Shown here: positions 1 to 36,575 of the stretch, one piece after another
How positions within the stretch are numbered: position 1 is the first letter of the stretch
Layout: each line of letters opens with the position of its first letter
IMG/VR virus record: IMGVR_UViG_3300017757_000046
Location: 1-36,575 of that record
Source of the DNA: a virus
DNA length: 36,575 nt
Reading direction: 5' to 3' (one strand)
Program-made: the position numbers and the translations under genes
Notes under the pieces: generated by a model
Seen by the model: the letters and a program-made list of their open reading frames with translations, nothing else
Database searches by the model: none
Told to the model about the DNA's origin: nothing

Positions 1-2
1 AA

Positions 3-272
3 ATTGGTAAAGAAATGGCTATCACGAATAAACAAATGATAAAAGCCTTAAAAAAATTTCCTGAATATCATTCACTAAGTGAACCAAGGATCAGGAAAAT
101 AATTAATCATATACGAATCAATGGGTTAATTTTAAATTTAATAGCTTCAAGCAAAGGCTATTACATTGAGCCAGATATTACCGAAAGACGAAAATACGTC
201 GAGGGCGTAAAACAAAGAGCAAATTCAATGCTCGCATCTTTAAAAAATATAGACATAACAAATCAAAAATGA
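3..272 (+). CDS. Small phage protein, C-terminal part; N-terminus probably at the other end of the window
   Basis: The reading frame is open from the first bases and codes for I-G-K-E before the first ATG at 15, so that ATG is probably an internal Met of a longer protein. The visible part (about 89 residues, basic, helical) contains PRIRKIINHIRINGLI and ASSKGYYI. From memory, small Bacteroidota prophage proteins share this pattern, preceded by a segment like KIGKEnAITNK; their function is unknown. The last gene of the window (36507 onwards) has the N-terminal half expected for this family. The stop overlaps the start of the next gene by 4 nt (ATGA), so it sits at the head of the replication operon. 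Being a real gene is fairly certain; the function is unknown. Confidence 0.7.
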   Translation: MGKEMAITNKQMIKALKKFPEYHSLSEPRIRKIINHIRINGLILNLIASSKGYYIEPDITERRKYVEGVKQRANSMLASLKNIDITNQK

Positions 273-1033
273 AAAAACAAAAAGACGCATATTATTTTTC
301 GCATGATTATTCAACGACTAACGATCCAAAGATCCAAGCATTATTGGGAAAATATGGGGCAAAAGGTTACGGGGTATATTGGCGGGTAGTGGAAATATTG
401 CATGAAGAACAAGAACATAAATTATATTTAAAACCATATATTTTTGAAGCTATTGCAAGCACTTTTAAAGATGAAGTAAATGTCGTTAAGGAAATAATTG
501 AATACCAAATTAAAATTTGTGAATTATTTAAAAAACGGGGCAAATATATTTACTCAGAAAGAGTACTTGAAAATATCAAAAAGCGTGATAAAATAAAAGA
601 GGTTAGAAGTTTAGCGGGGCAACGATCTGCTCAAATTAGAAAAGAAAAATCAGCAAATGTTAAACAAATTGAAATAAATGCTGAAGAAAATTCAAGAAAG
701 GAAAAGAAAGAAAAAGAAAAGAAAGAGAAAAAAATAATTGAATTCCGAAAAGAAAATATTGATTGGAAAAAATTATTGTCTTTTTTTAATGAAACTTTTA
801 CCAAAAATAATCGGGTTTTTAATGATTCTAATAAAAATAAATATTTAGCCAGGCTCAAAGAGGGTTATACAAGAGATAATATACGACGAGCAATGCTCAA
901 TGTAAAAAAAGATCCATTTCATTCTGAAAGCAATTTTAAGTATTGCACCCTGGAATATTTTGGACGATCTGCTACATTAGATAAGTTTGGTTTTGATTAT
1001 AATAAAAATCCTATTTATATTCCCACAAAATAA
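269..1033 (+). CDS. Phage replication initiator-like protein (DUF4373 / Lin1244-type N-terminal domain)
   Basis: 254 residues. Residues 7-95 match the DUF4373 / Lin1244-Lin1753-like domain found at the start of phage replication organisers (YYFSHDYSTTNDPKIQ, then KYGAKGYGVYWRVVEIL). A Lys/Glu-rich linker (about 110-150) follows. The C-terminal part (about 165-245: LARLKEGYT, YCTLEYFGR) resembles the conserved phage C-terminal domain seen in DnaD-like initiators. Family knowledge suggests origin recognition and loading of the helicase encoded next door. The linker DNA carries iteron-like repeats (652-684) and a 41-nt purine run (694-734), an arrangement like the lambda origin inside gene O. 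The start overlaps the upstream stop by 4 nt. The initiator role is inferred from domain and context. Confidence 0.75.
   Translation: MKKQKDAYYFSHDYSTTNDPKIQALLGKYGAKGYGVYWRVVEILHEEQEHKLYLKPYIFEAIASTFKDEVNVVKEIIEYQIKICELFKKRGKYIYSERVLENIKKRDKIKEVRSLAGQRSAQIRKEKSANVKQIEINAEENSRKEKKEKEKKEKKIIEFRKENIDWKKLLSFFNETFTKNNRVFNDSNKNKYLARLKEGYTRDNIRRAMLNVKKDPFHSESNFKYCTLEYFGRSATLDKFGFDYNKNPIYIPTK
652..684 (+). repeat. Iteron-like 11-bp tandem repeats inside the initiator gene
   Basis: Three 11-mers stand head to tail: AGCAAATGTTA, AACAAATTGAA and ATAAATGCTGA. The first two together match 21 of 22 bases of the intergenic repeats at 35448-35469. A degenerate unit in the same 11-nt phase lies at 630-640. 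Because the same run occurs in non-coding DNA elsewhere, coding constraint cannot explain it. Likely initiator-binding sites of a replication origin (inference). Confidence 0.5.
694..734 (+). other. 41-nt uninterrupted polypurine tract, candidate origin unwinding region
   Basis: Every base from 694 to 734 is A or G. It begins 9 nt after the iteron-like repeats and runs into an AT-rich stretch. It also codes for the Lys/Glu linker of the initiator, so it may be partly a by-product of codon content. The order iterons then A-rich purine strand, within an initiator gene, mirrors lambda ori. Confidence 0.35.
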
Positions 1034-1044
1034 AACATAACAAA

Positions 1045-2424
1045 ATGAATAATTTGAATAGCTTTGACAAGGCTCTTGCCATTGTCTTCAATCTGAATCA
1101 ATCAGAGCAAAAAGAATATTTTAATATACTTGATCCTGATTGGTTTCAAAGTAATTTCCATAATTCGATATACTTAGCAATAAAAGAAAATATTGAGCAA
1201 GGAAAAAATATTGATTTATTGAATATCACTACTTTTTTAAGAGAAAATGATCAATTAGAAAAAGACACGATTATTAAATTAAGTGAGATCACTACTAATA
1301 TTGATTTTTCAGATACTTTAAACAAAGAGGGTTTAATTAATGATTGTTGGTATAATTATTCAATCAGAAAGGTTTTTTTAATGGTGCAAAATATAAATAC
1401 AGAGATGCACAAAGCAGATCCTCGAAGTAATTTCATATTAAAAGAGGTTTCAATCATAAAAGATTTATTGACGACGAATAAATCAATAAAAGAAATTACA
1501 AATGCTGATAGCGTCGAAAAGGTATTGTTCAATCATGAGCAAGCAAAATTAGGAATACCTTTAGGTCTTGAATTGGGTTGGGATTGCTTAAAAGGTGAGT
1601 TAATCCTTGAGCCTGACGATGTAATGGTAGTTGGAGGTCGCCCCGCAATGGGAAAAACGGCTTGGGCAATTTCACTAATTAAAAATTTATGCTATCACGA
1701 AAATAAAGGATTAGTTTTTTTTAGCCTTGAAATGGCTCATGATCGAATAGTTAGGAGAATTATTGCTAACATTCTGGGGATTGATTCAAATCATATAAAA
1801 TACGGACATTGCTCAGATTATGAAATAAAAAAAATTCAAGAATTAAAAAATCATAAATTTTGGAATAATTTGATAATATTTGACGGCTCGCATACTACAA
1901 AAGATATTGAAATCAAATTGCAATCTGTAAAGAATAATCAAAATATTGAATTATTTATGGTCGATTATTTACAAAAAATAATGCCTTCAAAGTCTGAGAC
2001 GAGATATGGAGAGGTTACCAAGATCAGCAACGATCTAAAAAGAATCGTAATGTCTAATAAATTGCCTTGTATTGCTCTTGCTCAATTAAGCAGAGATATT
2101 GGAAGAAGTGGAAAAAGACCGAGTTTGCCAGATTTAAAAGAATCGGGAGAAATTGAACAAGATGCAAGTATTGTAGCATTTTTGCATAGGCCTGAGTATT
2201 ACGGTGAATTGGTAGATGAAAATGGTGAAGACATGGAAGGAATGGGGGAATTCATAATTGCTAAAAATCGTGACGGGGCTATTGGCATAAATAAAATGCA
2301 AGTAAAATTGGAAAATTCACAATGGAATAATATTTTAATTAAAAAAAATCATTTTGATAAACCCGTACCGATAGATTACTCAGCTGGTTTTCAAGATAGA
2401 CAACAAGATGAAATTCCTTTTTAA
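1045..2424 (+). CDS. DnaB-like replicative helicase
   Basis: 459 residues, the usual length of the DnaB family. The N-terminal helical domain spans about 1-150. The RecA-like helicase domain starts near 170, with Walker A GRPAMGKTA (198-206), the FFSLEM motif (225-230) that carries the catalytic Glu, a Walker B-like ELFMVDYLQ near 300, and AQLSRDI followed by EQDASIVAFLHRPEYY near the C-terminus. It should form a hexamer that unwinds the phage replication fork. It follows the initiator gene by 11 nt; the gap carries the AAAACATAACAAA start-codon context typical of this genome. Its stop codon overlaps the next ATG by 1 nt. No primase domain is visible, so host primase is presumably used. Confidence 0.92.
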   Translation: MNNLNSFDKALAIVFNLNQSEQKEYFNILDPDWFQSNFHNSIYLAIKENIEQGKNIDLLNITTFLRENDQLEKDTIIKLSEITTNIDFSDTLNKEGLINDCWYNYSIRKVFLMVQNINTEMHKADPRSNFILKEVSIIKDLLTTNKSIKEITNADSVEKVLFNHEQAKLGIPLGLELGWDCLKGELILEPDDVMVVGGRPAMGKTAWAISLIKNLCYHENKGLVFFSLEMAHDRIVRRIIANILGIDSNHIKYGHCSDYEIKKIQELKNHKFWNNLIIFDGSHTTKDIEIKLQSVKNNQNIELFMVDYLQKIMPSKSETRYGEVTKISNDLKRIVMSNKLPCIALAQLSRDIGRSGKRPSLPDLKESGEIEQDASIVAFLHRPEYYGELVDENGEDMEGMGEFIIAKNRDGAIGINKMQVKLENSQWNNILIKKNHFDKPVPIDYSAGFQDRQQDEIPF

Positions 2425-2975
2425 TGAAAGAAAGAAAAGCAAAAAAATGTAAAATTTGCGGGATAAATTTCTTCCCTCATAAATCAACGCAAAAGGTATG
2501 TAATTATCAATGTGCTATTGCTTATTCGAATCAACAAATGCGTCTTCAGGCAAAAAAAATAGCCAGAGCAGAAAAAAAAGAATATTACGAAAAAATGATG
2601 ACTTTGAGTGATCATAAAAAAAAAGTTCAAAAAATCTTTAATAAATTTATTAGACTTAGGGATCAGGAAAAAGGTTGCGTAAGTTGTGGCATTTCATTAA
2701 TTAATAGAAAGTATGACGCGGGGCATTTTTACCCCTCAACTTATGAGGGCATACGATTTAATGAGCAAAACGTGCATGCTCAATGCGTGCCATGTAATAG
2801 AAATAAGCATGGTAATTTGCATGAATATCGAAAAAGAATAACAGAAAGAATTACCCAGGATCAGCTTGATTGGTTAGACGAAAACAGATACATAAAGCTA
2901 AAATTATTAAAAGACGAATTAAAAGAACTTTACGAATATTATAAAAAAAAGGTAAAAGATTATGAAAAACTTTGA
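2424..2975 (+). CDS. NinG/Rap-like recombination protein with zinc-binding motifs
   Basis: 183 residues. An N-terminal CKICG...C...C cluster (8-30) resembles a zinc finger. The core (about 80-150) has CVSCG, DAGHFYPST, NVHAQCVPCNRNKHGN and YRKRI, which is the HNH-like zinc region of lambda NinG (Rap), a structure-specific endonuclease or Holliday-junction recombination protein. The C-terminus is a basic helix. It lies between the helicase and the annealing/exonuclease genes, as expected for phage recombination functions. The gene starts on the helicase stop (TAATG) and the following gene begins 14 nt before its end, suggesting translational coupling. Confidence 0.85.
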   Translation: MKERKAKKCKICGINFFPHKSTQKVCNYQCAIAYSNQQMRLQAKKIARAEKKEYYEKMMTLSDHKKKVQKIFNKFIRLRDQEKGCVSCGISLINRKYDAGHFYPSTYEGIRFNEQNVHAQCVPCNRNKHGNLHEYRKRITERITQDQLDWLDENRYIKLKLLKDELKELYEYYKKKVKDYEKL

Positions 2976-3393
2976 TGAATTAATTGACGAAATAAATACA
3001 ATAATTGATTGGTACAGAGATTTGCCAGGGGATTACCTGGGTATTAATGATCTGATGTATCAACGAATTCAATTAGTGAGTTTGCTATCATATTACGCAA
3101 CAGAATTAGGCACCGCAAGAATTGAATGGAAAAATTCAGAGGCCCAGACGGAAAGGATCAAAAGAGAAAATACAAAAAAATATTTAGATGCGGGTTTTCC
3201 TATGAGTAAAGCAAGTGAATTAGGGAAATTTTATTCAATCGATCAATATACAAAAGAAAAAACCCTCGACGGTTTATATAATTCAATGCGTTTTTTTTAT
3301 GATTCAATTAATTCAATTATTGATGCAATGAATCAGCATATTAGCAATTTAAAAAGAGAGGAAGAAATGCAAAAGAAATCAGGGCAAACCTAA
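2962..3393 (+). CDS. Hypothetical helical protein
   Basis: 143 residues, predicted almost entirely helical, with acidic and basic residues in heptad-like spacing and a hydrophilic C-terminus. I do not recognise a family, though conserved small proteins of this kind are common after NinG in Bacteroidota phages. The start overlaps the preceding gene by 14 nt, so it is co-translated with the replication genes. It is the last gene before the promoter-like element at 3411-3456. Confidence 0.65.
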   Translation: MKNFDELIDEINTIIDWYRDLPGDYLGINDLMYQRIQLVSLLSYYATELGTARIEWKNSEAQTERIKRENTKKYLDAGFPMSKASELGKFYSIDQYTKEKTLDGLYNSMRFFYDSINSIIDAMNQHISNLKREEEMQKKSGQT

Positions 3394-3410
3394 GTAATAA
3401 ATTAAATTTT

Positions 3411-3456
3411 TTTAATTAAATTTATGTAGGTTATTTGATCATTAATGCGTATATTG
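3411..3456 (+). promoter_or_regulatory. Phage promoter-like element, copy A
   Basis: The palindromic box (13 of 15 matches to ATAAATTAAATTTAT) ends at 3425 and is followed by GTAGG. After exactly 22 nt comes CGTATATTG (3448-3456). The following ATG lies 5 nt after TATATT, where transcription would be expected to begin. The same layout occurs at 5631, 13320 and 14081. Confidence 0.65.
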
Positions 3457-3460
3457 AAGT

Positions 3461-3625
3461 ATGAAAAACATAACAAGTAAAATAAGAAAATTATCTACGA
3501 AAGAGATAAAAAAAAGATTTGAATATCTTTCCTTAAAAGGAGTAAGTAAAACAATGGAAGAAGCGCAAGAATTTTTAGCATTGCGTTCGGAATTGAGTTT
3601 CAGAATTCATTTTAAACAATCATAA
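3461..3625 (+). CDS. Small hypothetical protein (54 aa) behind promoter A
   Basis: A short basic, helical protein beginning MKNITSKIRKLSTKEIKKRF. I recognise no family. Support for coding comes from its ATG, placed 4 nt after the CGTATATTG box, its codon use like the neighbours, and the next gene starting 12 nt after its stop. It is probably the first, leaderless gene of the recombination operon. A small regulator or translation leader is possible but not shown. Confidence 0.6.
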   Translation: MKNITSKIRKLSTKEIKKRFEYLSLKGVSKTMEEAQEFLALRSELSFRIHFKQS

Positions 3626-3636
3626 ATCATAACATC

Positions 3637-4269
3637 ATGCAGAAAAAAATCACAAGTATTTTTGATACATTGAATGCTATCAATGTAAATGAAAAGACCG
3701 AAAAAAAAGGCAATTTAACTTATCTTTCCTGGGCTTGGGCTTGGTCTGAAGCAAAAAAATTATATCCAGGTATTCAAAGGAAAGTATATGAAAATGAAAA
3801 TCAAATCAATTATTTTACAGACGGCAAAAGTTGTTGGGTAAAAGTAGGGGTTATGATTAATGGCATTGAGCATATTGATTATTTACCCGTAATGGATTAT
3901 CGTAATAAATCAATTCTTTTGGAAAATATCACGAGTTTTGATGTCAATAAAGCAATTCAAAGATCAACTACAAAAGCATTAGCACTTCATGGCCTTGGTC
4001 TTTATATTTATGCGGGTGAGGATCTGCCAGAGGGTTATGTTGCTCCTGAGCCTGAAAAGCCAAAGTTGGATACTAAAAGATTAAATGGTGCTTTAGAATC
4101 AATTAAAAATGGTAATTATTCACTTGAAAAATTAAAAGATACTTTCAAGCTAAGCAATGCTCAGTTAAAAAAGGCTGAAGAATTTGTTGAGGATTTAGTC
4201 CAAGAAATTGATAATGAATTATTGGTAAAAGTAGATAAAGTAAAAGAAGAATTAACCCAAAAACAATAA
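3637..4269 (+). CDS. Single-strand annealing protein, Sak3/DUF1071 family
   Basis: 210 residues. NLTYLSWAWAW (26-36), the YPG turn, and the stretch from about 105 to 138 (FDVNKAIQRSTTKALALHG, then GLYIYAGEDLP) are hallmarks of DUF1071, the Sak3 group of phage annealing proteins. These coat ssDNA and pair complementary strands during phage recombination. The C-terminal third is charged and helical. The exonuclease that should supply ssDNA starts 3 nt after the stop, and the SSB-like gene follows, giving a complete annealing module. The ATG is preceded by CATAACATC, matching this genome's usual start context. Confidence 0.85.
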   Translation: MQKKITSIFDTLNAINVNEKTEKKGNLTYLSWAWAWSEAKKLYPGIQRKVYENENQINYFTDGKSCWVKVGVMINGIEHIDYLPVMDYRNKSILLENITSFDVNKAIQRSTTKALALHGLGLYIYAGEDLPEGYVAPEPEKPKLDTKRLNGALESIKNGNYSLEKLKDTFKLSNAQLKKAEEFVEDLVQEIDNELLVKVDKVKEELTQKQ

Positions 4270-4272
4270 CAA

Positions 4273-4944
4273 ATGAAGACAGAAAAATTATTAGTTCGTT
4301 GCTCAGAATTGAGCAAGATCATGACGAAAAGCAGATCAAAAAAAGATCCATTAAGCGAAACGACCAAGACTTATGTAATGCAAAAAGCAAAAGAAGACTT
4401 TTTCGGAATTAGCCCAAGTTTCAGCAATAAATTCACAGAAAAAGGAATTATGAATGAACCTTTAGGAATTGAAATGATCAATACAACCAAATTTCTTGAA
4501 TATAAAAAAAATACAGAAAGAATCACGAATGATTGGTTGACGGGTGAATGCGATATCAACGCAAAAGATTTGATCATTGATATCAAATGCTCATGGTCTT
4601 TTGAAACATTCCCGATCTTTCAAGAGGAAGCAGAAAAGTCTGTTAAAAAATCTGGGTATGATTGGCAATTAAGAGGCTACATGCTTTTATATAATAAACC
4701 TTTTGCTGAGGTGGTTTACTGTCTTACTCAGACGCCAAGCTCATTGTTAGGATCTTTTGATAATATCGAATTGCATGATGTAAACCATATCCCCGAGGAA
4801 GACCGATTGACATTTGTAAAATTAGAAAGAGATCAAGATAAAGAGCAAGAAATGGCAGACCAATACGAATTGGCAAATAGTTATTATTTAGAGTGCATTA
4901 AAGAATTAGAAAATAAAAGAAAAATTCAAGAATCATGGATATAA
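4273..4944 (+). CDS. PD-(D/E)XK exonuclease (YqaJ / lambda-exonuclease type)
   Basis: 223 residues. Active-site features of the YqaJ/lambda-exo group are visible: a helix with Glu62 and Glu67 (NEPLGIEM), Asp94 in LTGECDI, the D-I-K of DLIIDIKCSW (Asp103, Lys105), and a QxxxY motif (Q132-LRG-Y136). It should resect double-stranded ends 5' to 3' and hand ssDNA to the adjacent Sak3-like protein. The C-terminal 40 residues are a charged helix. The next gene overlaps its end by 10 nt. Confidence 0.82.
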   Translation: MKTEKLLVRCSELSKIMTKSRSKKDPLSETTKTYVMQKAKEDFFGISPSFSNKFTEKGIMNEPLGIEMINTTKFLEYKKNTERITNDWLTGECDINAKDLIIDIKCSWSFETFPIFQEEAEKSVKKSGYDWQLRGYMLLYNKPFAEVVYCLTQTPSSLLGSFDNIELHDVNHIPEEDRLTFVKLERDQDKEQEMADQYELANSYYLECIKELENKRKIQESWI

Positions 4945-5336
4945 AAGGTACAATTATTAAAATTTTTCCGACGAGGAAAATATCAGACAAATTTCAATTA
5001 AGAGAATTTGTAATCAAAACAGATGATAAATACCCGCAAGAAATTTTGCTACAAACTTCTCAGGATAGGTGCGTTTTGCTTGATGTATTGGCAGAGGGTG
5101 AGCAAATTCAGGCGTTTATCAATGTTCGTGGGAGATCATGGACAAATCCCCAGGGTGAGGTTAAATATTTCAATACCTTAGAAGTTTGGAAAATAAGCAA
5201 TGAATCTGCTCAAGATTTTACCTCGTATGATCAAGGGGTTGCCCCTCGTAAAAAAATGGGCAATATTGAAGCAAATTTCATGGAGGATGCTATTAATCAA
5301 ATGATGCCCGACGACGACGACGGATTACCATTTTAA
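4935..5336 (+). CDS. Single-strand DNA-binding-like protein (DUF3127, OB-fold)
   Basis: 133 residues. The N-terminal about 90 residues fit the DUF3127 OB-fold family common in Bacteroidota (MDIKGTIIKIFPTRKISDKF, FINVRGRSW, KYFNTLEVWKI). A flexible segment leads to an acidic tail ending DDDDGLPF, like the tip of bacterial SSB that docks partner enzymes. It probably protects ssDNA for the Sak3/exonuclease pair and the replication fork. It overlaps the exonuclease gene by 10 nt. Confidence 0.8.
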   Translation: MDIKGTIIKIFPTRKISDKFQLREFVIKTDDKYPQEILLQTSQDRCVLLDVLAEGEQIQAFINVRGRSWTNPQGEVKYFNTLEVWKISNESAQDFTSYDQGVAPRKKMGNIEANFMEDAINQMMPDDDDGLPF

Positions 5337-5348
5337 AATTCTAAAATT

Positions 5349-5573
5349 ATGAAAAAGAAAGAGATCAAGCCGATTGCCAAAGAGCAATTAAAAAATCTAA
5401 CAAAAGATTGCATTATGTTAATAAATGATTATATTGTTGAAAATGATATATCTGTTCACGCTTTTGCTAAAAAATGTAAAGTGCACCCGAATCAATTATA
5501 TCTTTTTTTAAATGCTGATCGTGGGTTGAATCTGACGACCATGCAGAAAATAGCAGACGTAATTTCAAAGTAG
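5349..5573 (+). CDS. Small helix-turn-helix DNA-binding protein
   Basis: 74 residues. Residues 33-72 (VHAFAKKCKVHPNQLYLFL, then LTTMQKIADVI) form a Cro/C1-type HTH. The N-terminal 30 residues are a basic helix. It is the last gene of the recombination unit and lies between that unit and the terminator and promoter at 5588-5676. It is therefore a candidate ligand of the palindromic promoter boxes, but this is inference only. It lacks the C-terminal oligomerisation domain of a CI repressor, so a Cro-like switch protein is more likely than a lysogeny repressor. Confidence 0.7.
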   Translation: MKKKEIKPIAKEQLKNLTKDCIMLINDYIVENDISVHAFAKKCKVHPNQLYLFLNADRGLNLTTMQKIADVISK

Positions 5574-5587
5574 GTTTTAGTTTTTTA

Positions 5588-5614
5588 GGGGTGGTTTTAG
5601 GATCACCCTTTTTT
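5588..5614 (+). terminator. Intrinsic terminator after the recombination operon
   Basis: Stem GGGTG (5589-5593) with CACCC (5604-5608), a 10-nt loop, and six T. It starts 14 nt after the stop of the HTH gene and precedes promoter B. Confidence 0.65.
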
Positions 5615-5630
5615 ACCATTTATTACGAAT

Positions 5631-5676
5631 ATAAATTAAATTTATGTAGGAAAATCCCTTTATTTTTCGTATATTA
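5631..5676 (+). promoter_or_regulatory. Phage promoter-like element, copy B
   Basis: Perfect 15-nt palindrome ATAAATTAAATTTAT (5631-5645), then GTAGG, then after a 22-nt gap CGTATATTA (5668-5676). The start codon at 5682 is 6 nt after TATATT, which suggests a leaderless transcript. Confidence 0.72.
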
Positions 5677-5681
5677 TATAT

Positions 5682-6017
5682 ATGGAAAAAAACATAACAA
5701 AATCAGGATTGGTGATCATAGATCGATCACCATTGAGGAATTCAGAAGGAGTTACCTCAAGAATTACTTATTATAAATCAGATTGTGGTCGTAAATTCAA
5801 AATACGCTATGACATGAGCAATGGTACGCCCATGGGTTTTAATTATAAAAAATCTGCTTCAGAATTCTACGATGGTAAATGGCATCATATCGACGAAATC
5901 AAAAATTTAAGAATGACAAAGCATTGTAGCAATTATTATGATCATGAAGGAGCATACGCAGAAATGCTCGAGTTCTTCAGATTAATGTCAGATCGAATCG
6001 TAAATTTTTACTTATAA
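5682..6017 (+). CDS. Hypothetical protein behind promoter B
   Basis: 111 residues, mixed alpha/beta in appearance, with an aromatic and His-rich C-terminal half (YDGKWHHIDE, HCSNYYDHEGAYAEML). No family recognised. The ATG sits immediately after the promoter box. Codons 2-7 carry the AAACATAACAAA run that elsewhere lies upstream of start codons. A perfect 7-bp hairpin (GGTGATC / GATCACC, 5711-5731) falls 29 nt into the gene. First gene of a three-gene unit closed by the terminator at 6749-6794. Confidence 0.65.
   Translation: MEKNITKSGLVIIDRSPLRNSEGVTSRITYYKSDCGRKFKIRYDMSNGTPMGFNYKKSASEFYDGKWHHIDEIKNLRMTKHCSNYYDHEGAYAEMLEFFRLMSDRIVNFYL
5711..5731 (+). other. Inverted repeat at the 5' end of the promoter B transcript
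   Basis: GGTGATC and GATCACC flank a 7-nt loop ATAGATC, a perfect 7-bp stem starting about 29 nt from the predicted transcript start. It could be an RNA hairpin or an operator; coding constraint alone does not require it. Confidence 0.35.
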
Positions 6018-6021
6018 GATC

Positions 6022-6321
6022 ATGAGAGCAAATAAAATAGATATAACGAGAGGTAGAATTGTTCAATTATTCAATTATGCGGGCAAAAGACGATTTGACA
6101 ATATTATGAGCATTTATGTAGATCACCCCGAATTACGAATCAATATCAATAAAATGATTTATTTGTATGATAAAAAAATACATGATCCTTACGAAAGGAT
6201 GAAATTTAGTGATCGGTTAAGCAATAAAGGTTTTTATAGATATTCGCCAGATAATGTCCATAAATATTTTCGGGATTTTATCGAAGTAATGACTGAAGCA
6301 GAAAATTTAAAATTAATATAA
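6022..6321 (+). CDS. Hypothetical basic protein
   Basis: 99 residues, basic (many Arg, Lys and Tyr), probably helical, beginning MRANKIDITRGRIVQLF. I recognise no domain. The 4-nt gap from the previous gene puts it in the promoter B unit. The charge would allow nucleic-acid binding, but no motif shows this. Confidence 0.6.
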   Translation: MRANKIDITRGRIVQLFNYAGKRRFDNIMSIYVDHPELRININKMIYLYDKKIHDPYERMKFSDRLSNKGFYRYSPDNVHKYFRDFIEVMTEAENLKLI

Positions 6322-6339
6322 ATCTAAAACATAAAAAAA

Positions 6340-6678
6340 ATGAAAAATTTTAAAAATTTAAATCAATATGAATATTTAGGATTAGTTTCTTTATTAAAAA
6401 AGGCTTATCCATTTATTGAAGAAATGACTTGCGGGACTTGTTATAATGGGCTAAAAGAAATTCAAAATACAGAAACCTTAAATGCTCCTAATTATCAATA
6501 CTCATCACTTGGTGCATTTGGTCTTAGCGAGGGGCTTGACGTAATTCTTCAATTCTATAATGAAGACGAAGACGAATTCAAATTGTTTTATATTACCTTT
6601 CGTGATCTTAAAGATTGGGAGGTTCAAGACGGTGAGGAATTTAGGCAATTTTTAAAAGAATACGAGCAAATTGCATAA
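6340..6678 (+). CDS. Hypothetical protein with a CxxC motif
   Basis: 112 residues, acidic towards the C-terminus. The only notable motif is C-G-T-C near residue 31 (EEMTCGTCYNGLKE), too isolated to call a zinc site. A central beta-rich segment (VILQFYNEDEDEFKLFYITF) suggests a small alpha/beta fold. Last gene before the hairpin terminator at 6749-6794, so it ends the promoter B unit. Function unknown. Confidence 0.6.
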   Translation: MKNFKNLNQYEYLGLVSLLKKAYPFIEEMTCGTCYNGLKEIQNTETLNAPNYQYSSLGAFGLSEGLDVILQFYNEDEDEFKLFYITFRDLKDWEVQDGEEFRQFLKEYEQIA

Positions 6679-6748
6679 AATAAATTTATTAAAATAATGA
6701 TTCAGAAAGCATTTTTTACTATATTAGTATTGTTATGTTTTAGGAAGG

Positions 6749-6794
6749 AGAGGGGAAAATCTGCTCTGTAATTGGTTAAAACCCCTCTTTTTTT
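6749..6794 (+). terminator. Terminator-like hairpin before the DNA-modification operon
   Basis: A 7-bp stem AGAGGGG (6749-6755) with CCCCTCT (6782-6788), a 26-nt loop, and a run of seven T. It separates the promoter B unit from the genes beginning at 6825. The unusually long loop and an upstream TATGTTTT (6734-6741) leave room for a regulated leader. I found no known riboswitch pattern. Confidence 0.5.
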
Positions 6795-6824
6795 AATTCA
6801 TAGCTCAGCACCAAAAGATAAAAA

Positions 6825-7067
6825 ATGAGCAAAAAAAAATCTGAAGAAAATAGCAAATACGATTTGCTTACAAAGATAATGAGTTATGCCGTTATCTTTT
6901 TTATGTTTATAATATTCGTAGTTGATAGGGCATTACATATCATTTTACCTCATAAAGAGCATGACAAATTTACTTCATGGGCAAAAGATAAAAACAATGT
7001 CAAATTTGCATTTGCAAGATTAATTATTTTTACGATCCCAATTTCAATATTTAAAATATTCTTTTAG
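6825..7067 (+). CDS. Small membrane protein, two predicted membrane segments
   Basis: 80 residues. A charged N-terminus (KKKSEENSKYD) is followed by a hydrophobic segment at about 20-42 (IMSYAVIFFMFIIFVV), a soluble linker, and a second hydrophobic segment at about 63-80 ending at the stop codon. No family recognised. It heads the modification-packaging unit, 2 nt before the ParB-like gene. A role in modification is not implied by its sequence; a host-envelope effect such as superinfection exclusion is only a possibility. Confidence 0.55.
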   Translation: MSKKKSEENSKYDLLTKIMSYAVIFFMFIIFVVDRALHIILPHKEHDKFTSWAKDKNNVKFAFARLIIFTIPISIFKIFF

Positions 7068-7068
7068 T

Positions 7069-7623
7069 ATGAGTAAAAAAATAAAAACCATTTTTTTAGA
7101 TATTGAAGAAATCAAGCTAAACGAAAATAACCCGAGATTCATACGCGACGAAAAACTTGAAAAGCTAATTAAAAGCGTAAAAGAATTTCCTCAAATGTTA
7201 GAGATAAGACCGATTGTAGTAAATAAGGAAAAAATGATCCTGGGTGGCAACATGAGGTATCGAGCATGCGTTGAAGCGGGAATGCAAAAATTACCCGTTA
7301 TTATTGCTGATGAATTTACAGATGAACAAGAACTTGAATTCTTAATCAAGGATAATATTAGCGGTGGTGAATGGGATATCCAAATCTTACAAGATCAATT
7401 TGATCCTAATCAGCTTGAAATCTGGGGATTGGATCAAGAGATTAACGCAATGGAGCCGATCAATTTGGATGAATTTTTCAATGAAGACGATCAAGATCAA
7501 GCAGAGCCCACCAATAAAATTATTTTAGAGTATACCGAGGAAGAGCACGAAAAGGTATTAAACGCATTGGCTGAAATTGGGGGTACGCCAGAACAAGCAA
7601 TATGGAAATTATTAGAATTATAA
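7069..7623 (+). CDS. ParB-like protein (ParB/sulfiredoxin fold), possible DpdA partner
   Basis: 184 residues. The N-terminal about 110 residues match the ParB N-terminal domain: NENNPRFIRDEKLEKLIKSV (18-37), RPIVV, and the box GGNMRYRA (59-66) equivalent to the GxxRxxA nucleotide-binding box. The C-terminal third is acidic (DEFFNEDDQDQAE) and has no ParB HTH, so plasmid partitioning is unlikely. It lies 4 nt upstream of the DpdA-like gene. From memory, the bacterial dpd system needs a ParB/Srx-type protein (DpdB) alongside DpdA; sharing that role is inference. In other phages similar ParB domains accompany DNA methylases, but none is here. Confidence 0.75.
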   Translation: MSKKIKTIFLDIEEIKLNENNPRFIRDEKLEKLIKSVKEFPQMLEIRPIVVNKEKMILGGNMRYRACVEAGMQKLPVIIADEFTDEQELEFLIKDNISGGEWDIQILQDQFDPNQLEIWGLDQEINAMEPINLDEFFNEDDQDQAEPTNKIILEYTEEEHEKVLNALAEIGGTPEQAIWKLLEL

Positions 7624-7627
7624 AAAA

Positions 7628-8362
7628 ATGAATATATATTTAGCGGGAACTCAAGGGGATAAAGGTGGATTAACGACCGCTTATTCTGATTTGTTTCTGC
7701 TTGAGTCTTTCCATTATTTAAATGATTCAAATTTGGAAGTTTATAAAAATCATAAATTCCTTTTGGATTCAGGGGCTTTTACATTCATGAATAAAAAATC
7801 AGGAAATGTCGATTGGGATCAATATATCACAACTTATGCCCAATTTATTAAAAAGCATGATATTGATCTTTTTTTTGAATTAGATATTGACGTGATCGTG
7901 GGTATCAAAGAGGTTGAAAGATTACGGGAAAAGCTCGAAAAAATTTCAGGAAAAAAATGCATACCCGTTTGGCATAAAAGCAGAGGTTTGGCTTATTGGC
8001 AGAAAATGATCAAGGATTATGATTACGTTGCGATTGGAGGAATAGTCACAAGAGAGATCAAACGCAAAGATCATAGAATTTTTACAGAATTGCTCAGAAT
8101 GGCAAAAGAAAATAATTGCAAAGTTCATGGGCTTGGTTATACAAATTTAAAAGGCTTAAAAAAATATCCTTTTTATTCGGTAGATTCGACAAGTTGGATC
8201 AGCGGGCAAAAATTCCTTAATATAATGCAATATGTAGGTAATGGTAATTTCATCACTCATAGACCAAAAGAAAATCAAAGGGGGATCAATCCCAAGCGTA
8301 GACTTGAATACAATTTCCATGAGTGGGTTAAATTCCAAAAATTTGCAAAAAATAATTTATAA
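7628..8362 (+). CDS. DpdA-like DNA 7-deazaguanine transglycosylase (TGT superfamily)
   Basis: 244 residues, much shorter than tRNA-guanine transglycosylases (about 370). TGT-type TIM-barrel landmarks appear in order: LLDSGAF (45-51; Asp47 at the general-base position), AIGGIV (135-140), HGLGYT (167-172) and SVDSTSW (184-190; Asp186 at the nucleophile position). The Cys-Cys-Cys-His zinc site of tRNA TGTs is absent. These features fit phage DpdA enzymes, which swap guanine in DNA for a 7-deazaguanine. Adjacent queC, queD, queE and folE supply preQ0, and no queF is present, so preQ0 is the predicted DNA base. A tRNA-acting enzyme is less likely given size and context. Confidence 0.78.
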   Translation: MNIYLAGTQGDKGGLTTAYSDLFLLESFHYLNDSNLEVYKNHKFLLDSGAFTFMNKKSGNVDWDQYITTYAQFIKKHDIDLFFELDIDVIVGIKEVERLREKLEKISGKKCIPVWHKSRGLAYWQKMIKDYDYVAIGGIVTREIKRKDHRIFTELLRMAKENNCKVHGLGYTNLKGLKKYPFYSVDSTSWISGQKFLNIMQYVGNGNFITHRPKENQRGINPKRRLEYNFHEWVKFQKFAKNNL

Positions 8363-8377
8363 CTAAATTTATTAATC

Positions 8378-9043
8378 ATGAGTTCAGCAGTAGTTTTATT
8401 ATCAGGTGGTCAAGATTCAACCACATGCCTATATTGGGCAAAAAAGAATTTTAAAGAGGTGATTGCATTGGGATTTGATTACGGGCAAATGCATGCCCAG
8501 GAATTAGAGCAAGCAAAAAAGATTGCAAAAGATGCCAAGGTTGAATACAAAATTTTAAATATAAAAGGCTTATTAGCAAAAAGCAGTTTGATTGAGCATT
8601 CAGATCATAATGCTAAAAGTTATTTGAATGATGAATTGCCCGCATCATTTACGGCGGGGCGTAATATTCTTTTTTTATCGGTAGCGGGTAGTTTCGCAAG
8701 CGAAAAGGGTATCAATGATTTGGTTACGGGGGTATGTCAAACAGATTACTCAGGTTACCCAGATTGCCGACGAACAACGATCGACGCAATGCAAAATACC
8801 TTATCATTAGGTTATGGATCGGGTGATTTTAGAATACACACCCCTTTAATGTATATTAATAAAGCGGAAACCTGGAAATTAGCAAAAGAATTGGATTGTC
8901 TTGATATTATTATAAAAGATACATTAACCGATTATGACGGAAATATGACTCCAAATGAATGGGGTTTTGGATCAGCAACGAATCCCGCAAGTGAATTAAG
9001 AATGAAAGGTTTTTATCAAGCAAAAGAATTGCAATGGATATGA
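8378..9043 (+). CDS. queC: QueC-like 7-cyano-7-deazaguanine synthase lacking the zinc cysteines
   Basis: 221 residues. QueC converts 7-carboxy-7-deazaguanine to preQ0 using ATP and ammonia. The PP-loop SGGQDST is at 9-15. FDYGQMHAQE, AGRNILFLS, TGVCQTDYSGYPDCR and TPLMYINKAETWKLA all match the family. The C-terminal zinc module, which in E. coli QueC reads LTCYNG followed by CGHCAAC, is replaced here by LTDYDG and a Cys-free segment (D185 at the first ligand; no Cys after 174). The enzyme may fold without zinc or belong to a known zinc-free subgroup. The next gene starts 10 nt before its end. Confidence 0.92.
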   Translation: MSSAVVLLSGGQDSTTCLYWAKKNFKEVIALGFDYGQMHAQELEQAKKIAKDAKVEYKILNIKGLLAKSSLIEHSDHNAKSYLNDELPASFTAGRNILFLSVAGSFASEKGINDLVTGVCQTDYSGYPDCRRTTIDAMQNTLSLGYGSGDFRIHTPLMYINKAETWKLAKELDCLDIIIKDTLTDYDGNMTPNEWGFGSATNPASELRMKGFYQAKELQWI

Positions 9044-9450
9044 AAATCGTAAAAGAATATCATTTTTACGCGGGGCATAGGAATAAAAATGCTGATGAAA
9101 AATGCGGGCGTATTCATGGTCATACTTATTATGTAACTTGTTTCTTCAGGGGAGGGCAAATAAATGAAAAAAGCGGAATCACTTTATTATTTGGTGATAT
9201 TGATAAAAAGGTTGAGCCTATTATTAAAGAATACGATCATTATTTTTTGCTATATGACAAAGATCCTCTTTGTGATATTTTAGAATTTGCAAAAGAGCCT
9301 TTTATTAAATTACCCTTTGAAACTTCCGCTGAAAATATGGCATTGTGGTTATTTACGAGAATAGAAAATGAAACAAAATTACCTATTGAAAAAATTGAAT
9401 TAAGAGAAACAAAAACAAGTAAAGTGATTTATGAAAAATCTAAAAGTTAG
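9034..9450 (+). CDS. queD: 6-carboxy-5,6,7,8-tetrahydropterin synthase QueD
   Basis: 138 residues, the usual family length. QueD turns dihydroneopterin triphosphate into 6-carboxytetrahydropterin. Zinc ligands are visible as His15 in FYAGHR and the two His of IHGH (28-31), with catalytic Cys24 in CGRIHGH, FGDIDKKV, and the substrate-binding Glu in ELRETKTS near the C-terminus. It overlaps queC by 10 nt and queE by 20 nt, indicating coupled translation in the preQ0 operon. Confidence 0.92.
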   Translation: MDMKIVKEYHFYAGHRNKNADEKCGRIHGHTYYVTCFFRGGQINEKSGITLLFGDIDKKVEPIIKEYDHYFLLYDKDPLCDILEFAKEPFIKLPFETSAENMALWLFTRIENETKLPIEKIELRETKTSKVIYEKSKS

Positions 9451-10036
9451 CGAGATATTTTACTCTTTGCAAGGTGAGGGAGCCAGGGTAGGCACCTCGA
9501 CGGTTTTTATTCGATTAATGGGTTGCACAGCAAAAAATGCATGCTTTAAATCAGGCATTGTTTGTGATACCGAATTTGAAAGCGGGGAGGAAAGAACGAT
9601 TGAAGAAATTGAAAAATGGTTAATAAAAAATGCGCCAGATTGTAAAGAGATCACCTGGACGGGTGGTGAACCTCTTGATCAATTAGATGAAGAAATTGTA
9701 GCCCATTTTAAAAGCAAAGGCTTTTATCAAGCAATCGAAACGAGCGGATTAAGAAAACCCGTAAAAGGGCTTGATTTTATTTGCGTAAGCCCAAAGGTCG
9801 CAGAGCATATTGTTAAAAGAAATTTTCCCGACGGGGTATCAGAATTGCGTTATGTTAGGCATAAAGGGCAAAGCGTTCCGAACCCGATTGTAAAGGCTAA
9901 CCATTATTGGGTTTCCCCTCATTCAGACGGGTTTACGATTAATGGCGAAAATTTAAGGCATTGCATTAATCTTTGCAAAGAATATCCTCAATGGAAATTA
10001 TCAATTCAAAACCATAAAGTATGGAACGTATTATAA
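9431..10036 (+). CDS. queE: Radical SAM 7-carboxy-7-deazaguanine synthase QueE
   Basis: 201 residues. QueE makes 7-carboxy-7-deazaguanine from 6-carboxytetrahydropterin with a [4Fe-4S] cluster and SAM. Visible landmarks are EIFYSLQGEGARVG at the N-terminus, FIRLMGC, CDTEF, the SAM-binding ITWTGGEPLDQL near 73-84, and ETSG. Cluster cysteines are probably Cys32, Cys38 and Cys45 (CX5CX6C), a spacing different from CX3CX2C or CX14CX2C of other QueE groups. I recall Bacteroidota proteins with the same C...C...CDTEFESG arrangement, so it is probably a lineage variant. It overlaps its neighbours by 20 and 16 nt. Confidence 0.9.
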   Translation: MKNLKVSEIFYSLQGEGARVGTSTVFIRLMGCTAKNACFKSGIVCDTEFESGEERTIEEIEKWLIKNAPDCKEITWTGGEPLDQLDEEIVAHFKSKGFYQAIETSGLRKPVKGLDFICVSPKVAEHIVKRNFPDGVSELRYVRHKGQSVPNPIVKANHYWVSPHSDGFTINGENLRHCINLCKEYPQWKLSIQNHKVWNVL

Positions 10037-10419
10037 CTTGGGATGAAATTAAAGAAGTAGCAAAAAAATTAATTGAATCAAATATCATAAAAAAAGACAC
10101 TAAGGTTTGGGGCGTGCCCAGGGGTGGGCAATATCTGATGCCATTTTTTGAACCCGTTAATGATCCAAAAGATGCTGAAATTATTATTGATGACTTAATT
10201 GATAGCGGTTCGACATTAAAGCAATACCAAGATTTATACCCAGATAAAAAATTTGTATCTTTTTTCAAAAAAAATAATAATGACAAAAGGTGGTATATTT
10301 TTCCATGGGAGCAAAAAAACGAACCTTTAGAGGATAATATAGCCAGAATTTGCCAATTTTATGATTTGAAAATCGTAAAAACTTTTGATGAATTAATTAC
10401 GGCTTATGAAAACAGATAG
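10021..10419 (+). CDS. Minimal type I phosphoribosyltransferase (XGPRT-like)
   Basis: 132 residues, short for the family. The PRPP-binding loop is clear ([13 protein letters not shown], 54-66). [11 protein letters not shown] (29-39) fits the upstream pyrophosphate loop and WYIFPWEQ (91-98) resembles the base-binding end of xanthine/guanine phosphoribosyltransferases. Only about 18 residues lie between the two loops, so the usual hood is largely missing. It is embedded by overlaps between queE and folE. A reasonable role is converting guanine, released by the DpdA-like enzyme, to GMP for reuse as GTP, the FolE substrate. That role is inference; action on a deazaguanine base is an alternative. 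Confidence 0.72.
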
Positions 10420-11056
10420 CAATCTTGGAAAGAAAATAAAAGAATATTTAATAAAGCAAGGGATTGAAACGCCCATGACGGGAGATTTTGATCAGGAAGA
10501 AAAAAGAAAGGAAAGAATTTCGTCTTTATTTAAAGAGATTATGGAAGAACTCAATCTTGATCTAAAAGATGATAGTTTGAGAGGCACGCCAGATCGAGTA
10601 GCAAAAATGTATGTAAATGAAATGTTTTATGGATTAAACTATAATAATTTTCCTAAATGCACTGCCGTAGATAATAAGATGAAATACGATGAAATGGTAA
10701 CGGTTGATGAAATTAATCTTGCAAGCTCATGCGAGCATCACTTCGTGATAATTGACGGGCACGCAACGGTTTCGTATATTCCGAAAGATAAAGTAATCGG
10801 TCTTTCTAAAATTAATCGAGTGGTAGACTTTTTTGCTAAAAGACCTCAAATACAAGAAAGATTAACAGAGCAAATTTTTTATGCATTGTCTTATATTTTA
10901 GATTCAAAAGATATTGCGGTAAAAATAAAAGCGGTACATTATTGCGTGAAAGCCAGAGGGGTAAAAGATTTGACGAGCAATACGACGACAACAAAATTAG
11001 GTGGCGTATTTAAAAACCCTGAAGTTCGAAACGAATTTTTAAATTTGTCAAAATAA
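10406..11056 (+). CDS. folE: GTP cyclohydrolase I (FolE type)
   Basis: 216 residues. FolE opens GTP to dihydroneopterin triphosphate, the first step towards preQ0. Zinc ligands and active-site motifs are present: Cys109 and His112 in SSCEHHF, the second cysteine Cys180 in HYCVKARGV (with catalytic His178), [17 protein letters not shown] (61-77), [20 protein letters not shown], and the C-terminal [13 protein letters not shown]. It is last in the preQ0 cluster, overlaps the phosphoribosyltransferase gene by 14 nt, and is followed one base later by the small terminase gene. Modification and packaging genes therefore appear to be one transcript. Confidence 0.94.
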
Positions 11057-11057
11057 A

Positions 11058-11450
11058 ATGGGAGATCAAACAAAAACAGATATTCATAAAAAAGCAATGA
11101 TTGAAGCATTGGAAAAATCACTTGGGATCGTAACCTCAGCTTGCAAGACCGTTGGGATCGTAAGATCAACTCATTACAAATGGTATGCTGAAGACGAACA
11201 ATACAAAAAAGAGGTAGATAGCATTAAGGACTTAGTTTTAGATTTTGCCGAAAGCCAATTACATAAGCAAATCAGCGAGGGCAACCCGACGTCAACGATC
11301 TTTTTTTTAAAGACAAAAGGAAAAGAGAGGGGATATGTCGAAAAGAAAGAATTGGAAATTATAAAAGATGATTTGGATCTTTCAGGAATAAGCGACGAGG
11401 ATCTGCGTAATTTTTTAGATAATCAAAATACCCAAAATGACGAAGAATGA
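11058..11450 (+). CDS. Terminase small subunit-like protein
   Basis: 130 residues. An N-terminal HTH-like segment (AMIEALEKSLGIVTSACKTV, then STHYKWYAEDEQYK) is followed by a helical oligomerisation region with TSTIFFLKTKGKERGYVEK, a pattern I associate with phage small terminases. The C-terminus is acidic (DNQNTQNDEE). It should recognise the packaging site on phage DNA and regulate the large subunit. It lies directly upstream of the large terminase and overlaps it by 14 nt, which supports the call. Confidence 0.82.
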   Translation: MGDQTKTDIHKKAMIEALEKSLGIVTSACKTVGIVRSTHYKWYAEDEQYKKEVDSIKDLVLDFAESQLHKQISEGNPTSTIFFLKTKGKERGYVEKKELEIIKDDLDLSGISDEDLRNFLDNQNTQNDEE

Positions 11451-12795
11451 AAAGATTAAAAAACTTTTTTTCTTTGAACTTTTAAGACGCGACTTTTGGG
11501 AGTTCTGTCTTTTTTATGATCCTGAATTTTTTACGAAAAGAATCTTTTTAAAAAAAATTGCTGATGCATTTCAAAAGATCGAAAAAAAGGAAATCAATTC
11601 CTTATCAGTATCAATGCCACCCCGAGCGGGAAAATCATATATTACAAGTCTTTTTTCAGCCTGGGTTTTAGGTAGAAATCCAAAAGAAAGCGTTATGCGA
11701 AATACTTGCACCGCCACCCTATATTTAAAATTTAGCTATGATGTAAGAAATATATTGAAAAATAATAAATTCCAAAAGGTCTTCCCAAAGGTATGGCTAT
11801 CTGAAACAAAAGCAAATTTATTAGGTTGGAATACGAATCAATCAAAACAAGTAGGTTATTTTGGTGCGGGGGTTGGGGGTACGATTATCGGATTTGGAGC
11901 AACAAAATTGGCTATTACAGATGATCTTTACAGAGGGGTTGAAGACGCATTGAGTGATACCACCAACGAAAAAATATTATTATGGAAAGAGGCAACCCAC
12001 GATTCGAGATTGGAAAGAAATTGCTCAAAAATTGATATTGGCACCCGTTGGTCTAAAAATGATGTAATTGGCATTAATGTAGGTCAAGACAGATACGATT
12101 TAAGCATTGAGGTATCGGCATTAGATGAAAATGACGAATCCTTTTGTGATGAAGTCATGAGCACTGAGCAATATCATGATATACGAAAAAGAATCAATCC
12201 AGATATTTGGTTGGCAGAATATATGCAAGAGCCCGTTGATATGAAAGGCAGATTATTTAATAATTTGAAAAAAATATCAATAAAAGAATTCAAGGAAATT
12301 GAATCAAAGATCGAGGGCTATGTTGGATATATTGATGTAGCAGATCAAGGAAAAGACTTTACGGCTTTAGCAATCGGCGGGGTTCTCGATCAAGAAATTT
12401 TTATCGTTGATTATCTTTTCACAAGAGATAATACAGATGTTTCCATGCCCCTTTGTGCTAATCTGCTGAATAAATGGAAAGTGAAATATTGCAGAGTAGA
12501 ATCGAATAGCATGGGAGCTATGTTTAGCCGTCAATTAAATAAAAATACAAATGCCCAGATATTGCAAGTTCATAATACCAAAAATAAGATTACAAGAATC
12601 ATAATGGAAAGTGCTTTTGTATTTAGCAATTTTAATTTCGTTGATAATAATACCCAGGATTTTTACCAATTCATTCAAAACGTAGAGGGCTTTAGCAAAG
12701 AGGGGAAAAATAAGAATGACGACGCGCCCGATTGTTTGGCGGGCTTATCAATGTTGATAAAAGGGCTTTTCCCTCATAACTTCAAAAATTATTAA
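11437..12795 (+). CDS. Terminase large subunit
   Basis: 452 residues, a normal TerL length. The ATPase domain has a Walker A MPPRAGKSY (60-68), Walker B LAITDD (158-163), and IDIGTRW (199-205) as the coupling motif. The RNase H-like nuclease domain shows GYIDVADQGKDFTALAIGG (Asp300, Asp303) and the C-terminal acidic site NDDAPDCLAGL (Asp432). It powers DNA packaging through the portal. The portal gene, usually next, instead lies 3.2 kb away on the opposite strand. Confidence 0.95.
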   Translation: MTKNEKIKKLFFFELLRRDFWEFCLFYDPEFFTKRIFLKKIADAFQKIEKKEINSLSVSMPPRAGKSYITSLFSAWVLGRNPKESVMRNTCTATLYLKFSYDVRNILKNNKFQKVFPKVWLSETKANLLGWNTNQSKQVGYFGAGVGGTIIGFGATKLAITDDLYRGVEDALSDTTNEKILLWKEATHDSRLERNCSKIDIGTRWSKNDVIGINVGQDRYDLSIEVSALDENDESFCDEVMSTEQYHDIRKRINPDIWLAEYMQEPVDMKGRLFNNLKKISIKEFKEIESKIEGYVGYIDVADQGKDFTALAIGGVLDQEIFIVDYLFTRDNTDVSMPLCANLLNKWKVKYCRVESNSMGAMFSRQLNKNTNAQILQVHNTKNKITRIIMESAFVFSNFNFVDNNTQDFYQFIQNVEGFSKEGKNKNDDAPDCLAGLSMLIKGLFPHNFKNY

Positions 12796-12797
12796 AA

Positions 12798-13019
12798 ATG
12801 CCGAAAGAAAAACAAATGAGCAATGAAACAAAGCAGATAATCGAAAGATTAAAAAAAGAAATATCTGTTTATTTAGATTTTGTTTTAACTCAAAAATCAG
12901 ATCATGAAGTAGCAATGCTAATTGATTATTTAGACGATCGAAAAATTTTTTTTGAAAAAGGCAAGCAAATTAAAAAAAATATAGTAAATCACTATATAAA
13001 AGAAATAAAAAAAGGCTAA
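12798..13019 (+). CDS. Small hypothetical protein
   Basis: 73 residues, charged and helical (SNETKQIIERLKKEISVYLDFVL near the start; basic C-terminus). No family recognised. The ATG follows the large terminase stop by 2 nt, so it is probably translated from the same message. It opens the block of short accessory genes between terminase and portal. Confidence 0.6.
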   Translation: MPKEKQMSNETKQIIERLKKEISVYLDFVLTQKSDHEVAMLIDYLDDRKIFFEKGKQIKKNIVNHYIKEIKKG

Positions 13020-13041
13020 ATTAGGATCAAAGAAATATAAC

Positions 13042-13266
13042 ATGGATAAAGATCAGCTTTTAATTCAATTACAAATAGAATCTTTAACCAATTTAATATC
13101 AAGCAAAAAAACGGTAAATCCTTACCAAGTATTTCCGCTAAGGAATCAATTACGTCTATCGTGCCAAGGTGATCCTGAAGCCAGTGAATATCTTGAAAAA
13201 ATTATCATTGAAGCAGAAGTGAATTTGCAAAATATCTTAAACTTTTATCCCCATATCAAGCAATAA
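13042..13266 (+). CDS. Small hypothetical protein
   Basis: 74 residues, helical, slightly acidic, beginning MDKDQLLIQLQIESLTNLI. No recognised domain. It is preceded by AAATATAACATGG, the A-rich start context of this phage, and is the last gene before the promoter-like element at 13320-13365, so it probably ends the modification-terminase transcription unit. Confidence 0.6.
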   Translation: MDKDQLLIQLQIESLTNLISSKKTVNPYQVFPLRNQLRLSCQGDPEASEYLEKIIIEAEVNLQNILNFYPHIKQ

Positions 13267-13319
13267 ATTGCTGAAAATCAGGATTTTATCTAAAAAAATA
13301 AATGCGATATTTTACTACA

Positions 13320-13365
13320 ATAAATTAAATTTATGTAGGAAATACGGAATAAAATTCGTATATTA
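13320..13365 (+). promoter_or_regulatory. Phage promoter-like element, copy C
   Basis: Perfect palindrome ATAAATTAAATTTAT (13320-13334), then GTAGG, a 22-nt gap, and CGTATATTA (13357-13365). The next ATG (13371) is 6 nt after TATATT, as in copy B. Confidence 0.72.
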
Positions 13366-13370
13366 TAAAT

Positions 13371-13544
13371 ATGAAAAACAAAGATAAATTAATCGGAATA
13401 GAGGGGGTTATCAAAATGATTGAATCCTTAAAGATTTTAGGAGTAGATGAAAAGAGTATCAGCAAAATTGATTTGCTGAAATCGGTAAGCATGAAAAAGG
13501 ATCTTTTAAATTTTTTAAAAAAACATAATCTAAAATTAACGTAA
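13371..13544 (+). CDS. Small hypothetical protein (57 aa) behind promoter C
   Basis: Helical, strongly basic, with MIESLKILGVDEKSISKIDLL in its middle. No family recognised. Coding is supported by the ATG directly behind promoter C, codon use like its neighbours, and the next gene beginning 2 nt after the stop. Probably made from a leaderless message. Confidence 0.6.
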   Translation: MKNKDKLIGIEGVIKMIESLKILGVDEKSISKIDLLKSVSMKKDLLNFLKKHNLKLT

Positions 13545-13546
13545 AA

Positions 13547-13894
13547 ATGGAATTAAAAACCAATCAACAAAAAGAGCAATATGTCAGATCAATTTGTAAA
13601 ATTGCTCAGGAGCAAATTAAAGTAGCAAGATTATTTAAAGAGAAAAAAATAAGCCTGGGTGATGCCGTTTGCTCAATCATAAAATGGCAAGACATGACGG
13701 CAGATAAGTCTACTGTTACATTTATTGAATGGGTAGCTAATCAATTAGTAAATAATAAATTACCCGAAGGATCAAGCGGTGCTTTTATTACTGCTCTTGG
13801 TTGTATCGATTTTATTGCTGAATTAGATGAATTCCAGGATGAATACTGGTCTGGAATGAGAATTTACGACATTTCAAATGAATATAATTTATAA
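13547..13894 (+). CDS. Hypothetical protein
   Basis: 115 residues. An N-terminal helical part (QKEQYVRSICKIAQEQIKVA) leads to a more hydrophobic C-terminal half (GAFITALGCIDFIAEL). No known motif. It follows the preceding small gene by 2 nt and belongs to the promoter C unit. Confidence 0.6.
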   Translation: MELKTNQQKEQYVRSICKIAQEQIKVARLFKEKKISLGDAVCSIIKWQDMTADKSTVTFIEWVANQLVNNKLPEGSSGAFITALGCIDFIAELDEFQDEYWSGMRIYDISNEYNL

Positions 13895-13903
13895 GTTTAA
13901 GAA

Positions 13904-14077
13904 ATGGAAAAAAATAATCGATTAATACAAATTTTAATTGATCGTGATCATTTAACGAAAGATGAAGCGATCCAAAGAATTAGAGAATTAAAAATATTAG
14001 TCAGAAATGGCTCAGATCCTGAAGAATTACTTTACGAAATAGGTCTTGAACCTGACTATATTTGGGATTTATTGTAA
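13904..14077 (+). CDS. Small hypothetical protein (57 aa)
   Basis: Reads MEKNNRLIQILIDRDHLTKD and ends LEPDYIWDLL. The order LTKDEAIQRIRELK...DPEELLYEIGLEPDYIWDLL suggests a compact three-helix protein with an acidic end. No family recognised. It starts 9 nt after the preceding stop and ends 3 nt before promoter D. Its gene-like composition and exact fit between neighbours support coding. Confidence 0.58.
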   Translation: MEKNNRLIQILIDRDHLTKDEAIQRIRELKILVRNGSDPEELLYEIGLEPDYIWDLL

Positions 14078-14080
14078 AAT

Positions 14081-14126
14081 ATAAATTAAATTTATCGTGT
14101 TTATTTGAGTAAAATTTCGTATATTG
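14081..14126 (+). promoter_or_regulatory. Phage promoter-like element, copy D
   Basis: Perfect palindrome ATAAATTAAATTTAT (14081-14095), a 22-nt gap, and CGTATATTG (14118-14126). Unlike A-C it lacks GTAGG and drives a transcript with a 5' leader rather than an immediate ATG. Confidence 0.72.
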
Positions 14127-14130
14127 AAAT

Positions 14131-14167
14131 ATAGCGATATTGCTATCATAACCTAAAATATAATAAC
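14131..14167 (+). promoter_or_regulatory. Hairpin-bearing 5' leader, shared with 35522-35558
   Basis: The 37 nt before the ATG begin with the inverted repeat ATAGCGATATTGCTAT. They match the leader at 35522-35558 at 32 of 37 positions with no gaps. The distance from TATATT to ATG (48 nt) is identical in both. The predicted transcript start falls at the hairpin. Confidence 0.55.
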
Positions 14168-14449
14168 ATGACAGAGAGATTTACAGACATAAAATCAAGA
14201 TCAATTTCAGGGGAAAAAGTAAATTGCACCATTGAAAGGAATATTGAAATGTATGTCGAATTTAAAAATGATGAATTTATTTTGAGCAGAAAAAAAATTG
14301 AATCATTCAATGACGGGGTAGGTTCTTCCTTTAAAAATCAAGAATTATTAAAAAGTTCAGATTGGTTAGTAATTCAAAAAAGATTAATTGAAATCCTATT
14401 GAAGCCTAATAATTCCCCAGTAGAATATTATTTAAAAAATTTAGATTAA
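14168..14449 (+). CDS. Hypothetical protein behind promoter D
   Basis: 93 residues, mixed charge, with a likely beta-rich N-terminal half (GEKVNCTIERNIEMYVEFKN) and a helical C-terminus (IQKRLIEILLKP). No family recognised. First gene of the promoter D unit that also carries the RadC-like gene. Its leader is nearly the same as that of the gene at 35559, but the two proteins are not alike. Confidence 0.62.
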   Translation: MTERFTDIKSRSISGEKVNCTIERNIEMYVEFKNDEFILSRKKIESFNDGVGSSFKNQELLKSSDWLVIQKRLIEILLKPNNSPVEYYLKNLD

Positions 14450-14470
14450 TAAAAAAAAACATAACAAAAA

Positions 14471-14905
14471 ATGGATAAATCAATCGAATATTACCTCAAA
14501 GCGAGGAAAAGTAAAAAGAAATTCCCGACGAATAGAATATCAAGCATGGAAGACGCATACGGGTATGCAAAGCAATTTTATAGCGACGATCTGCTCATTT
14601 ATGAATCTGTATTTATAATGATGCTCGATCGTGGCAATAAGGTAAAAGCATGGGCTAAAATTAGCCAGGGTGGAATAATAGGCACCGTCGTTGATGTCAG
14701 GATCATTTGCAAGTATGCTATTGATTCATTGGCAAGCGGTATTATTATGATTCATAATCACCCGACGGGTAGCCTGAAGCCGAGCAACGCAGATATTTCG
14801 GTAACGAGAAAATTAAAAGATGCATTGGCGCTTTTTGAAATTGATCTTTTGGATCATTTGATAATAACAGATCAAGGGTATAAAAGCATAATTAATCAAA
14901 TTTAA
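14471..14905 (+). CDS. RadC-like JAB/MPN-domain protein
   Basis: 144 residues covering just the RadC catalytic domain; the N-terminal HhH part of cellular RadC is absent. The metal-binding motif is intact: MIHNHPTGSLKPSNAD with His95, His97 and Asp108, followed by LLDHLIITDQGYKS. JAB folds are metal isopeptidases or hydrolases; the activity of RadC proteins is unsettled. Phages, plasmids and islands often carry them among accessory genes, consistent with its place between terminase and portal. The upstream context AAAACATAACAAAAA-ATG is typical for this genome. Confidence 0.85.
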   Translation: MDKSIEYYLKARKSKKKFPTNRISSMEDAYGYAKQFYSDDLLIYESVFIMMLDRGNKVKAWAKISQGGIIGTVVDVRIICKYAIDSLASGIIMIHNHPTGSLKPSNADISVTRKLKDALALFEIDLLDHLIITDQGYKSIINQI

Positions 14906-14908
14906 ATC

Positions 14909-15118
14909 ATGGAGAATATTAGCAAGCTAAAAAAAATCCCTGAACGATTACTCAAAGCAGAGAATGTCGTATCAATCGTAATCAATGGGGAAAGATTAGA
15001 CAAAAAAATGATTATTGAAAAAGCAAAAAATGAAGCAAGAATACTTTTGCTTAATAAAGAATTTTTCAATGAGCAAGGGTACGAAGTATTAAAAGAAATT
15101 GAAAGATTAAGATCATGA
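14909..15118 (+). CDS. Small hypothetical protein
   Basis: 69 residues, basic N-terminal half (KLKKIPERLLKAENVVSIVI) and a charged C-terminal helix. No family recognised. It follows the RadC-like gene by 3 nt and overlaps the next gene by 4 nt (ATGA). Confidence 0.58.
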   Translation: MENISKLKKIPERLLKAENVVSIVINGERLDKKMIIEKAKNEARILLLNKEFFNEQGYEVLKEIERLRS

Positions 15119-15279
15119 AGACAGAAAGCATAAGTGAAATAATTAACTTAGTATTATGGTATTTGTTCTTTCTTTGGTTCTTTTATATGATATTAATAAA
15201 ATCGAAAATTGAGCATTTGTTCAACATTTGTTCAGCAAAATTTAAGAAAGGAAAGGAAAAGAAATATAAAATAAAATAA
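15115..15279 (+). CDS. Small single-pass membrane protein (54 aa)
   Basis: Starts MKTESISEIINLV and has one strongly hydrophobic, aromatic segment at about 9-30 (IINLVLWYLFFLWFFYMILI), then a basic tail (KFKKGKEKKYKIK). The ATGA overlap with the upstream gene supports translation. No family recognised. Its 3' half contains the inverted iteron-like pair (15211-15236) and a short purine tract. Confidence 0.55.
   Translation: MKTESISEIINLVLWYLFFLWFFYMILIKSKIEHLFNICSAKFKKGKEKKYKIK
15211..15236 (-). repeat. Iteron-like repeat pair, inverted orientation
   Basis: Read on the minus strand this gives AACAAATGTTG then AACAAATGCTC, preceded by GCTG. It matches 35444-35465 at 21 of 22 bases. On the plus strand a 21-nt purine tract (15244-15264) beginning AAGAAAGGAAA follows, as after the repeats at 652-684. 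It lies inside a small gene. Confidence 0.42.
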
Positions 15280-15281
15280 AA

Positions 15282-15470
15282 ATGATTAGATATATTAACG
15301 CAAAGACCAATCAAGGGGTAGAAACATTGAGTCAAGAGGATTCAAAAGATTACGAAAATAAAAAATTATTCTGGAAAGAATTATTGCAAAATTGCCAAGA
15401 TTACCAAATGTCAGGGCATGAAGCATGGATCAGCAGACGAGCAACAAAAGAATGGTATCATGATTGTTAA
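15282..15470 (+). CDS. Small hypothetical protein
   Basis: 62 residues with a Trp-rich C-terminal half (GHEAWISRRATKEWYHDC). No domain recognised. It begins 2 nt after the membrane protein gene and its end overlaps the next small gene by 11 nt, so it sits in the middle of a tightly packed string. Confidence 0.55.
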   Translation: MIRYINAKTNQGVETLSQEDSKDYENKKLFWKELLQNCQDYQMSGHEAWISRRATKEWYHDC

Positions 15471-15552
15471 AATTGGTATGGTAGTAATAATTAGCTTAAT
15501 AATATTGAACAGATTTAGAAAATCAAAGAAAAAGAGAAATGCCCAGGACTAA
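15460..15552 (+). CDS. Possible 30-residue membrane microprotein
   Basis: MIVKIGMVVIISLIILNRF is a hydrophobic segment followed by a basic tail (RKSKKKRNAQD), the layout of a tiny inner-membrane protein. It fills the 68-nt gap between two genes and overlaps them by 11 and 14 nt, which supports translation by coupling. Its small size means chance cannot be excluded. Confidence 0.42.
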   Translation: MIVKIGMVVIISLIILNRFRKSKKKRNAQD

Positions 15553-15757
15553 GATTGCCAAAGAATATCGAATCAATCAAAATAAATTAAAGCCCGAAAA
15601 CATAAGTAAATTAAATGATCAAATCATAAGGATCTGTGATCGACTTTGCGAAAAAGGTGCTTTTAACCCTGAAGAAAATATCAAAATAAGTATTGATTAC
15701 GATCATATAAGCATAAGAGATCAATACAAAATCCTAAGACTTACGCAATTTATCTGA
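15539..15757 (+). CDS. Small hypothetical protein
   Basis: 72 residues, basic N-terminus (MPRTKIAKEYRINQNKLK), with a likely beta strand IKISIDYDHISI near the middle. No family recognised. Part of the accessory string behind the RadC-like gene. Confidence 0.55.
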   Translation: MPRTKIAKEYRINQNKLKPENISKLNDQIIRICDRLCEKGAFNPEENIKISIDYDHISIRDQYKILRLTQFI

Positions 15758-15788
15758 AGAATACAGAATCGGACATATTAAAAAAGAA

Positions 15789-15953
15789 ATGATTGGAAGA
15801 AAAAGGCACCCGCATAAAAAAGTAAATTTAAGGATTGAAGACATATTGCGATTGATTAAATTTTACGATAATTTAAAATCCCAGGGTGAAGATCGATTGC
15901 ATTGTGATCGAGTATTACGCCAATTAAAAAAGCAAATTTATACTAAATCATAA
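15789..15953 (+). CDS. Small hypothetical protein (54 aa), converging on the portal gene
   Basis: Reads MIGRKRHPHKKVNLRIED... and ends KKQIYTKS; basic and helical. No family recognised. Its TAA and the portal TGA on the other strand overlap within a 6-nt stretch (15948-15953), a tight tail-to-tail junction with no room for a separate terminator. Confidence 0.52.
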   Translation: MIGRKRHPHKKVNLRIEDILRLIKFYDNLKSQGEDRLHCDRVLRQLKKQIYTKS

Positions 15954-17141
15954 TCCAAGCAAGGATCTTTTTTCGTCTTCGTCAAGATCAATACCCGCGT
16001 TTATTATTTTATTTACTGCGTCGGCTCTTAGATTCATTGCTGAGGCTTCGGCATTCTTATCAGATTGTAAAACGGGTATATGATTAAAATCTGCCTTTAC
16101 ATAAAGACCCTCTTTTATTAAACCTAATTGATGAGAAATAGTAGAATACATTTGATTTGTTTCAGGTATGATTGTATCCTGATAGCTCATGCGCATCCCC
16201 TCTTTTACATTCGTAAATGTAGCACCTTTGCCCTGGCTAAATAAATAATACGAAAGCCCGTATGCGTCAATAATAGCCATTTTGTCCTCGGTTAATTCAT
16301 CAAAAAGCATTAAATCTTTTGTCGGGTAACTCATTGGCGTCCAATTAACATCTGCTTCAGTAAGCACCAATTTATCTTTGCTACGTCTTAACCAATCCCT
16401 TTGTATTTCTTCTCTTTCTTCAGCCGTCATTGGTAGAGATCCTCCAAGATCAGACTTTTTGCTTGATAAGATCCCAATAGCACCCATATTTTCCAAAATT
16501 ACATTTCGCTTATTATATTGAGCCATGATATTGCTTAATGGAAATTTTAAAGTATCAATTCTATTAATCGGGTTTAATAAATTAATACCGTCAGGGGTAT
16601 TTAAATAGATCATGTCCTCAACAGAAATATTTTCCTTTTTCTTGGTATCATACCAAAATTCAAATCTTTCAATTAATCCGTCGACCTCGATTTGATCAAG
16701 ATATTTACCCGTTCCAACAATCTTAATTTGATTACTTGGCAATGGTACCAAAAGATTTCGTAAATCAAATGCCCGTTTAGGACAATATGCAAAAGAATTA
16801 TTAAAAAGTCCATCATTGACGGCGAGGCTATAAATTACATCACTCCAAGATTGAGTAGGATTAGGTTGATTGATTAGATCCTGAAACCAATGCTTTTCGA
16901 CTTCGTTTCCGTCAAGATCACAAAGTTTCGGTATTCCGCTTGCTATCATTAATGCCCGTTTATTGATGACGGTTCGTAATTCAGGTATTGTAATGTATAA
17001 TTCGTATGGTTTATCAGTATCGATCCAGGTCGGATCTTTTTTTCCCCAGAATTGGTTGGTATTTCTTGATAACATTCTGAGTAAGTTATCATTTTTTCCG
17101 CTTGACCAACCAAAAATATTAGTCCAAAAATTATTTTTCAT
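15948..17141 (-). CDS. HK97-family portal protein, encoded on the opposite strand
   Basis: 397 residues, normal for the HK97-type portal that forms the dodecameric DNA gate of the head. Recognisable stretches are WIDTDKPYELYITIPELRTVINKRA near the N-terminus, SNIMAQYNKRNVILENMGAIGIL around 205-230, the DWLRRSKDKLVLTEADV region, and DAYGLSYYLFSQGKGATFTNVKEGMR. It is the only minus-strand gene here. Terminase lies to its left and protease-capsid to its right, both on the plus strand, so the usual terminase-portal-protease order is kept but the gene is flipped. It needs its own promoter, presumably in the 101-nt divergent gap at 17142-17242, unless it is read from elsewhere. The frame is intact with no sign of decay. 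Confidence 0.92.
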   Translation of the reverse strand: MKNNFWTNIFGWSSGKNDNLLRMLSRNTNQFWGKKDPTWIDTDKPYELYITIPELRTVINKRALMIASGIPKLCDLDGNEVEKHWFQDLINQPNPTQSWSDVIYSLAVNDGLFNNSFAYCPKRAFDLRNLLVPLPSNQIKIVGTGKYLDQIEVDGLIERFEFWYDTKKKENISVEDMIYLNTPDGINLLNPINRIDTLKFPLSNIMAQYNKRNVILENMGAIGILSSKKSDLGGSLPMTAEEREEIQRDWLRRSKDKLVLTEADVNWTPMSYPTKDLMLFDELTEDKMAIIDAYGLSYYLFSQGKGATFTNVKEGMRMSYQDTIIPETNQMYSTISHQLGLIKEGLYVKADFNHIPVLQSDKNAEASAMNLRADAVNKIINAGIDLDEDEKRSLLGL

Positions 17142-17201
17142 GCTAAAAATTTGAGAAATTAAAGTTATTAATTATAAATTTAGTTAATTTTAGAATTATT
17201 T

Positions 17202-17216
17202 TCCTTATTATAAGGA
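17202..17216. promoter_or_regulatory. Perfect palindrome in the divergent portal/protease gap
   Basis: TCCTTAT-T-ATAAGGA is a 7-1-7 perfect inverted repeat 26 nt before the protease ATG and 60 nt before the portal ATG. An ATAAATTTAG run at 17174-17183 lies upstream. It could be an operator serving both directions; no clear -7 box was found. Confidence 0.35.
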
Positions 17217-17242
17217 TAATATTAAAAAAGGGATCAAGCAAC

Positions 17243-17998
17243 ATGAAAAAAAACTTTAATCAATATTCTGTAAAATCTTTTGAAACTTCAATCAAAGATT
17301 TATCATTAGGAAAAAGAGAGGTTGCAATGTATCTTTCAAAATTTAATGTCATTGATTCTGATGACGATATGATCAAAAAAGGGGCTTTTGCAAAGAGCAT
17401 AAAAGAAAGAGGCCCAGGATCGGGGAGTAATAGAAATATTGCTTTTTTGCGTTATCATGATTGGCAACATCAAATTGGTAAATTTCTTAAATTAGAGGAA
17501 GACGAAAAAGGATTGCTTGCTATTGCTCAGCTTGGCACGAGTACAAAAGGTGAAGACGCATTGCGTGATTATGAGGACGGAATCATTAAAGAGCATTCAA
17601 TCGGATTTCAATATATGAGCGAGAATGTAAATTGGATTGAAAGCGAGGGCAAAAAAGGATATTACGAAATTGAAGAAGTAAAATTGTTTGAAGGATCAGC
17701 AGTAACTTTTGGATCGAATGAATATACAGAAGTATTAAGTATAGGAAAATCTGAAAATAAAAATGATCTTATTAAAAAATTAAGTAAAGAAATTGAAATC
17801 GTCACAAAGGCATTAATCAATGGGAGGGGAACCGACGAAAGATTATACAATTTGGAAATGAAATTAAAATATTTGAATGCACGATTAATTGATCTTGCAA
17901 TAATAGACAACCAAATACCCAGGGTAAAGGCTATTCAGCAAATCAATAAAAAAACGTCGTTTAATTGGGTAGAATTAGAAAATTTGTTAAATCAATAA
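17243..17998 (+). CDS. Prohead maturation protease (HK97 family)
   Basis: 251 residues. The catalytic features of the HK97 prohead protease (peptidase U35-like) are visible: His72 in LRYHDWQHQIGKF and Ser119 in EHSIGFQ, followed by EVKLFEGSAVTFGSNEY. It trims scaffold or capsid N-termini during head maturation. The C-terminal 80 residues form a charged helical extension (LSKEIEIVTKALINGRG...), possibly a scaffolding part. The capsid gene begins 12 nt downstream. Confidence 0.9.
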   Translation: MKKNFNQYSVKSFETSIKDLSLGKREVAMYLSKFNVIDSDDDMIKKGAFAKSIKERGPGSGSNRNIAFLRYHDWQHQIGKFLKLEEDEKGLLAIAQLGTSTKGEDALRDYEDGIIKEHSIGFQYMSENVNWIESEGKKGYYEIEEVKLFEGSAVTFGSNEYTEVLSIGKSENKNDLIKKLSKEIEIVTKALINGRGTDERLYNLEMKLKYLNARLIDLAIIDNQIPRVKAIQQINKKTSFNWVELENLLNQ

Positions 17999-18010
17999 AA
18001 TTTTAGAATC

Positions 18011-19234
18011 GTGGAAGGAAAAGAAATAACACCACAAGAAATCATTGGTAAATTCGAGGAAAAAATCAATGAAGCTACAAAAGGATTAGCGGGATCTGCT
18101 GAAGTAGAAAATTTAAAGTCTGAATTATCAGAAATTAAAAACTTGGCTGAAAAAGATCAGACAGAGGGCATGAAAGAAAAATTGGTTGAATTGGAAAGTG
18201 CCGTTAAAAGCCTGAAAGAATCATCAAAAAATGCACCCGTAAAAAGAAAATCTTTGGTTGAATTGATCAAAGAGAAAGCAGAAAAAATACAAGAGGTTGT
18301 AAAATCTGGAAAAGGAAAGGTTGAAATTTCTTTGAAAGCTCAACAAGATCCTTCAGATATTGGGACTCGTGATGATTATGCTCAATTTTTAGAGGGCACA
18401 ATTAAAAAGCCCGTAAGAGCAACGAGAATCACCGATCTTTTCAGACGGGTAAATGTATCGACAGAATACGTGAAATACCGCGAGCAAAACGCAGTTACTC
18501 GTGATGCTAAGGTCGTAGTAGCTTGTGCTACCTCTACCTCAAATACGAAAACTACCTGGGTAAACAGAACGGTTCAAATCCAGAAGATCAGGGATTTTGT
18601 AGATATTTGTATCGATATGATTGACGATTATTCATTTGTTGCGTCAGAAGTTGAGCAATTAGTAAATGAATCTGTTAAATTGAAAGAGGAAGCCGAGATC
18701 CTTGCGGGTACGGGGAATATCTTATCAATCGACGGGATTGCTTCAGAATTCGACCCCGCAAATGTATTAGCCCCTTTTACGGGTGCTTTTCAATCTGCGA
18801 CATTAGCAGAATTAACGGCGTCAATGAAAGCACAAATATTTACTTTTGGGCAAGAAAATTCTTGGGATGCTGATACAATCGTCATGAATTATAATGATTT
18901 TGTAAAATTCATGCATCAAAAAAATGCCGATAATGATTACCTTTTACCAAATTTCGTGATGCAAGGTGACGGCATTTTAAATGGCATGAAAATAGTTACG
19001 AGTCCATTGGTTTCTGCTAATACCCTTTATGTATTTGATTCTTCAAAGGGGGAAATCTTAGACAGACAAGGCGCTACGCTTGAAATGAGTTATGAAAATA
19101 ATGACAATTTTGAGCATGAGATTGTTACTTTGAAAGTTATTGAAAGATTACAATTTCATGTAGCAAATATTAATCAGGATGCGTTCATGAAGTGCACGAA
19201 TATTTCGACGGCATTGACGGCATTAACCGCATAA
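18011..19234 (+). CDS. Major capsid protein (HK97 fold), GTG start
   Basis: 407 residues. The first about 100 residues are a charged coiled coil (EIIGKFEEKINEAT, LKSELSEIKNLAEKD), the expected delta/scaffold domain removed by the protease. The HK97-type shell domain follows from about 115 (DDYAQFLEGTIKKPVRATRI, KLKEEAEILAGTGNILSIDGI, DTIVMNYNDFVKFM, VTSPLVSANTLYVFD). The best start is GTG at 18011, since the next in-frame ATG (18170) would cut into the coiled coil. This is the only non-ATG start I favour here. The terminator 213 nt downstream probably limits read-through to the tail genes. Confidence 0.93.
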   Translation: MEGKEITPQEIIGKFEEKINEATKGLAGSAEVENLKSELSEIKNLAEKDQTEGMKEKLVELESAVKSLKESSKNAPVKRKSLVELIKEKAEKIQEVVKSGKGKVEISLKAQQDPSDIGTRDDYAQFLEGTIKKPVRATRITDLFRRVNVSTEYVKYREQNAVTRDAKVVVACATSTSNTKTTWVNRTVQIQKIRDFVDICIDMIDDYSFVASEVEQLVNESVKLKEEAEILAGTGNILSIDGIASEFDPANVLAPFTGAFQSATLAELTASMKAQIFTFGQENSWDADTIVMNYNDFVKFMHQKNADNDYLLPNFVMQGDGILNGMKIVTSPLVSANTLYVFDSSKGEILDRQGATLEMSYENNDNFEHEIVTLKVIERLQFHVANINQDAFMKCTNISTALTALTA

Positions 19235-19251
19235 TATCAAAATTTTGAATC

Positions 19252-19470
19252 ATGGCAAAAGTAAAATTAATTAGAGATTACGACGGGCAAAAAAAAGGCT
19301 CTACGATTGAAGTATCAGAGAAAGAAAAACATTTTTTGCTCACGAATACCTTTGCCGTTTTATCGGGTTGTGATTCAGATTGCGAGGATTGCGAGGATTG
19401 CAAGGGAGAAAAGAAAAGGAGATCACGCAAGGTGGTGAAGAAAACGAAAGCCCCTACAAAAAAGAAGTAG
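19252..19470 (+). CDS. Small Cys-cluster, Lys-rich head-region protein
   Basis: 72 residues. The N-terminal 38 residues form a short beta-rich unit (KVKLIRDYDGQKKGSTIEVS) seen in small proteins after phage capsid genes. A cysteine cluster CDSDCEDCEDC and a Lys/Arg tail (KKRRSRKVVKKTKAPTKKK) follow. The cysteines could bind metal and the tail DNA, but neither is shown. Head decoration or connector accessory is plausible from position. Its stop codon lies inside the downstream terminator stem. Confidence 0.65.
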   Translation: MAKVKLIRDYDGQKKGSTIEVSEKEKHFLLTNTFAVLSGCDSDCEDCEDCKGEKKRRSRKVVKKTKAPTKKK

Positions 19471-19480
19471 GGGTTTTTTT
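19447..19480 (+). terminator. Intrinsic terminator after the capsid block
   Basis: Stem CCCCTAC (19451-19457) with GTAGGGG (19467-19473), extended by A-T pairs, and seven T. It overlaps the end of the preceding gene and lies 10 nt before the next ATG, so some read-through must occur. Confidence 0.82.
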
Positions 19481-19489
19481 AAAAGAATC

Positions 19490-20002
19490 ATGAGTATATT
19501 AAATATTACATATAACGATTTTGGCAAAGGCAAATATGAGTTGCATCATGGCATGTATGAGCAGACGAAAATACAAGCATATATTGATAAATACGAAAAG
19601 CAATATCTTGTTAAATTATTAGGGGTTGAATTATATAACCTTTTCGTTGCTGATCTTACGGCGGGCGTTCCTCAATCTGCTATTTTTACCAAAATTTATA
19701 ATGCGTTTGAATACGATAATATTAATTGTAATATTTATATTTCAGAAGGCATGCTTGATATGATCAAGGGCTTTGTTTATTTCCAATATTTAAAAGACAT
19801 GACGAATAGCGTGGCTGTTTCGGGAAATGTTCGACCATTGGGTGAAAATTCGGAAAATGTTTCGACTTTGAATTCAATGATATATACGAGATACAATGAA
19901 AGCATGGTTACTTATCGAGCAATCCAAAGATATATTTGTGATTTTAGCACCGATTATTTGACATATAACGGGGTTGGATTAGGTAATGCGTTTTGGATAT
20001 GA
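19490..20002 (+). CDS. Head-tail connector-like protein (DUF6712-like)
   Basis: 170 residues. Helical, with YIDKYEKQYLVKLLGVELYNLF near the N-terminus, MLDMIKGFVYFQYLKDM in the middle and RYNESMVTYRAIQRYI at the end. This layout resembles DUF6712-type proteins of Bacteroidota phages, which occupy the gp6-like adaptor position between capsid and tail. The position directly downstream of the capsid block supports an adaptor role. The next gene starts 10 nt before its end. Confidence 0.65.
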   Translation: MSILNITYNDFGKGKYELHHGMYEQTKIQAYIDKYEKQYLVKLLGVELYNLFVADLTAGVPQSAIFTKIYNAFEYDNINCNIYISEGMLDMIKGFVYFQYLKDMTNSVAVSGNVRPLGENSENVSTLNSMIYTRYNESMVTYRAIQRYICDFSTDYLTYNGVGLGNAFWI

Positions 20003-20682
20003 TCGAAGCAAGCGAATACATAAAAGGTCTTGTATCAGATATTGATAATTCTTTGACGGGCAAATATGATTCGTCAAGCCAAAAGACTTTTGTTTGCAAT
20101 ACAAAGTGGGCAAGAAAGGGAAAATTAATAACAGATTCCTCAGGAGTAGTTTTTAAAATTTCTGAAATTGTTTACGATTCATATATCAAAGCAGAGCCAA
20201 TAGGAAATGGATCTGAAGTATTAGACGGGGTATTTTATTTGCAAGAGCCTTTTTTCATAACGGGCACGAAATTAGCGACGAATCAAGAATGGACGATTGC
20301 TGATTCAAATTTGAATAATAAATTACCTTTGATCTGGCTACTTGAAATTATTTCTGAAACGGGGTACGGAAAAAATTATGCTATTGAAAAAGAGATTGAA
20401 ACAAAATTATTTTTCTTAGATGAAACCGATCCTGGGCAATATTATACGAAAGACCACCGAGAGCAAGTAGTGATACCTATGCAAAAATTAATGCATGAGT
20501 TCTTTGATCAAATCGAAAAAAATCGTAAATATAAAGCGGTAGATACCTTTAGGTATAAAACCTTTTCCCGTTTTGGGGTTGAACAAGAAAAGGGCACAAT
20601 ACAAAATATATTGAATGCAAATTTGTCGGGGGTTGCATTAGATTTTACCCTCACCCGATATAAAGAAAATTGTAAATGCTAA
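19993..20682 (+). CDS. Probable head-closure or tail-completion protein
   Basis: 229 residues. I recognise no named domain. The N-terminal half has beta-like stretches (GVVFKISEIVYDSYIKAEPI), and the C-terminal half resembles a tail-terminator region (QKLMHEFFDQIEKN, VALDFTLTRYKENCKC). It lies between the connector-like and tail-tube genes where head-closure and tail-completion proteins normally are. One gene of this size could combine both functions. Function is from position only. Confidence 0.6.
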   Translation: MDMIEASEYIKGLVSDIDNSLTGKYDSSSQKTFVCNTKWARKGKLITDSSGVVFKISEIVYDSYIKAEPIGNGSEVLDGVFYLQEPFFITGTKLATNQEWTIADSNLNNKLPLIWLLEIISETGYGKNYAIEKEIETKLFFLDETDPGQYYTKDHREQVVIPMQKLMHEFFDQIEKNRKYKAVDTFRYKTFSRFGVEQEKGTIQNILNANLSGVALDFTLTRYKENCKC

Positions 20683-20694
20683 AATTAAAAAAAA

Positions 20695-21603
20695 ATGATA
20701 GGTTGTAATTGCGACGCGGGTTTATCAAATACGGGTAGACCAAACTGCGTGCCGATATTCGGCATTACGAGTAGTTTTATTATGGTACCGCTAATAGCGA
20801 ATGACGGTACAAGAAATGGAATTGATCTTACGGCTACTTTGCCGACATGGGGTAATCTTATAAATGAAGCAGACGCAAGTAAGCGTTGGTTTCCTTTGCC
20901 CGCATTTGAAAATGTAGAATTGCCAAAAGCAGATAGCCAATTTGAGGAGGCTAACTCAGGAAGAATGGTTTTTCTAAGACAAGGGAAAAGATCTTTTAGT
21001 GGTGAATTATGGGCCGAGGATTCTACGCCGACTTTCTTAGGAAAATTGCAAATGAATCGTTGCGTTGATTTCGGAATGTATATCGTTGATGTAAATGGAA
21101 ATCTAATTGGTAGCGAGGAATCTGGATATCTTTATCCAATCCCCGTAGATAATCCCAGTTTTGATCCTAAGTTTAATTTCGCGACAGATTCAACGACTCA
21201 AAAAATAATGCTTGGTTTTGACTTTGATAGATTATTCGACGAATCAACAATGTATATGATTAACGTATCTGAAGCGGGGCAAGATTTTACTCAGCTCGAA
21301 GGATTGAAAGATGTAAATATTTTAAGTCTTTCCGTCACTTCAACGATTGCGTCATTTACGGCTAAATTAGATTATGGAACAGCAATCAATAAGATCCTTT
21401 ATAAAGGGGCTACGGCAACAGCAGATTGGAGAATTTACAATATTACTCAATCGGTTGATTTTGCGCCAGATTCGGTTACGGAAAATCCTGACGGAACTTA
21501 TGCCCTGAATTATGCGACGGGCGGTACAGCTTCAGCGGGCGATGTATTAAAGGTTCAGGTTGTCAAATCGGGATTTGAAGGAAATGCTCAAGCGACTGTA
21601 TAA
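20695..21603 (+). CDS. Probable major tail (tube) protein
   Basis: 302 residues, beta-rich. The N-terminus is unusual, with four cysteines (GCNCDAGLSNTGRPNC). The C-terminal about 90 residues look like an Ig-like or pyocin-knob type add-on (SLSVTSTIASFTAKLDYG ... NPDGTYALNYATGG). Its place after the completion genes and before the tape measure, and the strong terminator shortly behind it, suggest a highly expressed tube protein. No domain is recognised with certainty. Confidence 0.62.
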   Translation: MIGCNCDAGLSNTGRPNCVPIFGITSSFIMVPLIANDGTRNGIDLTATLPTWGNLINEADASKRWFPLPAFENVELPKADSQFEEANSGRMVFLRQGKRSFSGELWAEDSTPTFLGKLQMNRCVDFGMYIVDVNGNLIGSEESGYLYPIPVDNPSFDPKFNFATDSTTQKIMLGFDFDRLFDESTMYMINVSEAGQDFTQLEGLKDVNILSLSVTSTIASFTAKLDYGTAINKILYKGATATADWRIYNITQSVDFAPDSVTENPDGTYALNYATGGTASAGDVLKVQVVKSGFEGNAQATV

Positions 21604-21776
21604 TGGATATATTTGTTGGTAATAATAGCTTTAATGCTGAGATATTGAAATCAATATCAAAAGAGGAAGCCGTAAAAAATTTCTTCCCAATAAAAAAGGA
21701 AGTTATTGAAATGGCGTGGAATGAAGCTAACCCAAAAAGGGCAAGAAAAAGACCGCCAAAGAAAGCCAAGAAATAA
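21603..21776 (+). CDS. Small basic protein (57 aa) after the tail-tube gene
   Basis: MDIFVGNNSFNAEILKSISK at the start, a very basic tail (NPKRARKRPPKKAKK) at the end. The ATG overlaps the preceding stop (TAATG) by 1 nt, so translation is coupled. No family recognised; a tail-assembly helper is possible by position. It ends 10 nt before a strong terminator. Confidence 0.55.
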   Translation: MDIFVGNNSFNAEILKSISKEEAVKNFFPIKKEVIEMAWNEANPKRARKRPPKKAKK

Positions 21777-21786
21777 AACCAAATTT

Positions 21787-21817
21787 AAAAAAGCAAGGCA
21801 ATTTGTCTTGCTTTTTT
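21787..21817 (+). terminator. Intrinsic terminator after the tail-tube block
   Basis: Perfect stem AAAAAAGCAAG (21787-21797) with CTTGCTTTTTT (21807-21817) around a 9-nt loop, with a T run. No promoter is evident before the next gene, so it likely acts as a partial terminator. Confidence 0.85.
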
Positions 21818-21841
21818 ATTAATAAAAACCAATATTGTAAA

Positions 21842-22285
21842 ATGATTGGGAATACAAAAATTGATGAACATTTAAAATTAGCTTTAACTTTAGACGATGC
21901 AAAAGCCTGGGTTGAGGCTCATACAAAAGAATTACAAGAAGATATTTTAAACCTAATTAAAATAAATCAATTATTTAATGAAGGGATTGACGAAGACGGG
22001 CAAGTTATAGGTTTTTATTCAAAGCTAACAGAAATACTTTCAAATGGAAGAAAGAAAGCGGGTGATCATTTTACCCTTTTAGATACTGGGGAATTTTTTG
22101 ATAGCATGTATATTAATGTTTTAAAAGATTCAATTTATATTGACGCAAATTATACTAAAATGGAGGATCAGGATTGGTGGAGCATTGATATTTTAGGCTT
22201 AACAGAGGAAAATCTTGAAATTTATGCTGAAAGGATTAAAAATAATTTTATCATATACGCAAGGAAAGTATTGGGAATCGATTGA
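21842..22285 (+). CDS. Tail assembly-region protein
   Basis: 147 residues from the ATG at 21842. An upstream in-frame ATG at 21803 lies inside the terminator hairpin and is rejected. Helical N-terminus (LALTLDDAKAWVEAHTKEL), then DHFTLLDTGEFFDSMYINVL and DILGLTEENLEIY. The DTGEFFDS and GLTEENL stretches recall conserved tail-region proteins of Bacteroidota phages of unknown role. Position before the tape measure suggests chaperone or virion morphogenesis. Confidence 0.62.
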   Translation: MIGNTKIDEHLKLALTLDDAKAWVEAHTKELQEDILNLIKINQLFNEGIDEDGQVIGFYSKLTEILSNGRKKAGDHFTLLDTGEFFDSMYINVLKDSIYIDANYTKMEDQDWWSIDILGLTEENLEIYAERIKNNFIIYARKVLGID

Positions 22286-22289
22286 TGAA

Positions 22290-22703
22290 ATGCCCCTTTA
22301 CAATTGGATTAAATGCAATAAAGGTAAAATTGAATTTACCCGAAAAGAAAAAAGGGGAAATAAAATAAAAGACTATATTAATTGGAAAATTTTATATAAT
22401 GAATATTTAAAAGAGTTTGGTCTTGATAAAAGGTATAAAAGATATATTGAAGCAAAAAAGAAAAAAGCAATTTTACAAAGCAAATATATCCTTACAAAAG
22501 AAAAATTTAAATTAACAGAAATTGAAATTGAAACCCAAAAAATAAAGGATCTGGAATTTTATTTCGGAGAGGGTGAAAATATAGAAACAATACTTACTTG
22601 GTTGGGCATGTTTTTAGGCTATAAAATAGATCAAAAAAATACCACCGTTAAAGAATATTTCGTAATCTTAGAGCAATATGGCAAAGCAAATAAAAAGGAG
22701 TGA
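22290..22703 (+). CDS. Hypothetical protein upstream of the tape measure
   Basis: 137 residues from the ATG at 22290, 4 nt after the preceding stop. The frame stays open further upstream, but the family-like start MPLYNWIKCNKGKIEF looks natural. Strongly basic and helical (KRYIEAKKKKAILQSKYILTKEKF). It overlaps the tape measure gene by 26 nt. Two small genes just before a tape measure often encode tail assembly chaperones; here no frameshift link is evident. Confidence 0.6.
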   Translation: MPLYNWIKCNKGKIEFTRKEKRGNKIKDYINWKILYNEYLKEFGLDKRYKRYIEAKKKKAILQSKYILTKEKFKLTEIEIETQKIKDLEFYFGEGENIETILTWLGMFLGYKIDQKNTTVKEYFVILEQYGKANKKE

Positions 22704-25700
22704 AATTGCGGAAATTGATCTTTACAAAGACATTAGAGATTCCGCAGAAAAAACTATTATTCATATTAACGATTTAAATCAATCGTTAGAAACAACCGCA
22801 AAGGTATTAAAATCAGAATTAGACAAACCTATTAAGGTCACTCTTGAAGGAATTGCTGATTTAAATGATTCATTTGTTCTGATGAATAAAACAATGGATC
22901 AATCAATTAAATTGGATAAAGCAAAAAGCCAAGCAATAAAAAGCCAGATTGAAGCCGAAACGAAACTTGAAAAATTAGAACAAGAGAGTATAAAAACTCA
23001 AATGCAAAAAAATAAACTTGAGGCCCAGGAATTAAAGATCGTAAAAGATCAAATAAAAGCAGAGCAACAAGCAGAAAAGCAAAAGAAAAAAAATATAGTT
23101 TTAACAAGGGAGGAAATAAAGGAAAAAATTAGATTGCAAAAATCTCAAAGGGAAGAAAGAAAAGTGCTTGCTGATGAATTAATATTACAAGATAAGCAAG
23201 CGGGAACCCTACAAAAACTAACAGCTCAAAATAGGGTATTAAGAAGGGAAAGAGATAAGTTAAATCTTTCTACTGAAGAAGGAAAGAAAAGGCTAAAAGA
23301 AATAAACGAAGAATTAGACGAAAATAATGAAGTGATCCAAGAAAATTCCGACAAATTAAAAAAGCAAAAAATGAATGTCGGAAATTATACAGAATCGATT
23401 GAAAAGGCACTGGGGCCATTGGGTGAAATGCTACAAAAAATAAGGGCTTCGATTACTGAGTTAAAAAATCAAGCTAAGGCTTTTATGATACAAGCGAAAT
23501 CAGCAGAAACCGCTTCAAAGAAAATACGATTAGTAGGTAAAGCATTGAAAGCAATCGGAATTGGTGCTCTAATTGCAGTATTAAGTGCATTGGTGAGTAC
23601 CGTCACTGATACAAGATCAGGGATTTTAACGATGCAAGGAACTATTGCCAAGGCTCAGGCTACAATCGTGATGTTTGGCAATGTAATGATGGATAAGTTC
23701 GAGAAAATTAGCATTAAAATTAAATTGGCAATGTTATCATTTGATAAGTTCAAAATTAAATTAATGGAAAAGTCTTTTTTAGGCAAAAAGCTATTTGATG
23801 GTTTATTTGATATTGATACCGAGAAAACAAAAAAAGAAATTGCCGACCTGGAAAAAAGATTAGAAGTATTAGCCAATAAAGAATACAATATTGGTGAAGT
23901 GATCGAGGGGGTCGATAAATCAATCATGGCACTTTTTGAGTATGAAAATCAAATAGCAAAAACTTCCGTTGAAATTGAAAGACTAAAAGGCGTTGAAGGT
24001 GGGTTAATTGAACAAGCGGGTGATATGACTCTTTCATTTAGAGAGCAGAGAGAGGCACAAGCAGAATTAGTAAAAGTGGTCAATGAGAGAATGAAATTGG
24101 AAAAGGAAAATGCTGATGCCAATGTTGATTTAAAAGCAATGAAAATCAGAAGCTCATTATTAAAAGCGGGAAAAGTCTATGAATTACAGCAAATTAAAAA
24201 TCTTGAATTTTTAAAAGATGAAGCCGAATGGATGAAAATTAATTCCGATTCATTAGATGCCTTAGCCCAGGCAAAGGTCGAGCAAGTTGCCGTTCAAAAT
24301 GAAATGGACACAATATTGGGAGCCAATAAAAAAAGAGCCAGGGAAACAGATAAGGACGATTTTGAAAAGCAACTTGATTTTGCTATTGACTTTTTCGAGG
24401 TCAACAAAAATATCAATATGAAAATTATTGAAGATGAAAAAACGACATTAGCTGAACGTGAAGCGATGACTGAAGAAACCAGGAGGTTAAGTGATTCCTC
24501 TTTTCAAAGTCAAATTAAATTAGTTGAGGATTATACGGGCAAAAGACTTGATTTTGATAAATTAATCAAGATTAGCGACGAAGCAGAATTGCGTCGGATC
24601 TTAGAAAAAAAAGATCTTAACGAAACTACTCAGACAAGAATACTTGAAATATTAAAAGAAAGAAAGTTGGTTCTTCAGGAATTAGACGAAGCAGAAGACG
24701 CGACGGCTGAAAAAAGAATAGCAAAAAATCAAGAAATTGAGCAAAGTATTCAAAATATTGAACAAGATGATTTTGATCTAAAAATTGAGCTGTTAGAAAA
24801 AGAATTCGAGAAAGAAAAAGAATTAAGGGAAAAATCATTTGAGGACGAAAAGATCAAAGGTGCTGAATCGGTAAAAGAATTAAAAAAACGATTAGATCAA
24901 ATTAAACAAGCAAAGATTGATCAATTAAAAGATCAAGCTGTTTTTGATCGAAAAACCATTGATGACGAGGTTGTTGAAGAAGACGAAAAGGCTCAAAAAA
25001 TAAAAGAAGTAAACGAAAAATTAAAAAATGATATAATAAGGCTTGAGCAAGAAACTTTAAAAGCTAAAAAAGAAGTTGACGAACAAGAAATTGAAAGCGA
25101 AGAAAAAAAAGAGGAAAAACTTGCTGAAGTAAAAAAGCAAAGAGCAGAGGATCAGGTAGCAATAATCGAGGCTTTAACAGATGCGTCGATTGCATTGGCA
25201 GATAAAAGAATTGCAAAAATTGATGAAGAAATCAACGCATCACAAAAGAGATTTGATAGTCTTCAGACAATGGCAGAAAATGGTAATATATTAGCCAAAG
25301 AAAGCATGGCAGAGGAGGCTAAGTTAATGGCCGAACAGAATCGTAAAAGAGAGCAAATGGAAAAGCGAAAACAAAGAATCCAATTGGCTTCAACGGTTCT
25401 TCAAACTTATTTAACCAATTCCCAAGATCCTGAAGTAAAAAATCCATTACAAAAAACTATAACAGATACAGTTTTATTAACAGAATTTATAAAAGCATTG
25501 CCAATGTTTTTAGAGGGTACAGAAGATACGGGAAGAAATGGAAATGGTGTTGACGGTAAAGGTGGGTTTCTTTCTGTTCTTCACCCCAACGAAAGAGTGA
25601 TACCGAAAAAAAATAATGAGCTAATTGGTAGCATGTCAAATGAGGATTTAAGTCAATTAGCATATAATTATCAAAATGGATTAATTCGTGATGTAGCGGA

Positions 25701-25896
25701 CGGTCTTAGTTTATCAAGCAATATGAGTGGGGTAAATATAATTGCGGATAAATTAGATACTTTACAAAAAACTATACAGAATAAGCCTGAGCATAATCTT
25801 GAAATTGAGCAGATTATCGACGGGGCAATGGCTATTACAAGATCAACGAAAAAGGGCAATACAAATATTTATAACAGATATCGAGTTTCAAAATGA
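22678..25896 (+). CDS. Tape measure protein
   Basis: 1072 residues, mostly charged coiled coil (Lys/Glu/Gln-rich, about 20-250 and 460-890), with one hydrophobic helix at about 289-310 (AIGIGALIAVLSALVSTV). The C-terminal region has a Gly-rich segment (DTGRNGNGVDGKGGFLSVLHPNERVI) typical of tape measures. It sets tail length and passes DNA. At the usual 0.15 nm per residue this predicts a tail of roughly 160 nm, consistent with a siphovirus. The next gene overlaps by 4 nt. Confidence 0.92.
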   Translation: MAKQIKRSEIAEIDLYKDIRDSAEKTIIHINDLNQSLETTAKVLKSELDKPIKVTLEGIADLNDSFVLMNKTMDQSIKLDKAKSQAIKSQIEAETKLEKLEQESIKTQMQKNKLEAQELKIVKDQIKAEQQAEKQKKKNIVLTREEIKEKIRLQKSQREERKVLADELILQDKQAGTLQKLTAQNRVLRRERDKLNLSTEEGKKRLKEINEELDENNEVIQENSDKLKKQKMNVGNYTESIEKALGPLGEMLQKIRASITELKNQAKAFMIQAKSAETASKKIRLVGKALKAIGIGALIAVLSALVSTVTDTRSGILTMQGTIAKAQATIVMFGNVMMDKFEKISIKIKLAMLSFDKFKIKLMEKSFLGKKLFDGLFDIDTEKTKKEIADLEKRLEVLANKEYNIGEVIEGVDKSIMALFEYENQIAKTSVEIERLKGVEGGLIEQAGDMTLSFREQREAQAELVKVVNERMKLEKENADANVDLKAMKIRSSLLKAGKVYELQQIKNLEFLKDEAEWMKINSDSLDALAQAKVEQVAVQNEMDTILGANKKRARETDKDDFEKQLDFAIDFFEVNKNINMKIIEDEKTTLAEREAMTEETRRLSDSSFQSQIKLVEDYTGKRLDFDKLIKISDEAELRRILEKKDLNETTQTRILEILKERKLVLQELDEAEDATAEKRIAKNQEIEQSIQNIEQDDFDLKIELLEKEFEKEKELREKSFEDEKIKGAESVKELKKRLDQIKQAKIDQLKDQAVFDRKTIDDEVVEEDEKAQKIKEVNEKLKNDIIRLEQETLKAKKEVDEQEIESEEKKEEKLAEVKKQRAEDQVAIIEALTDASIALADKRIAKIDEEINASQKRFDSLQTMAENGNILAKESMAEEAKLMAEQNRKREQMEKRKQRIQLASTVLQTYLTNSQDPEVKNPLQKTITDTVLLTEFIKALPMFLEGTEDTGRNGNGVDGKGGFLSVLHPNERVIPKKNNELIGSMSNEDLSQLAYNYQNGLIRDVADGLSLSSNMSGVNIIADKLDTLQKTIQNKPEHNLEIEQIIDGAMAITRSTKKGNTNIYNRYRVSK

Positions 25897-27608
25897 AACA
25901 TTTTTTAAATAATATTTTAATAAGCCCAAGAAATGTATTGGAAATTGGGTTATCAACTAATAATACGGGAAACCCTGAATTATTACAAATTGATACAGAT
26001 ACGATTATTTTACCCAGAGAGGCAAAAGATATAATTTTGAATCATATATCTACGCAAGGGGTTTTTGAGGGCATTCCTTACCAAATTCAATTAGAAACGG
26101 GTTTAATTTTACAATATTATGTCGATCTAACAGAGGGCACTAATTATAAGGATTTTGAAATTGAGGTAAAGATTAAAAAACGAAAAGGGTATGATAATTT
26201 TATTGAAAATGCCCAAAGTCTAACTTTTGAATTATTAAATAAAAAAGGGGTAAATTTTAATATTATTGATATTCCTTACTTAATAATTCCAGAAAATCAA
26301 GCTGAATTAGGAATCAGCCTTAGCATTGCTACCTATGTAGTGACCAAAGAATCGATACAAGCTACAAAAGATTTAGTTACGGCTACTCGTGATTTTATCG
26401 AAGCATTGACTCCTAATGTTGCGATAATACCCGCACCTCCCCTTGGTGAAATCATATCATTAGGATTAGCATTGACTGCTCAGATAATTTATACAGCATT
26501 GGTTTATTCAGCTTTAGTAAAATTAGCCCGTAAAATGTTTGAATTATGTTTCCCACAAATTAGATATTACAAAGGATCAACTATAAAAGATTTAATCAGT
26601 AAGGGTTGCCAATTTCTTAATTATACTTTGGATTCTAATTTATTAAATGATATGAGCGAATTGACATTAATGCCCGTTCCTCTAATTAAGGAAAAAAAAG
26701 GTATTTTTGATTTCTTACAAAATGATTTAAATTTTAGTTTTACAAAGGGATATCCAACGGCTCAAGATTCTGTTAGCACCCTGGGTGAATTAATCAATGC
26801 GGTTGAATTATGGTTTAATGCAAGAACAAGGGTAAATAACGGTATTGTTCAAATAGAAAGACGAGATTATTGGCAAAATATTACATCAAATACGACTTTA
26901 CCCGCTCTTAATATTCAGGATCAAAGACAAAACGAATATATTTTAAATACTTCTGAAGCATGGAAAAGGACTTATGTTCATTATCAAGTAGATTATTCTG
27001 ATACTCATACTTTAGACTTTTTTGATCCAACAGATGCTGAATATAGCACCGAGCCGTTAAGCGTTATTAATCCAGATTTAGTGACGATAAAAGGCTTCAA
27101 TGATATTAATATACCTTTTGCTCTTGGCGTTAGAAAAAATAAATTGAATATTATTGAAAATTTATCAAAGCAATTTTTTCAATTCATTGACGGGATCACT
27201 GGGGTTTTTGGGGCGGGCACTTCTTATGCTTCAGCAATAACCAATAGATTAGGCGTTACCCAAATATCACAACAATATTATTCTGTAACAAAAGTCTTAT
27301 ATGCGAATAATGGCAAGCAACCTCCTAATTATATTGATAAAATAAAAGCAAGCAAAATTTACGAGGATTATCATAAAATAAATGAAATTAATATTAATGG
27401 TAGCAAAATTTATTCTGACGTTCCTCTTCGCATGAATTCAGAACAATTTGTATCTTTAATTAATAATAATTTTGCATATATTAATGGTAAGTTATGCGAA
27501 ATTTTAACAATTCGGTTTACAGATGAAATGAGCAAAGCAATTATTTCATATAAAGAGCCAGATCAGTACGCAAGTGGTAAAGTAGAAATTATAACGATTA
27601 ACGATTAA
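25893..27608 (+). CDS. Distal tail / baseplate protein
   Basis: 571 residues. The N-terminal half begins MKHFLNNILISPRNVLEIGL and contains a hydrophobic helical segment (about 190-215, GEIISLGLALTAQIIYTALVY), an unusual feature for a tail tip. The second half is beta-rich (TLPALNIQDQRQNEYILN; TEPLSVINPDLVTIKGF). I recognise it as the large protein that follows the tape measure in Bacteroidota siphoviruses, but no named domain is certain. The hydrophobic segment might help the tail tip enter a membrane during DNA delivery; this is speculation. Confidence 0.6.
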   Translation: MKHFLNNILISPRNVLEIGLSTNNTGNPELLQIDTDTIILPREAKDIILNHISTQGVFEGIPYQIQLETGLILQYYVDLTEGTNYKDFEIEVKIKKRKGYDNFIENAQSLTFELLNKKGVNFNIIDIPYLIIPENQAELGISLSIATYVVTKESIQATKDLVTATRDFIEALTPNVAIIPAPPLGEIISLGLALTAQIIYTALVYSALVKLARKMFELCFPQIRYYKGSTIKDLISKGCQFLNYTLDSNLLNDMSELTLMPVPLIKEKKGIFDFLQNDLNFSFTKGYPTAQDSVSTLGELINAVELWFNARTRVNNGIVQIERRDYWQNITSNTTLPALNIQDQRQNEYILNTSEAWKRTYVHYQVDYSDTHTLDFFDPTDAEYSTEPLSVINPDLVTIKGFNDINIPFALGVRKNKLNIIENLSKQFFQFIDGITGVFGAGTSYASAITNRLGVTQISQQYYSVTKVLYANNGKQPPNYIDKIKASKIYEDYHKINEININGSKIYSDVPLRMNSEQFVSLINNNFAYINGKLCEILTIRFTDEMSKAIISYKEPDQYASGKVEIITIND

Positions 27609-27613
27609 TAAAT

Positions 27614-27850
27614 ATGGATTTTGAAAAGCAATTTAAAAATTTGACAAATTTAGGTAAAATGCTCGACGAATTAAATATTTTACAAAATCAAGCATTTGAT
27701 AGATTAGATCCTGAAACTTATAAGCATGTAAAACAATATCATATCGATATTAACGAAGTCATGCGAAAATTTAAAGAGGGTGATCATTCAGCATTAAGCG
27801 AATACATGAAAAAATATAATAAAGTAAATGCCGATAATATTAAAAAATAA
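27614..27850 (+). CDS. Small hypothetical tail-region protein
   Basis: 78 residues, helical (LTNLGKMLDELNILQNQAF, then EVMRKFKEGDHSALSEYMKK). No family recognised. It fits between two baseplate genes and overlaps the next start by 23 nt. Perhaps a chaperone or small baseplate subunit, by position only. Confidence 0.58.
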   Translation: MDFEKQFKNLTNLGKMLDELNILQNQAFDRLDPETYKHVKQYHIDINEVMRKFKEGDHSALSEYMKKYNKVNADNIKK

Positions 27851-30146
27851 AACTTATACTGATTCCTTTGGTAATTCTGGATCTACCTACGTTTCAAACG
27901 CGGGTGATCAGGTTACGCTTGAATTAGTAGTTAGTGAAAAGATCAGGATCACGACTATAAATAATCCTTTTACTTTTGATCCTTTACTTTTTATCTTTAC
28001 GAGCCCCGCAAAAAGTTGGCTTGACGAAGGATTCAGGGTAGGTGATTTTGTTCATATAGAAAGATTTGATTCTGCGGGTTCTTCAACCGCTTCAGGATTT
28101 GCCGTTGCGACGGCTATTTCTGATACCGAGTTAAATGTAAGTTTTTGGCCAGCATTTGCATTTTATGATATATCAGCGGGCGAAATCATGGTTATCACCG
28201 CTACCACAAATGGAACGGGCACGCCAATACCGAGACTTAGAGCAGACTTAACCCTTGAATTCAATCATTCTTTAGATACCGAAATTGCAAATACTGCATC
28301 ATTAATAGACGGTGAATTGAGCAGAATTTATTTTAACGATTTATCATCGTTATCAATCGGTTCTTTTCAAACGGGTAATTTAGTGGGCAATCAATCTGGT
28401 CAATTCATACTTTCGGCGGGTATTCAAAGGGACGGTTTCGATTCTGATGGCTTTAATCAATTTACGATACAAATTGTTTTTATTAACTCAGGTATTTACG
28501 ATCAAAGCAATTTTGCTTTAGGTCAATGCTTGAAAGCAATAATAAAAGGCTTATGGTCTTCAAAACCTGGTGAAACTTTCAAAAGATCACCTTTTACTCT
28601 TGACGAGCAAGCTAATACGGGTTGGTTTAATGAAGCAAATAACAGTAGCGTAGCAACGGGTGGATCTGTGATATCTACCTTTTCAGAATTGAAATATAAT
28701 GTAAATCCAAATACTGGTTTAGAATTTGAAATTGATCTTGCGGGAACAAATTCAACTGATATAGGAATTGGAGGGGCTTATGTTAGCCTTGAGGATTCAT
28801 ATTACAAAAATCGAATTGATAATCAAAAGAATATTACTTACGCTTTACCGACGGTTAAAATTAATCCAGGAACCACTTATGGATCTTTTGACGGTTTAGG
28901 ATCAGCTTCACAAAATGATTGGAAAATTTTAATTAATAGCGTTTCTACTTCAGGTGGAAATGCAACCGTTAATTTTGATTTTATTCCAAGATCGGGTTTT
29001 TCTGATTTTATAGAAAGCAGAGATCCAGGCGATCGAATTTTTTATTTATGGGTAAGAATTGGAAATACAAATCACTTATTATATTCAAAAGATTTAGTGA
29101 AAGAATTGCCCGTTGGTGGGCCTTTGACTATGATCAATGATTTTGGTTTTTTAGATCATTCTCAAAATATAGAATCAATAAGCGGGATTAATACGGGTTT
29201 TTCTGCTGATACTGAGGACGATCTTGCATATTATGGAACCTTTAATTTAGAAAAAAATAAAACTACTTATTTTGGCTTAAATTTAAGAATCGAAGCATAT
29301 AATACGACCACCCAAGATTCATTTGTTCTTCAGCAAACTAATTTTAGCTTTGGAGGGGTTACTTATCAGAGTTCAACGGGTAAATATCTTTTAAACGAAT
29401 CTGCTACGATTAATTCAGAATTACCAACAACGAGCAAAAAAAGGCAAGCAAAAGTTGATTTGACGGGAGTTGATTCTGCTACCGATTATGAAGTTGAAGT
29501 ATATTATCCTTTTCTGTTGAATTGGAAATATTGGTTGGATTTATTAGGTGTAAACTCGGATTTTGCGCCGAATGAAAATCAAAATTGGGAGCAATATAGC
29601 AATGTAAATTGGGATATCCGAATGCATATCGAGTTAAATGATAATAATTTAGCCTTTACTCATTCAAACACCCTGATAGATAAACCTTACGATAACTCAC
29701 CTTTTATAAATTCTACCATTGAATTAAAAAAGCAATCAGATAACTCTGTAATCACAATAATTCCTGACGGTGAATTGCTTTTCATTGAATCAACTCATAT
29801 ATTAGTTTCAGGAGTTTGGGATATAACGAAAATCTGGGGAATGATCACAATTGAACCAAAAGAATCAGCACCCAGATCGATATGTAGCACTATAATTCCT
29901 TATGATAATGATCTTACAAATCCATTATCGCCAATAAGCGGATTATTATGCCAGGTTACATACCCAAATTCTATAACTGTAAAATTTAAATGCAAATTTG
30001 ATCCAAGCAAGATTGATACTACTAACGGGGTGAAAATTACGGCAAAGATTAAGCAAGGCCTTACGTCAATAGTTGAAATTGGAAAAGCTACGACTAATGA
30101 CGATGATAAAAATACAACGAGTGATGAATTAAAAGTTTTAGCATAA
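27828..30146 (+). CDS. Large baseplate / tail-tip protein
   Basis: 772 residues, beta-rich throughout, many Asn, Thr and Ser, little helical content (TYTDSFGNSGSTYVSNAGDQ near the start). Its size, position between the distal tail gene and the fibre-like gene, and composition suggest a structural baseplate or host-contact protein. No catalytic motif is seen. Overlap with the preceding gene is 23 nt; an internal later ATG cannot be excluded, but the family-like start MPIILKNKTYTDSFG is plausible. Confidence 0.6.
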   Translation: MPIILKNKTYTDSFGNSGSTYVSNAGDQVTLELVVSEKIRITTINNPFTFDPLLFIFTSPAKSWLDEGFRVGDFVHIERFDSAGSSTASGFAVATAISDTELNVSFWPAFAFYDISAGEIMVITATTNGTGTPIPRLRADLTLEFNHSLDTEIANTASLIDGELSRIYFNDLSSLSIGSFQTGNLVGNQSGQFILSAGIQRDGFDSDGFNQFTIQIVFINSGIYDQSNFALGQCLKAIIKGLWSSKPGETFKRSPFTLDEQANTGWFNEANNSSVATGGSVISTFSELKYNVNPNTGLEFEIDLAGTNSTDIGIGGAYVSLEDSYYKNRIDNQKNITYALPTVKINPGTTYGSFDGLGSASQNDWKILINSVSTSGGNATVNFDFIPRSGFSDFIESRDPGDRIFYLWVRIGNTNHLLYSKDLVKELPVGGPLTMINDFGFLDHSQNIESISGINTGFSADTEDDLAYYGTFNLEKNKTTYFGLNLRIEAYNTTTQDSFVLQQTNFSFGGVTYQSSTGKYLLNESATINSELPTTSKKRQAKVDLTGVDSATDYEVEVYYPFLLNWKYWLDLLGVNSDFAPNENQNWEQYSNVNWDIRMHIELNDNNLAFTHSNTLIDKPYDNSPFINSTIELKKQSDNSVITIIPDGELLFIESTHILVSGVWDITKIWGMITIEPKESAPRSICSTIIPYDNDLTNPLSPISGLLCQVTYPNSITVKFKCKFDPSKIDTTNGVKITAKIKQGLTSIVEIGKATTNDDDKNTTSDELKVLA

Positions 30147-30159
30147 AAAATTAAAAAAA

Positions 30160-31881
30160 ATGGGAATAAAAATAAACCAATACCCTTTAGAAAGATTAAC
30201 ATTTGGAGACGACGATTACTACGATATAGATTATTGGAATGGATCAACATTTGAAACGGCAAAAATAAAAGGTAGCACGATAAAAAATGCAATTACTTCT
30301 GGGTTAGTAGATACGAATCTATTTTCGGGCAATTTAAATGCTTCACAGAATATTGAACAAGAAACCGATCAATATACCTGGAGGATGAAAAAATCCAATC
30401 AAGGTGCAAGTCAAATTGAATTAAGTTATGGATTAGATACTAACGAATGGTCGGTAAAAGCAAATAGCTCAACAGATAATCTTGAGCAAAAAATGCGTGA
30501 GCTTTATAATCAAACGAGGGTATGGAATACAGCGGGTGTAAATACCCAGGAAACCAATATCAATCAATTAGCAAATTCGGTGGCCTTAAATGCAATCGAA
30601 TTGAATGATACCACTCAACTAACTCTTGCTCCAACTGAAATTTTACTTAAACATAATGACGCAACGGTTTCAAGTGAAATCAGAATGAATGATCAAAGAA
30701 TTTTACAAATCTTTGACGAAGGGATATTCAACGCAGTAATGAGGCTAACGGCTTCAGAAACATTTTTAGCATTTTTCAATACAATTTCTGGGCAATTTTC
30801 TGATTTTAGGGGAACAGCAAATGAAATAAAAATGGCATACGATGACGGAAACGGCCAGGGTGCAATACTTCAAATTTCGGGCACAGATCATTATTTTAGT
30901 GACGCGGTAAATAATCCGAAAGGTCTTCAATATGGCGGTAATTATCATACCTCGTATGTATTAAGATCTTTGGTTGATAAAGAGTATGTTGATTTAGCGA
31001 TTGCTTCAGTTTCAGGATCAAATCTTTTTACTGCAAATCTTAACCTATTAACTAATAGGCTTCACACCTTAAATGACAAATCTATTCAATTTGATTTAGC
31101 AAGTGCAACTGGTAATAGCGGAAATTGGAAAATAACAAATAGTTCAATTGGTGGCTACCTTTATGATACATCTTCGGGAGGATTAAATTATACAACGGTT
31201 AACCAACAAGCAAATGCAATAATTTTAACCGCAGAAAGTAGCACTTCAACAAGTCCTCATGTATTAGGAATAAATGGAAACGCAATATTGGCGAGCGTAA
31301 GTAATTATGGTTTTACTTTAGATGAACAATTTAATTTCTCAAAATTTTATGGTGAAAATGGTGTAATACAAATTGGCTCAACCACCATAAATACAAATAC
31401 ATTTTATAAAGATAATTCTACCAATAAATACGGAATACTTTACAAAGATTTTGGGGAAACAAGCGAAATTGATGCGACGGGTGCAAATTATTCTACTTTG
31501 GTGGGAACCTCATTGGTGCCAAAAAAATATGTTGATGACGCAATACCGATTTTAACAAAAACTATTACCATTCAAGATCCTCAAACAAATGATAATATAA
31601 CCATTTTTCGAACTGATCGAGATATAACCGTTCAGGAGGTAGTGACGGTTAGCACTGGCTCAGGGGCTTCAACTCAATATTATATTGCTCATAGCACCAA
31701 CAGATCGAGTTTAGGTAGCAATTTGGTTAATTTAACCACTTCAACCAATACTACGACTGGTGATATTCCTTCGTTATTGGTTACGAGCATTCCCGCAAAT
31801 TCATGGGTTTATATTGATATTGGAACGGTAGCGGGCACCAATGTTTATTTTAGCGTTGATATTAGATTCACCCAAGATTAA
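30160..31881 (+). CDS. Tail fibre-like protein with repeated modules
   Basis: 573 residues. The N-terminus (INQYPLERLTFGDDDYYDID) resembles the attachment end of tail fibres in Bacteroidota phages. Two related modules are visible: LFSGNLN and LFTANLN blocks with fibre-like repeats, and the matching ends SLVDKEYVDLAI (near residue 270) and SLVPKKYVDDAI (near 455). The C-terminal about 100 residues are beta-rich and may contact the host. Function is from composition and place in the tail region. Confidence 0.68.
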   Translation: MGIKINQYPLERLTFGDDDYYDIDYWNGSTFETAKIKGSTIKNAITSGLVDTNLFSGNLNASQNIEQETDQYTWRMKKSNQGASQIELSYGLDTNEWSVKANSSTDNLEQKMRELYNQTRVWNTAGVNTQETNINQLANSVALNAIELNDTTQLTLAPTEILLKHNDATVSSEIRMNDQRILQIFDEGIFNAVMRLTASETFLAFFNTISGQFSDFRGTANEIKMAYDDGNGQGAILQISGTDHYFSDAVNNPKGLQYGGNYHTSYVLRSLVDKEYVDLAIASVSGSNLFTANLNLLTNRLHTLNDKSIQFDLASATGNSGNWKITNSSIGGYLYDTSSGGLNYTTVNQQANAIILTAESSTSTSPHVLGINGNAILASVSNYGFTLDEQFNFSKFYGENGVIQIGSTTINTNTFYKDNSTNKYGILYKDFGETSEIDATGANYSTLVGTSLVPKKYVDDAIPILTKTITIQDPQTNDNITIFRTDRDITVQEVVTVSTGSGASTQYYIAHSTNRSSLGSNLVNLTTSTNTTTGDIPSLLVTSIPANSWVYIDIGTVAGTNVYFSVDIRFTQD

Positions 31882-31921
31882 GAATTTTATAAAAAATAAT
31901 TAATTTTAATTTAATTTAAAA

Positions 31922-32218
31922 ATGACTGATTATTATATTATAACAAAAACAGAGTTAAATCTTGACGGGTTTTTGACTGAAACAGATCAAGGCTATACGC
32001 AAGATATTGAATTAGTAAATGATATGAATGAGGAATACGATGCGACTTATGGAAAATTTTATTTTGAAAATAAAACCAAAATTGAGCTTGGGAAGGTGAC
32101 AATAAAAGAATTTTTTGATGAAACTCCTTTTGTTTTAAATGCGGGTAAAATCGTAAATGATTTTGAAATGGTCAAAGAATTACCATTAATTAATAATGAA
32201 AATAAAAATACAATATAA
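31922..32218 (+). CDS. Small hypothetical protein, fibre region
   Basis: 98 residues, acidic, beta-like N-terminus (MTDYYIITKTELNLDGFL) and DATYGKFYFENKTKIELGKV. No family recognised. It lies between the fibre-like gene and a probable receptor-contact gene and overlaps the latter's start by 1 nt; a fibre chaperone is possible. Confidence 0.58.
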   Translation: MTDYYIITKTELNLDGFLTETDQGYTQDIELVNDMNEEYDATYGKFYFENKTKIELGKVTIKEFFDETPFVLNAGKIVNDFEMVKELPLINNENKNTI

Positions 32219-32901
32219 TGTCGGCACCCATTAGCGGAAATACATTTGCTTCAAATCCCACTCCAGGAATGGTAAATCCTTATACCATTTCGGGCATGCA
32301 ACAACAAAGCGGATCAGATCGATTGCTACTGATTTGTATCACCATGAGAAATACGGTTACGATTTCGGGTATTACTTTCGGAGGGGTTGCGATGTCTTTG
32401 ATTCATCAAACAAACCGAGGTGGATTGCAACAAAGAATGAGCATGTTTTCCTTAGCAAACGCACCCATTGGTTCGGGTAATAATATCGTGATTACCTTTT
32501 CAGGATTTCAATTTAACCCGATTTCAATACATGCAAGAGCATATACCAATAGCTCGGGAACGGGGGCATTAATTAGAAACGGCGCTACCGCAACTCCAAA
32601 TACAAAAACGATTACCACCACTCAAGCTGATTCTTCAATATGTATGACAAGTTGCTCAATAAATGCTTTTAATGGGGTAAATGGGCAACAAATTCCTCAA
32701 GGAACTAATAGATCATTTGTTCAGCATAATACATATAAGCAAGTTGCGACGGGGGCGTTTTCTGGTAATACGGCTTTTACGAATGGTCAAGCAATTAATT
32801 GTAGATCGGTAGTGACCAATGGATCGGTAAGTCTTGATGCCGTCGAGATTCTTGGGACTGCGTCTTCAGGATCAACAAGGAGAATTTTTAACGTAACTTA
32901 A
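32218..32901 (+). CDS. Probable receptor-contact or tail-tip protein
   Basis: 227 residues, Ser/Thr/Asn/Gly-rich, beta-sandwich-like. The run RLLLICITMRNTVTISGITF, GGVAMSLIHQ, then NNIVITFSGFQF resembles extracellular adhesin-type beta proteins that phages carry as fibre or cell-surface binding subunits. No catalytic motif or signal peptide. The ATG overlaps the preceding stop by 1 nt. The adhesin role is inferred from composition. Confidence 0.55.
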   Translation: MSAPISGNTFASNPTPGMVNPYTISGMQQQSGSDRLLLICITMRNTVTISGITFGGVAMSLIHQTNRGGLQQRMSMFSLANAPIGSGNNIVITFSGFQFNPISIHARAYTNSSGTGALIRNGATATPNTKTITTTQADSSICMTSCSINAFNGVNGQQIPQGTNRSFVQHNTYKQVATGAFSGNTAFTNGQAINCRSVVTNGSVSLDAVEILGTASSGSTRRIFNVT

Positions 32902-32909
32902 ATTTTATC

Positions 32910-33776
32910 ATGCCAATATTTGAAGAAAGAATACAAGCCGAATATCAAGCAATAAAAATACCTACGCCAAGCCCGAGCAATGAATTTATTGAGCCTTTTA
33001 AATGCTGTGATGAAAAATTATTGGTCTTAGCTCATGATACAGATACAGAAAGTTGGAAAAATGATATTACTTCGGCATGGATAAAATTAAGTGGATCAGC
33101 TGATACAATAATCTTTTCATTGACTAAAAATGATATTGCAACGAATTATATACCAACTCCGATTTCATTTGTTCGTGAACCTTTTGCTAAATATATCACA
33201 ATACCCTGGAAAGATGTATTAGCAAGTGACGGGATTGGTTGCTACAAAATCAAATTAGAATATAATATTGGTGGTATTTCTGGGGTAATTAATTGGGGAA
33301 CTTATGATCTTAAAAAATATTCAATTAACACCGCTCAGCATACCGCAAGGCTCAGAGTGAAATTCAATTTAAATCAAGCAATCCAGGGTATTAATTTTAC
33401 AGATAGCAATGTTGAGGATTCAATCAGGTTTTTTGGTTTTATTGGGGAAAGGCAACCAAATATGGAAATTGATAATATTATTTACCAAAACAGAAATGTA
33501 AAAACCGTTATTAGAGAAAATTTAAATACTTGGCAGATCCAGACCGATCCTTATACAAATCCAATAATTGATAGATTAACAGATTTATATCTGCTTAGCG
33601 AAAATGAATTGTTTATTTCAGATTACAATCAAACTAATCATACTCATTCAATTTTGGATTATCCCGCGATAGTAACAGAAAGTCCTGAAATTGATTACTT
33701 GGCAAAATATCAAAGAAAAGCGGTTTTATCTTGCGTTGTATCAGATAGAAATCAAAACAAAAGAACTTTTTACTAA
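32910..33776 (+). CDS. Hypothetical structural protein, end of tail module
   Basis: 288 residues, beta-rich (YIPTPISFVREPFAKYITIP, GGISGVINWGTYDLKKYSIN) with an N-terminal segment EERIQAEYQAIKIPTPSPSN. I recall similar large unknown proteins at the end of tail modules in Bacteroidota phages. No domain recognised. It precedes the lysis genes by 8 nt. Confidence 0.58.
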   Translation: MPIFEERIQAEYQAIKIPTPSPSNEFIEPFKCCDEKLLVLAHDTDTESWKNDITSAWIKLSGSADTIIFSLTKNDIATNYIPTPISFVREPFAKYITIPWKDVLASDGIGCYKIKLEYNIGGISGVINWGTYDLKKYSINTAQHTARLRVKFNLNQAIQGINFTDSNVEDSIRFFGFIGERQPNMEIDNIIYQNRNVKTVIRENLNTWQIQTDPYTNPIIDRLTDLYLLSENELFISDYNQTNHTHSILDYPAIVTESPEIDYLAKYQRKAVLSCVVSDRNQNKRTFY

Positions 33777-33784
33777 TTGAAGAA

Positions 33785-34075
33785 ATGGAAGCAAATACAA
33801 TCACCCTTGCAAGCATTATAATAACGATATTATTAGCAATCGTAGGTTTTTTTCTTACTCGATTAATAAATGACGTAAAGCATGTTATTATTGAAACGGG
33901 AAGAAATAAAGGTAGAATTGATTTATTAGCAAAGCAACAAGAAAATGATGTAAGAAGAATTGAAGATGCGACTCAATGCGAATTGCAAACCCTGACAAAA
34001 AACGTGAGCACTTTAAGTAATAATGTAAACGCATTAGTGGTTATGCTTGCCGAGGTGGGAATTAAAAAAAAATGA
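33785..34075 (+). CDS. Membrane-anchored coiled-coil protein, holin-associated
   Basis: 96 residues. One N-terminal membrane segment (about 6-26, ITLASIIITILLAIVGFFL), then a coiled coil (NKGRIDLLAKQQENDVRRIEDA, TLSNNVNALVVML). The layout resembles XhlA-like proteins that help holins, though there the membrane segment is C-terminal. The next gene overlaps by 4 nt. A lysis role is inferred from the neighbours. Confidence 0.55.
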   Translation: MEANTITLASIIITILLAIVGFFLTRLINDVKHVIIETGRNKGRIDLLAKQQENDVRRIEDATQCELQTLTKNVSTLSNNVNALVVMLAEVGIKKK

Positions 34076-34287
34076 AAATAATTAATTACATAAAAAAATT
34101 GATTGAAAAACAGAGCAATGAATCGAGTAAAAGGTTTATTGCGTTATCAATTACTTTGTTAATTTTTTATGCTACTTTAAGATTTGCGAATGAAAAAAAT
34201 ATAGTGATTATTTTAAGTGAATTAATAGGGTTTATTTTAGTATTAATGGGGGTAAGCGTATGGGAGAATATAAAACGCAAAAATTAA
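34072..34287 (+). CDS. Small two-pass membrane protein, holin candidate
   Basis: 71 residues. A basic N-terminus (KKLIEKQSNESSKR) is followed by two hydrophobic stretches, about 22-38 (FIALSITLLIFYATLRF) and 44-63 (IVIILSELIGFILVLMGVSV), and a basic end (ENIKRKN). Size and topology fit a class II-like holin that would permeabilise the inner membrane at the end of infection. It is translationally coupled to both neighbours (4 and 28 nt overlap), within a block ending in an endolysin. Confidence 0.6.
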   Translation: MKIINYIKKLIEKQSNESSKRFIALSITLLIFYATLRFANEKNIVIILSELIGFILVLMGVSVWENIKRKN

Positions 34288-34739
34288 TAATATTTATATT
34301 GCTTTTCATTATTGGGTTATTGGCATTTTTATCATGCTCCCCAATAAAAAGGCATGCAAGATTAGTTAAAAAATATCCTTTTGTTCATCAAACAGATACG
34401 GTGATTTTGACAGATACCCTGAGCCTGGAAATTCCGAAAGTTGAAAAAGATACGATCTTCCAAATTGATAGCTTTTGGATCAATTTAAAAGATACGATTA
34501 TTTTAGAAAAAGAAAATTTAAAAGTAAAAATTGCCCAGATTCACGACTCAATTTATATTGACGCAAAATGCGATACGATTTTTATTGATAAAATCATTGA
34601 GCGAAAAATTCCCATTAAATACTATGAAACAAATCCTGAATTTAATTGGAAAAAAAATATCTTTTATATTTTGTATTTATTTCTTATCATTTTACTAATG
34701 ATAATAATTTTAAAAATAATCCAATTTTTTAGATCATGA
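34260..34739 (+). CDS. Probable unimolecular spanin (u-spanin)
   Basis: 159 residues. The N-terminus is a lipoprotein-type signal: basic start, hydrophobic 9-24, and AFLSC with Cys26 as the lipidation site. The middle (30-130) is a periplasm-like beta/coil segment rich in D, I and K repeats (DTVILTDTLSLEIPKVEKDT). A C-terminal membrane helix spans about 132-156 (NIFYILYLFLIILLMIIILK). Outer-membrane lipid anchor plus inner-membrane helix in one chain is the definition of a u-spanin such as T1 gp11. It lies between the holin-like and endolysin-like genes. The lipobox has Phe at -3, acceptable but not canonical. Confidence 0.62.
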   Translation: MGEYKTQKLIIFILLFIIGLLAFLSCSPIKRHARLVKKYPFVHQTDTVILTDTLSLEIPKVEKDTIFQIDSFWINLKDTIILEKENLKVKIAQIHDSIYIDAKCDTIFIDKIIERKIPIKYYETNPEFNWKKNIFYILYLFLIILLMIIILKIIQFFRS

Positions 34740-35356
34740 GCACCAAAGTAAGATCATACACCGATCAAGAATTATTACAAAAAGTAAAATCATTGCCTAA
34801 TTTTAAAAAGATCCCAAAACAAAGGTGGATCTTGGGCGTCAGATCGAAAGTAGACACTTATAATACCTACGACGATAAATTTTACGAATTTGAGGGTGAA
34901 AAATTTATCAGAGTAGTTTCAGGCACGACAAACGCGGGCGGTGGTATTTTAAGAGGTGGGTTTTTAAAATATAATAAAAAAGGAACGGCAATTCTTAAAG
35001 CAGACGAATGGTATTACAATGTTTGGAGTTATGGGTTGCATAAGGGAAAAATGCCCGCATTAAAGCAAATTGGTAGAAAGGTAAAAGTCTTCAGAGATAA
35101 AAACATGAATAAAAAATCTGAAGAAATCGGGAAAATTGAATTGGGTTGGTTTGGCATTAATTATCATACAAATACCTATGATTTTTCTTTGAAGAATATC
35201 AAAGTAATAAATTGGTTAATTGGTTATTGGTCAGCGGGTTGCATGGTGATTAATGATCGAAAAAAATATCTTGAACAAATTGAATATTACAAAAAGGCAT
35301 ATCAAGACGGTAAGCAAATAATGGTAACATTTTGTTTAATTAACGAATTCGATTAG
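34736..35356 (+). CDS. Probable endolysin with L,D-transpeptidase-like catalytic motif
   Basis: 206 residues. The C-terminal part has GINYHT (140-145, His144) and WSAGCMV (165-171, Cys169), the His...S-x-G-C arrangement of the YkuD/L,D-transpeptidase fold. Phages of Bacteroidota carry related WSAGC proteins where an endolysin is expected. No signal peptide is visible, consistent with release by the holin. It would cut or rearrange peptidoglycan peptides rather than glycan. It is the last gene before the terminator at 35402-35430. Confidence 0.65.
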   Translation: MSTKVRSYTDQELLQKVKSLPNFKKIPKQRWILGVRSKVDTYNTYDDKFYEFEGEKFIRVVSGTTNAGGGILRGGFLKYNKKGTAILKADEWYYNVWSYGLHKGKMPALKQIGRKVKVFRDKNMNKKSEEIGKIELGWFGINYHTNTYDFSLKNIKVINWLIGYWSAGCMVINDRKKYLEQIEYYKKAYQDGKQIMVTFCLINEFD

Positions 35357-35401
35357 CTTAGCATGATTGCGTTTCGGTTTGGTGCTGATTCTTAATTGAG
35401 G

Positions 35402-35430
35402 GCATGATCTTTATTGATCATGCTTTTTTT
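35402..35430 (+). terminator. Intrinsic terminator at the end of the late region
   Basis: Perfect 8-bp stem GCATGATC (35402-35409) with GATCATGC (35416-35423), a 6-nt loop, and seven T. It closes the structural-lysis transcription unit 45 nt after the endolysin stop. Confidence 0.88.
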
Positions 35431-35436
35431 ATGACA

Positions 35437-35469
35437 AACAAATGCTGAACAAATGTTAAACAAATTGAA
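35437..35469 (+). repeat. Three tandem 11-bp iteron-like repeats, intergenic
   Basis: AACAAATGCTG, AACAAATGTTA and AACAAATTGAA stand head to tail with no spacer. The last two match 652-673 inside the initiator gene at 21 of 22 bases, and a reverse copy lies at 15211-15236. TTCAGCAAAA follows at 35476. Candidate initiator-binding sites or an operator for the promoter at 35494. Confidence 0.55.
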
Positions 35470-35493
35470 AAATTCTTCAGCAAAAATTTCCTA

Positions 35494-35519
35494 ATAAATT
35501 AAATTTATTGTATATTTAG
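35494..35519 (+). promoter_or_regulatory. Promoter-like element E (variant layout)
   Basis: The perfect palindrome ATAAATTAAATTTAT (35494-35508) abuts TGTATATTTAG (TATATT at 35511-35516) instead of standing 22 nt away. The -7-like box TATATTTA is close to the Bacteroidota TAnnTTTG. The leader behind it is the same length as that of promoter D. Confidence 0.58.
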
Positions 35520-35521
35520 TC

Positions 35522-35558
35522 ATAGCGATATTGCTATGATAATCTAAAACATAACAAA
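35522..35558 (+). promoter_or_regulatory. Hairpin-bearing 5' leader, shared with 14131-14167
   Basis: Starts with the inverted repeat ATAGCGATATTGCTAT and ends with the AAAACATAACAAA start context. It matches the leader of the 14168 gene at 32 of 37 positions, ungapped. Confidence 0.55.
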
Positions 35559-35816
35559 ATGACATTTACAAGTCCATTTGCAAGGCATAAGCAAAAAATT
35601 GCCAATTACATTTTTAATCAATTCCAAGATTCAGAAGTATTTTTCACTTTTAGTATGGATCGTACTACCGTTTCAGCAATGGGTTATTTCAATTCTAAAT
35701 TGATTACCGAATTGACAAAGCGTAGTTATTCTTTAGCGGTTTCCGAATCTGGATTCCTAATCTTTACCAAAATTATTGCGGGCATTAAAGTAGAATTTAC
35801 ATTCACTCAAAAGTAA
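35559..35816 (+). CDS. Hypothetical protein, first early-region gene after the late terminator
   Basis: 85 residues, mixed alpha/beta (FNQFQDSEVFFTFSMDRTTV, then LAVSESGFLIFTKIIAGIKV). No family recognised. It stands behind promoter E and the iteron-like repeats, with the hairpin leader, so it probably opens the unit that runs through the window end into the replication genes. Confidence 0.62.
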   Translation: MTFTSPFARHKQKIANYIFNQFQDSEVFFTFSMDRTTVSAMGYFNSKLITELTKRSYSLAVSESGFLIFTKIIAGIKVEFTFTQK

Positions 35817-35821
35817 AAAAT

Positions 35822-36040
35822 ATGAAAAAAATTTTAAGGAAATTATTTCGGAAGAAAGAGCAAAGGTTAAATATTAATCGTAGAGAAATTTCAGAATTTA
35901 ACACCTTTTTTGGTAAAGCAAATTTTGAAAAAATCAGAGCATGGGAAAGACTCATGTATCAAGATGAATTAGTGATCAGATCAAATTTTGATCGTAAATT
36001 ATTCGCAAAAATTATCAATCTTAAAAATCAAAAAAAATGA
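35822..36040 (+). CDS. Small hypothetical basic protein
   Basis: 72 residues, very basic N-terminus (MKKILRKLFRKKEQRLNINR) followed by a helical part. No domain recognised. It starts 5 nt after the previous stop and overlaps the next gene by 4 nt (ATGA). Confidence 0.58.
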   Translation: MKKILRKLFRKKEQRLNINRREISEFNTFFGKANFEKIRAWERLMYQDELVIRSNFDRKLFAKIINLKNQKK

Positions 36041-36285
36041 GCAGAAGCTATCCAATATGGATCGATGTAGATTCATGCATTTACAAATCAAATAAAAGCT
36101 ACGGGGCAAGAGATACAAATATTCAAAAAATTTATGTAGGTTCTTCAGGTAGTAATTCACATAAATTGGTCGAATTAAAAACGACGAAAAGGGTGGAAAA
36201 CGGCGTGATAATCTTTAGATTTAGCGTAGACGGTAAGATCCTGAAAGAAAGAAAATTCTGTGAAAAAACTCAAAAACCCCTATAA
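36037..36285 (+). CDS. Small hypothetical protein
   Basis: 82 residues, beta-like (MSRSYPIWIDVDSCIYKSNK; HKLVELKTTKRVENGVIIF), with basic ends. No family recognised. The upstream gene overlaps it by 4 nt and the next ATG follows its stop by 1 nt, so it is inside a coupled string. Confidence 0.57.
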   Translation: MSRSYPIWIDVDSCIYKSNKSYGARDTNIQKIYVGSSGSNSHKLVELKTTKRVENGVIIFRFSVDGKILKERKFCEKTQKPL

Positions 36286-36286
36286 C

Positions 36287-36502
36287 ATGGCAAAGAAATT
36301 AACAAGAAAAATTTATGAAAATTGGTTGAATGATTTATCACCCACCCAGGGTAGCGACGAATGGATCATTGGTGGTAAAATCCGCCTGTATTATATGCTC
36401 AGGGATCAATTCGGATCAGCATTAAGGAAATATGATAAAATGAGGTTTGAAGTTGGTTTCCAAGACTTTCAACGAGGGCAAAATATGAATCTTTTAAAAT
36501 AA
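36287..36502 (+). CDS. Small hypothetical protein
   Basis: 71 residues from the ATG at 36287, which has a CTATAACATG context matching other genes here. A GTG at 36260 would add nine residues and overlap the previous gene by 26 nt, but is less likely. Contains LNDLSPTQGSDEWIIGGKIR and a basic, aromatic C-terminus. No family recognised. Confidence 0.57.
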   Translation: MAKKLTRKIYENWLNDLSPTQGSDEWIIGGKIRLYYMLRDQFGSALRKYDKMRFEVGFQDFQRGQNMNLLK

Positions 36503-36506
36503 TATC

Positions 36507-36575
36507 ATGATAAATGGTTTTGAAAAAGAAACTGCTTCATTAACAGATTATGAGCAGAAAATACTAATGCCCGCA
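36507..36575 (+). CDS. N-terminal part of a small phage gene cut by the window end
   Basis: 23 codons are visible: MINGFEKETASLTDYEQKIL then MPA. From memory this is the N-terminal pattern (LTDYE...LLP) of the same small Bacteroidota prophage family whose C-terminal part lies at 3-272. Direct joining of the two window ends leaves the halves one base out of frame, so some bases (1, or more likely about 22) are missing between them, or the two are paralogues. Confidence 0.6.
   Translation, partial: MINGFEKETASLTDYEQKILMPA

Follow-up and report, generated by a model that had tools for sequence, protein, structure and literature searches.

Which base would a virus build into its DNA with a seven-gene run devoted largely to preQ0, and why should that run include a phosphoribosyltransferase (PRT)? 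Phages are known to protect their DNA from restriction with 7-deazaguanines. The stretch analysed here, referred to as the window, is the whole of IMG/VR virus record IMGVR_UViG_3300017757_000046 (36,575 bases, 32% GC), which is classed as linear and may be a fragment. On its plus strand, positions 7069-11056 form a single, tightly packed run in the order ParB-DpdA-QueC-QueD-QueE-PRT-FolE (Table 1). The intergenic spacings across the seven open reading frames are +4, +15, -10, -20, -16 and -14 bases, with gaps given as positive and overlaps as negative values. The original prediction of seven adjoining or overlapping genes was borne out, as all open reading frames were found in place and their families were matched by Pfam, PHROGs and NCBIfam. 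The terminase genes, small and then large, start one base 3′ of FolE. The genes 5′ of the operon encode a replication initiation protein, a DnaB-like helicase, a NinG-like endonuclease, a Sak-like annealing protein, an exonuclease and an SSB, while portal and head genes lie 3′ of the operon and terminase. Replication and recombination genes upstream, together with portal and head genes downstream, indicate a tailed phage.

Table 1. Coordinates, strand and supporting matches of the operon genes and the adjoining terminase genes in the window.
Gene product	Coordinates	Strand	Supporting matches
ParB/Srx-like protein, 184 aa	7069..7623	+	Pfam ParB_N E 2e-10
Short DpdA, predicted DNA-guanine transglycosylase, 244 aa, without TGT zinc site	7628..8362	+	phrog_887 E 5e-60; TGT fold
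QueC, preQ0 synthase, without glutamine amidotransferase domain	8378..9043	+	Pfam QueC 2.4e-62; TIGR00364 above cut-off
QueD, 6-carboxytetrahydropterin synthase	9034..9450	+	PTPS 2.6e-25; phrog_2389; TIGR03367 E 2.5e-19, under cut-off
QueE	9431..10036	+	TIGR04508 7e-34, under cut-off; phrog_2076 2e-22; cysteines
Compact XGPRT-like protein (PRT), predicted, 132 aa	10021..10419	+	PDB sequence matches; XGPRT fold; Pfam phosphoribosyltransferase E 0.001, under cut-off
FolE, GTP cyclohydrolase I, E. coli-like subtype	10406..11056	+	NCBIfam equivalog 4.6e-99, above cut-off
Terminase small subunit, start of packaging module, flank outside the pathway	11058..11450	+	phrog_309 7e-7
Terminase large subunit, flank outside the pathway	11437..12795	+	phrog_38 9e-75

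The four enzymes that lead from GTP to preQ0 (FolE, QueD, QueE and QueC) are all encoded, as first proposed, and each was matched by family profiles. QueD and QueE fall under the curated NCBIfam cut-offs, yet these families are their best matches. QueF had been called absent, and this holds for the record, itself possibly a fragment: the sole match to a QueF profile over the 36,575 bases was FolE itself, under the cut-off. Within the same record, whose possible incompleteness applies here too, no amidotransferase was seen, QueC is without a GAT domain, and PF02592, the family of preQ0 transporters, gave no match.

The enzyme expected to use preQ0 is the DpdA-like transglycosylase, which matches 192 phage records, the best 40 of the 192 at 26-39% identity. 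A PDB sequence search with this protein alone returned no meaningful match, and a fold search was needed. The AlphaFold2 model, built from 35 sequences (that of the window and viral ones), reached a pLDDT of 91.9 and a pTM of 0.90. TGTs occupied the best Foldseek rows, with thiamin phosphate synthases listed too, and all of the best 50 rows in VIA were TGTs, with Z up to 16.4, rmsd 3.3 and 238 residues aligned. This fold search had been set beforehand as the test that could overturn the assignment, and its top structural matches place the protein within the TGT superfamily. Asp47 and Asp186 are invariant among 37 aligned relatives; in alignment, both residues and the DSGAF motif are common to the DpdA of the window, CAjan, CRB2 and NP1, and the two aspartates are kept in VpKK5 DpdA also. 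A weak profile alignment of the family with one E. coli Tgt puts Asp47 on the aspartate of the TGT DSGGF motif and Asp186 two residues off the TGT nucleophile. Of the claim that both TGT aspartates are kept, the invariance of the two residues stands, CAjan included, whereas this alignment is too weak to settle the match of Asp186 to the nucleophile. The TGT zinc motif CxCxxC, visible in E. coli Tgt, is absent from the window DpdA, in agreement with the predicted loss of the tRNA-TGT zinc site. That the operon belongs directly to the bacterial Dpd system was considered and rejected: the bacterial DpdA model matched the window DpdA weakly, at 24 bits where the cut-off is 200, and a search with the DpdB model found no match in the window ParB-like protein.

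That ParB-like protein carries a GxxRxxA nucleotide-binding motif at residues 60-66, and G60, R63, A66 and N96 are conserved among its relatives. Phage DNA methyltransferase families also match the domain. Using the window DpdA as query retrieved 70 IMG/VR loci, and in 63 of them the ParB gene lies directly 5′ of dpdA. Among the other seven, four are cut at a contig edge, one has QueC between the two genes, one has dpdA in tandem pieces and one is unexplained. Across 136 loci the ParB gene adjoins dpdA in 112, the remainder being mostly cut contigs or loci of the longer DpdA type (NP1, VpKK5 and others). The ParB-like protein is probably a DpdB-like partner that assists DpdA. The authors of the CRB2 study had already proposed a DpdB homologue for the ParB-like gene (PMC6392294). 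It counts against such help that 9g DpdA alone, without a phage ParB, puts some 2′-deoxy-preQ0 (dPreQ0) into DNA in E. coli (PMC6884629). With its nearly always adjoining ParB gene, the short DpdA forms a minimal pair for studying the role of ParB-like proteins in DNA base exchange.

Gene content, gene order, fold and relatives all support the original reading of a DpdA-type preQ0 DNA-modification system, which we consider very probable, and the prediction had rightly kept dPreQ0 itself tentative. The most likely base in the DNA of this phage would be dPreQ0, as the same gene set yields it in Rosebush and CAjan and the gene order, minus PRT, is that of CRB2. dPreQ0 stands in for ~28% of G in Rosebush and ~32% in CAjan, and none is present in CAjan DNA when dpdA is missing (PMC6884629). 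Modification of DNA with dPreQ0 by a DpdA-type operon is thus an already known kind of system.

Two other readings of the operon bear on this assignment. The four Que genes serve tRNA queuosine too, and the PHROGs name for the transglycosylase family is queuine tRNA-ribosyltransferase, as would suit an operon that raises preQ0 or queuosine for host tRNA, with the DpdA-like enzyme working on tRNA and not on DNA. We regard this as very improbable, given that the TGT zinc motif is missing from the enzyme, that its invariant residues are also those of CAjan DpdA, on which DNA modification depends, that a ParB-like gene accompanies its own, and that no QueF was seen in the record. The final base, for its part, varies among relatives, some of which have QueF or GAT-QueC while the window has neither: QueF stands just after dpdA in two sister operons and adjoins it in two more, and a further sister locus encodes GAT-QueC. 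Such sisters, and a linear record that may be incomplete, would fit a base finished to dPreQ1, dG+ or dADG by a gene outside the record or by a host enzyme. The sisters, however, keep QueF or GAT-QueC inside the operon, and in the window only 15 bases separate dpdA from queC, which makes a base finished elsewhere unlikely. A 2023 NAR paper reportedly describes further phage 7-deazaguanines.

The PRT, which the original prediction had named without explanation, proved to be the least expected part of the operon. A PDB sequence search with its product led to xanthine-guanine phosphoribosyltransferase (XGPRT). XGPRTs were also the best rows for its structural model (pLDDT 86) in both Foldseek and VIA, with Z 10.3, rmsd 2.8, 99 residues aligned and 29% identity; PyrR folds match the model too, at lower Z. 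The equivalents of E. coli Gpt D88, D89, D92, G94, K115, W134 and P138 are identical in 112/112 aligned homologues, and that of R37 is kept in 109, a few contigs being counted twice in this set. The PRPP motif, the catalytic Asp and the purine-site Lys and Trp are all among these invariant positions. With the NCBIfam xanthine PRT model, whose cut-off is 138 bits, it scored 35.5, and the protein is therefore filed as XGPRT-like and not as a member of that family. Since it also lacks the XGPRT middle region of ~30 residues, its activity is not to be assumed. Judged from sequence and model, it is predicted to be a compact XGPRT-like protein.

The distribution of this domain ties it to both FolE and DpdA. 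Of the 76 viral loci fetched with the PRT domain alone, 75 encode it as the N-terminal part of a fusion with FolE, and dpdA is present in 43 of the 44 PRT loci with at least 4 kb of upstream DNA. The window PRT matches 33 records of the phages collection, and wherever these are annotated the match falls under a GTP cyclohydrolase feature; using the NP1 domain as query adds Cellulophaga phages, in which the PRT copy is stand-alone. Pfam and NCBIfam scans of the tested fusions give the PRT domain no label. A contig scan of genomes with PRT yielded only four loci; in two, from metagenome-assembled genomes, the domain is fused to FolE and QueD lies alongside. PRT is a separate gene in the window, in a locus designated L078 and in three further loci, and the phiST copy is stand-alone. 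A profile search of the available sequence of CAjan, CP220, Dp-1 and CRB2 found no PRT. Because CAjan and CRB2 are without it, PRT is dispensable for modification in general.

A possible history of the separate gene can be traced in both PRT and FolE. The window FolE groups with those of L078 and E. coli (100/100), apart from the fused FolEs, in a tree whose long branches call for care. In alignment, the C-terminal tail of the window PRT falls on the beginning of FolE as found in the fused proteins (EDNFTRILQYLGED) and resembles their N-terminal FolE helix. On these two grounds the window arrangement is read as derived: an ancestral fusion would have come apart as an E. coli-like folE took the place of the original one. 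L078 is in the same split state, and its PRT is 71% identical to that of the window, with dN 0.19 and dS 2.1, which indicates purifying selection on the separate PRT gene.

From the gene content, folds, conservation and neighbourhoods described above, we infer the DNA base, the help given by ParB and the guanine substrate in the following scheme. FolE, QueD, QueE and QueC would make preQ0 from GTP; the short DpdA, probably aided by the adjoining nucleotide-binding ParB-like protein, would swap DNA guanine for preQ0, and the resulting 2′-deoxy-preQ0 would hide restriction sites. The TGT reaction frees one guanine per exchange. The XGPRT-like enzyme would most likely convert the guanine released by DpdA, with PRPP, to GMP, which host kinases would turn into GTP, the FolE substrate, thereby feeding the next preQ0. 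That the PRT step recycles ejected guanine to GMP has, in our judgement, about an even chance of being right. The wider proposal, that DpdA phages have a dedicated guanine-recycling loop built on an XGPRT domain that is mostly joined to FolE, is one we would believe and doubt in equal measure. If true, modification would draw little on the nucleotide pool, and free guanine would not build up to compete with preQ0 at DpdA.

The same protein could instead be a PyrR-like regulatory sensor of PRPP or nucleotides that controls FolE and is no salvage enzyme, as its fusion to the first pathway enzyme, its compact form without the XGPRT middle region and its lower-Z matches to PyrR folds would suggest. 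A pure sensor would not need the equivalents of catalytic Asp92 and of purine-site Lys115 and Trp134, which are invariant, and separate PRT genes exist in five loci, with the stand-alone phiST copy besides; we consider a sensor possible but unlikely. The 7-deazaguanines are close guanine analogues that an XGPRT-like site could take, and PRT might act on preQ0 or another such base, giving a ribotide for storage or for incorporation at the nucleotide level. PRT, however, is found almost only alongside DpdA, which uses the free base, and is fused to the GTP-using enzyme and not to QueC, so that we hold ribotide formation to be quite unlikely.

Guanine recycling is the reading we prefer, and with it the PRT-FolE fusion would supply a missing step, namely the fate of the displaced guanine. 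What seems new here is an XGPRT-like PRT-FolE module tied to DpdA across many related phages. The searchable part of the literature contained no paper pairing PRT with DpdA, or with 7-deazaguanines and a FolE fusion, although a mention elsewhere is possible. This module is the part that deserves specialist attention, the rest of the operon being of a known kind with informative variation.

Among known systems, Mycobacterium phage Rosebush/CRB2 and Escherichia phage CAjan (group 2, preQ0; PMC6884629, PMC6392294) resemble the window in having the full FolE-QueD-QueE-QueC set with DpdA and, as far as the possibly incomplete record shows, in being without amidotransferase or QueF. The order in mycobacteriophage CRB2, ParB-DpdA-QueC-QueD-QueE-FolE-TerS-TerL, is that of the window minus PRT. 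The window differs from CRB2 and CAjan in its DpdA, which is shorter and 23-24% identical to theirs, in carrying the XGPRT-like gene and in the E. coli-like subtype of its FolE. Pseudomonas phage NP1, Vibrio phage VpKK5 and Quinobequin-P09 have an XGPRT-like domain as in the window, but fused to FolE and annotated only as GTP cyclohydrolase. NP1 and VpKK5 also share the Que set and DpdA with the window, whereas phages of their type have a longer DpdA and no adjoining ParB, and NP1 has GAT-QueC. E. coli Gpt has its fold and all tested active-site residues in common with the window PRT, which is ~28% identical to it, is without the middle region of ~30 residues and sits in a DNA-modification operon. 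The bacterial Dpd restriction system (DpdA, DpdB, DpdC and others) likewise joins a TGT-fold DpdA to a partner of the ParB superfamily.

The portal-like gene of the window runs on the strand opposite to the surrounding packaging and head genes. An assembly error is unlikely to be the source of this inversion, because L078, a relative that likewise has separate phosphoribosyltransferase (PRT) and FolE genes, is arranged alike over the shared part, with its portal-like gene also inverted. The RadC-like gene is positioned between the terminase and portal genes.

Genes in the packaging and head region of the window
Feature	Position	Strand	Match
RadC-like JAB-domain gene	14471-14905		Pfam, 7e-34
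Portal-like gene	15948-17141	-	phrog_2662, 2e-26

Among loci related to the operon, L045 (5152-6747) and L149 carry a tandem of three dpdA-like ORFs 5′ of queC; two of the three are short pieces, and the tandem is possibly a duplicated and decayed dpdA. In two metagenome-assembled bacterial contigs (L156 and L157, both 5151-6843), two QueD genes are followed by a PRT-FolE fusion, with no dpdA within the contig piece, and these loci could be prophage or cellular.

The three radical-SAM cysteines of the window QueE (9431-10036) are spaced Cx5Cx6C, as in 52 of 119 QueE-like ORFs of related loci, while another 38 have Cx3Cx18C. We know of no description of either spacing. The QueE cysteine motif is given as CX14CX2C (PMC4389238).
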